This document shows positions 1-64,000 of a DNA stretch of 64,000 nucleotides, piece after piece. The stretch's first letter is position 1. Each line of letters begins with the position of its first letter. Source of the stretch: Pararhodobacter zhoushanensis (GTDB lineage Bacteria > Pseudomonadota > Alphaproteobacteria > Rhodobacterales > Rhodobacteraceae). The notes under the pieces are model-generated. The model saw only the letters and a program-made list of their open reading frames with translations. It did not search any database and had not been told where the DNA came from. The translations under genes and the position numbers were made by a program. The stretch covers positions 810,358 to 874,357 of the forward strand of contig NZ_REEZ01000001.1 of assembly GCF_003990445.1 (NCBI RefSeq). The letters are read 5' to 3'.

Positions 1-191
1 CAGGCGCCCCGGACCCTTTCGTAAAACTCCGATACCGGCCCCGCGGTCGCGCCGTGGCTGTCATAGGCGTCCGGCCAGTACGAGGACAGGAGCGCGGCCT
101 CATCAGCCCGGTCAATGCCGCGCGCATAGCGGTAGAGGCAGTCCTTGATCGCCTCACGCGACAGGTATTCGTCCAGACCGGCTATGCTCAT
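1..191 (-). CDS. SnoaL/NTF2-like family protein (5' part only, runs off the window)
   Basis: Reading leftward from an ATG at 191 gives 63 residues beginning MSIAGLDEYLSREAIKDC, followed by YRYARGIDRAD and a Y-W-P-D-A-x-D-S-H-G stretch. This pattern is typical of the N-terminal helix and first strands of SnoaL-like (NTF2-fold) proteins, a cone-shaped fold used by small isomerases, dehydratases and ring-hydroxylating dioxygenase beta subunits. A GGAG motif sits about 8 bases upstream of the ATG, which supports the start. The rest lies outside the window, so the reaction cannot be inferred. It is separated from tRNA-Pro by about 300 bases with no gene. Confidence 0.7.
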   Translation of the reverse strand, partial: MSIAGLDEYLSREAIKDCLYRYARGIDRADEAALLSSYWPDAYDSHGATAGPVSEFYERVRGA

Positions 192-500
192 GTCTCTGCT
201 CCGTTTCCCGGGATGACTGAGGTGACGGCCAGTGGTTGCAGTCCCACCAGAAGCAAGCGTCACCGAATGCGCCGTTTATGCCGCAACGGCACTACGGTTG
301 CCAGCACCCGGGCGTACACAGGGCGGTAAGGAAGCGCGTTTCGGGGGCCCATGTGACCCGAGCACGTCCAGCCAGCCCGCCGGGTTCTGGCTGTCAGCAC
401 CGGTGTCGGCGGCGGCGCTGCGCTGTCTGATCAACGAATAGCGCAACAGCCCTTAATCGCCCGATGAACGGGCGATGGAAAAGACACTGATTACAGAGAA
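192..500. other. Intergenic region without a convincing gene
   Basis: About 300 bases between the SnoaL-like start and tRNA-Pro. Short open frames exist on both strands but none has a recognisable product or a good ribosome site. It must hold the leftward promoter of the SnoaL-like gene. The only clear structure is an 8-bp stem (ATCGCCCG, loop ATGAA, CGGGCGAT) at 456-476 without a strong T-run. It could end or process the leftward tRNA-Pro transcript. Confidence 0.4.
456..476 (-). terminator. Possible terminator or processing hairpin after tRNA-Pro
   Basis: A perfect 8-bp inverted repeat, ATCGCCCG and CGGGCGAT with a 5-base loop, lies 25 bases beyond the 3' end of the leftward tRNA. No run of T follows on the minus strand, so this is at best a weak intrinsic terminator. 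Confidence 0.35.
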
Positions 501-577
501 TGGTCGGGGCGATAGGATTCGAACCTACGACCTACGGTACCCAAAACCGTCGCGCTACCAAGCTGCGCCACGCCCCG
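501..577 (-). tRNA. tRNA-Pro (anticodon TGG)
   Basis: The minus strand folds as a 77-nt cloverleaf. The acceptor stem is CGGGGCG pairing with CGCCCCG, the anticodon stem ACGGT/ACCGT encloses the loop TTTGGGT (anticodon TGG), and the T-arm contains GTTCGAATC. The 3' CCA is encoded at 503-501. It lies 43 bases downstream of the DUF192 gene on the same strand and may be co-transcribed with it. Confidence 0.95.
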
Positions 578-620
578 ACAGGTGCCTCTTAGACCAGCTT
601 TGCGCGGCTGGAAAGAGCGA

Positions 621-1097
621 TTAATCGCAAGGCCATGCTGCCGTGTCCTGCGCGATCGCCGGGTGGCGCAGAACGGCACCCTCTTCGATGTTCAGACGCT
701 CGGCCATGCCGCCGTTGATTTCCAGAACATACTGGATGCCAAAGCCGCCATCGATGCCCGTGCGGTCCAGCGGGATCGCGTTGGCATGCACCGTTTGCAC
801 CACGCCTTCGGCGTCCAGAAACAGCATATCCAGCGGGATCAGGGTGTTTTCCATCCAGAAAACCGCCCGCTGAGGGGCGTCGAAGACAAAAAGCATGCCC
901 GAGAAGCGCGGCATCGACTCGCGGTGCATCAGGCCCAGTGCGCGCTCGTTCTCGGTATCAGCCACTTCAACGGTGAAGGCTGCCTGCCCGAAGTCGCCGC
1001 GCAGTTGCACATGATCTTCGGAACAGGCGCTGGCCGAGGCTTGGCCCGCCCCAATAACCAAAGCCAAAACAACGCCGACAAACCCGTTCCGCACCAT
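621..1097 (-). CDS. DUF192 family exported protein
   Basis: 158 residues. The N-terminus (about 1-23, VRNGFVGVVLALVIGAGQASA) is a Sec-type signal peptide, so the protein is probably periplasmic. The rest matches the DUF192 family: ALGLMHRESMP, GMLFVFDAP, FWMENTLIPLDMLF and the late HANAIPLD segment. The fold is a small beta-barrel of unknown biochemical role. The start at 1097 has AAGGG just upstream. It follows the cold-shock protein gene by 6 bases on the same strand, a spacing that implies one transcript. That linkage of a CspA-like gene with DUF192 is, to my knowledge, common in this family of bacteria. No function is claimed. Confidence 0.88.
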   Translation of the reverse strand: MVRNGFVGVVLALVIGAGQASASACSEDHVQLRGDFGQAAFTVEVADTENERALGLMHRESMPRFSGMLFVFDAPQRAVFWMENTLIPLDMLFLDAEGVVQTVHANAIPLDRTGIDGGFGIQYVLEINGGMAERLNIEEGAVLRHPAIAQDTAAWPCD

Positions 1098-1103
1098 AAA
1101 CCC

Positions 1104-1634
1104 TTAACCCTTGTTGTGCAGCGCAGTTTCCCACGATGCGATGGCAACTGCCATGCGGCCACGCTCGCCTTCAACGATGCGCAAGCCCACGGCCTCGCCC
1201 GGTTGTAACTCGGCAAAGCCGGATTTGCGCAGCACTTCCATGTGAATAAACACATCGTCGGGCAAACCAAAGCAGTTGGCAAAGCCAAACCCCTTGATCT
1301 TGTCGAACCATTTGATGCGCGCAGGCTCAAGCGGAAGATCGGCAATCGCCGGGTCTTCGGCCTCGTGAACATCGTCGGTTTCGACGATGGTGTCAGGCGG
1401 CGGCGTGATTTCAAAGACTTCGACCGCCTGAAGACCGCGTTGGGTCTGCTGGACGCTCACTTCGATGCCGGCGCGGTCACAGACCGAACTCTGGCCAAAA
1501 TTGCGTAAGGCGTTGACGTGCAGAAGGATGTCGGGACCGCCCGCTTCTGCAACGATAAAGCCAAAGCCCTTCGTGGGGTCGAACCATTTGACACTCCCGC
1601 GCACTCGCGGAAGGCCCCGTTCTATCTCGACCAT
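1104..1634 (-). CDS. Double cold-shock-domain protein
   Basis: 176 residues with two cold-shock domains. The first (about 10-75) has the RNP1-like run GSVKWFDPTKGFGFI and an RNP2-like DILLHVNAL. The second (about 103-170) has ARIKWFDKIKGFGFA and DVFIHMEVLR. They are joined by an acidic linker (about 78-100). Single-domain CspA proteins are about 70 residues, so this is the fused two-domain form frequent in alphaproteobacteria. The expected role is binding single-stranded RNA or DNA and acting as an RNA chaperone. Two residues differ from the usual aromatic pattern (ANCFGLP in place of VxxDG), which may change affinity in the second domain. The first gene of a CSD-DUF192-tRNA unit. Confidence 0.93.
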   Translation of the reverse strand: MVEIERGLPRVRGSVKWFDPTKGFGFIVAEAGGPDILLHVNALRNFGQSSVCDRAGIEVSVQQTQRGLQAVEVFEITPPPDTIVETDDVHEAEDPAIADLPLEPARIKWFDKIKGFGFANCFGLPDDVFIHMEVLRKSGFAELQPGEAVGLRIVEGERGRMAVAIASWETALHNKG

Positions 1635-1728
1635 TTATATTCCCAACCATTAACATCGCCAACCTTGCAGCAGCATCTTCGCATTTTGCAGCAATGGCAA
1701 GAGGCGGGCGTTTCACGAAGCGTGAAAT

Positions 1729-2367
1729 TCAGGGGTTCAGGCGGGAAATGACCCAAGGCTCGGCATCATTTAGACGTGTAAACCGGAAGCGATCATGCAA
1801 CCGGAAGGCGCCGTCCGCCCAAAACTCGATCTCGACCGGCGTGATCCGAAACCCACCCCAAAACGGGGGACGCGGCGGGTTGGTGCCGTAACGTAAAGAC
1901 ATCTTGGCAACCTCGGCCATCAAGGCCCCGCGCGAGGCAAGCGGTTGGGATTGTTGAGAAGCCCAGGCCCCAAGGCGCGACTGTAGCGAACGGCTGGTGT
2001 AATAGGCGTCGGCTTGCGGCCCGTCCTCACGCGCGACCAGACCCCGCACCCGGATTTGTCGGCGCAGCGATTTCCAGTGCATCACAAAAGCGGCCTTGCC
2101 CGCGCCTTCGATTTCGCGGGCCTTGGCGCTGCGATAGTTTGTATAGAAAACAAAAGCCCCCGTACCGTCACCAAACTGTTCAATCTCCTTGAGCAATACC
2201 ATGCGAGCATTAGGAAGCCCGTCGGCATCGACGGTCGACAGGGCAATGGCATTGGGATCGTTGGGCTCGCTCGCCTCGGCCTCGCGCAGCCAGCGTTGGG
2301 CAATGGCGAAGGGGTCGTCCCCGGCAAAGATGCCAGAGCGCGAAGCGTCTGAGTCGGAAGTGGTCAT
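1729..2367 (-). CDS. pdxH: Pyridoxamine/pyridoxine 5'-phosphate oxidase
   Basis: 212 residues. PdxH oxidises PNP or PMP to pyridoxal 5'-phosphate using FMN and O2 in the cytoplasm, the last step of de novo and salvage B6 synthesis. Visible family features are [23 protein letters not shown]-type strands at about 30-55, [14 protein letters not shown], the [13 protein letters not shown] phosphate-site segment, [14 protein letters not shown], and the C-terminal RLND..W..SRLNP. An upstream in-frame GTG at 2409 would add 14 residues. The ATG at 2367 is preferred because AAGGG lies about 8 bases before it and the length then fits the family. Divergent from fabI with about 145 bases between. Confidence 0.95.
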
Positions 2368-2511
2368 GGCTGGACCCTTTGCAGGCAAGAGAGGTGTTGG
2401 TACGGACACTGTCAGGTTTTCACCCCCGCGAGCAAGAGCGCGCGCCCTTGATGCGCTGGGGGGTTTGGCCTAAAGCTGGCCGTAACGTAAACGTCTTATC
2501 CGGAGACCGCG

Positions 2512-3333
2512 ATGTCAGCAGGACTTATGGCGGGTAAAAAAGGCCTCATTATGGGCCTCGCCAATGACAAATCCATTGCCTGGGGCATCGCCCAAGCTCT
2601 TGCCAGCCAAGGCGCAGAGCTGGCTTTCAGTTATCAGGGCGAAGCACTGAAAAAACGCGTGGTTCCGCTGGCCGAAAAACTGGGCACCCCGCGTCTGTTC
2701 GAGTGCGACGTGGCCGATATGGCGTCGGTGGACACCATGTTCGACGACCTCAAGGCGCAATGGGGCGAAATCGACTTTCTGGTCCACGCCATCGGCTTTT
2801 CTGACAAGAACGAGCTGCGCGGCCGCTACGTCGACACGTCGCACGCCAACTTCCTGATGACGATGGACATCTCGGTCTATTCCTTCACCGCCGTGGCCAA
2901 ACGCGCTGCCGCGATGATGCCGGCGGGCGGCTCGCTGCTGACGCTGACCTATTACGGCGCCGAGCAAGTCATGCCCCATTACAACGTCATGGGCATCGCC
3001 AAGGCCGCACTTGAAGCGTCGGTGATGTATATCGCCGAGGATCTGGGCAAGGACGGCATCCGCTGCAACGCCATCTCGGCCGGGCCGATCAAGACGCTGG
3101 CCGCCAGCGGCATCGGCGATTTCCGCTATATCATGAAGTGGAACGAGCTGAACTCGCCCCTGCGCCGCAACGTGACGCAGGAAGAGGTCGGCAAGGCCGC
3201 GCTCTATCTGCTGTCGGACCTTGGCTCGGGCACCACGGGTGAGATCCTGCACGTCGATGCGGGCTATCACGTCGTCGGCATGAAAGCCGTGGACGCGCCC
3301 GATATTGACGTGGTCACGGGCCGCAAAGACTGA
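2512..3333 (+). CDS. fabI: Enoyl-[acyl-carrier-protein] reductase (NADH), FabI type
   Basis: 273 residues, a short-chain dehydrogenase of the FabI class that performs the last reduction in each fatty acid elongation cycle. The N-terminal cofactor loop GLANDKSIAWGIA is the FabI-specific form of the SDR glycine motif. The catalytic pair is in YNVMGIAK (Y-x6-K) near residue 160, followed by the RCNAISAGPIKTLAASGI loop that covers the substrate and contributes to triclosan binding in the family. Start at 2512 with GGAG 7 bases upstream. The next gene (LysE family) begins 7 bases after its stop, so the two are probably co-transcribed, with gpt third. Confidence 0.96.
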   Translation: MSAGLMAGKKGLIMGLANDKSIAWGIAQALASQGAELAFSYQGEALKKRVVPLAEKLGTPRLFECDVADMASVDTMFDDLKAQWGEIDFLVHAIGFSDKNELRGRYVDTSHANFLMTMDISVYSFTAVAKRAAAMMPAGGSLLTLTYYGAEQVMPHYNVMGIAKAALEASVMYIAEDLGKDGIRCNAISAGPIKTLAASGIGDFRYIMKWNELNSPLRRNVTQEEVGKAALYLLSDLGSGTTGEILHVDAGYHVVGMKAVDAPDIDVVTGRKD

Positions 3334-3340
3334 GCCCGCG

Positions 3341-3955
3341 ATGACGCTCGCCGCTTTTCTGGCCTTCGCCGGGCTGACGCTGTTTGCAGCGGTCAGCCCC
3401 GGCCCTGCCGTGCTGATGTCGGCCCGCACCGGGCTGACCGAGGGCTTTCGCACCGGCGCACTGATGGCACTGGGGATTGCGGCGGGGGCGGTTTTCTGGG
3501 CCTCGGCGGCGATGTTCGGGCTGAACCTTTTGTTCGCGGTGGCTCCGGCGCTGCTCTGGGCGCTCAAGCTGGGCGGGGCGGTGTATCTGGTCTGGCTGGG
3601 CTGGCAGATGTGGCGCGACGCGCGCCTGCCGCTGTCCGTGGGCGACGATCGCCCGGTGCCGCGCAGCGGCGCGGCGGCGTTCCGTCTGGGGCTGTTTACC
3701 CAGCTGGCAAACCCCAAACCGGCGGTGATGTTCTCGGCGATCTTTCTGGGAACGGTCCCGCCGCAAACCCCCGCCTGGGTCTATGTTGCGCTGCTGGCGG
3801 TGGTGTTTCTCAACGAATCCCTGTGGAACATGGCGGTCGCGCGGCTTTTCTCGCTTGATCGGACGCGCACGCGGTATATCAGCCTGAAGACCATGATCGA
3901 CCGCGGCTTCGGCGCCCTGCTGGCGTTGCTGGGCGTCAAGATCGCCGCGACCTGA
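3341..3955 (+). CDS. LysE family translocator (amino acid exporter)
   Basis: 204 residues with about six hydrophobic segments. The N-terminus [20 protein letters not shown] followed by [10 protein letters not shown], and the early [15 protein letters not shown], are characteristic of the LysE/RhtB superfamily, inner-membrane exporters of amino acids or derivatives driven by the proton gradient. ATG 3341 is chosen rather than an upstream TTG because it begins the hydrophobic helix at the usual place and lies just after fabI. It sits between fabI and gpt with gaps of 7 and 10 bases, which suggests a small operon. The substrate cannot be read from sequence. Confidence 0.9.
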
Positions 3956-3965
3956 GGAGTTTGCC

Positions 3966-4484
3966 ATGACCGACCGCCTGCCGCATGAAAAAGGCTTTCA
4001 CGTCAGCTGGGACCAGCTACATCGCGACGCGCGCGCGCTGGCATGGCGCTTGCAGGGCCATGGCCCCGATGAAGGGCACTGGAAAGCCGTCGTCGCCATC
4101 ACGCGCGGCGGCATGGCCCCGGCGATGATCGTCGCGCGCGAGCTGGACATCCGCACGGTCGATACGATCAGCGTGAAATCCTACCACGCAGGCGGCGGCA
4201 AGGCCGACAAGCGGCGTGAGGCGCAGGTGATCAAGTCGCCCGACGCCGAGATGATGGGCGACGGTGAGGGTATTCTGATCGTCGACGATCTGGTCGATAC
4301 CGGCAAGACGCTGGAACTGGTGCGCTCGCTCTATCCCAAGGCGCATTTCGCCTGCGTCTATGCCAAGCCGATGGGTGAGCCGATGGTGGACACGTTCATC
4401 ACCGGCGTGAGCCAGGACACCTGGATCTTCTTCCCCTGGGACATGGCGCTGCAATACGTCGAGCCCTTCCGCGGCCGCGACTGA
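3966..4484 (+). CDS. gpt: Xanthine-guanine phosphoribosyltransferase
   Basis: 172 residues. It transfers the phosphoribosyl group from PRPP to guanine or xanthine in purine salvage. The type I PRTase PRPP loop is clear ([15 protein letters not shown], about 99-113). [20 protein letters not shown] matches the Gpt-type pyrophosphate-binding loop, and the C-terminal [16 protein letters not shown] supplies the purine-stacking tryptophan region. Length and motif order fit bacterial Gpt better than Hpt. An AGGAG motif (ctgaggagtttgcc) sits before ATG 3966. A strong terminator follows 23 bases after the stop. Confidence 0.94.
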
Positions 4485-4507
4485 GCCGCCCTGCCCGCGC
4501 CCTTCAG

Positions 4508-4533
4508 CCCCCGGCCCCCGCGCCGGGGGTTTT
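4508..4533 (+). terminator. Rho-independent terminator after gpt
   Basis: Perfect 8-bp stem CCCCCGGC / GCCGGGGG with a 6-base loop, followed directly by TTTT on the plus strand. It closes the fabI-LysE-gpt unit and separates it from the convergent antiporter gene, whose stop is at 4541. Confidence 0.85.
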
Positions 4534-4540
4534 GCGTTGC

Positions 4541-6214
4541 TCAGCCGCGGCACTCGTCAGCGATCTTGTCCACCGCGCGCTCGGCGGCATCCTCGAACGG
4601 AGAGAGCACCAGCGTCGCCCCCAGCACACGGGCCGCGTCGGCCTCGGACCGGTGGTTGACCGTCACCGCGACCGCGCCGGTATAGCCCGCATCGCGGAGC
4701 GATTGCAGGAAGACGGGATGCGGATCAGCCTGGGCCAGCGCGCCCCGGATCGGCGGCACGGTCGAGATCACCGCGCGCACCCGGCGCAGCGGCAGATGAG
4801 CGATGAACTCAGGGTCCGTCGCATCGCCAAAGCGCGCATCCAGCCCTAGCGCACGCCAGTGGCGCAGCGCCTCGGGGTCGAAATCGACGCCCAGCAGCCG
4901 GAACCCGCGCGCCTTCAGCCCCTGCCCGATCCGCTGGCCATAGCGCCCCAGCCCCAGAATCACCACGTCATAACCCCGGCCCGGCTGGTCGGGGCTGTCG
5001 CCCTCTTCCTCGCGGGTCATGTCGCGGCGCTCGAAACGTTTGAGCAGGGGCTCTGCCCATGCCAGCAGGCTGTGCGAGGACGCGATGCCATAGACCGACA
5101 GCGCGATGGTGATCAGGGCGACCAGCGTGATCAGCGCGCCTGTCCCCTCATCGACATGCCCCGCCGCCACGCCCATGGCCAGAAAGATCAGCGAGAATTC
5201 CGAGATCTGGCCCAGCGTCACCCCGGCCAGAAACCCGGTGCGCGTGCGGTAGCCCAGCGCGCGGGTCAGCAGCAGCACGATCACAGGCTTTCCGAGCAGC
5301 ACAAAGACCGAGAGCACCAGCGCCGGCAGGATCTGCGCGCCAAGCCCGCCCAGATCGACACCGGCCCCAAGGCTGAGAAAGAAGAACAGCAGCAGAAAAT
5401 CGCGCAAAGGCGCCAGCCGCGCGCCGATCGCATCGCGAAACGGGGTCGAGGCCAGCGAAATCCCGGCGGCCAGCCCGCCCAGCTCTTTGCCAAGGCCGAT
5501 CTCATCGCCCAGCGCCGCAAAGCCCGCCGCCCAGCCGACGGCGAAGATCACCACCAGCTCGGGCGCGCGGGCGATGCGCGACAGCAGCGGCGCGGCCAGC
5601 CAGCGCACAAAGACCCAGACCACGGCCAACATCCCGACCGCACCGCCCAGCATCAGCAGCGGATCACTCGCGTGCGCCGCCTCGCCTGCCCCGCCGACCG
5701 CCGCGACCACCACCATGGCCGCGACCACCGCGATGTCCTGCACGATGAGAATACCCAGCGCGATACGCCCATGCAGCGCATCGATCTCGTGCTTGTCGGA
5801 TAACAGTTTCACGATGATGATCGTCGACGAAATCGCCAGCGCCATGCCGATATAGACCGCCGCCAGCAGGTCATAGCCCAGCGCCAGCGCCAGTGCGCCG
5901 CCGAGAACGCCAGTCAGGGCCATCTGCCCGACACCTGCCGCCACAGCCACCGCGCCGAGGTTGCGGATCAGCCCGACATCCAGCTTCAACCCGACCAGAA
6001 ACAGCAAGACAGCGATGGAAATCTGGCTGAGCAGGGCGATGAAGGCTTCGGACTGCACCAGCCCCAGCACATCCGGCCCGGCCAGTATCCCGGTGGCGAT
6101 GAACGCCACGATCAGCGGCTGGCGCAGGGCCAGCCCGATCAGGCCCAGCCCCGCCGCCATCAGCACCAACAGGGCGATCTCAAAGAAGACCGGCGCGAGC
6201 GAAGTGTCGTGCAT
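4541..6214 (-). CDS. Kef/CPA2-type cation:proton antiporter with RCK (TrkA-N) domain
   Basis: 557 residues. The first 390 or so are strongly hydrophobic and fit the CPA2 antiporter fold (LRQPLIVAFIATGILAGPDV, LLFLVGLKLD, IALGILIVQDIAVV, LGQISEFSLIFLAMG). A cytoplasmic Rossmann domain follows from about 417 (VVILGLGRYGQRIGQGL, DFDPEALRHWRALGLDARFGDATDP), typical of the NAD-binding RCK/TrkA-N regulator of KefB/KefC-like K+ efflux systems. The conserved acidic QD pair in the transport core is present (LIVQDIA). Its start is 6 bases beyond the deacetylase stop, so the two genes form a leftward operon. Whether K+ or Na+ is carried, and whether glutathione adducts gate it, is not shown by the sequence. 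Confidence 0.9.
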   Translation of the reverse strand: MHDTSLAPVFFEIALLVLMAAGLGLIGLALRQPLIVAFIATGILAGPDVLGLVQSEAFIALLSQISIAVLLFLVGLKLDVGLIRNLGAVAVAAGVGQMALTGVLGGALALALGYDLLAAVYIGMALAISSTIIIVKLLSDKHEIDALHGRIALGILIVQDIAVVAAMVVVAAVGGAGEAAHASDPLLMLGGAVGMLAVVWVFVRWLAAPLLSRIARAPELVVIFAVGWAAGFAALGDEIGLGKELGGLAAGISLASTPFRDAIGARLAPLRDFLLLFFFLSLGAGVDLGGLGAQILPALVLSVFVLLGKPVIVLLLTRALGYRTRTGFLAGVTLGQISEFSLIFLAMGVAAGHVDEGTGALITLVALITIALSVYGIASSHSLLAWAEPLLKRFERRDMTREEEGDSPDQPGRGYDVVILGLGRYGQRIGQGLKARGFRLLGVDFDPEALRHWRALGLDARFGDATDPEFIAHLPLRRVRAVISTVPPIRGALAQADPHPVFLQSLRDAGYTGAVAVTVNHRSEADAARVLGATLVLSPFEDAAERAVDKIADECRG

Positions 6215-6220
6215 ATGCCC

Positions 6221-8131
6221 TCAGCGCGCCTCGCTGAACACAGCCGAGGCCGGGGCCAGCGCCACCCCATCGCGCCCGCGGCCTTGGGCGAAATCGGCAA
6301 GCTCAGTCATCAGGCCGCTATCATCGGCGGACCCGGCGATCAGGATACCGGGACGGCGCAATGCCTCAAACGCGGCGCGGTCGATCATCCGGCGCACCGC
6401 GATCTCGCTTTGACCGGTGCTGTCGATCTCACGGTACACCGCCACCGCCGGCAGGTCGCTGTCCTCAGCCGCTTGCAGGAACGCATCCAGCCCCCCGCGC
6501 AACGCAATCGCGGCGTAGCCATCGACCGCCAGCATCGCCGTCAGATCGCGCGCCAGCGTCGGGTTCGCCCCTACGCCGTTCAACGGCACGTCCATCAGCG
6601 CCACGGTTTCGGGGAAATCGCGCATCCATGCGTCCAGAATCACCGTCAGATCCGCAGGCGTCGCCAGAGCGGGCATCCGCGCGGCCAGCAAGGCGATCTC
6701 GTGCCCGGCGCGGCGATAGTCTGCAGCGCGTCGCGGCGCATCCGCGTCATAAGGGTCCAGCGCGACGGTCACCGGCACCCCCAACGCCAGAATCGCGGTT
6801 TGCGAGGCGGCGCTGTCGGTCAACACCACGCCCAGCGGCCGCTCGTCACCGGTGATCGCGGGCAGCGCGGCGAAGCGTTGCGCGGCGGGCAGGCCGGAGT
6901 CGGCAGGAGCCGGCGTTGGTTCAGCAGTGGCCGGCTCGGACGCCGGCACCCCGATACGCGCGAGGCGGCCGACGGTCACGCCTTCTACCTGACGCGGGGC
7001 CGCGTCAGCCGTCGCCCCGCGGCGCACGGCGATCTGCGGCGCTCCGGTGGGCATGGTCTGCACTGGCGGCCGCTCGGTCGCAAAGCCCGGCGCACGCGGC
7101 AACAGCGGCTCGGACAGCGGGACGCGCGCGGCTGGAACGGGTGCGAGGGACGCTTCCTGTTCGACCGAAGGGGCCGGTTGCGGCGCAGGTTCGACGGCAA
7201 CAGGCGCAGGCGGTTCGGGTTCAGGGACGGTGGGCGCGGTGGTTTGCGGCAGCGCTGCCTCGCCCGTCGCCTGTTCGATCGGCGCGAGCGACGCGCGCGC
7301 CTGATCCAGCGCGGTTCCTGCCTGTGCAAGCGACGAGGCATCGGCTGCGGCGACCCGCACCCCGCCCGGCGTGTCCGCTGCTCCGGCGGTCAGCGGCCCG
7401 GCGTCCGGCGCAGGGGTCAGATCGACGTCGGGCGCAGGCCCGGCGTCGGGGGCTTCGGTCGCGATCTCGGCTGCCACGGGGGCGTCAGCGGGCGCTTCCA
7501 TCTCACCGGCGGCAGGCGCAGCCTGGGGTTCTGGCTCAGCGCTGGCAACGGGGGCGGGTTGCGCGTCGGGAACTGCGGCCTCTGGCACGGTGATCTCGGC
7601 GGAAGGTATCTCGGCAACAGGCATCTCGGTGACCGACATTTCTTCGGGCGCACCGTCGGCGAGCGGTTCCGCACTGTCAGGTGCAGCAACCGGCTCGACC
7701 ACCTCGGCGGGTGCCGCATCTGTCGCCTCAGGCAACGGTGCGGCAGCGGCGGGATCGGCGGCGGCCGTCGGGACGGATTCCTGCGCCTCGACCAGCGGTT
7801 CGGCAGGCTCCTGAGCCTGAACTTCCGCTTCAATCGGCAGATTGGCAGCATCAACCGGGCTTACCGGCACAGCGTCAAGGGAAGGCTCAGCAGGGTCAGG
7901 AACCGCGGTCGTCTGCTCAATGACCGGCTCCGCCTCGGGCGCAAGGTCAGCCCCGACCGGCTCGACCGTCGCGGGCACCAGATCGACCTCGGCCTGCCGC
8001 TCGGCCTCGACCTGCGCGGGGCTTGGTTGCAGCCTGCCCGGCGCGTCAACCGGCAGCACGACCGAGAGCACAACGAACCCCAGCCCGAAACTGCCCAAGC
8101 CAACGACGATTCCCTTGATGAACCCGCTCAT
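6221..8131 (-). CDS. Divergent polysaccharide deacetylase family protein (YibQ-like) with long Ala/Pro/Glu tether
   Basis: 636 residues. One N-terminal membrane helix (about 5-28, GIVVGLGSFGLGFVVLSVVL) is followed by a very long low-complexity stretch rich in Ala, Pro, Glu and Val (about 30-420). The C-terminal domain (about 425-636) belongs to the divergent polysaccharide deacetylase (DUF610/YibQ) family: PLGVVLTDSAASQTAI, GVPVTVALDPYDADA, HEIALLAARMP, VALMDVPLNGVGANP, PGILIAGSADDSG. The usual NodB metal-binding His/Asp triad is not evident, so catalysis is uncertain. Probably an inner-membrane-anchored periplasmic cell-envelope factor. ATG 8131 is chosen because it starts the transmembrane helix. 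Longer in-frame readings run antisense into trpG. Confidence 0.85.
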   Translation of the reverse strand: MSGFIKGIVVGLGSFGLGFVVLSVVLPVDAPGRLQPSPAQVEAERQAEVDLVPATVEPVGADLAPEAEPVIEQTTAVPDPAEPSLDAVPVSPVDAANLPIEAEVQAQEPAEPLVEAQESVPTAAADPAAAAPLPEATDAAPAEVVEPVAAPDSAEPLADGAPEEMSVTEMPVAEIPSAEITVPEAAVPDAQPAPVASAEPEPQAAPAAGEMEAPADAPVAAEIATEAPDAGPAPDVDLTPAPDAGPLTAGAADTPGGVRVAAADASSLAQAGTALDQARASLAPIEQATGEAALPQTTAPTVPEPEPPAPVAVEPAPQPAPSVEQEASLAPVPAARVPLSEPLLPRAPGFATERPPVQTMPTGAPQIAVRRGATADAAPRQVEGVTVGRLARIGVPASEPATAEPTPAPADSGLPAAQRFAALPAITGDERPLGVVLTDSAASQTAILALGVPVTVALDPYDADAPRRAADYRRAGHEIALLAARMPALATPADLTVILDAWMRDFPETVALMDVPLNGVGANPTLARDLTAMLAVDGYAAIALRGGLDAFLQAAEDSDLPAVAVYREIDSTGQSEIAVRRMIDRAAFEALRRPGILIAGSADDSGLMTELADFAQGRGRDGVALAPASAVFSEAR

Positions 8132-8299
8132 TCGCCCCTCTTTTTGTTTGGTCTCAGCCTGCCCGCTTGCCCCCTTATACTGCGTCGGCGCAAGGCGTGC
8201 ACCCCCGCCGTCGCGCACAGAGCACCGCTTACACGGGCTTGACCCCATGCGGCACGCGGTTGCATGTAAGGGACGCCCCAAAACGCCCGGATCCGCGCC

Positions 8300-8881
8300 A
8301 TGTTGCTCCTGATTGATAACTACGACAGCTTTACCTACAACCTCGTGCATTATTTTGGCGAACTCGGCGCCGAGGTGGTGGTCAGGCGCAACGACGCACT
8401 GGACGTCCAGCAAGCCATGGCGCTGAACCCCTCGGCCATCGTGCTCAGCCCCGGCCCCTGCGATCCCGATCAGGCGGGGATCTGCTTGGCCCTGGTCGCC
8501 GCCGCCGCCGAGACGAAAACGCCGTTGCTGGGGGTGTGCCTTGGCCACCAGACCATCGGACAGGCCTTTGGCGGCAAGGTGGTGCGCGCGGGCGAGATCG
8601 TGCATGGGAAGATGGGCACCATTCACCACGCTGACGGCGGGGTCTTCGCGGGCCTGCCCTCACCGCTGGAGGCGACGCGCTATCACTCGCTGATCGTCGA
8701 GCGTGACAGCCTGCCCGACTGCCTTGAGGTCACCGCCTGGCTGGAAAGCGGCATGATCATGGGGCTGCGCCACCGCGAACTGCCCATCGAGGGCGTGCAG
8801 TTCCACCCCGAAAGCATCGCCTCGCAGCATGGCCACGCGATGCTGAAAACGTTTCTTGAGCGCGCGAAGGTTCCGGCATGA
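8300..8881 (+). CDS. trpG: Anthranilate synthase component II (glutamine amidotransferase)
   Basis: 193 residues, a class I glutamine amidotransferase that supplies ammonia to TrpE for anthranilate synthesis. [19 protein letters not shown] is the typical TrpG/PabA N-terminus. The nucleophile is in [15 protein letters not shown] (about residue 79), the oxyanion motif is [12 protein letters not shown], and His-Glu are in [10 protein letters not shown]. It overlaps trpD by 4 bases (ATGA at 8878-8881), so translational coupling is likely. The same protein often also serves p-aminobenzoate synthase. trpE is not in the window. Confidence 0.95.
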
Positions 8882-9894
8882 GCAGCATCAAACCCCTGAT
8901 CGCCACCGCCGCCGAGCGGCCCCTGACCCGCGCCGAGGCCGAGCAGGCCTTCTCGATCCTGTTCGCGGGCGATGCGACCCCGGCGCAGATGGGCGGGCTG
9001 TTGATGACCCTGCGCACCCGCGGCGAGACCGTGGATGAATACGCCGCCGCCGCCGCCGTGATGCGCGCACGCTGCGTCAAGGTCCGCGCGCCTGAGGGGG
9101 CGATGGACATCGTCGGCACGGGGGGTGACGGCAAGGGGACGCTGAACATCTCGACCGCGACGGCCTTTGTCGTTGCCGGTGCGGGGGTTACCGTCGCCAA
9201 GCACGGCAACCGCAACCTGTCGTCGAAATCGGGCGCGGCGGATGCTTTGGGCGCGCTGGGGATCAACGTGATGGTCGGTGCCGCCGAGGTCGAGCGCGTG
9301 ATCCGGGATGTCGGCATCGGCTTCATGATGGCGCCGATGCACCATCCGGCGATGCGCCACGTCGGCCCGGTGCGCACCGAACTGGGCACGCGGACGATCT
9401 TCAACATTCTGGGGCCGCTGACCAACCCAGCCGGGGTCAAGCGGCAGCTGACCGGGGTTTTCGCGCCCGCGCTGGTGCGGCCGATGGCCGAGGTGCTGCT
9501 GGCACTGGGGTCGGAGAAAGCATGGCTGGTGCATGGCGGCGACGGCACGGACGAGCTGTCGATTGCCGCGCCCTCGATGGTGGTGGCTCTGGAGAACGGC
9601 GCGCTGCGCGAGTTCACCGTGCATCCCGAGGATGCCGGGCTGGCGGTGCATCCGTTCGAGGATCTGCTGGGCGGTGACCCGGCCGAGAATGCGGTCGAAC
9701 TGAAAGCTGTTCTGGCGGGCAGTGGTCGCGCGGCATACCGGGACGCCGTGTTGTTGAACGCGGCGGCGGCGCTGATGGTGGCCGACAAGGCAACGACGCT
9801 GAAAGACGGCGTGGCCATGGCGCGCGAGAGCATCATGTCGGGGGCGGCGGCGGCCAAGGTCGCGGGGCTGGCACGGCTGGTGCCTATCGGGTGA
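8878..9894 (+). CDS. trpD: Anthranilate phosphoribosyltransferase
   Basis: 338 residues. It joins anthranilate with PRPP to phosphoribosyl-anthranilate, the second step of tryptophan synthesis. The family signatures are [16 protein letters not shown] (PRPP/metal glycine loop, about 79-94), [21 protein letters not shown] and [17 protein letters not shown]. Length matches TrpD. The N-terminal helical domain ([25 protein letters not shown]) is intact. The usual next gene in related bacteria, trpC, is not present: a repeat element and an oppositely oriented gene follow. Confidence 0.96.
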
Positions 9895-9900
9895 GGGCGT

Positions 9901-9982
9901 GGTGGGGCCAGCCCCACACGCCGCTCAAGGGGCGCACGCGCCCCTTGAGAATCCCCGTGGATATTGAGAAGACAGATGATGG
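9901..9982 (+). repeat. Composite intergenic repeat, copy A (hairpins plus conserved tail)
   Basis: A GTGGGGCCAGCCCCAC hairpin is followed by a perfect 11-bp inverted repeat CTCAAGGGGCG / CGCCCCTTGAG with a 4-base loop (9925-9950), then a conserved tail reading ATCCCCGTGGATATTGAG and AAGACAGATGATG (to 9982). The same order of two GC hairpins and a tail recurs at 57853-57947 and, inverted, at 43286-43371. Located just after trpD, it may also act as a terminator. Confidence 0.75.
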
Positions 9983-10113
9983 GCGAACGGTTCATTTTCT
10001 GACATTTCGCGGCAATTCTGGTGCCGTTTTATGCTGCAGAATGTTACTTTTCCGACTTTAACGGCAGTAGCTTGCGCGTCGCTTCGGGTGCGCCCGCTAC
10101 AAATGTCAGGCAA

Positions 10114-11136
10114 TCAGCCGATCATCTTTCCTGCGTCGCCGAGCGTCTCATAGTGCCGCTGCAATCGCAGCAGAGCGATGCGCAGGACGATCTTGCCCGA
10201 GCGCGCGGACCAGCCCATGTGGCGCTCGGCGGTCTCTAACCCCTCCATGTAACAGCAGCACCGCAGCGCCATATCGGCCAGACCCGGCCCTAGCTCGGCC
10301 AGTGCCAACAGCACCCGGTTGCGTGCGCCCGATGCCCCCCGGCTGCTGCCGCCGACCGATTTCTGCGGCCCTGTCAGCAGCCGCTCCCAGTCCTGCGCCA
10401 CGCGCGGGCCGGTCTGCGCGGTCTCGAAATCTTCGCGCAGGCGCTCGGCGGCGGCGACAAGATCGGGCGTCAGGAAGGGCTTGCCGTCCTTGTCCCGCCG
10501 TCGGGCGAGCGCCGTCACCGGCGATTCCACGGTTATCGGGCGGGTACCCCGGCACTCGTCATCCTCGGACGCGCGCAGCGTTGCCGCCTGAGGGTCATCG
10601 CCCTGCACCAACCGCCGCAGCGCCGCACGCCCGGTAGTGGTGAGTTCGTAGCGCAGCACCCGCCCCGCCTGCACGCAGGCAATCCAGTCGCGCAGCGCGA
10701 AGGCTTCGGCCACCGGCCGGTCGAGCACTGCCAGCCGCGCTGTTCCCGACGCCCCGTCCCGCAGCACAACCGCGCGCTCCATGTCCGGGGCGACAACCAG
10801 CAATGCGCCCTCTTCGGCCAGACGCGGAAGAACCCGCCGCGCCTCGGCATCAAGCGTTTCTTCACAAGGCGGCGGCGGTGCTTCGGGACCGCCATCACCG
10901 ATCAGGGGCACTATCCTGTCACTCTGACGCAGCCGTCCCAGCGCGCAATCCACCAGCAGATCGTCACGGCGGTTCTCGAACCGGCGTACCTGACGCAGCA
11001 CCGTCGAGGCATGCACCCCTTCGGCCCGGGCGATGTCGCGCAGCGAACGCCCGCTTTCTGTATGCGTCAGATAGAGCCGGACTGCCGAGGGTACCCACTC
11101 GGGCAGATGCGTGATCGGCGAAAGATTGGCGGTCAT
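10114..11136 (-). CDS. DUF6456 domain-containing helix-turn-helix protein
   Basis: 340 residues. The N-terminal third carries an HTH-like segment (SGRSLRDIARAEGVHASTVLRQVRRFENRRDDLL, about 28-62), which suggests DNA binding. The C-terminal part (VTALARRRDKDGKPFLTPDLVAAAERLREDFETAQTGPRVAQDWERL and the later MALRCCCYMEGLETAERHMGWSARSGKIVLRIAL) matches my recollection of the Rhodobacteraceae DUF6456 family, which has no defined biochemical role. ATG 11136 is preferred over 11154 because AAGGGG lies 7 bases upstream of it. It is divergent from the DUF6477 gene, a pairing common in the group. A transcription regulator is the simplest guess. Confidence 0.8.
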   Translation of the reverse strand: MTANLSPITHLPEWVPSAVRLYLTHTESGRSLRDIARAEGVHASTVLRQVRRFENRRDDLLVDCALGRLRQSDRIVPLIGDGGPEAPPPPCEETLDAEARRVLPRLAEEGALLVVAPDMERAVVLRDGASGTARLAVLDRPVAEAFALRDWIACVQAGRVLRYELTTTGRAALRRLVQGDDPQAATLRASEDDECRGTRPITVESPVTALARRRDKDGKPFLTPDLVAAAERLREDFETAQTGPRVAQDWERLLTGPQKSVGGSSRGASGARNRVLLALAELGPGLADMALRCCCYMEGLETAERHMGWSARSGKIVLRIALLRLQRHYETLGDAGKMIG

Positions 11137-11259
11137 CGGATCCCCTTTGGCCATGGTGCGACCCCGTCCTTCCGGCGGGTGGCCAACGCGACAACCTCGG
11201 TCCTCCTCGGAAAAGCACGTTTCGATAACGTCAACATTCTCAACCTATGACCCTCTTTG

Positions 11260-11274
11260 TTACCGGATCGTTAA
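11260..11274. promoter_or_regulatory. Candidate CtrA-type site between the DUF6456 and DUF6477 genes
   Basis: TTAC-N7-TTAA followed by C closely resembles the alphaproteobacterial CtrA consensus TTAA-N7-TTAA, with one mismatch in the first half-site. It lies in the 279-base divergent region, about 140 bases upstream of each start. Such matches occur by chance, so this is a lead only. Confidence 0.35.
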
Positions 11275-11415
11275 CCTTGCAGCCGGTTCACTGTGCGGCC
11301 CAACCTCAAAGGAACGTTGAACGGACCGCGCGGTGCCCGGCTCCGCAACGCAACACCTGCAAGGGTCGTGAGATGATCGGGGCGTCACTTTTCCAACCTT
11401 CGAAAGGAATCGCCC

Positions 11416-11745
11416 ATGAGCTGCACCCCCCGTGACTCGATCCTGATGGTCCTGTCCGAGCTGACCGCCATCCGCCGTCCGCAACTGCTGATGCGCACGG
11501 CGCGGCATGGAGCCATGGACTATGTCCGCGAGACCGATCTGCGCCGTATCCTGCGCCTGCCGGCCACGCCCGCCCCCGGCGTGGCAACGCTGCGCCACCT
11601 GATCGCGCTGGAGGCACAGCACGATGACCTGCGCACGCGCGCGCCCCACGAAGCGGGCAATCCATGGCGCGCGCCGCGTCATGTCGAGGTGCTGATCGCG
11701 CTGATCGCCGAGGCCCGGCTGTTGGCACAGGCCGCAACGCCGTGA
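11416..11745 (+). CDS. DUF6477 family protein
   Basis: 109 residues, no signal peptide or membrane helix, mostly alpha-helical by composition (VLSELTAIRRPQLLMRTARHGAMDY, ILRLPATPAPGVATLRHLIALEAQHDDLR, HVEVLIALIAEARLLA). The sequence and its place beside a DUF6456 gene fit the small Rhodobacteraceae-specific DUF6477 family. A good ribosome site (cgaaaggaatc) precedes ATG 11416. No function is known to me. It is followed 97 bases later by the corrinoid-activation-like gene. Confidence 0.78.
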   Translation: MSCTPRDSILMVLSELTAIRRPQLLMRTARHGAMDYVRETDLRRILRLPATPAPGVATLRHLIALEAQHDDLRTRAPHEAGNPWRAPRHVEVLIALIAEARLLAQAATP

Positions 11746-11842
11746 GCCGGTCGCTTTCCGCCCTGCCCGGGTCGCTTGCCCCCTTTCGGCTGCGCGGCGT
11801 CACGCTATGGTGCAGCTCAAGTTAGGCGGACAGGACACTCTC

Positions 11843-13879
11843 ATGGCAAGCGACGCACTGGTGATCTTTACCCCCTCGGGCAAGCGGGGGCGGTTTGCGC
11901 TGGGGACTCCCGTGCTGACGGCGGCGCGGCAGCTGGGGGTCGATCTGGACTCGGTCTGCGGCGGGCGTGGGATCTGCTCGAAATGCCAGGTCTCGCCCGG
12001 CGTCGGGGCTTTCCCCAAGCACGGCGTCACCGTCGCCGCCGATGCGCTGAGCGACTGGAACGCCGTCGAGCAGCGCTACAAGGACAAGCGCGGCATGCTG
12101 GACGGGCGGCGACTGGGCTGTCAGGCCAAGGTCATGGGCGATGTGGTCATCGACGTGCCGCCGGAAAGCCAGCTGCACCGGCAGGTGGTGCGCAAGGCAG
12201 CCAGCGCGCGGGCCGTTCAGATGGACCCGGCGACGCGGCTTTACTACGTCGAAGTGGCCGAACCCGACATGCACGAACCCTCGGGCGATATGGAGCGGCT
12301 GGCGCAGGCGCTTAAGGACCAGTGGCAGATTGAGGCGATCGAGGCCGGACCGCCAGTGTTGCGCAAGCTCCAGCCTGTGCTGCGCAAGGGACAGTGGAGT
12401 GTGACGGCGGCGGTATTCCGCGACCACCATGGCGGTGCCGCGAAGCTTCTCGACGTGTTCCCCGGCTTTTATGACGGCCCTCTGGCGGGGCTGGCGATTG
12501 ATCTGGGATCAACCACCATCGCAGCGCATCTGTGCGATCTGCGCGATGGGCGGGTGCTGGCGTCGGGCGGGGTGATGAACCCACAGATCCGCTTTGGCGA
12601 AGATCTGATGAGCCGCGTTTCCTACGCGATGATGAACCCCGGCGGCGATGTCGAGATGACGGCATCGGTGCGCGACGCCTTGAACGCCTTGGCAATTTCG
12701 GTTGCGGCAGAGGCCGTAATCGACCCACGGGCGATCATGGAAACCGTCGTCGTGTGCAACCCGGTGATGCACCATCTTTTCCTGGGCATCGACCCGGTTG
12801 AGCTGGGCCAGGCCCCGTTTGCGCTGGCCACGTCGTCGTCGCTGTCGCTGCCCGCGCGCGATCTGGGACTGAGTGCCATTAACACCGAAGCGCGGCTCTA
12901 CACCCTGCCCTGCATCGCCGGGCATGTCGGTGCCGATGCCGCCGCCGTCGCGCTATCCGAGGCACCGCAGTTGCGCGACGAGCTGGTGTTGATCGTCGAT
13001 GTCGGCACCAATGCCGAGATCCTGCTGGGCAACAAGGAGCGGGTTCTGGCCTGTTCCTCGCCCACCGGACCGGCGTTCGAGGGCGCGCAGATTTCCAGCG
13101 GCCAGCGCGCGGCACCCGGTGCCATCGAGCGGATCGAGATCAACCCAGAAACAAAGGAACCGCGCTTCCGCGTCATCGGCAGCGACCTGTGGTCGGATGA
13201 ACCCGGCTTTGCCGAGGCCACCGCGCACACCGGGATCACCGGCATCTGTGGATCGGGCATCATCGAGGCGGTGGCGGAATTGCGCATGGCCGGGATCGTC
13301 GATGCGGCGGGCCTAATGGGCGCTCCGGCGCAGACCGGCACCGCGCGCAGCGTGGCCGAGGGGCGCACGTATTCCTATCTGATCCACGACGGCACAGCGC
13401 AGAACGGCCCCCGCATCACCGTCACGCAGGGCGATATCCGGGCGATTCAGCTGGCAAAGTCAGCGCTTTATGCGGGCGCGCGGCTGTTGATGGATGAGAT
13501 GGGCGTGGACCATGTCGACCATGTCGTGCTGGCCGGGGCCTTTGGCGCGCATATCAGCGCCAAGCATGCGATGGTGTTGGGGATGATCCCCGATTGCCCG
13601 CTCGATAACGTCACCAGCGCGGGCAATGCCGCCGGCACCGGCGCGCGGATCGCGCTGTGCAACATCGCGGCGCGGGCCGGGATCGAGGCGCAGGTCAAGC
13701 AGATCCACAAGGTCGAAACCGCCATCGAACCGCGCTTTCAAGAGCATTTCGTCAACGCCTCGGCCATGCCGCACGCAGTGGACAGCTTCCCGCATCTCAG
13801 CACGGTGCTGACCCTGCCTGAGGTCAATCACAACATGGGCAGCAGTGGCGATGGCGGCGGTCGGCGGCGGCGGCGCTGA
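11843..13879 (+). CDS. ASKHA-fold corrinoid activation protein (RamA-like, 2Fe-2S ferredoxin + DUF4445)
   Basis: 678 residues. The N-terminal ferredoxin domain has the 2Fe-2S ligand pattern CGGRGICSKC (about 35-44) and a later LGCQAKV cysteine. The C-terminal half is an ASKHA ATPase domain (LAIDLGSTTIAAHL, VDVGTNAEILLGNK, ITGICGSGIIEAV, HVVLAGAFGAHISAK). Such proteins reductively reactivate Co(II) corrinoid proteins of methyltransferase systems at the expense of ATP. No corrinoid protein or MttB-like methyltransferase is visible nearby, so its partner is elsewhere. ATG 11843 is preferred over an upstream in-frame GTG. Its stop codon directly abuts the stop of the convergent glycosyltransferase gene. 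Confidence 0.87.
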   Translation: MASDALVIFTPSGKRGRFALGTPVLTAARQLGVDLDSVCGGRGICSKCQVSPGVGAFPKHGVTVAADALSDWNAVEQRYKDKRGMLDGRRLGCQAKVMGDVVIDVPPESQLHRQVVRKAASARAVQMDPATRLYYVEVAEPDMHEPSGDMERLAQALKDQWQIEAIEAGPPVLRKLQPVLRKGQWSVTAAVFRDHHGGAAKLLDVFPGFYDGPLAGLAIDLGSTTIAAHLCDLRDGRVLASGGVMNPQIRFGEDLMSRVSYAMMNPGGDVEMTASVRDALNALAISVAAEAVIDPRAIMETVVVCNPVMHHLFLGIDPVELGQAPFALATSSSLSLPARDLGLSAINTEARLYTLPCIAGHVGADAAAVALSEAPQLRDELVLIVDVGTNAEILLGNKERVLACSSPTGPAFEGAQISSGQRAAPGAIERIEINPETKEPRFRVIGSDLWSDEPGFAEATAHTGITGICGSGIIEAVAELRMAGIVDAAGLMGAPAQTGTARSVAEGRTYSYLIHDGTAQNGPRITVTQGDIRAIQLAKSALYAGARLLMDEMGVDHVDHVVLAGAFGAHISAKHAMVLGMIPDCPLDNVTSAGNAAGTGARIALCNIAARAGIEAQVKQIHKVETAIEPRFQEHFVNASAMPHAVDSFPHLSTVLTLPEVNHNMGSSGDGGGRRRRR

Positions 13880-14716
13880 TCAGCCGGGCATCCCCAGCGA
13901 CTCGGCCGTCCAGATGCCATGTTGTGACATCAGGTCGGCTGCGCAGCCCGTGTCCAGCGCGACACGCCCGTCACCTTCCACGCTGAGTCGGGTCAGGTCG
14001 GCGGTGCCCCCGACGTTGCGCCGTCCGGGTGGCAGGATGCTTGCGTCGACCCAGATGGCCGTGCCGCCGAGTTCGAGCATTCCCGACAGCCAGACGTCAT
14101 CGACCGGCCACCAGCGGCCCGGCCCTTCGGCCAGTTGCGGCGCAAAGAAGGACGGGCGCACCATCACGCCGCACCAGCCGCCCAGCAGATCGGCATAGCC
14201 GCTCTTGCCGACCAGCGCGACAGGCGGCCCGTCGCCGTAGCCCTGCCTTGCAAAAATCGGCGCCACGACAGTGGGGGACAGGCGACGCATCCGGGGCATG
14301 CGGTCATCGCGCAGCCGCGGCCCTTGTGCGCGGCCCGGCAGGTGGCGACCCAGTGCAGCCAGGGCGTCACCGGGGCGCTCTCGGCGCAATGCCTTGAAAC
14401 GCCGGTGCCAGTCGGGTGCATAGATCGAATCGTCATCGCAAAACAGCAGATCCACGGCCTCACCCGCACGCTCGAGCGCGGCGGGAACGACCTTGGTCGC
14501 CGGTCCCCAGTCACGCGCGCACCGTCGAATGGTGACGCCCGCTGGCACGGTGGGCAAACTGCCGTCCCATTTGGGGAACCGGGCATAGGTTTCCGGTATC
14601 CACAGCTCGACCGGCGCGGGCACATCTTGCGCCACAAGGCTGGCGAGCGTGGGACCAAGCGCCCCGAAACGGGGCGGGATCGTGGTCAGCGTAATGACAC
14701 TGGGGGCGTCTGGCAT
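13880..14716 (-). CDS. Glycosyltransferase-like protein (GT-A fold, family 2-like)
   Basis: 278 residues. SVITLTTIPPRFGALGPTL at the N-terminus is followed by a GT-A-like layout: WIPETYARFPKW, GPATKVVPAALERAGE, and LLFCDDDSIYAPDW, where the DDD motif (about 98-100) is a candidate nucleotide-sugar/metal site. A later WWPVDDVWLSGMLE could supply an acceptor-site acid. The protein lacks a signal or membrane segment. The donor and acceptor are unknown. ATG 14716 starts the conserved part. A longer reading would overlap the 3' end of phaR in another frame. Co-directional with phaR, 31 bases downstream. Confidence 0.72.
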   Translation of the reverse strand: MPDAPSVITLTTIPPRFGALGPTLASLVAQDVPAPVELWIPETYARFPKWDGSLPTVPAGVTIRRCARDWGPATKVVPAALERAGEAVDLLFCDDDSIYAPDWHRRFKALRRERPGDALAALGRHLPGRAQGPRLRDDRMPRMRRLSPTVVAPIFARQGYGDGPPVALVGKSGYADLLGGWCGVMVRPSFFAPQLAEGPGRWWPVDDVWLSGMLELGGTAIWVDASILPPGRRNVGGTADLTRLSVEGDGRVALDTGCAADLMSQHGIWTAESLGMPG

Positions 14717-14747
14717 CCCGGTTAGAAGCGCAGGCCGAAGGCCCCGC

Positions 14748-15329
14748 TCACTTGCCCATCTTGCTGAGCTTGGCTTCCAGTGCGGCCAGTTGACGGCGGA
14801 TCGCGCTGAGGTCTTCGTCGGCGCTGTCGGTCGAGGCTTCGGCCTCGGCCTCACCCTCGGCAAAACCGGGGATCTTCTGCCAGCCGACCATCATCTGCTC
14901 CATGAACGCCTGCTGCTGACGCTGCATCGCGTCAAAGCCCGGCATCTTGGACATCTGCGCCATCATCGGGTTGATCGCGGCCAGTTTGTTGGGTCCTTCG
15001 CGCAGCATATCGAACGACATCGCCAGAAACTGCGGCACCACGCTCTGCGCCTGCGCGGTATAGCTGCGCACCAGATCGGTCAGAACGTCCAGCGGCAGGA
15101 CATTTTCGCCGCGGCTTTCATGCTCGGCAACGATCTGCAGCAGGTATTGGCGGGTCAGGTCATCACCCGTCTTGAGATCAACAATCTGCACTTCGCGCCC
15201 GGCACGAATGAACCCGGCGATATCCTCCAGAGTAACGTAATCGCTGCTTTCCGTGTTGTAGAGGCGGCGCGAGGCATAACGTTTGATCAAGAGCGGCTTT
15301 TCGGTCTCGGACACGGCTGTGCTCTCCAT
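14748..15329 (-). CDS. phaR: Polyhydroxyalkanoate synthesis repressor PhaR
   Basis: 193 residues. The N-terminal DNA/PHB-binding domain is unmistakable (IKRYASRRLYNTESSDYVTL, EDIAGFIRAGREVQIVD, about 15-60), followed by the PHB_acc repeat (TRQYLLQIVAEHESRGENVLP). The middle is Met/Gln-rich (MQRQQQAFMEQMM) and the C-terminus is a coiled coil (DEDLSAIRRQLAALEAKLSK). PhaR represses phasin and its own gene and is released when it binds nascent PHB granules. Matching operators lie upstream of phaP and between phaC and phaZ. It is 250 bases downstream of phaP and separated from it by a terminator. Confidence 0.95.
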   Translation of the reverse strand: MESTAVSETEKPLLIKRYASRRLYNTESSDYVTLEDIAGFIRAGREVQIVDLKTGDDLTRQYLLQIVAEHESRGENVLPLDVLTDLVRSYTAQAQSVVPQFLAMSFDMLREGPNKLAAINPMMAQMSKMPGFDAMQRQQQAFMEQMMVGWQKIPGFAEGEAEAEASTDSADEDLSAIRRQLAALEAKLSKMGK

Positions 15330-15480
15330 TCATATTGCGTTGCAGCAAGACTAGACCGCGAAAACCATTCAGGAAACAGGATTCTTGTCTGCGGCGTCGA
15401 AAGACGCACAGCAAATGGGCAGGGTTGGTCCGGGAATGCCTTAGGCGCGCATTCGCTCGGCCAACTCTCCCTCAGGCAGC

Positions 15481-15506
15481 AAAAGGGGCGAGCCGAAGCT
15501 CGCCCC
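15481..15506 (-). terminator. Rho-independent terminator of phaP
   Basis: On the minus strand a perfect 9-bp stem GGGGCGAGC / GCTCGCCCC with an exceptionally stable TTCG tetraloop is followed by TTTT. It lies about 75 bases past the phasin stop and isolates phaP from phaR. Confidence 0.9.
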
Positions 15507-15579
15507 ATTGACCATCCGGGGGGAGGAACCCGGACGGTCTAGCGTTGGTCTGGCAGACCCAGGGGCCCGCCCTGCCCGC

Positions 15580-16059
15580 TTACTTCGCAGCAGCGCCAGC
15601 TTTTTTGGCGGCAGCGGTGACTTCGTCGGTCGCTTTTTTCGCAGCGGCGGTCATGTCCGTGGTCGCTTTCTGCACAGCGGCAGTGGCTTCAGCCGACATG
15701 TCTTTGCCAGCGGCGAGCATCAGCTCGACGGTGTCCATCTGCACGCGCTTGGCGATCTCGGCGAAGGCCGACATGTGCTCGGAGGCCATTTCAGCCGAAG
15801 CCGAGGCGAAATCGGTGTAGGCTTTGGCGTAGTCGGCGGGCTCGGCCTTGACGGTCGAAACTTCGCCGATTTTGGCGAGCGTCGACTTGGTCCATTTGGT
15901 CGAGACTTCAGCCGACTTCTCAGCGGCTTCCAGCACAACTTTGCTCATCTTCTCGCCCAGAGCAGCCTGGGTTTTGAACGCGTCCTGCATCGCTTTGGTG
16001 TCGACCGGAAAAGCGCCCATCATGTCTTGCATGGTCTTGGTGAAATCGTTCTTGGTCAT
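15580..16059 (-). CDS. phaP: Phasin family protein (PHB granule coat)
   Basis: 159 residues, alpha-helical, lacking Trp-rich or catalytic motifs. It has the amphipathic phasin pattern (QDAFKTQAALGEKMSKVVLE, ADYAKAYTDFASASAEMASE, AFAEIAKRVQMDTVELMLAAG) and ends in a repetitive Ala/Lys/Thr tail (AAAKKATDEVTAAAKKAGA). Phasins coat PHB granules and set their number and size. GGAGACG lies just before ATG 16059. Two PhaR-type operators lie 62-107 bases upstream, so repression by PhaR with relief on granule formation is expected. Confidence 0.93.
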   Translation of the reverse strand: MTKNDFTKTMQDMMGAFPVDTKAMQDAFKTQAALGEKMSKVVLEAAEKSAEVSTKWTKSTLAKIGEVSTVKAEPADYAKAYTDFASASAEMASEHMSAFAEIAKRVQMDTVELMLAAGKDMSAEATAAVQKATTDMTAAAKKATDEVTAAAKKAGAAAK

Positions 16060-16120
16060 CGCACGTCTCCTGTTTCGCGTCCCGAACCATCCCGGGGCTT
16101 TGCGTATGAGGAGAATATGG

Positions 16121-16166
16121 ATGCTGCAGCGCAGAAAATCAAGATATTTATGCTGCGCCGCAGCAT
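16121..16166. promoter_or_regulatory. Two PhaR-type operators upstream of phaP
   Basis: ATGCTGCAGCGCAG at 16121-16134 and the near-perfect palindrome ATGCTGCGCCGCAGCAT at 16150-16166 share the core ATGCTGC(N)2-3GCAG. TGC-rich sites of this kind are the known PhaR targets in Paracoccus. They lie between the end of phaC and the start of phaP, centred 29 bases apart. Confidence 0.75.
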
Positions 16167-16183
16167 TTCCTCTAAGCGTTTGA

Positions 16184-17971
16184 TCAGGCTTCTATATTCG
16201 ACAGCACATAGGTTCCGGGTGCAGGCTCCATTGCCGAATCACCCAGAGGGCGAGCAGAAATCAGCTTGCCCGACCGACTGCGCAGCCACTCTTCCCAGCG
16301 GGGCCACCACGAGCCTTGATGGTACTCGGACTGCGCCCGCCACGCGTCGGCATCGCCATCGACCGGCGCGTCCGAGGTATAGTGGCCGTATTTCTTCTTG
16401 TTCGGCGGGTTGATGATCCCGGCGATATGGCCCGACTCGGACAGGATGAAGGTCTTGTTTGTCGACCCCATCTGCCCCACGCCCCGAAAGCTTGAGCGCC
16501 AGGCGGCGATATGGTCCGTCTCGCAGGCAATGGCGCACAGCGGGACTTTCACCCCTGAGATATGCAGCTTTTCGCCCAGCAGCTCGAACCCGCCGTCGCA
16601 CAGTTCGTTGCGCTGGCACAGCGCGCGCAGGTATTCGACCGTCATGCGGCCGGGCAGATTGGTGCCGTCACCGTTCCAATACAGCAGATCGAAGGCGGGC
16701 GGAGCTTCGCCCATCATGTAACTGCGGATCGCGGGCGCGTAGATCAGGTCATTCGAGCGCAGATAGCTGAACGTCTTGGTCATGTAATACGAGCGCAGAT
16801 AGCCCGAGAGCTTCGCCTCGGCCTCGATCCCGTCGACGAAATCATCGTCAAGAAAGACCCCCACCTCGCCCTGATCCGAGAAATCGGTGAGCGTGGTAAA
16901 GAAGGTCGCGGACTTGATCGACTTGTCCTTGCGCTTGTCCATCAGCGCCAGCGTCAGGCTGAGCGTGGTGCCCGCGATGCAATAGCCGATCACGTTGATC
17001 GCCTTGACGCTGCACAGCTCTTTCACCTTGCCGATGGCTTCCAGATAGCCCTCTTCGACATAGGTGTCCAAGCCGACATCGCCAAAGCTGGCATCCGGGT
17101 TCACCCAGCTGACCACGAACAGTGTATAGCCCTGATCGACGATCCACTTGATCAGGCTGTTCTGGGGTTTCAGATCCATGATGTAGAATTTGTTGATCCA
17201 CGGCGGGAAGATCAGCAATGGCGTTTCGTGGACCTTTTCGGTCGTCGGTTTGTACTGGATCAGCTCGAACATGCGGTTGCGGTAGACCACCGCACCCTCG
17301 GTCGTGCCGATATTGCCGCCGACCTTGAACGCGTCGCGGTCGGCGAGCGTGACCAGCAGATCGCCCTTGTTGGCCTCGATGTCGCGCACGAGGTTCTCCA
17401 AGCCTTTGACCAGGCTCTCGCCCTCGGTCTCGACCGCTTTCATCAGCGCGTCTGGGTTGGTGCCCAGAAAATTGGTCGGCGCCATCATGTCGATGATCTG
17501 CTTGCCGAAATACTCCAGCCGCCGCTTTTCGCGCGGCTCGATGGCGTCGAGTTCATCAATTGCCGACTGAATCGCCGCCGAGGACAGCATGTACTGCTGC
17601 TTGATGTAGTTGAAATAGGGGTGCGTCTTCCACAGCGGATTGGTGAAACGCTTGTCGTCGGGGGTGTGATCCTCGGGCGCGGAAAGCTGACCGGCGCGCA
17701 GGGCCTCTTGGGCTTCGACGAAATGTTTGAGCGTCTTGCCCCAATAGCCGACCTGTTGCTCAAGGATCTTGGACGGGTTCTGCACCATCTCGGTCCAGTA
17801 GGCCGAGGCCGCCTTCATATAAAGCGAAGGATCGGGCGCTTGCAGGTCCGGGCGCTGCGGGCTCTGCTGGGCAAACCCCGCAATCAGACGTTGTGTCAGC
17901 GTCTCGATGCGCGCCAGATTGGCGTTCAGGGCCTCAAGTCCCTCTGAATTTTCGTATTCAGAAGTTGCCAT
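16184..17971 (-). CDS. phaC: Class I polyhydroxyalkanoate synthase
   Basis: 595 residues. It polymerises 3-hydroxybutyryl-CoA at the granule surface. The lipase-like box GYCIAGTTLS holds the nucleophile Cys (about residue 325). The general-base Asp lies in CETDHIAAWRS and the His in LSESGHIAGIINPP. The N-terminal domain (PSLYMKAASAYWTEMVQNPSKI) and PLLIFPPWINKFYIMDL are typical of class I PhaC. ATG 17971 fits the expected length. It is divergent from phaZ, with a PhaR-type site in the 127-base gap, and its stop lies 18 bases before the phaP operators. Confidence 0.97.
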   Translation of the reverse strand: MATSEYENSEGLEALNANLARIETLTQRLIAGFAQQSPQRPDLQAPDPSLYMKAASAYWTEMVQNPSKILEQQVGYWGKTLKHFVEAQEALRAGQLSAPEDHTPDDKRFTNPLWKTHPYFNYIKQQYMLSSAAIQSAIDELDAIEPREKRRLEYFGKQIIDMMAPTNFLGTNPDALMKAVETEGESLVKGLENLVRDIEANKGDLLVTLADRDAFKVGGNIGTTEGAVVYRNRMFELIQYKPTTEKVHETPLLIFPPWINKFYIMDLKPQNSLIKWIVDQGYTLFVVSWVNPDASFGDVGLDTYVEEGYLEAIGKVKELCSVKAINVIGYCIAGTTLSLTLALMDKRKDKSIKSATFFTTLTDFSDQGEVGVFLDDDFVDGIEAEAKLSGYLRSYYMTKTFSYLRSNDLIYAPAIRSYMMGEAPPAFDLLYWNGDGTNLPGRMTVEYLRALCQRNELCDGGFELLGEKLHISGVKVPLCAIACETDHIAAWRSSFRGVGQMGSTNKTFILSESGHIAGIINPPNKKKYGHYTSDAPVDGDADAWRAQSEYHQGSWWPRWEEWLRSRSGKLISARPLGDSAMEPAPGTYVLSNIEA

Positions 17972-17994
17972 TGTATGTCTCCCCCCCTAAACTA

Positions 17995-18008
17995 CTGCAG
18001 TGCAGCAT
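17995..18008. promoter_or_regulatory. PhaR-type operator between phaC and phaZ
   Basis: CTGCAGTGCAGCAT, read on the minus strand as ATGCTGCACTGCAG, matches the two sites upstream of phaP at the conserved ATGCTGC...GCAG positions. It sits 24 bases upstream of the phaC start in the shared divergent region and could control both genes. Confidence 0.65.
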
Positions 18009-18098
18009 AGTTCAGCTTGTCTGACAGCATAGCCCGGCGCCAACAGTGTTGAAACCCCGGAAACTGTGCAGACATCCGGCGAAATCGCGGAGATTCCG

Positions 18099-19388
18099 AT
18101 GAAGCAGATGGCGACATACGACCTGATGGAGACGATGCGGAACACCAACGAATGGCTTGGTGCCTCTGCGCGTGCGATGGCGTCATATCCGGTGTTTGGC
18201 ATGGTTCCAAACCCGATGGTCGAAATGATTGCGGCCTGGGGCAAAGTCACCGAACGCAGCTTTGCCCGGATGGTGACCAAACCGGCCTGGGGCATCGGCT
18301 CGGTTGTCGGTGAAGATGGCCGCGACCACATGGTCGAAACCAAGGTCGAAATCGCGCGCCCCTTTGGTGATCTGGTTCGCTTTCATATCCCCAACCGTCC
18401 CGAAAAAGCCCGCCGCATCCTGCTCTGCGCACCGATGTCGGGCCATTACGCGACACTGGTGCGCTCGACCGTGACCAGCCTGTTGCCCGACGCCGAGCTG
18501 TGGGTCACCGACTGGCACAACGCCCGCGACATTCCGGTGTCCGCTGGCAAGTTCGATGTCGAAGACTACACCCAGTATCTTGTCGATTTCATGAAGCACC
18601 TCGGCCCTGACACCCATGTCATCGCCGTGTGCCAACCCGCCCCGCTGGCGCTGGCCGCAACGGCGATGCTGGCCGAGGAAAGCCCCGACGCCCAGCCCCT
18701 GACGCTGACGCTGATCGGCGGTCCTATCGATCCCGACGCCGCCGCTACCGACGTGACGGATTTCGGGCGCCGCGTGACCATGGGACAACTGGAAGACATG
18801 GCGATCCAGCGCGTCGGCTTCAAATATGCGGGCGTGGGCCGTCTGGTCTATCCGGGTCTGTTGCAGCTGGCCGGGTTCCTGTCGATGAACCTTGACCGCC
18901 ACACACAGGCGTTCACCGACAAGATCACCGCCGCCGCGCGGGGTGAGGACAGCGAGAGCGATCAACACAACCGCTTCTACGACGAATACCTCGCCGTGAT
19001 GGACATGACGGCCGAGTTTTACCTGTCGACAGTCGAACGCATCTTCAAGAACGGTGAGATCGCCAAGAACGCCTTTGAAGTGAACGGCAAGATGGTCGAC
19101 ATCGGCAAGATCACCAATGTCGCCGTCAAGGTTGTCGAAGGCTCCAAGGATGACATCTCGGCCCCCGGCCAATGCCTCGCCGCGCTGGCGCTGCTGACCG
19201 GCCTGCCGGACGAGTTGAAAGCGCAGCATCTTGAGGAAGGCGCAGGCCATTACGGCATCTTCGCCGGGTCGAGCTGGCGCAACAACATCCGCCCGCTGGT
19301 GTTCAACTTCATGGACACCCATGCCGAGCGCAAGGCCAAGAAAACCAAGGCGGAACCGGCTGTTAAACTGGCAGCCTCGAACTCTTGA
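18099..19388 (+). CDS. phaZ: Intracellular polyhydroxybutyrate depolymerase
   Basis: 429 residues from ATG 18099. It mobilises granule PHB to 3-hydroxybutyrate oligomers. The nucleophile motif is HVIAVCQPAPLALAA, the cysteine 'lipase-like' box of i-PHB depolymerases, near residue 175. PMSGHYATLVRSTV, DWHNARDIPVSAGKFDV and the C-terminal GAGHYGIFAGSSWR with the catalytic His also fit the family. GGAG lies 6 bases upstream of the chosen ATG. An in-frame start 33 bases earlier and one 9 bases later are possible. Divergent from phaC. The C-terminal tail is Lys-rich, as often seen in granule-bound proteins. Confidence 0.94.
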   Translation: MKQMATYDLMETMRNTNEWLGASARAMASYPVFGMVPNPMVEMIAAWGKVTERSFARMVTKPAWGIGSVVGEDGRDHMVETKVEIARPFGDLVRFHIPNRPEKARRILLCAPMSGHYATLVRSTVTSLLPDAELWVTDWHNARDIPVSAGKFDVEDYTQYLVDFMKHLGPDTHVIAVCQPAPLALAATAMLAEESPDAQPLTLTLIGGPIDPDAAATDVTDFGRRVTMGQLEDMAIQRVGFKYAGVGRLVYPGLLQLAGFLSMNLDRHTQAFTDKITAAARGEDSESDQHNRFYDEYLAVMDMTAEFYLSTVERIFKNGEIAKNAFEVNGKMVDIGKITNVAVKVVEGSKDDISAPGQCLAALALLTGLPDELKAQHLEEGAGHYGIFAGSSWRNNIRPLVFNFMDTHAERKAKKTKAEPAVKLAASNS

Positions 19389-19410
19389 TTGACGGCTTGA
19401 GTTGAACACA

Positions 19411-19438
19411 CGGCCCTGCCCCTGCGGCGGGGCCGTTT
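19411..19438 (+). terminator. Rho-independent terminator after phaZ
   Basis: CGGCCCTGCC / GGCGGGGCCG forms a 10-bp stem with one mismatch and a 5-base loop, followed by TTT on the plus strand, 22 bases past the phaZ stop. Confidence 0.75.
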
Positions 19439-19443
19439 GCGTT

Positions 19444-19863
19444 TCAGCCAAAGCCCGCCTCGGCTTTGCCGGGCGACAGTCTGAGCAGCCGCGAGTCCTG
19501 CACCGCCGCCGTGCGGTGCTGCGCGGCCTTTTGGTAGTCAGCGTCACGGATCATGTCGATGAAGGCTTGGCCGGTTGGATACACGGCGATGAAGGCCTTG
19601 TCCCACAGCTCGGTCTGGGGACCGATCAGCATCAGCTCAGGCTTCCCGCTCCACAGGATGTGCCCGCCCAAACGCTGGAAAACCGGCCCGCTTTCACGGG
19701 CATAGGCGGCATAGGCCTCAGCCCCCGTCGCTTGCCGCCCGTCGTCGTAAACCGCCTGTTCGCGCAGGCGGACGAGGTTGAGCATATGGATCGGCTGGTC
19801 GCGCGGCAGATCCTTGAACAGGGCGAACCGGGCGCGGTCGGGGTTGGTGTGTTCTGTGTCCAT
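19444..19863 (-). CDS. DUF1330 domain-containing protein
   Basis: 139 residues. PIHMLNLVRLREQAVYDDGRQ, TGAEAYAAYARESGPVFQRLGG and the later AVYPTGQAFIDMIRDADYQKA are the hallmarks of the DUF1330 ferredoxin-like (dimeric alpha/beta barrel) fold. Family members are small cytoplasmic proteins of mostly unknown role. The last residues of the family domain, QKAAQHRTAAVQDSRLLRL, are intact. It stands alone between the convergent phaZ and the exonuclease gene end, with 38 bases to the latter. Confidence 0.88.
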   Translation of the reverse strand: MDTEHTNPDRARFALFKDLPRDQPIHMLNLVRLREQAVYDDGRQATGAEAYAAYARESGPVFQRLGGHILWSGKPELMLIGPQTELWDKAFIAVYPTGQAFIDMIRDADYQKAAQHRTAAVQDSRLLRLSPGKAEAGFG

Positions 19864-19901
19864 CGCGCCAGCCTAGTCCCCGCCCCCCGGCCCGCGCAAG
19901 C

Positions 19902-21983
19902 TCAGGCGTTGAGATCCTTGAGCAACCGCCCGTGCTTGCGCACCTCGGCCACCACCTGTCCGAACGTCTCGAACCCGCGTGCGCGCAGCATCGGCACCAG
20001 CTTCAGGAATGCCTCAGCCGTCGCCACCGTGTCGCCGATGGCGGTGTGGCGCGCCTCATCGGGGATGGTGATCCCCAGCCGGGCGGTCAGCGCGTCGAGC
20101 GAATGCTGTTCCAGCTGGCCGTAAACCACCGCCGACAGCAGCACCGTATCCAGAATCGGATGGTCGAACACGTGCCCGATCGCCGCCTCTTGCCGGCGCA
20201 GAAAGGCCATATCGAACGGGGCGTTATGGGCCAGCAGCACGGCACCTTGGGCAAACTTATGAAACTGCCGCCCGGCCTCGATCACATCCGGCGCGCCGAC
20301 GACCATGCTGTCGGTGATCCCATGCACATCGGTCGAGGATGGCGGGATCGGGCGACCGGGGTCGACGAGCGTGTCGAACACCTCACTCTCAACCCGCCGC
20401 CCGTTCACCAGCCGCACCGCCGCAATCTGCACGATGGCATCGCCAGCGGGGTTGAGGCCCGTGGTTTCGGTGTCGAAGACCACGACCGTCAGATCTTCAA
20501 GCCGCGTGTCCGCGACTGCGGCGGTGCGGGCCTTTGACAGCAGGTCGAAATCATAGACCACAGCGCGGCTGATCGGCGGCGGGCGGCGACCGGCCCGGCG
20601 GGCGGCGCGGATCGGCATGACCACCGCGTTGCAGCCGTCGCCGCTTTCGGGCCACGCCTCGGTCCCATGCGCCAGCAACACCGCGCGCGCCGTCAGCTCG
20701 CCGGTGTCGCGGCCCAGCGTTCCCGCCAGCCAGCTGTCCAGCCGCCCCACCGACAGCGGCGCGCCCTGCCAGCACAAGCGCATCACCGCGCCGGGGCCAT
20801 CCTCTTCCTCGATCTCGATACGGAAGGCGCGCGCCAGCCCCTCACCGGCGATGCGCCCCGCCAGCCATGCCCAGAACGCCACGATCTCGAACCCGTCGAG
20901 CTGCACGATAAGGTCAAGGCTTTCGGTCTCCAACGCCAGCCCGTCCGCCTGAAACCGCCCCTTGAGCCCGTCGAGCAGATCGCCCGAGCGCGTATTACCC
21001 AAGGGTCGCCAGTCGGTCTGGATCGCGTCATAGCGCGCGCCAAGCTCGGTGACGGCTTCGGTCAAGGCCGCTACCTCAGACAGCAGCGCGGTGCGCAGAT
21101 CGGGCGCGTCGCCGTCGCCTTCCAGCTCGGCCATCACACCGATCACCGTCTGCAAATTCGCCGCCGGACGGCGCACACGGTCGAACACATCGGCCAGCAA
21201 TGCGTCGCGGCTGGTGTGGGCGGCGATGTCGGCGGTCACGTCGCGCAGGGTCAGCACATAACCGGGTGCGACACCCTCTTCGCGCCGCCTGAGCACGCGC
21301 ATCCGCCCGGCCAACAGCCGTGTCCCGTTCGCCGTGGCGCAGAGCAGGTCCGAGGCCATGTCAGGATCGCCCGCCCCGGCCAAGCGGTCATAGGCGTGAC
21401 GGATCGGGCCTTCGCGCAGATAATCCAGCAGGTTACGGTCCAGCCCGGGCGCGGTGCCACCACCGAGAATATCCACCGCCTGCCCATTGTAGAACGCCAG
21501 CTGATGCTCGGCGGAACACAGCAGCACGGCGACGGGGACATCGGCCAGCAACGTCTCAAGCCGCGCCTTTTCCGCCGCCAGCCGTGTGGTCTCGCGCGCG
21601 ACGGATTCAGCCAGCGCACTGCGGGTTTCGATCAGTGCGCGGGTGACGGCCTCGGCCGCGGGGGCCAGATCGCCCAGATACCGCGCGCCGCGCGCCTCAG
21701 TCTCCAGCCCGTGCCCGATCCCGGCGTGTGCGCGCGCGCGGATGGCCGAGGCGAGTTGATCGATCGCCCGCGCGACATGGGTGTCGAACAGAAACCAAAC
21801 CCAGACCACCAGCCCGACAATCGCGAACCCGGCGACCAGTGCGCCCTGCACCACCTCGGGTGCGGCGCTGCCTGAATGGCGCAGCGCCACCCACAGCCCG
21901 GCCCCCACAGCCGCCACCGCCCCCAGCGCCAGCAGCGCAAAGAACAGCAGGATCCGCAGGCGCAGGCTTAGGCGGTCAAGCAT
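19902..21983 (-). CDS. Membrane PAS sensor fused to DnaQ-type 3'-5' exonuclease
   Basis: 693 residues. Two N-terminal membrane helices (about 8-32 and 44-68) are followed by a HAMP-like linker, a PAS domain (about 145-265: TLLADVPVAVLLCSAEHQLA, VLTLRDVTADIAAH) and a HisKA-like helix DRVRRPAANLQTV. In that helix the usual phospho-acceptor His is replaced by Asp, so autophosphorylation looks lost. A degenerate ATPase-like region follows. The C-terminus (about 505-675) is a DEDDh exonuclease: VVFDTETTGLNPAGDAIVQ, HNAPFDMAFL and HTAIGDTVATAEAF supply the acidic residues and His. The start overlaps the response-regulator gene by 8 bases. Similar proteins sit beside acetate symporters across Proteobacteria. 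Confidence 0.85.
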   Translation of the reverse strand: MLDRLSLRLRILLFFALLALGAVAAVGAGLWVALRHSGSAAPEVVQGALVAGFAIVGLVVWVWFLFDTHVARAIDQLASAIRARAHAGIGHGLETEARGARYLGDLAPAAEAVTRALIETRSALAESVARETTRLAAEKARLETLLADVPVAVLLCSAEHQLAFYNGQAVDILGGGTAPGLDRNLLDYLREGPIRHAYDRLAGAGDPDMASDLLCATANGTRLLAGRMRVLRRREEGVAPGYVLTLRDVTADIAAHTSRDALLADVFDRVRRPAANLQTVIGVMAELEGDGDAPDLRTALLSEVAALTEAVTELGARYDAIQTDWRPLGNTRSGDLLDGLKGRFQADGLALETESLDLIVQLDGFEIVAFWAWLAGRIAGEGLARAFRIEIEEEDGPGAVMRLCWQGAPLSVGRLDSWLAGTLGRDTGELTARAVLLAHGTEAWPESGDGCNAVVMPIRAARRAGRRPPPISRAVVYDFDLLSKARTAAVADTRLEDLTVVVFDTETTGLNPAGDAIVQIAAVRLVNGRRVESEVFDTLVDPGRPIPPSSTDVHGITDSMVVGAPDVIEAGRQFHKFAQGAVLLAHNAPFDMAFLRRQEAAIGHVFDHPILDTVLLSAVVYGQLEQHSLDALTARLGITIPDEARHTAIGDTVATAEAFLKLVPMLRARGFETFGQVVAEVRKHGRLLKDLNA

Positions 21984-22407
21984 GCCGGGCGGCACCCGGT
22001 GGCGGCGTCTCAAGCGCGGGTTCCCCAGCCAGTATGCGCCGGACCTCCGCTCTTAAAACCTTCAATTCAAACGGTTTCGAGATAAACCCGTCCGCCCCCA
22101 TCGCCAACCCCTTGCGCCGCTCCATCGCCGAGCCACGGGCGGTCATCATCAGGATCTTCACCCCGTTCAGGCCGGGGTCCATACGCACGTTCTGGCAGAT
22201 CTCATAGCCCGATACCTCGGGCAGCATGACATCCAGCAGCACCAGATCGGGTTGCGTCTTGCGGATCAGCTCGACTGCGCCCGCGCCGGTGGCGATGCGG
22301 GTCTGGTCATAGCCTTCGCGGGTCATCAGATAGTCCAGCGCGATGGCGATGTTGTCCTCGTCCTCGACGACCAGAATACGCTTACGCGCCGCTTGCTCGC
22401 CCATCAT
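21976..22407 (-). CDS. Single-domain response regulator (receiver only)
   Basis: 143 residues from ATG 22407. It is a complete receiver domain: acidic pair in ILVVEDEDN, phospho-acceptor Asp in PDLVLLDVMLPEVSG, Thr in ILMMTARG and the invariant Lys in GFISKPFEL. There is no output domain; a short Pro-rich tail ends the protein. GAGGAGG precedes the double ATG (22407/22404), so the exact start is off by at most one codon. It overlaps both neighbours: 26 bases with the membrane-protein gene and 8 with the sensor-exonuclease gene. Coupled translation and a joint signalling role are likely. Confidence 0.9.
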   Translation of the reverse strand: MMGEQAARKRILVVEDEDNIAIALDYLMTREGYDQTRIATGAGAVELIRKTQPDLVLLDVMLPEVSGYEICQNVRMDPGLNGVKILMMTARGSAMERRKGLAMGADGFISKPFELKVLRAEVRRILAGEPALETPPPGAARHA

Positions 22408-22936
22408 TCCCCTCCTCGACCGCCGCGCAGGCCGTGCGCAGAACCGGGTTGTCAGCCTCCAGCGGAAACCACTCGGCCCCCTCAAGCGTTCCGTCGCCAT
22501 TCATCGCGACGCCCTCGACCACATCGGCACGGGCGTTGTTGACGCAATCGTAGATCACCACCACGCCCCGCGTCGGCTCCCAGCGGCCGATGAACACCAC
22601 TTGCGTCATCACCATACCGGGCTGGTCGGGGTGCGTACGCGTCTCGGCCAGATTGATCGCCGTCATCCGCGTGACCTGCGGCCAGATGTAGGTCCAGGGC
22701 CGGTAGAACACCGCCTCGCCATTCTCGCTGGCCAGCGTCAGTTGCGGCTGCGCCTCAATCGTGCGCGTGGGCCATGTGTATTCGGCCCAGATGGTAAACG
22801 CGACCATCCCGAAGGCGACCGTCGCCGGATAGATCCAGCGGTCAATACGGTTGCGCAGGATCAGCCGGTTGACCAGCAGCACGATCCCCATCAGGCCGAA
22901 CCCCGTAGCCAGTGATCCGACGAAGTCGATCAGCAT
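22382..22936 (-). CDS. Small membrane-anchored protein of unknown function
   Basis: 184 residues with two N-terminal hydrophobic segments (about 4-22, FVGSLATGFGLMGIVLLVN, and 36-52, YPATVAFGMVAFTIWAE) and a soluble remainder (about 60-184) that would lie in the periplasm or cytoplasm depending on topology. I do not recognise a named domain. Two Cys (in VIYDCVNNA and RTACAAVEE) could pair in the periplasm. It lies between the DUF294 gene (15 bases) and the response-regulator gene (26-base overlap), which ties it to that signalling operon. Confidence 0.75.
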   Translation of the reverse strand: MLIDFVGSLATGFGLMGIVLLVNRLILRNRIDRWIYPATVAFGMVAFTIWAEYTWPTRTIEAQPQLTLASENGEAVFYRPWTYIWPQVTRMTAINLAETRTHPDQPGMVMTQVVFIGRWEPTRGVVVIYDCVNNARADVVEGVAMNGDGTLEGAEWFPLEADNPVLRTACAAVEEGNDGRASGA

Positions 22937-22951
22937 TCAGCCTCTCCCCAT

Positions 22952-24775
22952 TTATCCCAGTGCGCCGCTGCGGTGTCCCAGCGCCGATTGCATTGTGCGC
23001 ACGACGACGAAGGCGTCGCGCAGGTGGCTGCGTTCAAAATCCGACAGATCAGAGGGCGCCAGAAAATTGTCCGGTTTGCGCCCGGCCTTGACCAGCGCGG
23101 CCTGATTTTCCAGCCGCAGGCGGGCGATCAGGTCATAGGCCTCGATCAGATCGCGCGCGCCTGAGACCGAGACGATGCCGACCGCCTCGGCTGCCTCGAT
23201 CCGGGCGCGGGTGTTAACCTCGGTCAGTTGCCCCGACAGCGCATAGATCCGCGCGATGTCGGTGACCGGCACGACGCCGTTGTGCTTCATGTCGATGTGG
23301 TTCTTGTGCTCGCCCGAGCGGATCGTGGCGAAACCGCGCAGCAGGCCCAAGGGCGGCTGGTGCTTGAGCGCGTTGGAAATCATGTGGGCGACGAAAATTG
23401 AGTTCTTGGCGGCCTTGGCCAGCGTCTCGTCCTGCAGGTCGCGAAACAGCGAGACCGTGCCGCCGATGGGCCGCAGGTCGAACATGACCGAGGCCAGCAT
23501 CTGCGCCTCGGGGCTGGGGGTGTCGATCCAGCCTTGGAAATACTGCCGCCAGACGCGCTTGGGCTGGCACCAGCGGTCCGCCGTGGCCATCATGTCGCCG
23601 GGGCAATAGACATAGCCTGCCTTGTCCAGCCCGTCGGACACATAGGTCGCCAAGGCTTTGAAATAGAGCCGGTCTTCCGCCGTCGCGGCATCGTCGAGGA
23701 TCAGACAATTGTCCTGATCCGACACGCCGGTCTGTTCCTGCCGCCCCTGAGAGCCGCAGGCGAGCCACAGGTAGGGCACCGGCGGTGGGCCCAGCTTGGC
23801 CTCGGCCAGTTTCAGCAGGCGGCGGGTAACGGTGTCGGCTATATCGGTGATCAGTCGCGTGACCACCTCATGCGCGTTGTTGGCCGCCACCAGATGCATC
23901 AGCAGGCGCGGAATGCGGGCGGTGACCTCGGCCATTTCCTGCGGCGTTTCGCAACTGGCCGCGTCGCGGACCAGTTGGGCCGAGCTGACGGCCTGAAAGC
24001 GCGTCAGGTCGGTCTGCGTGACCATGCCCTTGAGCGTGCCGTCCTGCACCACCGGCAGATGGCCGACGCGGCGTTCCAGCATCGTGTGCAGGATGTCCGA
24101 GCCCAGCGCATCGGGCGTCAGGGTCAGCGGATCGCGGGTCATGATCGTGCCCAGCGGCGTATCGCCGGACAGGCCATCGGCCAGCACGCGCTCGGTCAGG
24201 TCGCGGGTGGTGACCAGCCCCAGAAGCGTCTGCTCGCGGGTGACGGCGATGCTGCTGATGTGCCGTTCGCGCATCAGCTGCGCGGCTTGAGTGACGGTTG
24301 CCTCGGGCGGCAGCGCCACCGGGGTGCGCGCCATCAGGTCGGCGACCTTGAGCGTGGTCAGATCCGTGCCCCGCGTCTCGATGGGCCGCGAGCGGTTGAA
24401 GAACCGCTCGAACGAGGGGGCGGTGGCGATCAGGTGGCGCAACTCGGCGGCGGGAAGGACCAACACGACCGAGGGCACAACGGCGCTGGCCGTGGTCATC
24501 GCCAGCCCGTCGCGCAGCAAGCCCCGCTCGCCGAAGGAATTGCGCGGACCAAGGATCGACACCAAAGCGCCGTTGCGGTCGCTGACCTCGACCGAGCCGC
24601 GCTTGATCAGGTACAGGCCCAGGATCGGCTCGCCGACGGCGTAGATCTGATCCCCGGCAAGATATTCCCTGCGGCCAAAAGAGCGGGCGACGCGCGTCAG
24701 CTCGTCTCGCGGCAGGCTGTCATAAGGGTGCACGGACTCGAGGAAGGCGAGGATCGTTTCGATCTGGCTATCCAT
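22952..24775 (-). CDS. cNMP-binding / CBS-pair / DUF294 nucleotidyltransferase-like protein
   Basis: 607 residues in four parts: a cyclic-nucleotide-binding-like domain (about 15-120, GDQIYAVGEPILGLYLIKRG, SFGERGLLRD), a CBS pair (about 148-270, MARTPVALPPEATVTQAAQL, GTIMTRDPLTLTP), a DUF294 nucleotidyltransferase-like core (about 335-400, ACGSQGRQEQTGVSDQDN with acidic DQD) and a C-terminal helical domain. The fold resembles the GlnD/glutamine adenylyltransferase superfamily, so it may modify a protein in response to adenine nucleotides. It is encoded 70 bases downstream of the SSS symporter and fits the known pairing of DUF294 proteins with DUF4212/acetate-type transporters. Confidence 0.9.
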   Translation of the reverse strand: MDSQIETILAFLESVHPYDSLPRDELTRVARSFGRREYLAGDQIYAVGEPILGLYLIKRGSVEVSDRNGALVSILGPRNSFGERGLLRDGLAMTTASAVVPSVVLVLPAAELRHLIATAPSFERFFNRSRPIETRGTDLTTLKVADLMARTPVALPPEATVTQAAQLMRERHISSIAVTREQTLLGLVTTRDLTERVLADGLSGDTPLGTIMTRDPLTLTPDALGSDILHTMLERRVGHLPVVQDGTLKGMVTQTDLTRFQAVSSAQLVRDAASCETPQEMAEVTARIPRLLMHLVAANNAHEVVTRLITDIADTVTRRLLKLAEAKLGPPPVPYLWLACGSQGRQEQTGVSDQDNCLILDDAATAEDRLYFKALATYVSDGLDKAGYVYCPGDMMATADRWCQPKRVWRQYFQGWIDTPSPEAQMLASVMFDLRPIGGTVSLFRDLQDETLAKAAKNSIFVAHMISNALKHQPPLGLLRGFATIRSGEHKNHIDMKHNGVVPVTDIARIYALSGQLTEVNTRARIEAAEAVGIVSVSGARDLIEAYDLIARLRLENQAALVKAGRKPDNFLAPSDLSDFERSHLRDAFVVVRTMQSALGHRSGALG

Positions 24776-24845
24776 GGCTGCACCCGACTGCGAGAGAGGG
24801 TGGAGGGGCGCAAAGGCGCGCCCCTCCGGTTGGTTTGCTCAGGTC

Positions 24846-26609
24846 TCAGTGCGCGCGAGCGACACCGGCACCCCGGGGAACACGGATCGATTCCACCAGG
24901 TCCTGGATCTCCTGCGGCGCAGGCTTGGTCATCCCGAGGACGACATAGGCCACCGCAAAGTTCAGAACCGCCGCCACCGAGCCAAAGGACGCCGGCGAGA
25001 TGCCGAACAGCCAGTTGTCAGGGGTGTTGCCCAGCATGTTGGTGCCGGGGATGAAGAACCAGCCGACATAGGTGAAGATATAGACCATCTCCACGCCCAG
25101 ACCGACCAGCATGCCCGCGACCGCGCCGGTCGAGTTCATCTTCTTCGAGAAGATCCCCATCATGATCGTCGGGAACAGCGAAGCTGCTGCCAGACCGAAC
25201 GCGATGGCCACAACCTGAGCCGCGAAGCCCGGAGGGTTGAGGCCAAGGATCGTCGCCACAAGGATCGCAACGCCCATCGACACACGTGCCGCCAGCATTT
25301 CGCCCTTTTCCGAAATATTCGGATTGAACACCGACTTGATCAGGTCATGCGAGATGGCCGACGAGATCGCCAGCAGCAGACCCGCTGCCGTCGACAGGGC
25401 GGCAGCCAGACCACCGGCAGCGATCAGCGCGATCACCCAGCCCGGCAGACCGGCGATTTCCGGGTTCGCCAGAACCAGAATGTCACGGTTGAAGGTGACC
25501 ATCTCGTTACCGGCCCAGCCTGCCTCGGCGGCGATCGCCGGAGCGTTGGCATCGTTGTAGTACTGGATCATGCCGTCGCCGTTCTTGTCGTCGAACGCCA
25601 GCAGGCCGGTGTTTTCCCAGTTATGCATCCAGTCCGGGCGCGCGTCATAGGCCAGCGAGGGCTGGTCCAGACCGTTGGGATAGATGCTGGTGATGATGTT
25701 CAGACGCGCCATCGCACCAACGGCCGGAGCCACGGTGTAGAGCAGCGCGATGAACACCAGCGCCCAACCGGCCGAGGCACGGGCATCCGACACCTTGGGC
25801 ACGGTGAAGAAGCGGATGATGACGTGCGGCAGACCAGCGGTACCGATCATCAGCGACAGGGTAAACAGAACCATGTCGAGCGTGCTTTGGTGATGCTCGG
25901 TATAGGTGCGGAAGCCCAGATCCGTCAGCAGCCCGTCAAGGTGGGCCAGCAGCGGAACGCCGGTCGTGTCATTGCTGAACAGACCGATCTGCGGCAGGAA
26001 GTTGCCGGTCAGTTGCAGCGAGATGAAGATCGCCGGGATGGTATAGGCGACGATCAGCACGCAATACTGCGCAACCTGCGTATAGGTGATGCCCTTCATG
26101 CCGCCCAGAACGGCGTAGCAGAACACGATCGCCGAGGCGATCCACAGACCGGTCGAGCTTTGGACCTCGAGGAAGCGCGAGAACGCAACCCCGGCGCCCG
26201 ACATCTGGCCGATCACATAGGTGATCGAGATGACGAGCAGCGCGATCACCGCAACGATCCGGGCGGTCTGGCTGTAAAAACGGTCACCGATGAAGTCGGG
26301 CACCGTGAAGCGGCCGAACTTGCGCAGATACGGCGCCAGCAGCAGTGCGAGCAGCACATAGCCGCCGGTCCAGCCCATCAGGTAGGTCGAGTTGTCATAG
26401 CCGACAAAGGCGATGATCCCCGCCATCGAGATGAACGAGGCCGCCGACATCCAGTCAGCCGCCGTGGCCATCCCGTTGAGAACCGGGTGAACGCCGCGGT
26501 TGGCGGCGTAGAATTCCGACGTGGAACCCGCACGGGCCCAGATCGCGATCCCGATGTAGAGGGCAAACGACAGGCCCACCACGATCAGGTTAAGAGTGAA
26601 TTGATCCAT
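24846..26609 (-). CDS. Sodium:solute symporter (acetate/ActP-like, VC_2705 subfamily)
   Basis: 587 residues, about 13 membrane segments of the SSS (LeuT-fold) family. GVHPVLNGMATAADWMSAAS and SFISMAGIIAFVGYDNS near the N-terminus and GTAGLPHVIIRFFTVPKV are typical of the ActP/cation-acetate branch. A long extramembrane loop at about 325-360 contains DKNGDGMIQYYN, which matches the calcium-binding EF-hand/dockerin loop spacing D-x-N-x-D-G-x-I-x3-N. It begins 15 bases after the DUF4212 gene, its probable small subunit, and is followed by the DUF294 protein. Acetate or another short carboxylate is the likely substrate given acsA upstream. Confidence 0.9.
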   Translation of the reverse strand: MDQFTLNLIVVGLSFALYIGIAIWARAGSTSEFYAANRGVHPVLNGMATAADWMSAASFISMAGIIAFVGYDNSTYLMGWTGGYVLLALLLAPYLRKFGRFTVPDFIGDRFYSQTARIVAVIALLVISITYVIGQMSGAGVAFSRFLEVQSSTGLWIASAIVFCYAVLGGMKGITYTQVAQYCVLIVAYTIPAIFISLQLTGNFLPQIGLFSNDTTGVPLLAHLDGLLTDLGFRTYTEHHQSTLDMVLFTLSLMIGTAGLPHVIIRFFTVPKVSDARASAGWALVFIALLYTVAPAVGAMARLNIITSIYPNGLDQPSLAYDARPDWMHNWENTGLLAFDDKNGDGMIQYYNDANAPAIAAEAGWAGNEMVTFNRDILVLANPEIAGLPGWVIALIAAGGLAAALSTAAGLLLAISSAISHDLIKSVFNPNISEKGEMLAARVSMGVAILVATILGLNPPGFAAQVVAIAFGLAAASLFPTIMMGIFSKKMNSTGAVAGMLVGLGVEMVYIFTYVGWFFIPGTNMLGNTPDNWLFGISPASFGSVAAVLNFAVAYVVLGMTKPAPQEIQDLVESIRVPRGAGVARAH

Positions 26610-26624
26610 CTGTCCCTGCTCCTG

Positions 26625-26879
26625 TTATTCGTCGACGCCGAAGTCGCGGTCGATCGAGTTCATCCGCGCGGCGTAAAAGAAGATCAGCACGATAAAGGTC
26701 AGGATCGAGCCTTGCTGGGCGAACCAGAAGCCGAGATCCGTACCGCCGAAAGTGATACCCGCGAGCAGAGGGCGAAGCAGAATGCCGAAGCCGAAGGAGA
26801 CGAGGGCCCAGATCACCAAGCAAATGGTGATGAGCCGGATATTCGCCGCCCAATAGGCGCTGGCCGATTTGTCAGACAT
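26625..26879 (-). CDS. DUF4212 small membrane subunit of the SSS symporter
   Basis: 84 residues from ATG 26879 with two membrane helices (about 14-36 and 48-72) and an acidic tail DRDFGVDE. The motifs YWAANIRLITICLVIWALVS and GTDLGFWFAQQGSI are characteristic of DUF4212 proteins (YhjB-like), which are nearly always encoded just upstream of a VC_2705-type sodium:solute symporter, as here with a 15-base gap. It probably forms part of the transporter. GGAGG (cgggaggacaacc) precedes the start. Confidence 0.92.
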   Translation of the reverse strand: MSDKSASAYWAANIRLITICLVIWALVSFGFGILLRPLLAGITFGGTDLGFWFAQQGSILTFIVLIFFYAARMNSIDRDFGVDE

Positions 26880-26936
26880 GGTTGTCCTCCCGGTTTTTCC
26901 TCCTGCCGGCACCCCGCGACGGGATGCCCGCTTGTC

Positions 26937-26972
26937 AAAAAACAACGGCCCTGCCCGGTGGGGCAGAGCCGC
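26937..26972 (-). terminator. Rho-independent terminator after adk
   Basis: On the minus strand CGGCTCTGCCCC pairs with GGGCAGGGCCG across a short loop, then TTGTTTTTTG follows. It lies 5 bases beyond the adk stop and should separate acsA-adk from the transporter genes, which then need their own promoter or read-through. Confidence 0.8.
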
Positions 26973-26976
26973 TGTG

Positions 26977-27657
26977 TCAGGCTGTCACCTCAGCGACGAT
27001 CCCGCCCAGTTCTGCGGCGATGGCGTCGATGGCTCCCATACCATCGACCGACCGCAGAACGTCGCGAGCCGCGTAATAGGCGATCAGCGGGGCCGTTGAC
27101 GCGTGGTAGGCGGTCAGCCGTGCCCCCACCGTCTCGGCGTTATCGTCGGCGCGGCGCTTGAACGCCGTACCGCCGCATTTGTCGCAGCGGCCCGCCTGGG
27201 CCGGCTGCTTGAAGCTGTCGTGATACCCTTCGCCACACCCTTCGCAGGTGTGACGGCCCGAGACCCGCTCGACCATCGCCGCGTCATCGACCTCCATCGA
27301 GATCGCGGCGCTGATCTTCAGCCCTTGGTCGGCCAGCAGCGCATCCAGCGCTTCGGCCTGACCGGGGGTGCGCGGGAAACCGTCGAGGATCACGCCCTTG
27401 GCGGTGTCCGGCTCGGCCATACGGTCGCGCAGGATCGCCAGCACGATCTCGTCCGAGACCAGCCCGCCCGACTCCATCACCGATTTCGCGGCCATACCGG
27501 CGGCGGTCCCCGCCGCGACAGCCGCGCGCAGCAGGTCACCCGTTGACAGCTGCACCAACCCGAAACGCTCCTCCAGCATCCGGGCCTGCGTACCCTTGCC
27601 AGCGCCCGGAGGGCCCAGCAGGATCAGAACGGCGGCGTGGGTCATCGTCTCGCTCAT
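26977..27657 (-). CDS. adk: Adenylate kinase (zinc-LID type)
   Basis: 226 residues. It catalyses AMP + ATP = 2 ADP. The P-loop GPPGAGKGTQARMLEERFG is at about 15-33, DGFPRTPGQAEALD at about 90-103, and the LID carries four Cys (CEGCG ... CDKCG, about 138-163), the zinc-bound form. Next to acsA it can recycle the AMP released by acetyl-CoA synthetase, a biochemically sensible pairing. The start at 27657 uses a GAGGG site that overlaps the end of acsA (7 bases between the genes). MTHAAV, 4 codons later, is an alternative start. In many bacteria adk sits with secY, so a second copy may exist elsewhere. Confidence 0.95.
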   Translation of the reverse strand: MSETMTHAAVLILLGPPGAGKGTQARMLEERFGLVQLSTGDLLRAAVAAGTAAGMAAKSVMESGGLVSDEIVLAILRDRMAEPDTAKGVILDGFPRTPGQAEALDALLADQGLKISAAISMEVDDAAMVERVSGRHTCEGCGEGYHDSFKQPAQAGRCDKCGGTAFKRRADDNAETVGARLTAYHASTAPLIAYYAARDVLRSVDGMGAIDAIAAELGGIVAEVTA

Positions 27658-27664
27658 CGTGCCC

Positions 27665-29626
<1,962 letters not shown>

Positions 29627-29728
29627 GGGCGCTCCTCCTGCAAACGGGCCGAGCGGCAGCGCGCGTCTTGCGTCGTGCTGCTCAGGCCTCCTCCATCCGC
29701 GGTAACAATAGCGCATTGGTCAATTTTT

Positions 29729-29800
29729 TTGTAACTCTTTTTTTTACAACGAGATTTTTGTAAATTCCTTCACCGAAAGCCGGGGCTTTTTGTAAATTCC
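29729..29800. promoter_or_regulatory. Repeated regulatory motifs upstream of acsA
   Basis: An inverted pair TTGTAA-N9-TTACAA (29729-29749) is followed by two exact copies of TTTTTGTAAATTCC at 29755-29768 and 29787-29800, 32 bases (about three helical turns) apart. The half-site resembles the TTTGCAAA-type boxes bound by RamB/ScfR-family regulators of short-chain acyl-CoA genes, but with T for C. They lie 100-175 bases upstream of the acsA start in an AT-rich stretch, so they probably control acsA. Confidence 0.55.
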
Positions 29801-30027
29801 CAAGATCAGATTTCAATTCCGCCAATTTTTTCAGCCGCCTGCCGGTAACGGAAATGTTAATGCCGTGACCTACGGTCAGATGGCAGCGCCAACAGGGGCG
29901 AACAGCGCACGATGCGCATCCGGCGATTGCTGCGACGCAGCGTCACAGCTGCCCGACGTTGCGTCCGGCAGAGCGTCCGCCGCGTCGTGATTCGCCCCTG
30001 ACGCGAATCAACGCCTTGGCCTGAACC
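29801..30027. other. Intergenic region between acsA and the beta-helix gene
   Basis: No gene is visible. The left part is AT-rich and belongs with the acsA promoter region. The right part is GC-rich with several imperfect inverted repeats (for example CAGGGGCGAA near 29895 and TTCGCCCCTG near 29993, which would close a stem of about 100 bases). A structured small RNA cannot be excluded, but no known family is recognised. Confidence 0.35.
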
Positions 30028-30062
30028 GAAACGGGGCCGGCACCCTTTGGTGCCGACCCCGT
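30028..30062 (-). terminator. Rho-independent terminator after the beta-helix gene
   Basis: A 14-bp stem with one mismatch (ACGGGGTCGGCACC against GGTGCCGGCCCCGT on the minus strand, 4-base loop) ends in TTT. It is 23 bases past the stop of the gene at 30085. Confidence 0.75.
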
Positions 30063-30084
30063 CCCTGCGCCAAGACGCCGCCGG

Positions 30085-32376
30085 TCAGAGCGGATTATCG
30101 CCCCGAACCGTGACCACCACCCGGCCCCGCGTCGCGCTGGGCCAGGTCAGCCGCACCTGATTGCGGTTGCTGCCTTGCTGCACCACAACATAGGGCCACG
30201 AAGTGCGCACTTCGTTGCCGCCCCCATTCGCCTGTCCTTCCATCACGATCGAACTGACCGTGCGCGCCCAGCCGTCATACGGCAACTTGCCACCGGTCGA
30301 GATCGTCCAGTTGGCGGCCTCGGAGCTTTGCGTATGGCGTAGCACGAGCGGACTCTCGGTCTGCGTTTGGATGCCATTGTAGGTGTTGTGCTGCCAGATC
30401 ACGTTGCGAAACCGGCTGTAGTCGAGGTCCGCATAGCTGGTGTTCACCCCATCCGCCCGGCTGGGCGTGGCATTGACGGTGCGAAACACATTGCCGCTGA
30501 CGACCTGCCCGGACAGGAAATGCCCGGTGCCATACGGTTTGACCACGATGAAGCGAAAGCTCGAGATGACATTCGACACCAGAAAGATGTTGTTGGTGAC
30601 CGACAGCCCGCCAAAGCTGTACTCGCCGTTCCAGTTCGGCGTCGCGTCATGTTCATTGGTGTGTTCGAAGAACGTGTTGTCCACGTAATTGCCGGTGATC
30701 GAGGTCACCGTGTTGGGATAGGTCAACACGATCCCGGCCTGACGTACCGCGTTCTGCTCATTGTCGCCGTGGTAGAAATGGTTGCCCTCGATCAGGTGAT
30801 AGGTGCCGGCCATCACCGCGAATTTGCCAAAACGCTGCACAAGGTTCGAGCGCAGCTTGACGTCATTGGCATTCACATTGATCGCCACCGACACCCGGTC
30901 CTGCGCCCGTTCCGGCGATTCCGACGACAGAAAGGTGCAGCGGTCGACCAGCATGCCCTGACAGCCCCGACCAATCGAGGTGATCGCCTTGTCCTTGGGC
31001 TTGTTGAACGTGCAGTCGCGCACGGTAAAGATCGGCCCGTCCGTGGACAGACTGAGCGCCGAGCAGATGCCCCGGCACTGGAACTCGACGCTGTCGATCT
31101 CGAACCGCTCGAGCGTGCCGAAGCCGGACATGTCCAGAATGTGCTGGAATTTGCGGAACGTGTAGTTCTGCGTGCCCTGCGCGTTGAACAGCGGCTGGCT
31201 CAACGTCAGCGACTGCGCCGAGACATTGCGCGCCTTGACGTAGACCTCGCGCCCCACGCCGCTGCCTTCGACGCGGGCACCCACCGGAATATTCGCGATG
31301 TTGGTGACGTTGGTCAGCTGGCTTTGCTGGCCGGTCGAATACGTGCCCTGCGAATAGGAAACCTGTGTATTCCACGCCGCGCCATCGCTGGCCTCGATCA
31401 GCCCGTTGCGCAGAACCCGGCGGATTGCATAGTAGTTCAGGCCCGTCGTTGCAGCCAGATCAATCGGCGCATCCAGCTGCACGCGGCGGCCCATCAGGTC
31501 GAACGTGTCGTGATCGGTGTAGAAGAACAGCGCCTGCAACCCCTTGCGCAGACCCAGCCCCTCACTGTTGAACGCCGCGGCATAGGACGGGAAATCGAAG
31601 TTCTTGGTCAGCTGCAACCGCGCGTCCGAGGGCATCGACAAGCGCCCCTGAAACCGCACCGGAACCTCGATCGTCAGGGTCTGACCGATGTAATACGCGC
31701 CCGCCGACACCAGCAGCTCTCGTCCCGAGGACTGGGCCGCATTGGCCGCAGCGACGAAAGCGTCGTAGTCATCGGCAACGCCATTGCCGACTGCGCCATA
31801 GTCGCGCACATCGACCCAATCCATCATGTCGCGCAGCCAGTAGCTGGTGACATCCTCGATGGTGATGTCGTCAATGCGCACCACACCGCCATTCGCCCCG
31901 GTCAGATCCAGCCCGACATGGCCATGATCCACCCCGGCCCATGGCATATCCACACCGCCACGGGCGGCGGTGGCGATGATCGCGCTGACCTCGACGATCT
32001 CGCCATACGTCGTCAGTGCCACGCTGGGCCCGCTGAGCGTGACGCCCGAAACCGCCCCGTCGCTGCCATTGGCCGCAAAACCTGCGATACGCACCGACGG
32101 CAGCGCCCCTGACATCGCCTTGACCCGCGCCGTGACCCGCAGATAGAGGCCGTTGATCACCGGCGTCTCACCTTTCCAGCGCAGCTTTTGCGTGGTCGAG
32201 GTCTTGAGCAGCTCCAGACAGCCCTCAAAATCCGGGTCCGACGGCACAAAGGCCGCATTCGCTGCGCCGTCATAGGTGGGCGAGCCGGGCGTGCCATCGC
32301 CGCTTGACCACACATTCAACCCGTCGGCGAAGGGCGGAGGCATCAGGATCAGCCCCTCGGTCACTGCCTTGTTCAT
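30085..32376 (-). CDS. Pectate-lyase-superfamily beta-helix protein, similar to GTA tail-fibre proteins
   Basis: 763 residues from ATG 32376, no signal peptide. The N-terminal part (NKAVTEGLILMPPPFADGLN, VWSSGDGTPGSPTYDG) precedes a carbohydrate-module-like beta domain (about 40-165). Then comes the pectate-lyase superfamily entry motif VDVRDYGAVGNGVADDYDAF (about 182-200) and a long right-handed parallel beta-helix with many N-rich turns (INVNANDVKLRSNLVQRF, VTSITGNYVDNTF). The C-terminus ends in a small beta domain (RVVVTVRGDNPL). This architecture, and in my recollection close sequence similarity, is shared with Rhodobacteraceae proteins linked to the gene transfer agent tail fibre (Rhodobacter capsulatus rcc00171). 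No GTA structural cluster is nearby, in keeping with the unlinked location of that gene. Flanked by its own terminator. Confidence 0.72.
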   Translation of the reverse strand: MNKAVTEGLILMPPPFADGLNVWSSGDGTPGSPTYDGAANAAFVPSDPDFEGCLELLKTSTTQKLRWKGETPVINGLYLRVTARVKAMSGALPSVRIAGFAANGSDGAVSGVTLSGPSVALTTYGEIVEVSAIIATAARGGVDMPWAGVDHGHVGLDLTGANGGVVRIDDITIEDVTSYWLRDMMDWVDVRDYGAVGNGVADDYDAFVAAANAAQSSGRELLVSAGAYYIGQTLTIEVPVRFQGRLSMPSDARLQLTKNFDFPSYAAAFNSEGLGLRKGLQALFFYTDHDTFDLMGRRVQLDAPIDLAATTGLNYYAIRRVLRNGLIEASDGAAWNTQVSYSQGTYSTGQQSQLTNVTNIANIPVGARVEGSGVGREVYVKARNVSAQSLTLSQPLFNAQGTQNYTFRKFQHILDMSGFGTLERFEIDSVEFQCRGICSALSLSTDGPIFTVRDCTFNKPKDKAITSIGRGCQGMLVDRCTFLSSESPERAQDRVSVAINVNANDVKLRSNLVQRFGKFAVMAGTYHLIEGNHFYHGDNEQNAVRQAGIVLTYPNTVTSITGNYVDNTFFEHTNEHDATPNWNGEYSFGGLSVTNNIFLVSNVISSFRFIVVKPYGTGHFLSGQVVSGNVFRTVNATPSRADGVNTSYADLDYSRFRNVIWQHNTYNGIQTQTESPLVLRHTQSSEAANWTISTGGKLPYDGWARTVSSIVMEGQANGGGNEVRTSWPYVVVQQGSNRNQVRLTWPSATRGRVVVTVRGDNPL

Positions 32377-32493
32377 GTCAGACCCCTGTCTTGGAAACCA
32401 CGACGCTGTGACCGCAATGCGCACGGTCCTGCGGCGACAGGGGGTATCAAGCGGGGCTTAAAGCGGCTTGAGGTCAGCGCGCGTTGCGCAGTC

Positions 32494-32898
32494 TCAGACG
32501 CCGGTCCCGGTATCGGGCAAAAGCTGCACGGCCGAGATGCGCAGCGCCTCACCCTCACCGATCAGCGTGTATTCCAACAGGTACGAGCGCCCGGCCTGAT
32601 CAAGGATCAGCACGCGCTGCACCTGAAGGCCCGCACGCTCGGACAGGCCCACAAAGCGCACCTCGGCCGGGTCCAGCACCATCGGATAGCCCTGCGCCAC
32701 CATACGGCCGAAATTGTCGGACGAGCCGAACATCCGGCGCAGGCTGTCCGAGGCATAGCCAAAGGCCGTGTCGAAATCCTGTGCGCGGAACGCGTCAATC
32801 TGGGATGTGATGAGGTCGGGAATGGGTTGGCTCTCTTGCGCCTGCAGGCCCCCGGCAACGCCGGCGGCAAGGAGCGCGGACAAAAGCAGGTGTCGCAT
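32494..32898 (-). CDS. DUF4864 domain-containing exported protein
   Basis: 134 residues. The signal peptide is MRHLLLSALLAAGVAGGLQA with cleavage after about residue 20. The mature part (PIPDLITSQIDAFRAQDFDTAFGYASDSLRRMFGSSDNFGRMVAQGYP) matches the DUF4864 family, an NTF2-like fold of unknown role in the periplasm. Start at 32898 with GGAG (caggagattgcc). It lies alone between the beta-helix gene and a divergent DUF1194 gene. Confidence 0.87.
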   Translation of the reverse strand: MRHLLLSALLAAGVAGGLQAQESQPIPDLITSQIDAFRAQDFDTAFGYASDSLRRMFGSSDNFGRMVAQGYPMVLDPAEVRFVGLSERAGLQVQRVLILDQAGRSYLLEYTLIGEGEALRISAVQLLPDTGTGV

Positions 32899-33005
32899 GG
32901 CAATCTCCTGGCTGTCTTAGGGCTACGCACGCGCACCGCAATCGGATCACCACGCGGCGTTTACGAACAGGCGACAGCGCCTGCGGCTTGTGGCAGGGTG
33001 CGGGC

Positions 33006-33707
33006 ATGAGCCGCTTTCGTCTGCCGTTTATTGCCCTCCTCGCCCTTGGTCTTTCGGCCAGTTCCGCCTCGGCCTGCCGTCTGGCGCTGGCCTTGGGCTT
33101 TGATGTCTCGCGCTCGGTCGATGGGGCGGATTACCGCAACCAGACCGATGGCATCATCGCCGCCTTTGCCAATCCGGTCGTGCGCGACCTGTTGCTGCGG
33201 CCAGAGCAGCCCGTCGCTGTGGCTGTGTACGAATGGGCCGGGCAGTATCGCCAGACCCTGCTGGCCGACTGGGTACTGCTCGACAGCGCCGAAACCATCG
33301 ACGCGCTGGCCCAACGGATCGAGACCCATCACCGCGTGGACAACAGCCTGACCGCCGTTGGCAGTGCCTTGGTCTATGGCCGCGACCTGCTGAGCCGCGC
33401 GCCTCAGGATTGCCCATGGCACACGCTGGATCTGGCCGGCGACGGCCAGAACAACGACGGCTACGCGCCCGCGCGCATCTATGCCGAGGGGGGCTTTGAC
33501 GGAATTGTCGTCAATGGGCTGGTGATCGGCGAGCACGACCCCGAGGTGCGCGCGTGGTACGAGCGCCATGTCCTGCACGGCCCCGGCGCCTTTGCCGAAT
33601 ACGCCGTCACCCACGCCGAATTTGCCGACGCCTTCCTGCGCAAACTGATTCGCGAGCTGACCGAGCCGATGCTGGGCATGACCGAAGTCCCCGCCACGCA
33701 GGGCTAG
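33006..33707 (+). CDS. DUF1194 domain-containing exported vWA-like protein
   Basis: 233 residues from ATG 33006. The signal peptide is SRFRLPFIALLALGLSASSA. The mature protein begins LALALGFDVSRSVDGADY, a von Willebrand A-like MIDAS motif (D-x-S-x-S), followed by the DUF1194 pattern AVYEWAGQYRQTLLADW, DLAGDGQNNDGYAPA and AFADAFLRKLIREL-type C-terminus. Probably periplasmic metal-dependent adhesion or scaffolding; the partner is unknown. Its stop overlaps the stop of the convergent DUF4336 gene by 4 bases (33704-33707). Confidence 0.88.
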   Translation: MSRFRLPFIALLALGLSASSASACRLALALGFDVSRSVDGADYRNQTDGIIAAFANPVVRDLLLRPEQPVAVAVYEWAGQYRQTLLADWVLLDSAETIDALAQRIETHHRVDNSLTAVGSALVYGRDLLSRAPQDCPWHTLDLAGDGQNNDGYAPARIYAEGGFDGIVVNGLVIGEHDPEVRAWYERHVLHGPGAFAEYAVTHAEFADAFLRKLIRELTEPMLGMTEVPATQG

Positions 33708-34447
33708 TCGCGGTCCAGCAGCCAGCGAAACGCCCGGCGCAGCTCGGCCGCCCCGTCACGCTCATACCAACGCCCATGCGCCAGCACGACGCGCTCGGGC
33801 TCCTGCGCGATCATCCATTCCACCGCGCTGCGCGCCGCCGCCCGCCCCTTGCGGAACGTCGCCCGCATGTCGCGCGGGGTGCCGCCTTTGGGATCGAGAT
33901 TGCCGACCACCATCAGCACCGGAACCAGCCAGACCGGGACAGCACGGCGCTCGAAATTCTCGATCAGGTCAGTCAGGATCAGGGTCTTGCTGGCGGGGTG
34001 AAAGAACACCGCCTCATGGTGAACGCTGCTGCCTGCCACGACCCGTGCCTCGATCGCCCCGCCCCAGTCTTCAGGCGCGCCATCGCCCAGCGTCTGGTCA
34101 ACGCGGATCGCCACATCGCGCGAGGCCGCGCGCTCGGCCACGCCAGGTGCCGCCCATGTCCGCGCTTGCGGGAACAACCCCTGCCACGCGCCGACCGAGG
34201 CATAATGAATCCAGTTCGGCGCGACCAGATGCGCGACCGGGCCCAGCGCCTGTATCTCGGCCATCACGCCGGGATCGGGCGCAATGGGGGAATGCACCCA
34301 CAGCCCGCCATCCGGCAGGCGTATCACCGTCATCCGGGTCGGAAACGGCAGGCCATAGAAGCGGATGATTGGGCCATCGACGATCCACAGATCGGGCGCG
34401 ACGGGTTTCAGCGTGTTGAGCGGCTCGTAGCCAGTAGGGCGTGTCAT
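33704..34447 (-). CDS. DUF4336 domain-containing protein (metallo-beta-lactamase-like fold)
   Basis: 247 residues, no signal peptide. WIVDGPIIRFYGLPFPTRMTV, LWVHSPIAPDPGVMAEIQALG, HLVAPNWIHYASVGAW, and KTLILTDLIENFER are the DUF4336 pattern, a family related to metallo-beta-lactamase-fold hydrolases. The canonical HxHxDH zinc motif is absent, as is usual in DUF4336; scattered His residues (VLAHGRW, SSVHHEAVFFH) remain. Cytoplasmic, role unknown. Convergent with, and overlapping by 4 bases, the DUF1194 gene. Confidence 0.87.
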   Translation of the reverse strand: MTRPTGYEPLNTLKPVAPDLWIVDGPIIRFYGLPFPTRMTVIRLPDGGLWVHSPIAPDPGVMAEIQALGPVAHLVAPNWIHYASVGAWQGLFPQARTWAAPGVAERAASRDVAIRVDQTLGDGAPEDWGGAIEARVVAGSSVHHEAVFFHPASKTLILTDLIENFERRAVPVWLVPVLMVVGNLDPKGGTPRDMRATFRKGRAAARSAVEWMIAQEPERVVLAHGRWYERDGAAELRRAFRWLLDRD

Positions 34448-34495
34448 GGACCAAGCCTAGCACAGTCCCGATGTCAGATTTTAGTCGTTGAGCAC

Positions 34496-34530
34496 AAAAA
34501 AAAGCGGCGCGCCCCTTCGGAGCGCGCCGC
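34496..34530 (-). terminator. Rho-independent terminator after lysK
   Basis: On the minus strand GCGGCGCGCTCC pairs with GGGGCGCGCCGC over a short loop and is followed by eight T residues. It lies 20 bases beyond the lysK stop and is the clearest intrinsic terminator in the window. Confidence 0.95.
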
Positions 34531-34550
34531 CAATCTCGCCGCCGCAAAGC

Positions 34551-36131
34551 TCAGGCGCTCAGCGTTCCCGCCAGCCCCTGCTCGATCAGCACCACCGACT
34601 CGTTGATGCCATAGAGCGCGATGAACCCGCCGAAACGCGGCCCCTCGGACGCGCCCAGCAGCACCTCGTACAGGGCCTTGAACCACGCGCGCAGGTTATC
34701 GAACCCGTGGTCCTTGCCCACGGCAAAGACCATCGACTGCAACGCCTCGGCATCCAGACCGCCGTCCCAGACCTTGAGCCGCTCGGCCAGATCCTGCATC
34801 GCGGCGCGTTCCTGATCGTCGGGCAGGCGGAAAACCCGCTTGGGCGCGACGAAATCGTTGAAGTAGCGCACGGCAAACCCGGCTGCTGCATCCAGATCCG
34901 GGTGCGTTTCGGGCGTTGCATCGGGCGCGTAGCGCTTGATGAAGCCCCACAGCGCCGATTTGTCCGTCGCCCCGGCCACAGCCGCCAGATTGAGCAACAT
35001 CGCGAAAGGCACGACCATATGCGACACCGGCGGGGTGCCGCCGTGGATGTGCCAGACCGGGTTCGCCAGTTGCTGCTCGGGCGTCTGCGTCGGATAGGCG
35101 CGCAACTGTTGGTGGTATTCGTCCACCGCCTTGGGGATCACATCGAAATGCATCCGCTTGGCCGTCTTGGGCTTCTGGTACATGAAATACGACAGGCTCT
35201 CGGTCGAGGCATAGGTCAGCCATTCGTCAATGCTGACCCCGTTGCCCGAGGATTTCGAGATCTTCTGCCCGTTCTCATCCAGAAACAGCTCATAGCTGAA
35301 ATGCTCGGGCGCGCGGTGGCCCAGCACCTTGCAGATGCCGTCATAGATCGGCGTGTTGGTCGAATGGTCCTTGCCGTACATCTCGAAATCGACGCCCAGC
35401 GCCGCCCAACGCGCGCCGAAATCCGGCTTCCACTGCAGCTTTACATTGCCGCCAGTCACCGGCAGCGTCCATTCGCGGCCCGTCTCGTCGTCAAACGTGA
35501 TCGTGCCGTCCTTGGCGTTGACCTCTTTCATCGGGACATAGAGCACGCGCCCCGTCTCGGGATGGATCGGCAGGAAAATCGAATAGGTCTGCTGGCGCTC
35601 ATCGCGCAGCGACTTGAGCATGATCGCCATGATGGCGTCATAGCGCTCAGCCGCAAGGCGCAGGGTCGCGTCGAACTGGCCGGTCTTGTAAAATTCGGTG
35701 GCCGAGTAGAACTCGTACTCGAACCCGAACGTGTCCAGAAACCGGCGCAGCATGGCGTTGTTATGCGCGCCAAAGCTGTCATGCGTGCCAAAAGGATCAG
35801 GCACGCTGGTCAGCGGCATTTGCAGATAGTCGCGCAGCATGTCCTGATTGGGCACATTGCCCGGAACCTTGCGCATCCCGTCCAGATCGTCGGAAAAGCA
35901 GATCAGCCGCGTGGGAATATCCGAGATTTCCTCGAACGCGCGCTTGATCATCGTCGTGCGCGCCACCTCGCCAAAGGTGCCGATATGCGGCAGACCCGAG
36001 GGGCCATAGCCGGTCTCGAACAGAACATAGCCCTTTTCGGGTGGCGCCTTCTCATAGCGTTTGAGCAGGCGGCGTGCCTCTTCAAAAGGCCAGGCCTTGG
36101 AGGTCATCGCAGCGTCGCGCAGAGAAGTCAT
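34551..36131 (-). CDS. lysK: Lysyl-tRNA synthetase, class I
   Basis: 526 residues from ATG 36131. It charges tRNA-Lys. The Rossmann motifs are [20 protein letters not shown] (HIGH-like, about 43-62) and [17 protein letters not shown] (KMSKS-like, near 285-301), which place it in class I, the form used by alphaproteobacteria and archaea instead of the class II Lys[19 protein letters not shown] is another class I LysRS signature. The start codon has only a weak ribosome site (agagcgtaac). Divergent from the TerB-like gene with 116 bases between. Confidence 0.95.
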
Positions 36132-36247
36132 GTTACGCTCTTTTCTATTGGCGGGCATCCGCAGGAATACCCGAGGGAACCCCGGCTTCCTATTGCCCGC
36201 CCACGCTCGCGTCAATATTCTGCACCCAAACCAGAACAGGACACCTT

Positions 36248-36670
36248 ATGACCGACGCTGCCCCTTCCCTGACGCCGCAAGATGCGCTCGTCGCCCTGAT
36301 GCTGACGGTGTCGGTCTCTGATGGTGCGATCCGCACCGAAGAACTGCTGGCCATAGAGCAGGTGGTCAACTCGCTGCCGGTCTTTGCTGGCTATGACCCT
36401 GACCGGATCAAGGTCGTCGCGCAATCGGTGTTCGAGCTGATGGAGGTTGAGGACGGCCTTGATGCTCTCTTCGGTCTGGTGCGCGACACGCTGCCCGAAC
36501 GGCTGTTCGAGACCGCCTATGCGCTGGCCTGCGATATTGCCGCCTCGGATGGTGCGCTCAAACAGGCCGAGCTGCGCCTGCTCGAAGAGATGCGCGACGA
36601 ACTGGCCATCGACCGGCTGCACGCCGCCGCCATCGAGCGCGGCGCGCGCGCCCGCTTCGCGCACCCCTAA
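36248..36670 (+). CDS. TerB family (tellurite resistance-like) protein
   Basis: 140 residues, soluble and helical. LTPQDALVALMLTVSVSDGA, IRTEELLAIEQVVNSLP and the later AYALACDIAASDGALKQAELRLLEEMRDEL are the repeated acidic SDG(A)-x-x-x-E motifs of the TerB/DjlA-like fold, thought to bind metal. The family name comes from tellurite operons, but isolated copies like this one have no shown link to tellurite. ATG 36248 is chosen where the family homology begins. The stop overlaps the convergent HhH gene by 4 bases (36667-36670). Confidence 0.88.
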   Translation: MTDAAPSLTPQDALVALMLTVSVSDGAIRTEELLAIEQVVNSLPVFAGYDPDRIKVVAQSVFELMEVEDGLDALFGLVRDTLPERLFETAYALACDIAASDGALKQAELRLLEEMRDELAIDRLHAAAIERGARARFAHP

Positions 36671-37185
36671 TCGGGCACGCCACCCGCCGCCAAGACCTTG
36701 GCCTGCGCAACCCAATCGTCGCGGGTCACGCGGCCCTTGAAGGTCTCAAGGTTTTCATCGACCCAGGCGATGTCGGCCTCGGTCCAGCTGGCGATCTGGT
36801 CGAAATGCCAAAAGCCCAGCTGGTTGAGCAAGCCCTCAAGCTTGGGCCCGACGCCCTTGATCAGTTTCAGATCATCCGCCTGCCCGCCCTTCGGCGCGGA
36901 CAGGCGCACGGGGCCTGCCTCGACCGGCGCGACCTGCGCGGCGGCCAGTTGCGTTTCAAGCGCGGCGATCCGGGCCGCAGCCTCCTGACCCTGCGCACGG
37001 GACACCTCCAGCTCGCCCGCCAGTCGCCGCGCCTCGCCGTCATCGCCCGGAGCCGTGACATCGCCTGACACCGTGACCACCTCACGCCGTCCCCAGATCA
37101 GCCAGCCGACCACCAGCCCCAGCAGGGCCGCGAGCGCGATCAGCACCCAGATTTCACCCAAGAGAAAATTCCAGCCGCGAAACAT
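36667..37185 (-). CDS. Membrane-anchored helix-hairpin-helix protein
   Basis: 172 residues: one N-terminal membrane helix (about 8-30, LLGEIWVLIALAALLGLVVG), a predicted coiled coil (about 50-85, ARRLAGELEVSRAQGQEAAA), and a C-terminal helix-hairpin-helix-like domain (about 100-150, DDLKLIKGVGPKLEGLLNQL, then GFWHFDQIASWTEADIAWVDENL). The last segment is the same module found in NADH dehydrogenase subunit-E-associated proteins and often annotated 'predicted 5' DNA nuclease, flap endonuclease-1-like HhH'. Catalytic residues are not evident, so DNA or protein binding at the membrane is as much as can be said. Confidence 0.78.
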   Translation of the reverse strand: MFRGWNFLLGEIWVLIALAALLGLVVGWLIWGRREVVTVSGDVTAPGDDGEARRLAGELEVSRAQGQEAAARIAALETQLAAAQVAPVEAGPVRLSAPKGGQADDLKLIKGVGPKLEGLLNQLGFWHFDQIASWTEADIAWVDENLETFKGRVTRDDWVAQAKVLAAGGVPD

Positions 37186-37198
37186 CCGCCCTCTCCCG

Positions 37199-38650
37199 TC
37201 ATTCGATCCAGCGCACAGCCGTGCGCCGGTTGGCCGCCCGGCCGGTTTCGGTGTTGTTCTCGCCGACCGGCTGCGTCGCGCCGTACCCCTGCGCTGTCAT
37301 CCCTTCGGCCGGGACGCCCCGCGCCACCAGCGCGGTGCGCACCGCCTCGGCCCGGCTCTGGCTCAGCGTCAGGTTGGCCGCAGCCGCCCCGGTCGCATCG
37401 GTATGCCCGCCAATCTCGGCCCGCAGCCCCGCCATCACGCAGGCGCGCATCACCCCCGCCACCGCGTTCACCGCACTGCGGGCGCGCGCATCGAGCCGCG
37501 CCGAGCCGGTCACAAAGCCGATACGGTTCGCCGCCAGCGTGGCATCGGTGTTCTCGGCACAGTTCTGCACCGTCGGCGCAAACCCTGCGACGGGCAGCCA
37601 GTACCCGCCCGACAGCACCTCAGTCCGCCCGCTGAGCGCATGTACCCGCTCGCTGCCCTCCGCCGCCTCGGGCACCACCTGATTGAGATGCAGGGTCAGC
37701 CCGTCCGAGGCCCGCGCCAGATCCGCCCCCAGCGCAGCACCCAGCAGATCCAGATCCGCCCCGGCCCCGAACCCGGCATCCACCACCGTCCCGCCGGGCG
37801 ATACCGCCACGTCCAGCGTCTCGACCTCGCCCAGCCATGGCGCCAGCGCACTTACCACCGGCGAGACCTGCCCCGGCTCGCCCAGCAAAGCCACCCGCGC
37901 GCCATCGTCGATGTCGTCCAGCCCCAGCGCCGCCGCCACATCGCCTGCGCTCACGCCCAAGGGCAGCTTGCCCTGCAGCCAAGGCCCCGCCTCAGCTGTA
38001 TAGTGCAGCTGATACGCGGGCGGCGTTCCGTCATCGAGCACGTCAATCGCCGCAATGAAATCATACCCTTCTGGCAGAATATCCGCGACGGCGGCATGCG
38101 CGGCCTGCTCTTCGACCGCCGTGCGCGCCAGTCCCAACAGCGACAGACTGCGCCCGGACAGATCGAAATGCCCCTCTTCCAGAGCATTCAACCCGCCCAG
38201 CCCGGCCATCGCCGCCTCGGGCCAATGCGCATCAGGAGCACCGGCAGCCAGCGTCAGCCCGCTGACGCCCTCGCCCTCCAGCATCGCCCGCGCCGCCTCG
38301 GTCGGCACCGAGCCGCGCGTGCTCAACGTCCCACCGCGCCGCGCCACATGCAAAACGTAGGGATCGGCGACCGGCAACACCTCAAGCTGGTCCACCACCA
38401 CCCGCCGACCGCGCAATCCATCCAGGGCAGCGATCAACGCGCCTTGTTCAACGGGACCATCGGCCAGCCCGGAAACGGTAATGTCACGCCCTGACACAGT
38501 GACCTGCACCCCGTGAACCGAGGCTGCGGCGACTGTCTGCGCGGATAACGCGATGCGCTCCTGCATGAACGGCGCGTATTCAGCCCGCGCCCACCAGCCC
38601 AGCGCCACCACGCCCGTTGCCAAAATCGCCAGCCCCGTCGCCAGACGCAT
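37199..38650 (-). CDS. OmpA family protein with BON-like repeats
   Basis: 483 residues. An N-terminal hydrophobic helix (about 5-22) acts as signal anchor. BON-like segments follow (VQVTVSGRDITVSGLADGPV, about 45-75) and a long middle region. The C-terminal OmpA peptidoglycan-binding domain (about 365-483) shows IGFVTGSARLDARARSAVNA, the GGHTDATGAAAANLTLSQSR motif and RAEAVRTALVARGVPAEGM. The protein probably links the inner membrane to peptidoglycan. It is 13 bases upstream of the HhH gene on the same strand, so the two envelope proteins are likely co-expressed. Confidence 0.9.
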   Translation of the reverse strand: MRLATGLAILATGVVALGWWARAEYAPFMQERIALSAQTVAAASVHGVQVTVSGRDITVSGLADGPVEQGALIAALDGLRGRRVVVDQLEVLPVADPYVLHVARRGGTLSTRGSVPTEAARAMLEGEGVSGLTLAAGAPDAHWPEAAMAGLGGLNALEEGHFDLSGRSLSLLGLARTAVEEQAAHAAVADILPEGYDFIAAIDVLDDGTPPAYQLHYTAEAGPWLQGKLPLGVSAGDVAAALGLDDIDDGARVALLGEPGQVSPVVSALAPWLGEVETLDVAVSPGGTVVDAGFGAGADLDLLGAALGADLARASDGLTLHLNQVVPEAAEGSERVHALSGRTEVLSGGYWLPVAGFAPTVQNCAENTDATLAANRIGFVTGSARLDARARSAVNAVAGVMRACVMAGLRAEIGGHTDATGAAAANLTLSQSRAEAVRTALVARGVPAEGMTAQGYGATQPVGENNTETGRAANRRTAVRWIE

Positions 38651-38725
38651 ACCCTACCCCACAATCGCCGCCCCCTATGCCTAGCACACAAGGATACAGA
38701 CTCAATCGCAGGACGGCGGAACCAA

Positions 38726-40255
38726 TCAGCTGTGCATTGCCGACCAACGCTCGATCACATCCTGCTGCAAACCCCGCGCCCGACCGGACCACGAGCGCGC
38801 CCCAACCGGACGCTCCCGCGTGTCATCGCTCAAGGCGGCCCGGCGCGGCAGGTCTGCGCTGACGATCGAGAACACCACCGCCCGCCCACCGCGCAACTGC
38901 GCATAGCCTGCCAGTGCCGAGACGAAATTCAGCGTGCCGGTCTTGGCGCGCACCTCAACCGGGTGCGAGGCAACCTCGCGGCCGTTAGCGTCGCGCATGG
39001 GATGCGCGCGCAGCAAATCGGGCAAAATACCTTCGCGCCGGGCGGCCAGCAGATACTGTGCCATCGTTCGGGGCGCGATACGCGACCCTTCGGACAGGCC
39101 CGAATGATCCAGCAAACCAAGGCCCGCAGCCCCATAGCGTTCGCGGATCCATCCGTTCATCCGCGACGCCGACGGGGCCAGCGCCTGCACCCCCGGACCC
39201 AGCCGCTGCGAGGCGGTCATGCCGACACACTCAGCGGTGATATTGGTGGAATACCTCAACATTTCGCGCAATATGCTGGTCAAGGGATCCGAACGATGTT
39301 CGGCCAGAACCTGCCCCGGCGCAACGGTTGCGCGGCGCGGCTCGGGCAGTTGGCAGCCCCGCGCCGCCAGCAATGCGCGAAAAACATCGCCCGCATAGGC
39401 ACCCGGTCGACGCACCGGCAGCCATCGCGACCCCGGCGTCCCCAGTGCGTTGGCGGCAACCGTCCAGTGTTCGCGCTCACCGCGCACGTCATGGGTGTAG
39501 ACCGGCATACTGCGCGCGACCGCCTCGATATCGATCATCGACACGCCCGGCGCTTCGGTGTTCGAGCGCGCATCCATCGACAGCGCGGCGCGACCGTTGG
39601 CAACCTCCCAGCCGAAATAGACGCGGTTGAAATTCAGGTTCAGGCCGCCGATTGCAGGGTTATAGCCAGCAGGCACAGGCTGGCCGTTGTCGATCTGATG
39701 AATGTCGGGCAAAGCGCTGTCGTCGACCAGAAACCGACCGTCAATCCGGCGCAGGCCCCGCTCGATCAGCTCATCGGCCAGGCGCGCCAGTTCGGCGGTC
39801 TGCAATGTCGGATCCCCGCCCCCGCGCAGAACCAGATCACCGCTCAGCGTGCCATTGGCGATCGCCCCGCCCCGCGTCTCAACCCGCGTGATGAACCGAT
39901 ACTCAGCCCCCAGCGTCTGTAGCGCATAGAGTGTCGTCACCGCTTTGGCCGTGCTCGCCGGCGGCATACGCAGATCCGCGCGGTGTTCTTCGATCACCGC
40001 GCCGGTCTCGGCGTCGAGCGCGACCATCGCGGTCTCTCCGCTCAGATTGGCGCGCTCGATCAGCGATGATAGTGAACCGCTGGGCGCGACGAGCGCCGCA
40101 GGTTCACCCGACAGTGCCGCAATATGACCCGGCGCCGGCCGCGCGGGTGGGCGCGGCGAGCGCGTCGGGGCCGAGGCCATGGCGGGTGCCGCCAGACTGG
40201 CGAAAGCACCGGCCAAAAGGGCCCGGCGGCTCAACTCGGTTCGGTCGCGAAACAT
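38726..40255 (-). CDS. dacB: D-alanyl-D-alanine carboxypeptidase/endopeptidase (PBP4 type)
   Basis: 509 residues from ATG 40255. A twin-arginine-like signal (RDRTELSRRALLAGAFASLA) suggests export by Tat. The three penicillin-binding motifs are SxxK in PPASTAKAVTTLYA (about 105), SxN in LRYSTNITAECVG (about 315) and KTG in EVRAKTGTLNFVSA (about 425). Class C PBPs of this type trim peptidoglycan peptides and cut crosslinks in the periplasm. The large insert between SxxK and SxN is characteristic of PBP4. The C-terminus is intact. The gene lies 133 bases downstream of nadD on the same strand. Confidence 0.94.
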   Translation of the reverse strand: MFRDRTELSRRALLAGAFASLAAPAMASAPTRSPRPPARPAPGHIAALSGEPAALVAPSGSLSSLIERANLSGETAMVALDAETGAVIEEHRADLRMPPASTAKAVTTLYALQTLGAEYRFITRVETRGGAIANGTLSGDLVLRGGGDPTLQTAELARLADELIERGLRRIDGRFLVDDSALPDIHQIDNGQPVPAGYNPAIGGLNLNFNRVYFGWEVANGRAALSMDARSNTEAPGVSMIDIEAVARSMPVYTHDVRGEREHWTVAANALGTPGSRWLPVRRPGAYAGDVFRALLAARGCQLPEPRRATVAPGQVLAEHRSDPLTSILREMLRYSTNITAECVGMTASQRLGPGVQALAPSASRMNGWIRERYGAAGLGLLDHSGLSEGSRIAPRTMAQYLLAARREGILPDLLRAHPMRDANGREVASHPVEVRAKTGTLNFVSALAGYAQLRGGRAVVFSIVSADLPRRAALSDDTRERPVGARSWSGRARGLQQDVIERWSAMHS

Positions 40256-40388
40256 ACGAAACCCTTGCCTTGAAACGATGCAACCTGCCCTCTTTCGGGC
40301 CGCCACACCAAGTTTAGACCAAATATCTCAGTGTAAATCGGTTAATTCGCGGCGCAAAACCGGCGCGAACGGGACGCTTCGGCGGCAC

Positions 40389-40982
40389 TTACCGGTCCGC
40401 ACGCCTCGCCCGCAAGGCCGTAGACGAGTCATGCCGCATCGGCATGTCCAGGTAAACCCATGCCGGTGTTCCCTTGTGGGCCAGGCGTTTTGCATCACGC
40501 GTCGGCAACCGCCACTTGCGAAATGTCTGCGCCGTTGGCGAGGTCAGCGCGCGCAGCCGCTGTCCCGGGCGCGCCAGCACGGCCACCGGAACCCGTTCCA
40601 TGATCTCGGGCCAGCGGTCCCAGGTGTGAAAACTGGCCAGATTATCCGCGCCCATCAGCCAGACAAACCGCAACAGCGGATACGCCTGTTGCAGCGCTTT
40701 CAGCGTGTCCGCCGTCGCCCGCGTCCCGAAACCGGCTTCAAGATCGGTGATTTTCACGCGCGGATGCTGCATCAGCGCGCGCGCAGCCGCCATGCGCTGT
40801 GCCAGCGGCGCCGGAGGGTTGGGCTTGATCGGGTTGCCGGGGCTCACCATCCACCAGATCTGATCCAGCCCCAGCCGTTTGAGCGCCTCAAGCGTCAGAT
40901 GCACATGCCCTTCATGCGGCGGATCAAAGGACCCGCCGAGCAATCCGATCACCTGTCCGGGCGCGGCCCAGGGTCTGCCCAT
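40389..40982 (-). CDS. nadD: Nicotinate-nucleotide adenylyltransferase
   Basis: 197 residues. It converts nicotinate mononucleotide to deamido-NAD in NAD synthesis. The nucleotidyltransferase signature [20 protein letters not shown] is at about 13-32 (H-x-G-H), with [11 protein letters not shown] and [16 protein letters not shown] following. The C-terminal SSTALRARR is the ISSTxIR equivalent. AGGAGG lies 10 bases upstream of ATG 40982. An upstream in-frame reading to 41153 lacks homology. The rsfS/rlmH partners often found with nadD are absent here. Confidence 0.95.
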
Positions 40983-41148
40983 GCGGTCCCTCCTCGCTGG
41001 CAAGCGCGCACCATGCCCCGGATCGCAGCGCGCGCCAAGGGGGCCACGTACCGGCAAGCCGCTGTTTTCACGCGCTGCCTTCGACCGCTCACCCGTGCCG
41101 GTTTGAACGCCGCGGCGCCCTGAAGGTCTCTCCTCACCCTCGCAATGT

Positions 41149-41158
41149 CGCAATTGCG
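41149..41158. promoter_or_regulatory. Palindrome CGCAATTGCG upstream of the flavin oxidoreductase gene
   Basis: A perfect 10-bp palindrome lies 58 bases upstream of ATG 41216, in the divergent region with nadD. It may be an operator, but no regulator gene adjoins it and short palindromes arise by chance. Confidence 0.3.
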
Positions 41159-41215
41159 GTTGAGCGGCCGCGCGCGGGCGGGTCAGTCTGGTAGCACCCC
41201 AATGGCGAGCCTCCC

Positions 41216-43252
41216 ATGTCCAGCGATCCCCTGTTGCAGCCTTTCCAGCTCAAGCACCTGACCCTCAGGAACCGGATCTTCATTTCATCGCATGAACCCG
41301 CCTATGCCGAGGACGGCATGCCCAAATCCCGCTACCGCGCCTATCACGTCGAACGGGCACGCGGCGGTGTCGCGCTGACCATGACGGCTGGGTCGGCCAG
41401 CGTGTCACGTGACAGCCCGCCTGCATTCAACAACATCCTCGCGTGGAAGGACGAAGTCGTCCCCCACCTGCGCGATCTCACCGACGCCGTGCATGAGGAG
41501 GGTGCAACGGTGATGATCCAGCTCACCCATCTGGGCCGCCGCACGCGCTGGGATTCAGGCGACTGGCTGCCTGTCCTGTCGCCCAGCTTCGAGCGTGAAC
41601 CGGCGCACCGGGCGTTTACCAAGCAGCTTGAAGACTGGGACATCGAGCGCGTCATCCGCGACTATGCGGACGCCACCGAGCGCATGCAGGCCGGTGGCAT
41701 GGATGGGGTCGAATTCGAATGCTACGGCCATCTGATGGACCAGTTCATCTCGCCGCTGACCAACCACTTGCCCGCGCCTTGGGGCGGCACGCTGGACGAC
41801 CGGATGCGCTTTCCCTTGGCCGTGCTGCAGGCCTGCCGCGACCGCGTCGGCCCCGACTTCCTTCTGGGTGTCCGCTACGTGGCAGACGAGCGCCTGCCCG
41901 GCGGCGTCGAAGCCCCCGAAGGGATCGAGGTTGGCCGCCGCTTCAAGGCTTCCGGCCTTATCGACTTCCTCAACGTGATCCGCGGCCATATCGACACTGA
42001 CCCGGGCCTCACTGACGTCATCCCGATCCAGGGCATGCCATCCGCACCGCATCTCGATTTCGCGGGCGAGGTCCGTCAGGCCATTGACATCCCGATCTTT
42101 CACGCTGCGCGCGTGCCCGATGTTGCAACAGCCCGCCACGCCATCGCCAGCGGCAAGGTCGACATGATCGGCATGACCCGCGCGCATCTGACCGAGCCGC
42201 ATTTGTTGCACAAGATCATCACCCGGCAGGAGGACCGCATCCGCCCCTGTGTCGGCGCAAATTATTGTCTGGACCGCATTTATCAGGGCGGCATGGCCCT
42301 GTGCATCCACAACGCTGCCACCGGCCGCGAGGAAACCTTGCCACAGACAATCGCCCCGGCCCGCGCCAAGAAGCACGTCGTCATTGTCGGCGCCGGCCCC
42401 GCCGGGCTGGAGGCCGCACGCGTGACCAGCCAGCGCGGCCACAGCGTGACCGTGTTCGAGGCCGCCAGCCATCCCGGTGGCCAGATCAGATTGACGGCGC
42501 AAAGCCATCGTAAGAAGGAAATGATGGGGATCATTGACTGGCGCATGGCCGAATGTTCGGCGACAGGTGTTAATTTTCAGTTTAACACACTCGCCGACGA
42601 AGAAACCGTCCTCGCCCAATCCCCGGACATCGTGATCATAGCCACCGGCGGATTGCCCAACACAGCGGTGTTGCAGGCCGGAAACGATCTGACCCACTCT
42701 GCCTGGGACATTCTGTCCGGCGACGCGAAGCCGGGCCGCACCGTGCTTGTCTTCGATGATGCCGGCGACCACGCGGGCATGCAGGCTGCTGAAATCATTG
42801 CGCAAAGCGGCGCGAACGTCGAAATCATCACTCCCGACCGCAGCTTTGCACCAGAGGTCATGGGGATGAACCTGACCCCCTATATGCGCGCGATGCAGGC
42901 GCTGGATGTCACCTTTACCGTGACCTGGCGACTCTTGCGCGTCGAACGGCAGGGCAACCAGCTCAAAGCCCTTCTGGGCAGCGACTATGGCCCCGCGACG
43001 CAAGAGCGGCTTGTCGATCATGTCATCGTAAACCATGGCACCTTGCCGCTCGACGAGCTCTATTTCTCGCTCAAACCGCTGTCACGTAACCTTGGCGCGG
43101 TGGATCACGAAGCGCTCGTCGCCCAGCGCCCGCAAACCCTCGCGCCGAACCCCTTGGGACGCTTTCAACTCTGGCGCATCGGCGATGCCGTTGCATCCCG
43201 CAACACCCATGCCGCCATCCTTGATGCCCTGCGCCTGATGGCCGTGAATTGA
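41216..43252 (+). CDS. NADH:flavin oxidoreductase / FAD-dependent amine demethylase-like enzyme
   Basis: 678 residues. An old-yellow-enzyme TIM barrel (about 1-345; [51 protein letters not shown]) is followed by an Fe-S segment and a Rossmann FAD domain (about 385, [20 protein letters not shown]), the layout of 2,4-dienoyl-CoA reductase and trimethylamine dehydrogenase relatives. The barrel pattern recalls dimethylglycine demethylase DgcA and N-methylproline demethylases, so an N-methylated amino acid is a plausible substrate. The Fe-S ligand stretch reads [12 protein letters not shown] then GGMALC, with Ala where the second ligand Cys of the classical motif is expected. The gene stands alone, with a repeat element after its stop. 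Confidence 0.85.
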
Positions 43253-43285
43253 AAAAGACGCGGCAGCCAATGCCACCGCGTGTTA

Positions 43286-43371
43286 TCATCTTGTCTTAAA
43301 TACTCACCGGGATTTTCAAGGGGGCCGTGGCCCCCTTGAAGCAGGGGGTCCGGGGGGCGGCAGCCCCCCGG
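43286..43371 (-). repeat. Composite intergenic repeat, copy C (inverted)
   Basis: Read on the minus strand: hairpin CCGGGGGGC / GCCCCCCGG (43350-43371), then a perfect 12-bp inverted repeat TTCAAGGGGGCC / GGCCCCCTTGAA with a 2-base spacer (43315-43340), then the tail ATCCCGGTGAGTATTTAAG, ACAAGATGATA. The order and tail match copies at 9901-9982 and 57853-57947. It lies between the convergent oxidoreductase and DUF2852 genes, where it can serve as a bidirectional terminator. Confidence 0.75.
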
Positions 43372-43377
43372 CACCTG

Positions 43378-43782
43378 TTACATTGACGGCTCGACCGAGC
43401 GGGCCTCATCCGCCCGACGACGGGCGCGGTCGTCCATGAACTGGTCGAATTCTGCCTTGTCCTTGGCTTCGCGCAGCCGCTTGAGGAAGTCGGTAAAAGC
43501 CGACTGCTCGTCCTCCAGACGCTTGAGCATATCGCTTTTGTAGGCGTCAAAAGCCGCGTTGCCTGACGGCTGGTGCGCCGCCCAGGCGTGGCGATGGCTG
43601 CGGTGCGAGCGGTTGCAAGATTTGCCGAACATACGTTTTCCCCAGATCATGTAAGCGAGAAGAGCAAGGCCCACAGGCCAGAAAAAGATAAAGCCGAGGA
43701 CCATGGCGGCGATCCAGGCACCTTTGCCACGATCGTCAAGCCAGTCTTCCGCGCGGCCCGGCCAAGAGGCGATGGCAGTCAT
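43378..43782 (-). CDS. DUF2852 domain-containing membrane protein
   Basis: 134 residues from ATG 43782. A single hydrophobic segment (about 21-45, GAWIAAMVLGFIFFWPVGLA) is followed by a His/Arg-rich stretch and a charged helical tail (NAAFDAYKSDMLKRLEDEQS, AFTDFLKRLREAKDKAEFDQ, FMDDRARRRADE). This is the DUF2852 pattern of alphaproteobacteria, with no known biochemical role. AGGAG sits 9 bases upstream. Upstream, at about 43806-43830, tandem TGTAAA/GTAAAT units give an AT-rich promoter region. Confidence 0.88.
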   Translation of the reverse strand: MTAIASWPGRAEDWLDDRGKGAWIAAMVLGFIFFWPVGLALLAYMIWGKRMFGKSCNRSHRSHRHAWAAHQPSGNAAFDAYKSDMLKRLEDEQSAFTDFLKRLREAKDKAEFDQFMDDRARRRADEARSVEPSM

Positions 43783-44201
43783 TGCAGGGTCTCCTTTTGC
43801 TGCAGTGTTAATGTTATTTACATTTACATAGGTGGAGAAGGCAAGCGTCTTCTTCAAGAGGCTGCGAACGATTGCGTGTCGTTTTTCTTCGAAATGTTCG
43901 ACGGGGCGCGTGGCACTCCCCCCCTCGCCGCCGGTCGTCGGGCGTATGCCAGCGGCCTAATCGCGGTGCAAAGGCGATCAGCGAAACGGCGAGCGGCGGC
44001 GAAAGCTGTGATGAATTAAGTCGACATTCAACAAGCTGACCCGCAGCCCGTGGTGTTGCACCCGCGTCGGCAGCGCGCGATCAACGGCGATCATGATTCT
44101 TCACCATTGCGGCTAAAACCGTTTCGCCGCTGCGCACCAGCATGCAGGCCGCGCGGCAACGAAACCGCAAGCCATTGTCTTTACAGGAAATAAACGGAAA
44201 A
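43783..44201. other. Intergenic region, no convincing gene
   Basis: About 420 bases between the DUF2852 start and tRNA-Leu. The left 70 bases are AT-rich (ATTTACATTTACATA near 43815) and presumably hold the leftward DUF2852 promoter. The rest contains no open frame with a recognisable product on either strand. The 3' flank of tRNA-Leu has no obvious intrinsic terminator. Confidence 0.45.
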
Positions 44202-44287
44202 TGGTGCCCGAGGCGAGATTCGAACTCGCACACCCGTTAGGGCGGAGGATTTTGAATCCCCTGCGTCTACCGTTCCGCCACTCGGGC
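44202..44287 (-). tRNA. tRNA-Leu (anticodon CAA)
   Basis: On the minus strand an 86-nt class II tRNA: acceptor GCCCGAG / CTCGGGC, D-arm, anticodon stem GGGGA/TCCTC with loop TTCAAAA (anticodon CAA), an extended variable arm (CCGCCCTAACGGGTG), T-arm GAGTTCGAATCTC and an encoded CCA at 44204-44202. The long variable arm is diagnostic of Leu/Ser/Tyr, and the anticodon assigns Leu. Confidence 0.95.
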
Positions 44288-44428
44288 CCGAAAATCGACT
44301 TAGCGCGGCGCGCGTGCAGGGTCAACGGGGCAGACGCGATCTGCGGCCCGCTTCCGCGCCAAGCCGCCCTTGACGTACCACATGGGCTGGGGCACGAGGG
44401 GAACAACCGCCCAACCGGAAGCCCCTAT

Positions 44429-45007
44429 ATGCTGCGTTCGCTCTATGACTGGACCCTGTCGCTGGCGTCGCATCCGCGCGCGCTGTGGGCACTGGCTTTC
44501 GTCGCTTTCCTTGAAAGTTCGGTCTTTCCGATCCCGCCTGACGCGCTGATGATCCCGATGATCATCGCCATGCCGCGACGCGCCTTCACCATTGCTGCGG
44601 TCGCGACCATCGCCTCGGTTCTGGGGGGCTTGCTGGGCTATGCGATCGGCGCGCTGGCCTATGAACAGATCGGCCAGCCGATCCTTGCCTCGCTGGGCAA
44701 GGCCGACGCGATGATCGAGTTCAACCAGCGTTTCGCCGATCTCAGCTTCTGGCCGGTACTGATCGCCGGGCTGACGCCCTTCCCCTACAAGGTGATCACC
44801 ATCATGTCGGGCTGGACCGGCCTGCCGCTGGGGACCTTTATCATCACCTCGATTGTTGCGCGGGCGGGCCGGTTTTTCCTCGTCGCCGGGCTGCTCTATT
44901 ACTTCGGCGCACCCATTCGTGACTTCATCGAGAAGCGTCTGGGCTTGATGACCGTGATCTTCGTCGTACTACTGATCGGCGGTTTCATGGCTGTGAGGTA
45001 TCTGTGA
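44429..45007 (+). CDS. YqaA/DedA family inner membrane protein
   Basis: 192 residues with about five membrane segments. FVAFLESSVFPIPPDALMIP (about 25-44) is the conserved DedA/SNARE-associated E-x3-PxP motif, and the later GLTPFPYKVITIMSGWTG and RAGRFFLVAGLLYYFG match the YqaA branch. DedA proteins act in membrane lipid or proton-dependent homeostasis, and some are C55-P or phospholipid flippases. ATG 44429 is chosen because upstream in-frame codons run through tRNA-Leu. It overlaps dsbB by 4 bases (GTGA), so translation is coupled. Confidence 0.9.
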   Translation: MLRSLYDWTLSLASHPRALWALAFVAFLESSVFPIPPDALMIPMIIAMPRRAFTIAAVATIASVLGGLLGYAIGALAYEQIGQPILASLGKADAMIEFNQRFADLSFWPVLIAGLTPFPYKVITIMSGWTGLPLGTFIITSIVARAGRFFLVAGLLYYFGAPIRDFIEKRLGLMTVIFVVLLIGGFMAVRYL

Positions 45008-45468
45008 GAGACTGGGCTCTGGCATCCCTGGCGGGACTTGGTTCAGCAGCGCTGCTCGGCGGCGCGCTGTTTTTTCAATACGTTGTGGGCCTCGCCCCCT
45101 GCGAGCTGTGCATTTTGCAGCGCTGGCCGCATCTGGTCGCCTTCATCATCGGGCTGATCGTCTGGTTCGTCCCCTCGGTCTGGCTGATGGGTCTGGGCGC
45201 GCTGTCCGCGGCCACCGCGGGCGGTCTGGGCGTTTACCACACCGGCGTCGAGCGCGGCTGGTGGGAAGGCCCGACCCATTGCTCGGGCGGCGGGGATATC
45301 AGCGCGCTGACGCCCCAGCAACTGCTGGATCAGGTGATGGCCGCCCCGGTTGTGCGCTGCACCGACGTTGCGTGGGAAATGCTGGGCCTGTCGATGGCCA
45401 GCTGGAACGCGATCTTTTCCTTTGGGCTGGTCGGCGTCTGGCTGATCGCCATGCGCCGCCGCGCCTGA
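45004..45468 (+). CDS. dsbB: Disulfide bond formation protein B
   Basis: 154 residues, four membrane helices. The catalytic quinone-proximal pair is in LAPCELCILQRWPH (about 32-36), the second pair in HCSGGGDIS and VVRCTDVAW (about 97 and 121). DsbB reoxidises DsbA and passes electrons to ubiquinone. It begins with GTG inside the YqaA stop (GTGA at 45004). Short DsbB proteins of this size are normal in alphaproteobacteria. Its stop abuts that of the convergent GNAT gene. Confidence 0.93.
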   Translation: MRDWALASLAGLGSAALLGGALFFQYVVGLAPCELCILQRWPHLVAFIIGLIVWFVPSVWLMGLGALSAATAGGLGVYHTGVERGWWEGPTHCSGGGDISALTPQQLLDQVMAAPVVRCTDVAWEMLGLSMASWNAIFSFGLVGVWLIAMRRRA

Positions 45469-46164
45469 TCACCCTACAAGCGGATCTGTCGCGGCCAGAA
45501 CGGGCCGCGTCAGGTCCATCAGCCGTTGCCGCTGCTGGCCGTCCGCGTCAAAATTCGCCGGATCGAGCCAGATCTCGAACGCCGCTTTCAGCGCCGGCCA
45601 TTCCAGATCGATCGCCGCATACCACGCGGTATCCCGGTTGCCGCCCTTGACCACGCCCGCCTGCCGGAAGACGCCCTCAAAGCTCATCCCGAGCCGCTGC
45701 GCTGCCCGGCGCGAGGGCATATTGGCCGCGTGGCACTTCCATTCGAACCGCCGGTAGCCCGCCTCAAAGCTCCACTCCATCAGCCGGTAGACTGCCTCGG
45801 TCGATTCGCGCGTGCGCTGGAGCCGGGGGGCGAAGGTCAGCCAGCCCGCCTCGGCCGAACCGGCCCGCGGATCGATGCGCATCAGGCTGAGCGTCCCGCC
45901 GAGCCGCCCGTCCCCCATGCGGATCGCGTAATGCAACGGGTCCCAGCCTAGTCGCGCCCCGTCCAGCCACGCGGTATAGGCGGCCAGATCCTTGTGCGGA
46001 CCGCTGGGCAGATAGTCCCACATCCCGCCGCTGGCATCCTCGGCGTAAGCGTCGAAGAGATCGGCGGCGTGTTCGCGGCCCAACGGTTCAAGCGTCACAT
46101 AGCGCCCGGTGATCGCGGTACGGCTGGGCAGTTGTGGCGGGGTCCAGTCTGACAGGTCGGTCAT
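45469..46164 (-). CDS. GNAT family N-acetyltransferase (RimJ/RimL-like)
   Basis: 231 residues from ATG 46164. GRYVTLEPLGREHAADLFDA starts the domain. HYAIRMGDGRLGGTLSLMRI and the RTRESTEAVYRLMEWSFEAG then RFEWKCHAANMPSRRAAQRLGM segments correspond to the acetyl-CoA-binding and RimJ/RimL-type C-terminal parts (SxxAxxRLGM), followed by FEGVFRQAGVVKGGNRDTAW. Such enzymes acetylate N-termini of ribosomal proteins or small amines; the substrate is unknown. The gene has no close operon partner. Confidence 0.88.
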   Translation of the reverse strand: MTDLSDWTPPQLPSRTAITGRYVTLEPLGREHAADLFDAYAEDASGGMWDYLPSGPHKDLAAYTAWLDGARLGWDPLHYAIRMGDGRLGGTLSLMRIDPRAGSAEAGWLTFAPRLQRTRESTEAVYRLMEWSFEAGYRRFEWKCHAANMPSRRAAQRLGMSFEGVFRQAGVVKGGNRDTAWYAAIDLEWPALKAAFEIWLDPANFDADGQQRQRLMDLTRPVLAATDPLVG

Positions 46165-46232
46165 GGCGATGCTCCGGGCTTTGTGCGCCCATCCTATCCA
46201 GCGCGCGCGCCGCGTCACGCGAAAACGCGAAC

Positions 46233-46261
46233 GGGGGCGCAGGCCCTTTGGCCGCGCCCCC
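46233..46261 (-). terminator. Terminator-like hairpin after aspS
   Basis: GGGGGCGC(A)GGCC pairs with GGCCGCGCCCCC around a CTTT loop, a 12-bp stem with one bulged A. On the minus strand the T-run (TTTT) is delayed by several bases. Located 23 bases past the aspS stop. Confidence 0.6.
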
Positions 46262-46284
46262 GCTCGCTCGGCCCAGAGGCCGGA

Positions 46285-48060
46285 TCAGTCTTTCGGCACC
46301 ACGCGCAGGCGCAGTTCGCGCAGCTGCTCGTTGGTCGGGTCCGAGGGCGCGTTCATCATCAGATCTTCGGCGCGCTGGTTCATCGGGAACATGATGACCT
46401 CGCGGATGTTGGCGGTGTCGGCCAGCAGCATGACGATCCGGTCGATGCCCGCAGCACAACCGCCGTGCGGCGGCGCGCCGTATTTGAACGCCTTGACCAT
46501 GCCGCCGAAACGCTTCTCGACCTCTGATGCCGGATAGCCCGCCAGCTCGAACGCCTTGAACATGATCTCCGGCTTGTGGTTGCGGATCGCGCCCGAGACC
46601 AGCTCGTACCCGTTGCAGGCAAGGTCATACTGATAGCCCAGCACGTCCAGCGGATCGCCTTGCAGCGCCTCCATCCCGCCTTGCGGCATCGAGAACGGGT
46701 TGTGGCTGAAGTCGATCTTGCCCTCGTCGTCCTTCTCGTACATCGGGAAATCGACGATCCACGCGAAGCGGAAGGTGTCGGTTTCCGTCAGACCCAGCTC
46801 GCGCCCGATCTCGTTGCGCGCCCGGCCCGCGACGGCCTCGAACTGCTCGGGCTTGCCGCCGAGGAAGAAGGCAGCATCCCCTTCGCCCAGACCCAACTGC
46901 ACGCGGATCGCTTCGGTGCGCTCAGGCCCGATGTTCTTGGCCAAGGGGCCCGCCGCCTCGGTCTCGCCGTTCTCACCCTTGCGCCACAGGATATAGCCCA
47001 TGCCGGGCAGCCCCTGCTGTTGGGCAAAGGCGTTCATCCGGTCGCAGAATTTGCGCGAACCGCCAGTTGGCGCGGGGATTGCGCGGATCTGGGTGCCTTC
47101 GTTTTCCAGCAGCTTGGCGAAGATCGCAAAGCCGGAACCGGCGAAATGCTCGGACACGACCTGCATCTTGATCGGGTTGCGCAGGTCGGGCTTGTCCGAG
47201 CCGTACCACAGCAACGAATCCTTGTAGGCGATCAGCGGCCAGTCGGTATCGACCTTCTTGCCTTGCCCAAATTCCTCGAACACGCCCTGAATCACCGGCT
47301 GCACGGCGTTGAACACGTCCTGCTGCTCGACAAAGCTCATCTCGACGTCGAGCTGGTAGAAGTCGGTGGGCGAGCGGTCAGCGCGCGGGTCTTCGTCGCG
47401 GAAGCAGGGCGCGATCTGGAAGTATTTGTCGAAGCCCGACACCATGATCAGCTGCTTGAACTGCTGCGGGGCCTGCGGCAGGGCATAGAACTTGCCCGGA
47501 TGCAGGCGCGACGGCACCAGAAAGTCGCGCGCGCCTTCGGGGCTCGACGCGGTGATGATCGGGGTCTGGAACTCGTTGAAGCCGATGTCCCACATGCGGT
47601 TGCGGATCGAGCGCACCACGTTCGAACGCAACATTATATTGTTGTGCAACCCTTCGCGGCGCAGGTCGAGGAAGCGGTAGGTCAGGCGGGTTTCTTCGGG
47701 GTAATCCGGCTCGCCGAAAACCGGCAGCGGCAGATCGCCCGCTTCGCCCAGAATGCGCATCTCACGCACATAGACTTCAATGCCACCCGTCGGGATCTTG
47801 GCGTTGACCAGCGACGCGTCGCGCGCCTTGACCGTGCCGTCGATCGAGATGACCCATTCCGAACGCACCTTTTCCAGCGCTGCAAAGGCCGGGCTGTCGC
47901 TGTCGGCGATCAGCTGCGTGATGCCGTAATGGTCGCGCAGGTCGATGAACAGCACGCCACCGTGGTCGCGCACGCGGTGCACCCACCCCGCGAGGCGAAC
48001 GGTATCGCCGACATGCGCAGTGTTCAGATCGGCGCAAGTATGGTTGCGATAGGCGTGCAT
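46285..48060 (-). CDS. aspS: Aspartyl-tRNA synthetase
   Basis: 591 residues, class II synthetase of the bacterial type. The N-terminal OB-fold anticodon domain is [23 protein letters not shown] (split here at about 23-45). Motif 2 is [21 protein letters not shown] (about 217-236), with a bacterial GAD insertion in the middle, and motif 3 is [20 protein letters not shown] (about 530-550). ATG 48060 is the N-terminus conserved in the family ([12 protein letters not shown]). Alphaproteobacterial AspRS often also charges tRNA-Asn when gatCAB is present; the sequence does not settle that. It follows the ATPase gene on the same strand after 77 bases. Confidence 0.96.
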
Positions 48061-48137
48061 CACGGACTCCGGGTCAAGGCAATTGGACTGCCCGGATACA
48101 CAGTGTCGGGCGTTGGAAGTCAAGCCCGAGGGCGTCT

Positions 48138-48983
48138 TCAGGCCTGCGGCGGCGGGCTGGCACCAAAGAACACGCCGTCGTCGAGCACTTGCGCCACGGT
48201 CTCGCGCTTCACCATTGGCTGCTGGCCGGCATAGGCATAGGTCAGCGCCAGATCGCACAGCTGGTTGATCAGCCGTGGCACGCCGTCGGTTGCCTGATGG
48301 ATCAGCTCGGCGGCCTGACGTGAAAAGATGTTGGGATTGCCCCCGGCATGCCGGATACGCGAGGCGATATAGCCCCCCGTCGAAGCGGCATCGAGCCGTG
48401 GCAGATGATAGCTGGCCGCGACCCGCTGGGCGAATTGCACCAGATCCGGGCGACGCACCATCGCGCGCAGCTCAGGCTGCCCGACCAGCAGCAGTTGCAG
48501 CACCTCGTCGCGGCCTGCGTTGATGTTGGTGAGCATGCGCAGGTCTTCCAGCGCGTCGCGGTTGAGGTTCTGCGCTTCGTCGATGACCAAGAGCACGCGG
48601 TTGCCCGCGTCGTGCTCGGCCAGCAGGAAATCCTGAATCACCCCAAAGGGATCGCCGTCGCCCCCCTTGGGCGCGCTCAGACCCAGCGCCGCACAGACCC
48701 GCCGCATCACGTCATTCACGCCGGGCCGCGCATTCGAGATCATGCCAATCGTGACCGCATCGTCCAGACTGTCGATGAAATGATGCAAGAGCGTCGTCTT
48801 GCCCGCCCCGATCTCGCCGGTCAGCAGCGTGATGGGCGCGCGGGTCGACAGGCCGTAGTCCAGCATCGCATAGGCACCCCGGTGTTCGGGCGACCAGAAC
48901 AGATACTCGGGATCAGGGGCCAGCGCGAAGGGTCTCTCGCGCAGCCCGAAATGATCGAGATAAAAGTTCAATGCCTGTGCCAT
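48138..48983 (-). CDS. ExeA-like AAA ATPase
   Basis: 281 residues. [20 protein letters not shown] then [20 protein letters not shown] is the typical start of GspA/ExeA and exosortase-linked EPS ATPases. Walker A is [17 protein letters not shown] (about 53-69), Walker [12 protein letters not shown] (about 131-141), sensor region [12 protein letters not shown]. Unlike ExeA it ends soon after the AAA+ lid, with no peptidoglycan-binding extension. Such ATPases serve secretion or polysaccharide export. It is divergent, across 486 bases, from a sugar transferase gene, which favours an exopolysaccharide role. Confidence 0.88.
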
Positions 48984-49469
48984 GCCCGGTCCGGTTATTC
49001 CTGCGCCCCGTCCCTGACAACAGGGCGCGGCGTTCTGCGAAGGGGATATAGGGCAAGTTTGTCACCAATACCAAATTCTCGCGGCGCTTTCGGGGCACGA
49101 AGGCGACCGGCCGACGGGCAAAGTGATTCGTCACACCCACATCCCTTGGTTGCATCGTCACTTTCTGCACCCGCATTGGTCCGTGCGCCTCACCCCAGCA
49201 TGCGCGGTGCCTGCGGACCTGACGTTGCGGAACCGTTGCCAAATTTGAGACGATTCTCGCATTTTTTCACGTTCTTTGCACCCAGCAATGCAGTATGACA
49301 CGCGGCGCAGCGATGCCCGTTTGGAAACAAACAGTTTACCGACGAAATAAGGCAAAATCGCCGCAATTTGTTTTTTTCATGACCCAAAAAGGGTTAATCA
49401 CGTCACGAGTACGCCGGACGATGCCTGGGGGGGTGTCAATCGGCCCCAACGATTTTCGAGTGCTGCCGA
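48984..49469. other. Long divergent intergenic region upstream of the sugar transferase
   Basis: 486 bases with no convincing gene. The right half (about 49240-49420) is markedly AT-rich relative to the surroundings (TTTGGAAACAAACAGTTT, AATTTGTTTTTTTCATGACC) and includes the small palindrome ACCCAAAAAGGGT near 49385. The layout fits a regulated promoter region for divergent polysaccharide genes, or a hidden small RNA. No known RNA family is recognised. Confidence 0.4.
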
Positions 49470-50237
49470 ATGACCCTGCATTATCGCTCGCTCCCCGATG
49501 TTACCGGGGTCGATCTCGGACCGGTACACGCCTCGAGTGTTCTGGAGCCGTGGAAAAGTGGTTTTCCCGCTTACGCTCTGATTCCGCTGCCTGCTCTGCA
49601 TCCGTCCGACATCCTGCCCAAACTGGGCTCGGACTATGCGGTCTATGGCAAGCGGGTGCTGGATGTGGTTCTGGCCAGCATTGCCCTGATTCTGTCGGCC
49701 CCCTTGCTGGTGCTGCTGGCCGCTGCGCTCTGGCTTGAAAGCGGCAACCCCTTCTACACGCAAGAGCGACTGGGCCTGAACGGCCAACGCTTCCGCATGT
49801 TCAAACTGCGCACCATGGTGCCCGGCGCGGCACAGCGGTTGAACGAGTTTCTGGACCGCGACCCCGCGCTGCGCGTCGAGTGGGAGCTGACGCAAAAGCT
49901 CAAGCGCGACCCGCGCATCACGCCAATCGGGCGCTTGCTGCGCAAAACCTCGATGGACGAGCTGCCGCAGATCTTCAACGTCCTGCGCGGCGACATGAGC
50001 CTGGTCGGCCCGCGTCCGATGCTGCCCGAGCAGATGCCGCTCTATCTGAACCCGCCCGCCTATCTGGGCCTGCGCCCCGGCATCACCGGGTTGTGGCAAG
50101 TGACCGCGCGCAATGAGGAAAGCTTCGATCTGCGCGCGATCATCGACCTGCGGTATGCGCAACGGCTGTCATTTATGGGCGACCTCAGGATCATCGGCGC
50201 AACCTTCGGTTCCGTGCTGTTCGCCACCGGATACTGA
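49470..50237 (+). CDS. Sugar transferase (undecaprenyl-phosphate sugar phosphotransferase)
   Basis: 255 residues. After a 60-residue N-terminal extension there is one membrane re-entrant helix (about 67-90, VLDVVLASIALILSAPLLVL) and the bacterial sugar transferase core: YTQERLGLNGQRFRMFKLRTM (split over about 105-126), ITPIGRLLRKTSMDELPQIF, NVLRGDMSLVGPRPMLPEQ, and GLRPGITGLWQVTARN. It transfers a sugar-1-phosphate to undecaprenyl phosphate, the first committed step in polysaccharide assembly. It lacks the extra four-helix domain of WbaP, so it is the small monotopic type. No other polysaccharide genes follow. Confidence 0.92.
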   Translation: MTLHYRSLPDVTGVDLGPVHASSVLEPWKSGFPAYALIPLPALHPSDILPKLGSDYAVYGKRVLDVVLASIALILSAPLLVLLAAALWLESGNPFYTQERLGLNGQRFRMFKLRTMVPGAAQRLNEFLDRDPALRVEWELTQKLKRDPRITPIGRLLRKTSMDELPQIFNVLRGDMSLVGPRPMLPEQMPLYLNPPAYLGLRPGITGLWQVTARNEESFDLRAIIDLRYAQRLSFMGDLRIIGATFGSVLFATGY

Positions 50238-50287
50238 GCGCGACCTTCGCCCTTGCGAAGCCGCCGCCCCGCTGCCATGCCTGTCGC

Positions 50288-50956
50288 ATGAACACGAACT
50301 TCACCCCTCCCGTTGCCCGTCACGCCCCGGTTCTGCTGGCTATCGTCGGCCTCTGCGCCCTGCTTGAGACGGTTTTCACGCTGGCCGACACGCCCTTTGC
50401 CGACTTCAGCGTGCTGCGCCGCACCGCGATGGTTTACGGCGCCTTCTGGCCCGGCCTGCTGGGCGGCTGGGACGAGGTTTTCCCCGGCCAGCGCTTCACC
50501 ATGTTCCTCAGCCACGCCTTCCTGCATGGCGGCTTCTTGCACATGGCCTTCAATATGCTGATCCTGCTGGGGCTGGGCCGTGAAGCGGTTCTGCGGCTGG
50601 GTCAGGGCGGCGTGTTGCTGCTTTTCGTGCTCAGCGCTATCGGTGGCGGGGCGGTTTATGGCCTGCTCAGCACCTCGGATGCACCGATGCTGGGTGCCTC
50701 GGGTGCCGTGTTCGGCTTCTTTGGTGCGTCCGTCTACTGGGACATTCAGGCCCGCCGCGCGCGCGGTCTCTCGATCGAGCAACCGATCCGGCTGACCCTT
50801 GGTCTGGTGGTGATGAACGTCATTCTTTGGGCGCTTGTTGGCGGAATGCTCGCCTGGCAGGCACATCTTGGCGGTTTTATCACCGGAGCGCTGCTGGCCC
50901 GTGTTGTCACCCCGACACCGGGTCATCGCCACAGGGTGCGCAGCGGAACCCGTTGA
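50288..50956 (+). CDS. Rhomboid family intramembrane serine protease
   Basis: 222 residues with six or so membrane segments. The catalytic serine lies in MLGASGAVFGFFGASV (GxSG, about 138) and the histidine in AWQAHLGGFITGALLA (about 195), with the structural HAFLHGGFLHMAFNMLILLG motif (HxxxxHxxxN) at about 76-95. Rhomboids cleave membrane proteins within the bilayer. It begins 50 bases after the sugar transferase on the same strand. The short Arg/His-rich tail is cytosolic. Confidence 0.93.
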   Translation: MNTNFTPPVARHAPVLLAIVGLCALLETVFTLADTPFADFSVLRRTAMVYGAFWPGLLGGWDEVFPGQRFTMFLSHAFLHGGFLHMAFNMLILLGLGREAVLRLGQGGVLLLFVLSAIGGGAVYGLLSTSDAPMLGASGAVFGFFGASVYWDIQARRARGLSIEQPIRLTLGLVVMNVILWALVGGMLAWQAHLGGFITGALLARVVTPTPGHRHRVRSGTR

Positions 50957-51037
50957 CAGGACCGCCAATCCGTCATTGCATTCGATCCTGAAATACGCCC
51001 TATTGGCTGAATATGATCAAATGATGACGGAGATGCC

Positions 51038-51862
51038 TTGACCACCGCCGCCACCGCCTCGTCTGCCCCCGCCGCTCCGATCTCACCCTCGGCTCCTGTG
51101 CCAGTGATCGAAATCCGGGGGCTGCACAAAGCTTACGGCCATCTCGAGGTGCTTAAGGGCGTCGACGTCAAGGCGCTGCCGGGTCAGGTCATCTCGTTGA
51201 TCGGCTCGTCCGGTTCGGGCAAATCCACCCTTTTGCGCTGCTCGAACCTGCTGGAAGACAGCCAGCGCGGCGAGATCCTGTTCGAGGGCGAAGCCGTGCA
51301 CTGGCGCGGCGACGGGCTGGGCCGCCACCCCGCCGACCGCGCACAGGTCGCCCGGATCCGCACCAACCTGTCGATGGTGTTCCAGAACTTTAACCTGTGG
51401 TCGCATATGACGGTTCTGCAGAACGTAATGGAGGCCCCGCTCACCGTGCTCAAACAAGACCGCGCCACGGTCGAGGCGCGCGCCCGCGCGCTGCTCGACA
51501 AGGTCGGCATCGGCGACAAATGCGACGTCTACCCGGCGCAGATGTCGGGCGGCCAGCAACAGCGCGCCGCGATCGCCCGCGCTCTGTGCATGGAACCGCG
51601 CGCGCTTCTGTTCGATGAGCCGACCTCGGCGCTGGACCCCGAGCTTGAGCAAGAGGTTGTCCGCGTCATCAAAGCGCTGGCCGATGAGGGCCGCACGATG
51701 CTGATCGTGACGCATGACATGCGGCTGGCAGCAGATGTGTCGGATCACGTCATCTTTCTGCATCAGGGCCTGATCGAAGAAGAAGGCGCGCCCGCAACCT
51801 TGTTTGGCGCGCCGAAGTCTACACGCCTGCAACAATTCCTCAGCGCCGGTCACTCGGCCTGA
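51038..51862 (+). CDS. Polar amino acid ABC transporter, ATP-binding protein
   Basis: 274 residues of the HisP/GlnQ type. After a 20-residue Ala/Pro/Ser-rich leader: Walker A GSSGSGKSTLLRCSNLLED (about 57-75), Q-loop SMVFQNFNLWSHMTVL, signature MSGGQQQRAAIARALCMEP, Walker B LLFDEPTSALDPEL, and THDM switch. It energises the uptake system encoded in the next three genes. The start is TTG at 51038 with CGGAG just upstream. An ATG-rich six-codon frame (ATGATGACGGAGATGCC, stop TGA) ends one base inside that start (TTGA), so coupled initiation is possible. First gene of a seven-gene unit ending at 57837. Confidence 0.9.
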   Translation: MTTAATASSAPAAPISPSAPVPVIEIRGLHKAYGHLEVLKGVDVKALPGQVISLIGSSGSGKSTLLRCSNLLEDSQRGEILFEGEAVHWRGDGLGRHPADRAQVARIRTNLSMVFQNFNLWSHMTVLQNVMEAPLTVLKQDRATVEARARALLDKVGIGDKCDVYPAQMSGGQQQRAAIARALCMEPRALLFDEPTSALDPELEQEVVRVIKALADEGRTMLIVTHDMRLAADVSDHVIFLHQGLIEEEGAPATLFGAPKSTRLQQFLSAGHSA

Positions 51863-51899
51863 GGCAATAAGAACCCAAGTCCAACAAAGGGAAACTCCC

Positions 51900-52634
51900 A
51901 TGAAAAAACTTGTTCTTTCCGCTGCCCTTCTCGCGCTTGGCTCGTCCACCGCGATGGCCCAGACCGTGACCCGTCTTGGCACCGAGGGCGCCTACCCTCC
52001 GTATAACTACCTTGACGAATCCAACCAGCTGGTCGGGTTCGAGATCGATCTGGGCAATGAACTGTGCGCCCGCGCCCAGCTGACCTGCGAGTGGGTGCAA
52101 AACGACTGGGACTCGATCATCCCGAACCTGGTTGGCGGCAACTATGACGTCATCATGGCCGGCATGAACGCAACCGAGGCCCGCGCCGAGGTCATCGCCT
52201 TCAGCCAGGCCTACAAGCTGCCCGACCCGTCCGCCTATATGGCGCTGGCTGGCACCGATATGTCAGTGATGGAAGATGGCGTCATCGCCGCGCAGTCGAA
52301 CACGATGCAGGCCAGCATGGTTTCCGATACCTCGGCCACGCTGATCGAATTCCCGACCGCCGATGAAACCATCGCCGCCGTGCGCAACGGCACCGCCGAT
52401 GCGGTTCTGGCTGACCGCGACTTTCTGGTCACCTATGTCGAGGAATCGAACGGCGAGCTGGAATTCCTGGCCAACGTGACCCCTCCGGGTGCCGGCGTGT
52501 CGATCGGACTGCGTCAGTCCGACACCGAGCTGCGCGCCACTTTTGATGCGGCGATCGATTCGATGAAAGCCGACGGTTCGCTGAACGCCCTGCTGGTGCA
52601 GTGGTTCGGCGACGAGGTCGATGTCTTCGAATGA
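51900..52634 (+). CDS. Polar amino acid ABC transporter, periplasmic substrate-binding protein
   Basis: 244 residues, signal peptide KKLVLSAALLALGSSTAMA. The fold is the type II (SBP_bac_3) family: TRLGTEGAYPPYNYLDESNQ, LVGFEIDLGNELCARAQLTC, WDSIIPNLVGGNYDVIMAGM, then RNGTADAVLADRDFLV and GAGVSIGLRQSD. These positions resemble the lysine/arginine/ornithine and octopine/nopaline group. The usual ligand-anchoring Arg in NATEARAEVI (R-A-E) is present, which supports binding of an alpha-carboxylate. A strong hairpin follows the stop and probably stabilises this message. Confidence 0.92.
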   Translation: MKKLVLSAALLALGSSTAMAQTVTRLGTEGAYPPYNYLDESNQLVGFEIDLGNELCARAQLTCEWVQNDWDSIIPNLVGGNYDVIMAGMNATEARAEVIAFSQAYKLPDPSAYMALAGTDMSVMEDGVIAAQSNTMQASMVSDTSATLIEFPTADETIAAVRNGTADAVLADRDFLVTYVEESNGELEFLANVTPPGAGVSIGLRQSDTELRATFDAAIDSMKADGSLNALLVQWFGDEVDVFE

Positions 52635-52645
52635 TCTGACAATCC

Positions 52646-52672
52646 GGCCCCCTGATTCTGCATCGGGGGGCC
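52646..52672 (+). other. Intercistronic hairpin between binding-protein and permease genes
   Basis: An 11-bp stem (GGCCCCCTGAT with ATCGGGGGGCC, one G-T pair, 5-base loop) without a T-run lies 11 bases after the binding-protein stop and 15 bases before the permease ATG. Such hairpins typically protect the upstream message from 3' decay, so that binding protein exceeds permease. Confidence 0.6.
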
Positions 52673-52687
52673 AACCCCCGGTGTCGC

Positions 52688-53569
52688 ATGTTCGCGTTTT
52701 GCTCAGACCCTGCCACCCTGCCTCAATGGCAATGGATGGCCTGCTACCTGACCACCGGCTCGCATTTCGCGTTGTATCGGTCGGTTCTGGTGGTGCTCCT
52801 CTTGCTGGCACTGGCCGCCCCTCTGGCGTTGGGCATGGGTTTTCTCGGCGCTCTTGCCGTGCGCTCGGGCAATCTGCTGCTCAAAAGCATCGGCACGATC
52901 TATGTGTCGATGGTGCGCGGTGTGCCCGACATCATCTTTTTCCTCTTCGTCCCCTTCGCGATTGACCAAGGCGTTGAATACGCCCGCCACCGTATTTTGT
53001 GCCCCGACTGGGACCAACCTGTGCGGCAGGGCAATGATTTCATCGTTTGCGCGGCTGCCAAGATGCCTCTGGCGACCGATCCGCTCTGGGTTCACAACGT
53101 CTGGGGTTTCTCGCTGGCGCTGTTTGCCTTTGCGCTGGTGTTCGGCGCTTTCGCCGCCAACACGCTGAACGGCGCGATGAATGCCGTACCCCGCGCGCAG
53201 CTCGAGACGGGCGAGGCTTACGGCATGACCCGCCGCCAGACCTTCCGCCGCATCCTGTTGCCGCAAATGTGGGTCTACGCCCTGCCCGGCCTGTCGAACC
53301 TGTGGATGATCCTGACCAAGGCGACGCCGCTGCTGTTCTTGCTGGGCATTCAGGACGTTGTGTTCTGGGCGCGCGAGCTGGGCGGACAGAAGACCGGCCA
53401 TTACGAATACACCCACCCCGATTGGCGCGTGTGGTACTTCCTTGGGGTGCTGGTGTTTTACCTCACGCTGACATGGGTCAGCCAGCGCGGCTTTGACCGG
53501 CTGATGCGCAAGCTCAACCACGGGCAGGCCACCGCAGGCGGTGAAGCCCAGCGAAAGGCTGCGATATGA
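52688..53569 (+). CDS. Polar amino acid ABC transporter, permease 1
   Basis: 293 residues of the HisQ/M family. MVRGVPDIIFFLFVPFAIDQ and the EAA loop ETGEAYGMTRRQTFRRILLPQ (split at about 173-193, contact site for the ATPase) are typical. It is longer than HisQ (about 230): the loop between helices 2 and 3 (about 95-140) is enlarged, predicted periplasmic, and contains two Cys (about 105 and 121). The end overlaps the next permease start by 4 bases (ATGA). Confidence 0.9.
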   Translation: MFAFCSDPATLPQWQWMACYLTTGSHFALYRSVLVVLLLLALAAPLALGMGFLGALAVRSGNLLLKSIGTIYVSMVRGVPDIIFFLFVPFAIDQGVEYARHRILCPDWDQPVRQGNDFIVCAAAKMPLATDPLWVHNVWGFSLALFAFALVFGAFAANTLNGAMNAVPRAQLETGEAYGMTRRQTFRRILLPQMWVYALPGLSNLWMILTKATPLLFLLGIQDVVFWARELGGQKTGHYEYTHPDWRVWYFLGVLVFYLTLTWVSQRGFDRLMRKLNHGQATAGGEAQRKAAI

Positions 53570-54417
53570 GCGTCGATTTCGCCACCTGCGCCGAAAGCTT
53601 CCACGGCCTGATTCTGCGCTCGCTGGGTCGTGACTTTGGCGACCGGCTACTGCCGCGCGGGCTGGAGATCAACGTGTGCGATCAGGTATTCCTGATCGCC
53701 TCGGGTCTGGTGTGGAACGTGTATCTGGCCGCACTGGCGCTGTTCTTCGGCTTCTTTCTGGCCACCGCCATCGCGCTGGCCAAAAGCAGCGAGACCCGCT
53801 GGCTACGCTCTCCTGCCGAAGCCTTTGTCTTCATCTTCCGCGGCTCGCCGCTGTTTGTGCAGTTCTTCTTTGTTTACGAAGCGCTGGTACTGCTGCCGCG
53901 CGCGGGCATTGAGATCGGCCCGATTACGCTGGACACCCAATGGATGACCCGCGCGTGGGCCGGAGCGCTGTTTGTGCTTTTTCTCAACACCTCGGCCTAT
54001 ACGGCTGAGATCTTCCACGGCGCTCTCAAATCCGTGCCCAAGGGCGATCTTGAGGCCGCCGATGCCTACGGCCTGACCGGCTGGACCAAGTTTCGCCGTG
54101 TCACATGGCCGACGATGCTGCGGCTGGCATGGCCCAGCTACACGAACGAGGCTATCTTTCTGCTGCACGCCACGACATTGGTGTTCTTCTCGGCCTTTCC
54201 CGCCTGGCAACAGATGGGGGACGCTCTCTATTACGCGAACTATTTTGCCGCGCAGACCTTCAACCCGTTCATCGCCTATCCGATCGTGGGGCTCTACTTT
54301 GTCCTCATGACTCTGGTGCTGATCGGGGGTTTCGGCGTGGTCAATCGGCGGTTGAACCGGCATCTACCGCGGGCGGCGCGTGCCCGGCTCCGGTTCAGAC
54401 CGCACTATATCAGGTGA
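53566..54417 (+). CDS. Polar amino acid ABC transporter, permease 2
   Basis: 283 residues of the HisM/GlnP family. Sequence FRGSPLFVQFFFVYEALVLL matches the RGTPLLVQL helix, and the EAA loop is DLEAADAYGLTGWTKFRRVTWP (split at about 163-184). An unusual 45-residue N-terminal region (DFATCAESFHGLILRSLGRD) precedes the first membrane helix and carries two Cys. The C-terminus NRRLNRHLPRAARAR is basic and cytosolic. Starts within the previous gene's stop and ends 3 bases before the first glutamine synthetase-like gene. Confidence 0.9.
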   Translation: MSVDFATCAESFHGLILRSLGRDFGDRLLPRGLEINVCDQVFLIASGLVWNVYLAALALFFGFFLATAIALAKSSETRWLRSPAEAFVFIFRGSPLFVQFFFVYEALVLLPRAGIEIGPITLDTQWMTRAWAGALFVLFLNTSAYTAEIFHGALKSVPKGDLEAADAYGLTGWTKFRRVTWPTMLRLAWPSYTNEAIFLLHATTLVFFSAFPAWQQMGDALYYANYFAAQTFNPFIAYPIVGLYFVLMTLVLIGGFGVVNRRLNRHLPRAARARLRFRPHYIR

Positions 54418-54420
54418 TCT

Positions 54421-55755
54421 ATGCGTGATTGGCTCCGCCATCACTCCGACGTTAAAACCATCCGCGTTGCCGCCGTCGATCTGAACGGTCAGGCCCGAGG
54501 CAAACGCATCCCCGTCCGGTTCGCCGAAAAGCTGGTCAAGGAAGGCACGCGCTTTCCGTTCTCGGTGATGAACCTCGACATCTGGGGCGAGGATATCGAA
54601 AACAGCCCGCTGGTGTTTGACTCTGGCGACGCCGATGGCGTCCTCAAGCCCACGGGCCGCGGCTTTCTGCCGATGCCCTGGCTTGAGGCCCCGACAGCGC
54701 TGCTGCCGATCTGGATGTTCCACGACAATGGCACGCCCTATGCGGGCGATCCGCGCCATGCGCTGGCGGATGTGGTGCGCAAATTCCACGCGCGCGGCCT
54801 GTATCCGGTCTGCGCGACCGAGCTGGAATTCTATCTGATCGACGATTCGGGGCGCGAATTCCGCGTGCCCCCCTCGCCCCGCTCGGGCAAACGTCGCCCC
54901 GGCGCGGATACGCTGGCCCTGCGCGCGCTCGATGCGTTCGACCGGTTCTTCACCGATCTGTACGACGCCTGCGAAGCGATGGACATCGACGCCGACACCG
55001 CGATTTCCGAGGCCGGGCCGGGCCAGTTCGAGGTGAACCTGCTGCACTCGAACGACGTGCTCAAGATCGCGGATGACACCTGGCTCTTCAAGATGCTGGT
55101 GCGTGGGCTGGCCCGCAAACATGGCTTTGCGGCCAGTTTCATGGCCAAACCTTATGAAGACTGGCCGGGCAATGGCATGCACATGCATTTCTCGATCACC
55201 GATGAAGATGGCATAAACCAGTTCGACGACGGCACGCATGGCGGCTCGCCCTTGTTGCACAACGCGGTTGCCGGCTGCCTGAAAGCGATGGCTGGCACCA
55301 CGCTGCTGCTGGCCCCGCATGCCAACAGCTATGACCGTCTGGTGCCCGAAGCCCATGCCCCCAGCGGCATCGCCTGGGCCTATGAGAACCGCACGGCGGC
55401 GCTGCGTATCCCGTCGGGCAGCCTGAAAGCACGGCGCATCGAACACCGCGTGGCCGGGGGCGACATCAACCCCTATCTGATGATGGCGGGCGTGCTGGGC
55501 GCGGCGCTGATCGGGATCGAGGACGAACTGACCCCGCCGCCGCCCATTACCGGCAATGCCTATCAACTCGATCTTCCGCAGATGCCGACAACATGGCAGG
55601 ATGCGTTGGACGCCTTTGAAAACAGCCCCGACATGAAACGCATCTTTGCGCCGCTCCTGATCGACAACCTCGTGCGGACCAAGCGGCAAGAGATTCACTA
55701 CATGGCCGAGCTGTCGCCAGAGGAAATCCTCGATCTCTATATCGATACCGTCTGA
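54421..55755 (+). CDS. Glutamine synthetase family ligase 1
   Basis: 444 residues. Motifs of the GlnA/PuuA superfamily are all present: DLNGQARGKRIP near the N-terminus, CATELEFYLID (metal-site Glu), AISEAGPGQFEVNLLHS, NGMHMHFSITD (catalytic metal His), AWAYENRTAALRIPSGS (ATP/phosphate Arg) and RIEHRVAGGDINPYLMMAGV. This is not housekeeping GlnA, since the adenylylation Tyr loop is missing. The nearest known activities are gamma-glutamylation of amines (PuuA, GlnA3/4, GmaS). It is coupled to the ABC importer upstream (3 bases) and to the amidotransferase downstream (7 bases). Confidence 0.93.
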   Translation: MRDWLRHHSDVKTIRVAAVDLNGQARGKRIPVRFAEKLVKEGTRFPFSVMNLDIWGEDIENSPLVFDSGDADGVLKPTGRGFLPMPWLEAPTALLPIWMFHDNGTPYAGDPRHALADVVRKFHARGLYPVCATELEFYLIDDSGREFRVPPSPRSGKRRPGADTLALRALDAFDRFFTDLYDACEAMDIDADTAISEAGPGQFEVNLLHSNDVLKIADDTWLFKMLVRGLARKHGFAASFMAKPYEDWPGNGMHMHFSITDEDGINQFDDGTHGGSPLLHNAVAGCLKAMAGTTLLLAPHANSYDRLVPEAHAPSGIAWAYENRTAALRIPSGSLKARRIEHRVAGGDINPYLMMAGVLGAALIGIEDELTPPPPITGNAYQLDLPQMPTTWQDALDAFENSPDMKRIFAPLLIDNLVRTKRQEIHYMAELSPEEILDLYIDTV

Positions 55756-55762
55756 GGCAGAC

Positions 55763-56452
55763 ATGAAAATCGGAATTCTGCAAACCGGCGACGCGCCCGA
55801 AGGGCTTGAGCATCTGGGCCAATATCCCGACATGTTCGAGACCCTGCTGGCCGGACACGGCTTTGATTTCGCCCGCTACCGCGTGCTGGGGATGGAATTC
55901 CCCGGCAGCGTCCACGACTGCGACGGCTGGCTGATCACCGGCTCGAAGCATGGCGCTTATGAGGACCACCCGTTCATCGCGCCGCTCGAACAGTTCATCC
56001 GTGATGCCTTTGCCGCGGGCGTGCCGGTGGCGGGCGTGTGCTTTGGTCATCAGATCATGGCGCAGGCTTTGGGCGGCAAGGTCGAGAAATACAAGGACGG
56101 CTGGTCCGCCGGCCCGACCACCTATGACTTTGGCGGTCAGACCCTGACCCTGAACGCCTGGCATCAGGATCAGGTTGTCGAACTGCCGCCGGGTGCGGTG
56201 CCCATCGCCTCGTCATCGTTCTGCCAATACGCAGGGCTTGCCTATGGCAAGACCGGCTATTCCGTACAGGCGCATCCGGAATTCGGCGACGCCTTCGTCG
56301 GCGCGCTGATCGAAACGCGCGGCCGCGGCGTTGTCCCCGATGCGCTGCTGGCCGAGGCCCGCGCGAAACTGGGCACGCCGCTGGACAGCGCGGCGATTGC
56401 CGACCAGATCGCCGGTTTCTTCAAAGCTGCCGTTCCCCACGCTGTCTCGTAA
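55763..56452 (+). CDS. Class I glutamine amidotransferase-like protein (GMP synthase-like)
   Basis: 229 residues, a full class I triad: nucleophile in AGVCFGHQIMAQALGGK (Cys about 92), and His-Glu in YSVQAHPEFGDA. KIGILQTGDAPEGLEHLGQY and DGWLITGSKHGAYEDHPFIA match the family of stand-alone amidotransferases near amine ligases. It may hydrolyse gamma-glutamyl amides or feed ammonia. Unlike PuuD, which belongs to the C26 family, its fold is of the GuaA type. It sits between the two GS-like genes with gaps of 7 and 23 bases, which binds all three to one pathway. Confidence 0.9.
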   Translation: MKIGILQTGDAPEGLEHLGQYPDMFETLLAGHGFDFARYRVLGMEFPGSVHDCDGWLITGSKHGAYEDHPFIAPLEQFIRDAFAAGVPVAGVCFGHQIMAQALGGKVEKYKDGWSAGPTTYDFGGQTLTLNAWHQDQVVELPPGAVPIASSSFCQYAGLAYGKTGYSVQAHPEFGDAFVGALIETRGRGVVPDALLAEARAKLGTPLDSAAIADQIAGFFKAAVPHAVS

Positions 56453-56475
56453 CCGAGCACCAAGGATATTTTCCC

Positions 56476-57837
56476 ATGACCAACTGGACCAGCAAGATCC
56501 CCGAAGCGGCCCGTGACTTTCTGGCCGGGCGGCGGCTGGATGAGGTCGAATGCATCCTGCCCGACATCGCCGGTGTCGCGCGCGGCAAGGCGATGCCCGC
56601 CTTCAAGTTCGACAAACAGACGCATTTCTATCTGCCGACCTCGATCTTCCTGCAGACCATCACCGGCGAATGGGCAAACGCCCCCGGCGGCGATGAGGAA
56701 TACAAAGAGCCCGACATGACGCTGGTGCCCGACATGAGCACCACGACCGCCGCGCCTTGGACCAACGACATCACCCTGCAGGTGATCCACGACGCGATGA
56801 ACCAGAAGGGCGAGCCGGTGCCGACCGCACCGCGCAACGTCCTGAAACACATCCTGAACCTCTACGCCGCCGAAGGCTGGAAACCCGTGGTTGCGCCCGA
56901 GATGGAGTTCTACTTCGTCGCCCGCAACACCGACCCGAACATGCCGATCGTCCCACCGATGGGGCGCTCCGGCCGCAAGGCCGCCGCGAAACAGGCCTAT
57001 TCGATGTCGGCGGTGGATGAATACGGCAAGGTTATCGACGACATCTACGACTACGCCGAGGCGATGGGGCTGGAGATCGACGGCATCCTGCAGGAAGGCG
57101 GCGCGGGTCAGGTCGAGATCAACCTTGCCCATGGCAACCCGGTCGATCTGGCGGATCACATCTTCTTCTTCAAACGGATGATCCGCGAAGCCGCGCTGCG
57201 CCACGATTGCTACGCGACCTTCATGGCCAAACCGATCGAGGGTGAGCCGGGTTCGGCAATGCACATCCACCATTCGGTGGTGGATATCAAAACCGGCAAG
57301 AACATCTTCAGCGCGGCGGATGGCTCGGAAACGCCGGAATTCCTGCATTTCATCGCGGGCATGCAGAACCACCTGCCCGCCGCCATCGCGCTGCTGGCGC
57401 CCTATGTGAACAGCTACCGGCGCTACGTTCCCGACTTTGCCGCGCCGATCAATCTGGAATGGGGCCGCGACAACCGCACCACCGGGCTGCGCGTGCCCAT
57501 CGCGGGGCCGGAAGCGCGCCGGGTCGAGAACCGCATCGCGGGCATGGATTGCAACCCGTATCTGGGCATCGCCGCCTCGCTGGCCTGTGGCTATCTGGGC
57601 CTGAAAGAACGCACCGATCCCCGGCCTGAATGCCGCATCAACGCCTATATGGGTGAGGATGAACTGCCGCTGACGCTGGGCGACGCGATTGATCTGCTGG
57701 TCGCCGATGACGCGATGGTCGAGGTGCTGGGGCCGGATTTCGTGGCGCTCTATGCCTCGGTCAAGCGGCACGAGTACAAGGAATTCCAACAGGTGATCAG
57801 CCCGTGGGAGCGCGAGCATCTGTTGATGAACGTCTGA
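56476..57837 (+). CDS. Glutamine synthetase family ligase 2
   Basis: 453 residues, another GlnA/PuuA-type ligase, clearly a paralogue but not a recent duplicate of the first. Motifs: DIAGVARGKAMPAFKFD, APEMEFYFVARNTDPNMP, QEGGAGQVEINLAHGNPVDL, PGSAMHIHHSVVDIKTGKNI, RDNRTTGLRVPIAGPEARRV and RIAGMDCNPYLGIAASLACG. The conserved Glu/His metal ligands and phosphate-binding Arg are intact. Two GS-like ligases with one amidotransferase suggests either heteromers or two different amine substrates. It is the last gene of the importer operon and is followed by a composite repeat that could end transcription. Confidence 0.93.
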   Translation: MTNWTSKIPEAARDFLAGRRLDEVECILPDIAGVARGKAMPAFKFDKQTHFYLPTSIFLQTITGEWANAPGGDEEYKEPDMTLVPDMSTTTAAPWTNDITLQVIHDAMNQKGEPVPTAPRNVLKHILNLYAAEGWKPVVAPEMEFYFVARNTDPNMPIVPPMGRSGRKAAAKQAYSMSAVDEYGKVIDDIYDYAEAMGLEIDGILQEGGAGQVEINLAHGNPVDLADHIFFFKRMIREAALRHDCYATFMAKPIEGEPGSAMHIHHSVVDIKTGKNIFSAADGSETPEFLHFIAGMQNHLPAAIALLAPYVNSYRRYVPDFAAPINLEWGRDNRTTGLRVPIAGPEARRVENRIAGMDCNPYLGIAASLACGYLGLKERTDPRPECRINAYMGEDELPLTLGDAIDLLVADDAMVEVLGPDFVALYASVKRHEYKEFQQVISPWEREHLLMNV

Positions 57838-57852
57838 GTGTCGGGCGAAGCG

Positions 57853-57947
57853 TCGGGGGGCTGCTCGCCCCCCGAACCCCCTCGCCCAAGGGGGGAGCAC
57901 GCTCCCCCCTTGGGGATCCCCCCGTGGATATTTGAGGACAGATGATG
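57853..57947 (+). repeat. Composite intergenic repeat, copy B
   Basis: Hairpin CGGGGGG/CCCCCCG (57853-57873), then a 14-bp inverted repeat CCCAAGGGGGGAGC / GCTCCCCCCTTGGG with a 2-base spacer (57885-57914), then the tail ATCCCCCCGTGGATATTTGA, GGACAGATGATG ending at 57947. The tail is nearly the same as that of copy A (9951-9982). It separates the importer/GS operon from ccmA. Confidence 0.8.
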
Positions 57948-58022
57948 CGCGCTTTGGGGCAAGGCGACGCAGGCCGCGGCTTTTCTTTGCAGCAGAGGCG
58001 CTTAGGCGCTAGGACGGGCGAC

Positions 58023-58640
58023 ATGGAATTGCGTGTCACGGATCTGGCCTGCGCCCGCGGAGGGCTGCCCTTGATCGAGGGGCTGAGTTTTACCGTCGCG
58101 GGCGGTGAAGCACTGGTACTGCGTGGGCCGAACGGCTCAGGCAAGACGACGCTGTTGCGCACGCTGGCCGGGTTGCAACCGGCGCTGAGCGGCGAGATTT
58201 CCTGTCCGCCCGAGCAAATGACCTATGCTGCGCACGCCGACGGGTTGAAGGCGACGTTGAGCGTCGCCGAGAACCTGTCGTTCTGGGCGGCGATCCACGG
58301 GCAGCGGGATATTGCCCCGGCACTCGACGCGATGAACCTTGCCGATCTGGCCGAGCGTCCGGCGCAAAGCCTGTCGGCCGGGCAAAAGCGACGGCTGGGC
58401 CTGGCGCGGCTGTTGGTGACCGGGCGGTGGCTGTGGGTGCTCGATGAGCCGACGGTATCGCTGGATGCGGACTCGGTCGCGCTGTTCGCCGCCGTGGTAC
58501 GCGGGCATCTGGCGCAGGGCGGCGCGGCGCTGATGGCGACGCATATCGATCTGGGGCTGGCAGAGGCACGGGTGCTGGAACTGGCGCCCTACAAGGCGGG
58601 GCTGCCAGCGGATCTCGGTTTTGACGAGGCCTTCCTGTGA
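58023..58640 (+). CDS. ccmA: Cytochrome c maturation ABC transporter, ATP-binding protein CcmA
   Basis: 205 residues from ATG 58023. Walker [19 protein letters not shown] (about 33-50), signature [16 protein letters not shown], Walker [15 protein letters not shown]. Short CcmA proteins of about 200 residues are normal. With CcmB and CcmC it forms the complex that releases holo-CcmE from CcmC/D in System I cytochrome c biogenesis. An upstream in-frame ATG at 57942 lies in the repeat tail and is not favoured. Overlaps ccmB by 4 bases. Confidence 0.94.
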
Positions 58641-59293
58641 TCGCGCTGCTGATCCGCGACCTGCGACTGGCGTTCCGCGCGGGCGGCGGCTTTGGGCTGG
58701 GGCTGGGGTTCTTTCTGATCCTCGCCGTGCTGGTGCCCTTGGGCGTGGGGCCGGACCCGGTGACACTGGGGATCATCGCGCCCGGCATCCTGTGGGTCGG
58801 CGCGCTGCTGGCCTGTCTGCTCTCGCTCGACCGGCTGTTCGCGCTGGACCATGAGGATGGCTCGCTGGATTTGCTGGCGACCTCGCCCATTCCGCTTGAG
58901 GGGGTGGTGGCCGTGAAGGCGCTGGCGCATTGGGGCACGACGGGACTGCCGCTGGCGCTGGCCGCTCCGGTGCTGGGCATCCTGCTCAACCTGCCCGGCG
59001 CGGCCTACGCCACGCTGATGCTGTCGCTGATCCTTGGCACGCCCGCACTCAGCATGATCGGCGCCTTTGGCGCGGCGCTGACCGTGGGGCTGAAGCGGGG
59101 CGGGTTGCTGCTGTCGCTGCTGGTGCTGCCGATGTACATGCCTACGCTGGTGTTTGGCGCCCAAGCCGTGACCCGCGCGGCGCAAGGCCTTGACCCCACC
59201 ACCCCGCTTGTCCTGCTCGCCGGGATCACCGCCGGGTCTACCGCCCTGCTACCCTTCGCCGCAGCCTTCGCTTTACGCATCAATCTGCGCTAG
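58637..59293 (+). CDS. ccmB: Heme exporter subunit CcmB
   Basis: 218 residues with six membrane helices. It starts [20 protein letters not shown], has [20 protein letters not shown] and [20 protein letters not shown] then [20 protein letters not shown], the standard CcmB landmarks. It is the permease partner of CcmA in System I cytochrome c maturation. GTG start at 58637 within the ccmA stop. The next gene, ccmC, begins 52 bases downstream. Confidence 0.94.
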
Positions 59294-59345
59294 GTTCACG
59301 CCGCTGTGTTTTGAGACCCGACCCCGTACGCATTAGGAAAATTGA

Positions 59346-60080
59346 ATGGCATCGCTCTGGGAATACGCCAATCCGGTCAAGTTCATGCGGCTCTCGAACT
59401 GGCTTATGCCGGTGAGTGCCGTGCTGGCGGCTGCGCTGATCGCTGTGGGCCTGTACTGGGGGTTTTTCCTGACGCCCGATGACTACCGCCAGGGCGCGAC
59501 GATCAAGATCATCTTCCTACACGTGCCCGCAGCACTTATGGCGATCAACGCCTGGGCGATGATGCTGGTCACCTCGCTGATCTGGCTGATCCGCCGCCAC
59601 CATGTCAGCGCCTTGGCCGCCAAGGCCGCCGGGCCTATCGGCGCGACCATGACGCTGATCGCGCTGATCACCGGGGCGATCTGGGGCCAGCCGATGTGGG
59701 GAACGTGGTGGGCGTGGGATCCGCGGCTGACCTCGTTCCTGATCCTGTTCTTGTTCTATGTCGGCTATATCGCCCTGTGGTCCGCGATCGAGGACCCCGA
59801 CACCGCCGCTGATCTGACCGCCGTTCTGTGCCTTGTCGGATCGGTCTTTGCCGTCTTGTCGCGCTATGCAGCGCTGTTCTGGAATCAAGGGCTGCATCAG
59901 GGCGCGTCACTTAGCGTTGCGCCCGGCACGCGGATGGACTGGTCGTACAAGGGCCCGCTCTATCTGTGCATGATCGGCTTCGTTTTGCTGTTTGTGGCGC
60001 TGGTGCTGGCCGGCACCCGTACCGAAATCCGCGCGCGGCGTTCGCGTGCCCTGATGACCCGCGAAAGGGCCCGTGCCTGA
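59346..60080 (+). CDS. ccmC: Heme exporter protein CcmC
   Basis: 244 residues with six membrane helices and the tryptophan-rich WWD heme-binding loop (GQPMWGTWWAWDPRLTSFLI, about 118-137) flanked by two conserved His on either side (IFLHVPAALMAINAWAM and LFWNQGLHQGASL). CcmC loads heme onto CcmE in the periplasm. The stop overlaps the ccmD start (TGATG at 60078-60082). Confidence 0.96.
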   Translation: MASLWEYANPVKFMRLSNWLMPVSAVLAAALIAVGLYWGFFLTPDDYRQGATIKIIFLHVPAALMAINAWAMMLVTSLIWLIRRHHVSALAAKAAGPIGATMTLIALITGAIWGQPMWGTWWAWDPRLTSFLILFLFYVGYIALWSAIEDPDTAADLTAVLCLVGSVFAVLSRYAALFWNQGLHQGASLSVAPGTRMDWSYKGPLYLCMIGFVLLFVALVLAGTRTEIRARRSRALMTRERARA

Positions 60081-60232
60081 TGCCTGATCTTGGAACCTAT
60101 GCCACCGAGGTGCTGCTGGCCTACGCGGTCTCGCTGGGGCTCCTGGCCCTGCTCATCACCTGGACCTGGGCGCGGTCGCGCCGGGTTCGCCGTGACCTTG
60201 CCGCGCTTGAAGCGCGCGTAACCCGAGTCTGA
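60080..60232 (+). CDS. ccmD: Heme exporter protein CcmD (50 residues)
   Basis: A small protein with one membrane helix (about 10-30, VLLAYAVSLGLLALLITWTW) preceded by PDLGTYATE and followed by a basic tail RSRRVRRDLAALEARV. CcmD stabilises the CcmC-CcmE-heme complex. Position (TGATG overlap with ccmC and a 1-base gap to ccmG) and form fit the family exactly. Confidence 0.93.
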   Translation: MPDLGTYATEVLLAYAVSLGLLALLITWTWARSRRVRRDLAALEARVTRV

Positions 60233-60233
60233 C

Positions 60234-60776
60234 ATGCCCAAAATCAACCCCCTTCTGATCCTCCCCCCTGTGCTGCTGGCCGGTTTCGTCGCTTTCGTCG
60301 CCGTGGGCAATTTCCGCGAGGACCGCGATGACCTGCCCTCGGCCCGCGCCGGGCATCAGGCGCCGACGGTGGAACTGGCACCGCTCGAGGACCAGCCGCT
60401 GTTCACCGACGCCATGCTGCGCTCGGGCGATGTGGTGCTGGTGAACTTCTGGGCCTCGTGGTGCCCGCCCTGCCGGGCCGAGGCACCGGTGGTCGAGGCG
60501 CTCGCGCATGAGGGGATCACCGTGCTGGGGGTCAACTACCGCGACGAGCCGGATCGGGCGATGGATTTCCTCGACGAGCTGGGCAACCCCTATGCCGCCA
60601 TCGGGGCCGATCCGCGCGCGCGGATGGGGCTGGACTGGGGCGTCGTCGGGCTGCCCGAGACCTTTGTCATCGACGGCGAGGGCAATATCCTGATGCGCCA
60701 CGCCGGCCCGCTGACCGATGAGATCGTGGAAAGCCGCCTGCGCCCGGCGCTGGCCCGCGCGGCCAGCGGCAGCTGA
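60234..60776 (+). CDS. ccmG: Thiol:disulfide oxidoreductase CcmG/DsbE
   Basis: 180 residues. The N-terminal membrane anchor (about 5-25) is followed by a periplasmic thioredoxin domain with VNFWASWCPPCRAEAPVVEA (WCPPC, about 78-82) and the cis-Pro loop GVVGLPETFVIDG. It reduces apocytochrome c heme-binding cysteines. It lies in the ccmABCDG operon, with the next gene 1 base after its stop. Confidence 0.96.
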   Translation: MPKINPLLILPPVLLAGFVAFVAVGNFREDRDDLPSARAGHQAPTVELAPLEDQPLFTDAMLRSGDVVLVNFWASWCPPCRAEAPVVEALAHEGITVLGVNYRDEPDRAMDFLDELGNPYAAIGADPRARMGLDWGVVGLPETFVIDGEGNILMRHAGPLTDEIVESRLRPALARAASGS

Positions 60777-60777
60777 G

Positions 60778-61425
60778 ATGACCCAGCCCGATGATGCCCG
60801 ACTGACCAGCGACGGGCTCTCGGCCCGCAGCGGCGGCAAGGTGCTGGCGCTGGCCTGCGGCGCGTTGGCGCATGAGATCCTGGCGCTGAAGGCGGCGAAC
60901 GGCTGGACGCATCTGGATCTGCACTGCCTGCCCGCCAACCTGCATCTGTGGCCTAACCGCATCCCCGACGCGGTCGAGGCGGCTGTCGAGAAGTTCCGCC
61001 CGGCCTATGACAGCATCTTCGTCGTCTACGCCGATTGCGGCACCGGCGGGCTGTTGCAGGCGCGCTGCGCGACACTGGGCGTCGAGATGGTCGAGGGCCC
61101 GCATTGCTATTCCTTCTTCGCCGGGAATGCCGATTTCGCTGAGCGGGCCGAGCATGAGATCACGTCGTTCTACCTGACCGATTTTCTGGTCAAACAATTC
61201 GACGCCTTCGTCTGGAAGCCGATGGGGTTCGAGAAACACCCCGAGTTGATCCAGATGATGTTCGGCAATTACGAAAAGCTGGTCTATCTGGCCCAGATCG
61301 ACGACCCGGCGCTCGATGCCCGCGCGCAGGCCTGCGCCGCGCGTCTCTCGCTTGCCTACGAACGCCGCGTGACTGGTTACGGCGACCTCACCCAAGCCCT
61401 GCGCGACGCTGTGAGCGGTGCCTGA
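60778..61425 (+). CDS. DUF1638 domain-containing protein
   Basis: 215 residues from ATG 60778, soluble. KVLALACGALAHEILALKAA, PANLHLWPNRIPDAVEAAVE, FVVYADCGTGGLLQARCATL, GPHCYSFFAGNADFAERAEH and WKPMGFEKHPELIQMMFGNY are the DUF1638 landmarks. Cys and His residues are conserved (C-G, DCGTGG, HCY), which suggests a metal or corrinoid-related role; in other organisms the family is seen near methyltransferase genes. Here it is coupled to ccmG (1-base gap), probably just sharing the transcript. Confidence 0.88.
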   Translation: MTQPDDARLTSDGLSARSGGKVLALACGALAHEILALKAANGWTHLDLHCLPANLHLWPNRIPDAVEAAVEKFRPAYDSIFVVYADCGTGGLLQARCATLGVEMVEGPHCYSFFAGNADFAERAEHEITSFYLTDFLVKQFDAFVWKPMGFEKHPELIQMMFGNYEKLVYLAQIDDPALDARAQACAARLSLAYERRVTGYGDLTQALRDAVSGA

Positions 61426-61494
61426 GTGGAACCGAGTGTTGTAACGCGCGCCGCCGCACCCTACTCTACCCTATAGCCCCAAAAAGCAGCGACG

Positions 61495-62658
61495 ATGACC
61501 CCGCACGAGATCGAACACGCCGCCGCCGCCGAAAGCGTCACCCCGCACCGCCTGTCGGTGGTTGACCGCTACCGGCTGCAGACATGGTTTCTGGGGATCA
61601 TCGCCTTTTCGATGATCCTGTTCATGCTGGTGGCCGCCCGCTTCATCCTGATCTCGCTGGTCATCGCCATCATCCTCTTCGCCATGACAGCGGATGCGAT
61701 CAACGCGTTTTCGCGGCTTAGGATCGGATCGTGGAAGCTGACCAACTGGGTCGCCTCGATGGCGGCATTCACCCTGATCGCCGTGCTGCTGCTGACCCTT
61801 TCGGGGCTGGTGATCTCTCAGGTCAACACGGTGGTGACGACCACGGCGGCCTATACCGATCAGGGCATCACGGCGATTGCCCGGCTGGCGGCGTGGTTCT
61901 CGCCCGAGGCCGAGGCGATGGTTGAAACCTCGATCCGCTCTATTCAGGTGTCGAGCTATCTGAGCACGCTGGCCGGGCAAGCCTCGAACCTGCTGTCGGC
62001 GACGACGCTGGTGATCCTGTTCGTCGGGTTCCTGTTTGCCGAACGGCTGTGGTTCAACACCAAGCTGGAAAACCTGTTGCACGACAAGGCGCAGGCGCAG
62101 CGGGTGGGGCGGATCATCCATTCCATCGTGCGCCGGGTGAACCACTATCTGCTGGTGAAAACCGGCGTCAGCCTGGCGACGGCGCTGGCGGTCTATGTGC
62201 TGATGGAAGGCTTCGGGCTGGACTTCGCCGGGCCGATGGCCGTGCTGACCTTCGTGCTGAACTATATCCCCTCGGTCGGGTCGATCATCGCGACGATCAT
62301 TCTGGGGCTGATCACGCTCATTCAGGTGAACGACCCCGCCACGGCGCTGCTGGTCTTCGTGATCGCCGGGATGATCCAGTTCGTTTTGGGGTCGGTGATC
62401 GACCCGATGCTGATGGGCAAGGCGCTGAGGGTGTCATCCTTCGGCATCATCATCTCGCTGGCTTTCTGGGGCGCGCTGTGGGGCATCCCGGGCATGTTCC
62501 TCGCGGTGCCGATCATGGTGGCGGCGATGATCGTGTGCTCGCATATCCCCTCGGCCCGTCCGGTCGCGGTGCTGCTCTCGCGCGAGGGGCTGCCCGAGAT
62601 CGAAGAAATGGGATCGGTCGCCGGAGTCGAACCGGTGGTGCGGCAGGCGGCAGAGTGA
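61495..62658 (+). CDS. AI-2E family transporter (UPF0118)
   Basis: 387 residues, about eight membrane segments: two early (VVAARFILISLVIAIILFAM; MAAFTLIAVLLLTLSGLVIS) and the conserved C-terminal half with MAVLTFVLNYIPSVGSIIAT, GSVIDPMLMGKALRVSSFGI and FWGALWGIPGMFLAVPIMVA. The family includes AI-2 exporters and Na+/H+-type transporters, so substrate is open. It is preceded by 69 bases with no obvious feature and followed by about 160 bases before the RAYT gene. Confidence 0.92.
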   Translation: MTPHEIEHAAAAESVTPHRLSVVDRYRLQTWFLGIIAFSMILFMLVAARFILISLVIAIILFAMTADAINAFSRLRIGSWKLTNWVASMAAFTLIAVLLLTLSGLVISQVNTVVTTTAAYTDQGITAIARLAAWFSPEAEAMVETSIRSIQVSSYLSTLAGQASNLLSATTLVILFVGFLFAERLWFNTKLENLLHDKAQAQRVGRIIHSIVRRVNHYLLVKTGVSLATALAVYVLMEGFGLDFAGPMAVLTFVLNYIPSVGSIIATIILGLITLIQVNDPATALLVFVIAGMIQFVLGSVIDPMLMGKALRVSSFGIIISLAFWGALWGIPGMFLAVPIMVAAMIVCSHIPSARPVAVLLSREGLPEIEEMGSVAGVEPVVRQAAE

Positions 62659-62816
62659 GCGTCCCACGATGGGACAATTCTGCGGGTAAATGGTTTCAGG
62701 GGGTTAGCCGGCGATGGTAACCTTTTGGCAACGGTTCTCGCCGTTCGTTGGCGCCTGCAGGCGCGGCCTCGAACCCATTAACAACCCCGCAACCTGTTTG
62801 TGCCCTGATACGAGGT

Positions 62817-63362
62817 ATGCCTTCGTGTCGTCGCCCTCGATTGCCCGGCGCCACCCTCTTCTTCACCGTCAGGCTGGAAGAGCGTGGCAGCACGTTGCTG
62901 GCCGACGAAGTCGCCCGGCTTCGCCTTGCGGTCGCAGCAACGCAGCGCGAACGCCCCTTCACCATCGACGCCTTTGTCGTGTTGCCCGACCACCTGCACT
63001 GCGTCTGGACCTTGCCTGCGCGCGACTCGGATTATTCGGTGCGGTGGGGCGCGATCAAGTCGCGGTTCACGCGGCAGCTGCGCGACGGATGTAGGGTGGG
63101 GTTCAACCCCACCGAGGCGCAGCGCATGGGAAAAGCGGTGGGGTGGAACCCCACCCTACGGCGCTCACGCTCGAAGATCGCCAAGGGCGACGCCGGGATC
63201 TGGCAACGGCGGTTCTGGGAGCACCACATCCGCGACGATGCGGATTACCACGCGCATCTGTCGTATTGCTGGAACAATCCGGTGAAGCATGGGCTGGTCG
63301 GACAACCGGAAGAATGGCCGTTCTCGTCAATTCACCGGGATCGGGCCCGCGGTCAAGCGTAG
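62817..63362 (+). CDS. REP-associated tyrosine transposase (RAYT) with internal REP sequences
   Basis: 181 residues from ATG 62817. RRPRLPGATLFFTVRLEERG at the start, the HUH-like histidine pair in VVLPDHLHCVWTLP (about 48-61), GAIKSRFTRQLR, GIWQRRFWEHHIRDDADYHA and the tyrosine motif LSYCWNNPVKHGLVGQPEEW define a RAYT of the IS200/Y1 family. Such enzymes move REP palindromes. Residues 92-116 (CRVGFNPTEA ... AVGWNPTLRR) come from two REP palindromes in opposite orientation inside the gene. The stop codon TAG at 63360 lies within the first REP of a second pair. Unlike insertion sequences, it is a single-copy domesticated-type gene beside its targets. Confidence 0.92.
   Translation: MPSCRRPRLPGATLFFTVRLEERGSTLLADEVARLRLAVAATQRERPFTIDAFVVLPDHLHCVWTLPARDSDYSVRWGAIKSRFTRQLRDGCRVGFNPTEAQRMGKAVGWNPTLRRSRSKIAKGDAGIWQRRFWEHHIRDDADYHAHLSYCWNNPVKHGLVGQPEEWPFSSIHRDRARGQA
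63091..63159. repeat. REP pair (BIME-like) inside the RAYT coding sequence
   Basis: A 23-base REP starting GTAGGGTGGGGTT and ending AACCCCACC (63091-63113) and its inverted copy (63137-63159, differing at one base) enclose 23 bases. Each REP is itself a near-palindrome, so both arms are read in frame as V-G-F/W-N-P-T. The total insertion-like segment is a multiple of three and keeps the gene open. Confidence 0.9.
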
Positions 63363-63424
63363 GGTGGGGTTTCACCCCACCCCCACTCACGCAAGCGCAA
63401 AGGTGGGGTGAAACCCCACCCTAC
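63359..63424. repeat. REP pair (BIME-like) at the RAYT 3' end
   Basis: Two 23-base REPs in inverted orientation (63359-63381, GTAGGGTGGGGTTTCACCCC then ACC; and 63402-63424, its reverse complement) flank a 20-base spacer. They would form a large stem-loop with a 23-bp stem. The RAYT stop TAG is at the second base of the first REP, and lepA ends 5 bases after the second, so the element likely also terminates both convergent genes. Confidence 0.9.
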
Positions 63425-63429
63425 GCCGC

Positions 63430-64000
63430 TCAATCATCCATCTTCAACGCCGCAATAAACGCCGTCTGCGGGATCTCGACCTTGCCGAATTGCCGCATCT
63501 TCTTCTTGCCGGCCTTCTGCTTCTCGAGCAGCTTTTTCTTCCGCGTCACGTCGCCGCCATAGCATTTCGCCGTCACGTCCTTGCGCATCGCCGACAGGGT
63601 CTCGCGGGCGATCACCCGGCCACCGATGGCTGCCTGAATCGGGATCTTGAACATGTGCCGGGGGATCAGATCCTTGAGCTTTTCCACCATCGCGCGCCCG
63701 CGCATCTCGGCACGGTCGCGGTGGACCATCATCGACAGCGCATCGACCGGCTCGTCATTCACCAGGATCGACATCTTAACCAGATGATCCTCGCGGTACT
63801 CGGTCAGCGTGTAGTCGAAGCTGGCGTAGCCCTTGGTGATCGATTTCAGCCGGTCGTAGAAGTCAAAGACCACCTCGTTCAGCGGCAGGTCATATTCGAC
63901 CATGGCGCGCGCGCCGGCATAGGTCAGGTTCAGCTGGATGCCCCGGCGGTCCTGACACAGCTTGAGCACATCGCCCAGATACTCATCCGGCACCATGATC
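63430..64000 (-). CDS. lepA: Elongation factor 4 (LepA), C-terminal part
   Basis: The last 190 residues are in the window; the 5' part is outside. [20 protein letters not shown] is the start of the EF-G-like domain [21 protein letters not shown] and [20 protein letters not shown] follow, and the LepA-specific C-terminal domain ([61 protein letters not shown]) identifies it without doubt. LepA is a translational GTPase that acts on stalled or mis-translocated ribosomes. The stop is 5 bases from the BIME of the convergent RAYT gene. Confidence 0.97.

Follow-up and report, generated by a model that had tools for sequence, protein, structure and literature searches.

How does a transposase gene come to carry, within its own reading frame, the very repeat on which its product is predicted to act, and what keeps that repeat there? 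The question is raised by a gene near the end of a 64,000-nucleotide stretch of the Pararhodobacter zhoushanensis genome (the window), in which the initial annotation had noticed two 23-base REPs, in inverted orientation and one mismatch apart, inside the open frame of a REP-associated tyrosine transposase (RAYT, or TnpAREP). Both are present as described (Table). The gene is a RAYT by its match to profile NF047646 (E 3.2e-48, 163 bits against a cut-off of 80) and by its HUH and Tyr-xxx-NP motifs, and the only solved structure with a sequence match is that of E. coli TnpAREP (PDB 4er8; E 1.4e-41); that its product binds and cuts single-stranded REP DNA is a prediction. A methionine equivalent to that of the start codon opens most of the homologues inspected, and the gene has the flanking, genome-recurrent REPs expected of a RAYT, here a 3′ pair of a repeat with 43 copies. 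The layout by which the next REP furnishes the RAYT stop codon is found in 102 of the 197 RAYT ORFs described below. The neighbours at this end of the window are presumably an AI-2E-transporter-like gene and the 3′ part of lepA, the latter on the opposite strand.

Table. Coordinates of the RAYT gene and its parts in the window
Feature	Position	Strand	Remarks
RAYT gene	62817..63362	+	ATG at 62817; stop TAG at 63360-63362
HUH motif codons (His59-Leu60-His61)	62991..62999	+	DHLH, aligned with 4er8
Helix alphaC codons (RWGAIKSRF)	63042..63068	+	Residues 78-79 and 82 differ according to REP type
Internal REP 1	63091..63113	+	GTAG foot, 8-bp stem, loop TCA; within RVGFNPT
Spacer between internal REPs	63114..63136	no strand	Fast divergence: 17/23 sites variable in four syntenic orthologues
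Internal REP 2	63137..63159	-	Inverted, loop TCC; within VGWNPTLR; 1/23 sites variable in four syntenic orthologues
Start of strand beta4 (I-W-Q-R)	63198..63209	+	Residue following WQ differs according to REP type
Catalytic tyrosine codon (Y150, YCWNNP)	63264..63266	+	Predicted by homology, from alignment with 4er8
3′ REP	63359..63381	+	GTAG foot (63359-63362) gives the RAYT its stop codon
Second REP of 3′ pair, inverted	63402..63424	-	From sequence

The first internal REP reads GTAGGGTGGGGTTCAACCCCACC and the second, on its own strand, GTAGGGTGGGGTTCCACCCCACC; as two inverted, GTAG-footed REPs that lie in frame, are separated by a short spacer and recur between genes, they qualify as a REPIN. 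A search of this genome for the pattern GTAGGGTGGGRTNNNAYCCCACC gives 43 matches, against none for its reversed control, which rules out a chance palindrome; of 19 genomes in the genus (the window genome among them), six have the pattern and 13 lack it. The genome-wide count proposed in the initial annotation therefore confirms the repeat as genuine, and the palindrome is plainly present outside genes, which removes the objection foreseen there that it might be missing from other intergenic regions. None of the other 41 copies lies clearly inside a gene, all 43 having been judged by covering ORFs and by a codon score that is itself weak, wrong frames reaching 0.36 and true frames falling to about 0. 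Copies up to about 110 nt from either nominal boundary of a well-scoring ORF were counted as outside the gene (L242, L244, L251, L257, L259, L266, L270, L273, L277, L278 and L279), and three copies in L261, together with others, fall in negatively scoring ORFs. Besides the RAYT pair, two copies lie deep in a well-scoring ORF (L275, 1017 aa) that has no Pfam match; on the opposite strand, a 498-aa open frame with an end that we take to resemble RpoB stops at a TAA (1497-1499), and this pair (1501-1554) starts 1 nt past it. A general tendency of REPs to land in genes is rejected on this basis, which was partly judged by eye, for the window genome only. The internal pair is not the present master copy either, its loops being unlike the commonest genomic loop. 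A second RAYT of the same genome (G000:C13:29059-29631; L005/L020) likewise has an inverted pair in frame in this loop, but its REPs are of a different type (GTCGGGGT), the first of them having GCAG as its foot.

RAYT loci were gathered from 19 genomes of the genus (11 with a RAYT), from 394 genomes of the family (129 with a RAYT, ORFs being taken only from the matches listed) and from named loci (the best 80 of at least 558 confirmed relatives); 13 of the first 241 loci have no intact RAYT ORF, and at least three of those are REP-only loci. The analysis yielded 197 distinct RAYT ORFs, of which a few are doubtful (L219, L236 and the second L161 frame among them). In 97, the loop that separates IK.RF from WQ.R contains a REP, single or paired, in frame; this proportion is not a prevalence, since the source list was ranked by likeness to the window gene. 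By source, an internal REP is present in 56 of 130 family-set loci and 47 of 80 named loci, both lists again favouring such likeness. A further 81 of the 197 have no insert (a loop of up to 20 aa), and 19 have a long loop without a detectable REP. There are over ten stem types among the internal REPs, with arms that include GGTGGGGT, GGCGGGGT, GCCGGGCT, GGTGGGTT, GTCGGGGT, GTCGGGCT, GATGGGGT, GGTGGGCA(G), GGCGGGAC and GCCGGGGT; the finder, which tolerates a single mismatch, accepts 157, seven with a mismatch in the stem and 150 without. The 96 RAYTs with GTAG-footed internal REPs are arranged as +- (52), - (28), + (9), -+ (5) and ++- (2), minus-only genes outnumbering plus-only ones (28 vs 9; binomial P 0.003).

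A class-wide sample yielded matches in 18 of 385 genomes, three of them in the window's own family; six of the other 15 gave seven readable ORFs, two of which (L295 and L288) are distant relatives only, and none of the seven has an internal REP. One record titled as an Exiguobacterium profundum MAG (L141, CP059262.1) holds a Rhodobacteraceae-kind RAYT with K-type REPs, and its title may be wrong. A tree built without the loop, from which seven short rows and then two more were left out, needs 29-33 changes between presence and absence, with 100 of its 185 inner branches open and the starred branches forcing only three. The N-terminal halves give dN/dS values of 0.10-0.27 in ten hand-picked pairs, because of which these look like functional proteins, and the idea that they are dying genes can be rejected. 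On the evidence of these sequences, the internal REP is a recurring architecture of Rhodobacteraceae RAYTs and not a one-off self-hit. The interpretation in the initial annotation, an in-frame insertion of the substrate into the transposase gene, holds in part: the insert is the gene's own REP, in frame and in a variable loop, but it is neither a private event nor a simple insertion into a constant protein.

The type of REP inside a RAYT gene is closely matched to the REPs around it. The arm of the internal REP is that of the flanking REP in 59 of the 71 loci having both (shuffled mean 11.3, maximum 23 in 10,000 shuffles), the remaining 12 having another REP type in the flank. We also counted exact copies of four REP types in 66 genomes, type E lying outside these counts, and for the 45 assigned to one type the internal type is the strict commonest of the four in 42 (shuffled mean 11.4, maximum 23); the match persists in 40 and 38 of the 45 when two or four copies are subtracted as the RAYT's own (shuffled about 10-11). 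These figures leave out G126, which has both A and B RAYTs, and include three genomes typed from decayed loops (G092, G062 and G199) and two scored as B despite arms that are mainly GGCGGGAC (G067 and G172). The match fails outright in G067, G361 and G092, is lost after subtracting two copies in G386 and G172, and after subtracting four in G237 and G029. G092 (L054) also bears on the other objection foreseen in the initial annotation, homologues with the same peptide but no REP elsewhere in the genome: this one homologue lies in a genome with no exact copy of its REP type (type D), but its internal pair is decayed. Comparison shows a cognate match between gene and genome. The internal REP is not needed for the association of RAYTs with REPs, because the ORFs without an insert are so numerous (81 of 197) and many of them are still flanked by REPs. 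In G036 there are 138 type-C REPs and no type-C RAYT was found, the only RAYT found being K-type and without an insert, and this is either a large orphan REP population or one whose driver went undetected.

The locus beside lepA provides a near-controlled comparison of the form of the segment with the genomic REP population. Ten Pararhodobacter RAYTs adjoin lepA and nine of these also adjoin the AI-2E gene (L015 lies at a contig end, with 19 matching residues). Identity to the window protein is 55-88% for the nine other lepA-site RAYTs, and the set compares orthologous positions, not near-identical genes. Four have the A form (G000, G005, G012 and G018), and their genomes contain 39, 45, 26 and 36 exact A REPs and 0, 0, 7 and 0 K REPs, respectively; one has the B form (G015), with 14 B REPs and no A or K REPs; and five have the K form, without an insert (G001, G002, G003, G010 and G013), with 90, 22, 3, 14 and 22 K REPs. 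The commonest tested REP type is that of the segment in all ten lepA-site genomes, the tests of G013 being limited to types A and K and G003 (L017) being assigned to K on its RLIK motif, since no flanking REP was found there. Alongside the K-type RAYT at this site, G001 contains type-A REPs too: 12 are exact, and the degenerate pattern gives 37.

According to the alignment to 4er8 and the published numbering, on which the placement rests, the insert lies between the residues equivalent to 86 and 89, after alphaC and before beta4; E. coli TnpAREP, which has no internal REP, has two residues there (87-88) where the window RAYT has a 37-residue stretch (87-123), and the alphaC and W-Q positions of the two proteins align on either side. 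Residue 82 of the window RAYT corresponds to E. coli K82, described as contacting a REP stem base (PMC8266576), and its W-Q to E. coli W94/Q95, the region described as reading GTAG (PMC6006769). We compared alignment columns between 66 different-type and 67 same-type pairs, using 137 columns and the 184 of 197 ORFs that are long enough (37 of those without a REP type), and found that residues 78 and 79 and the position following WQ show the strongest link to REP type (P 1.5e-6, 1.6e-5 and 1.3e-4, uncorrected, with descent handled only by keeping the pairs disjoint); residue 2, residue 82 and the position two before W come next. All 23 type-K RAYTs have RLIK where most G-rich types have GAIK, the motif to which residues 78-79 belong, and the position following WQ is occupied by R, P or K.

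Closely related RAYT backbones are paired with different alphaC-loop segments, bearing other REP types or none. The two halves of L067 (type A) and L125 (type D) are 92% and 90% identical, and those of L021 and L022 are 88% and 92% identical, falling to only 70% in one 60-nt window next to the loop (the fourth of the N half); the loops of the latter two are 156 and 57 nt long, L021 being of type E and L022 without an insert. Among the 26 nearest two-REP pairs, 19 differ in type by a 7-base criterion, several of them by stem variant only. The 77-aa loop of L101, from Roseicyclus marinus, holds a type-A REP followed by a complete type-D pair, and is likely to be an intermediate of a type change. 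When homologues are aligned, as the initial annotation had suggested, the loop is mostly 19-20 aa without a REP and 23-77 aa with one, but the picture is not that of a simple insertion into an otherwise unchanging protein: the loop and the adjacent recognition residues differ as one REP-type-linked segment. Both this position and a joint change of segment and REP type are shown by comparison.

The DNA of the internal REPs is maintained as such, because its third codon positions are about 95% identical between relatives against 50-61% in the sequence around it. In 15 same-type pairs, identical third positions number 104 of 109 in each of the two REPs (95%), 80 of 159 in the spacer (50%) and 657 of 1233 in the N half (53%), although these values are inflated by a finder that demands a foot and pairing and so misses decayed REPs, and by the further demand for the same arm in this set. 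The seven same-type pairs among the 26 nearest pairs, which were picked regardless of REP type, give 46 of 49 and 48 of 49 in the REPs (94% and 98%) against 23 of 38 in the spacer (61%) and 350 of 597 in the N half (59%). The bias is bounded by the 19 long loops in which no REP is detected, and the four syntenic A-type orthologues, which are less exposed to it, vary at five of 46 REP sites and at 206 of 470 sites in the remainder (P 6e-6). Among those five sites, a stem G-to-A change and the C-to-T change of its partner occur together, distinguishing L011 and L012 from L001 and L010; copies outside the pure GGTGGGGT form number 46 in the genome of L011 (72 minus 26) and 18 in that of L012 (63 minus 45), and four each in those of L001 (43 minus 39) and L010 (40 minus 36).

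The reading that we prefer, and to which we give an even chance of being correct, is that a REPIN sits in frame in the gene of its cognate RAYT, at the alphaC-beta4 loop, and is kept as a DNA element that this RAYT would recognise. The RAYT would have placed its own REP into a tolerant loop beside its recognition surface, and the resident pair would then have been kept as a DNA element recognised by the encoded enzyme. Recognition residues and substrate would thereby be inherited together and exchanged, presumably by recombination, as one unit, such that a RAYT acquiring the segment would also acquire the matching REP; this linked inheritance may be beneficial.

It is also conceivable, though we think it rather unlikely, that the internal REPs are tolerated self-hits without function, arising from preferential copying near the RAYT's own gene into a loop that accepts them and kept fresh by recopying. 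The loop is indeed variable (11 to 77 aa), the differing configurations make several independent insertions likely, the stop codon is another site at which REPs are placed, and the internal REPs of subclass 2.4 have been judged to be of little impact in the description by Quentin et al. 2018 (PMC6006769). Recopying fits poorly, however, with the distribution of the TCC loop, found in the internal minus-REP of 11 of the 16 type-A cases but in only three of the 43 copies in the window genome, one of them the internal copy itself, because of which the internal copy looks inherited across genera and not overwritten. The reading phase is moreover near-fixed (68 of 70 plus-REPs and 76 of 87 minus-REPs), the placement coincides with the REP-type-linked segment, and no other REP copy in the window genome is clearly inside a gene.

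We regard as improbable that the pair serves autoregulation, keeping RAYT expression low either as a long mRNA hairpin or as a site for binding or cleavage on its own gene. Transposases are commonly kept at a low level, and the hairpin envisaged in the initial annotation as a regulatory device is at least a possible structure, the RNA of 63085-63165 folding at -53.7 kcal/mol (z -6.6, with 0 of 200 shuffles as low) and the DNA giving z -7.0. A plain hairpin would nonetheless not need a type matching genome and flanks, and 81 of the 197 ORFs do without the insert; because single REPs are common, with minus-only genes exceeding plus-only ones by 28 to 9, a GUAG-footed mRNA hairpin is not what is kept. 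Least credible, and in our view very improbable, is a protein-level role in which the REP-encoded peptides (RVGFxPT, xGWNPTLR and their type-specific equivalents) help to recognise the REP, for while alignment places the insert next to the DNA-binding helix and beta4, its phase is near-constant and the Trp of VGWNPT accompanies the recurring type-A TCC loop, the third codon positions are conserved too, which a peptide would not need, and RAYTs with a single REP or no insert also go with REPs.

REPs inside RAYT genes are already published. In-frame REPs are described in tnpAREP genes as a feature of subclass 2.4 and of some members of subclass 2.8 (Quentin et al. 2018, PMC6006769), and subclass 2.4, which is group 4 of Bertels, resembles the present case in having REPs of its own kind in frame, of variable length and between the HUH and Tyr motifs, in its long and double-footed REPs and in its flanking REPs. 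It differs as described in that source in several respects. Its insertion domain, of which little impact was expected, lies between beta3 and alphaC, whereas that of the window RAYT falls between alphaC and beta4 by alignment; its HUH motif is NH[IFV]H whereas that of the window RAYT is DHLH; its hosts are mainly Cyanobacteria and Bacteroidetes whereas the RAYTs here are from Rhodobacteraceae; and the insert of the window type sits between residues tied to REP type. The HUH motif is DHLH or DHMH in 153 of our 197 ORFs, and the eight commonest entries include NHMH (5) and NHLH (4), 18 ORFs being unparsed and three not listed. E. coli TnpAREP has been placed in RAYT group 2, or subclass 2.2 (PMC8266576, PMC6006769), for which DHLH, WE and YIHYNP motifs, a short alphaC-beta4 insertion and a 33-aa tail are given; the DHLH of the window RAYT agrees with this and its WQ and YCWNNP differ from the published Table 1; E. 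coli TnpAREP itself has WQ.

The REPINs or BIMEs described by Bertels and Rainey 2011 (PMC3116915) are likewise inverted, GTAG-footed pairs dispersed in genomes, but the window pair is translated inside a transposase. Di Nocera 2013 (PMC3733652) reports REPs inside other genes and stop codons contributed by REPs, and these and the Rickettsia palindromic elements discussed there share with the present case palindromic repeats in frame within ORFs and REP ends serving as stops; the Rickettsia-type elements are however described from many unrelated genes, whereas the REPs of the window genome are clearly inside a gene only in the RAYT. Nunvar 2010 (PMC2817692) uses none of six related terms, no paper in an open-licence library joins REP, RAYT and Rhodobacteraceae, and the titles and opening lines of abstracts listed there by related searches include no report of the present coupling of internal REPs with REP type. 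What is new relative to subclass 2.4, as far as its published description extends, is the different position in the protein, the coupling to REP type and the Rhodobacteraceae hosts.

These observations speak to the question of how RAYTs and REPs maintain and alter one another. With more reserve than for the preferred reading of the window pair, and on balance with some doubt, we suggest that Rhodobacteraceae RAYTs consist of a stable catalytic backbone and an exchangeable specificity segment, comprising alphaC, the loop and the start of beta4, that carries its own target, and that exchange of this segment would reprogramme the REP population of the genome. The target-recognition domains of restriction enzymes are swapped in a similar manner, but the RAYT segment would differ in having the target sequence packed inside it. 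Gene-internal REPs, earlier deemed to be of little impact in one subclass, recur here at a different and functionally loaded place. The REP type is recorded in the RAYT gene itself, nature offers many changes of type, and a few residues together with one loop form a candidate code for REP specificity.
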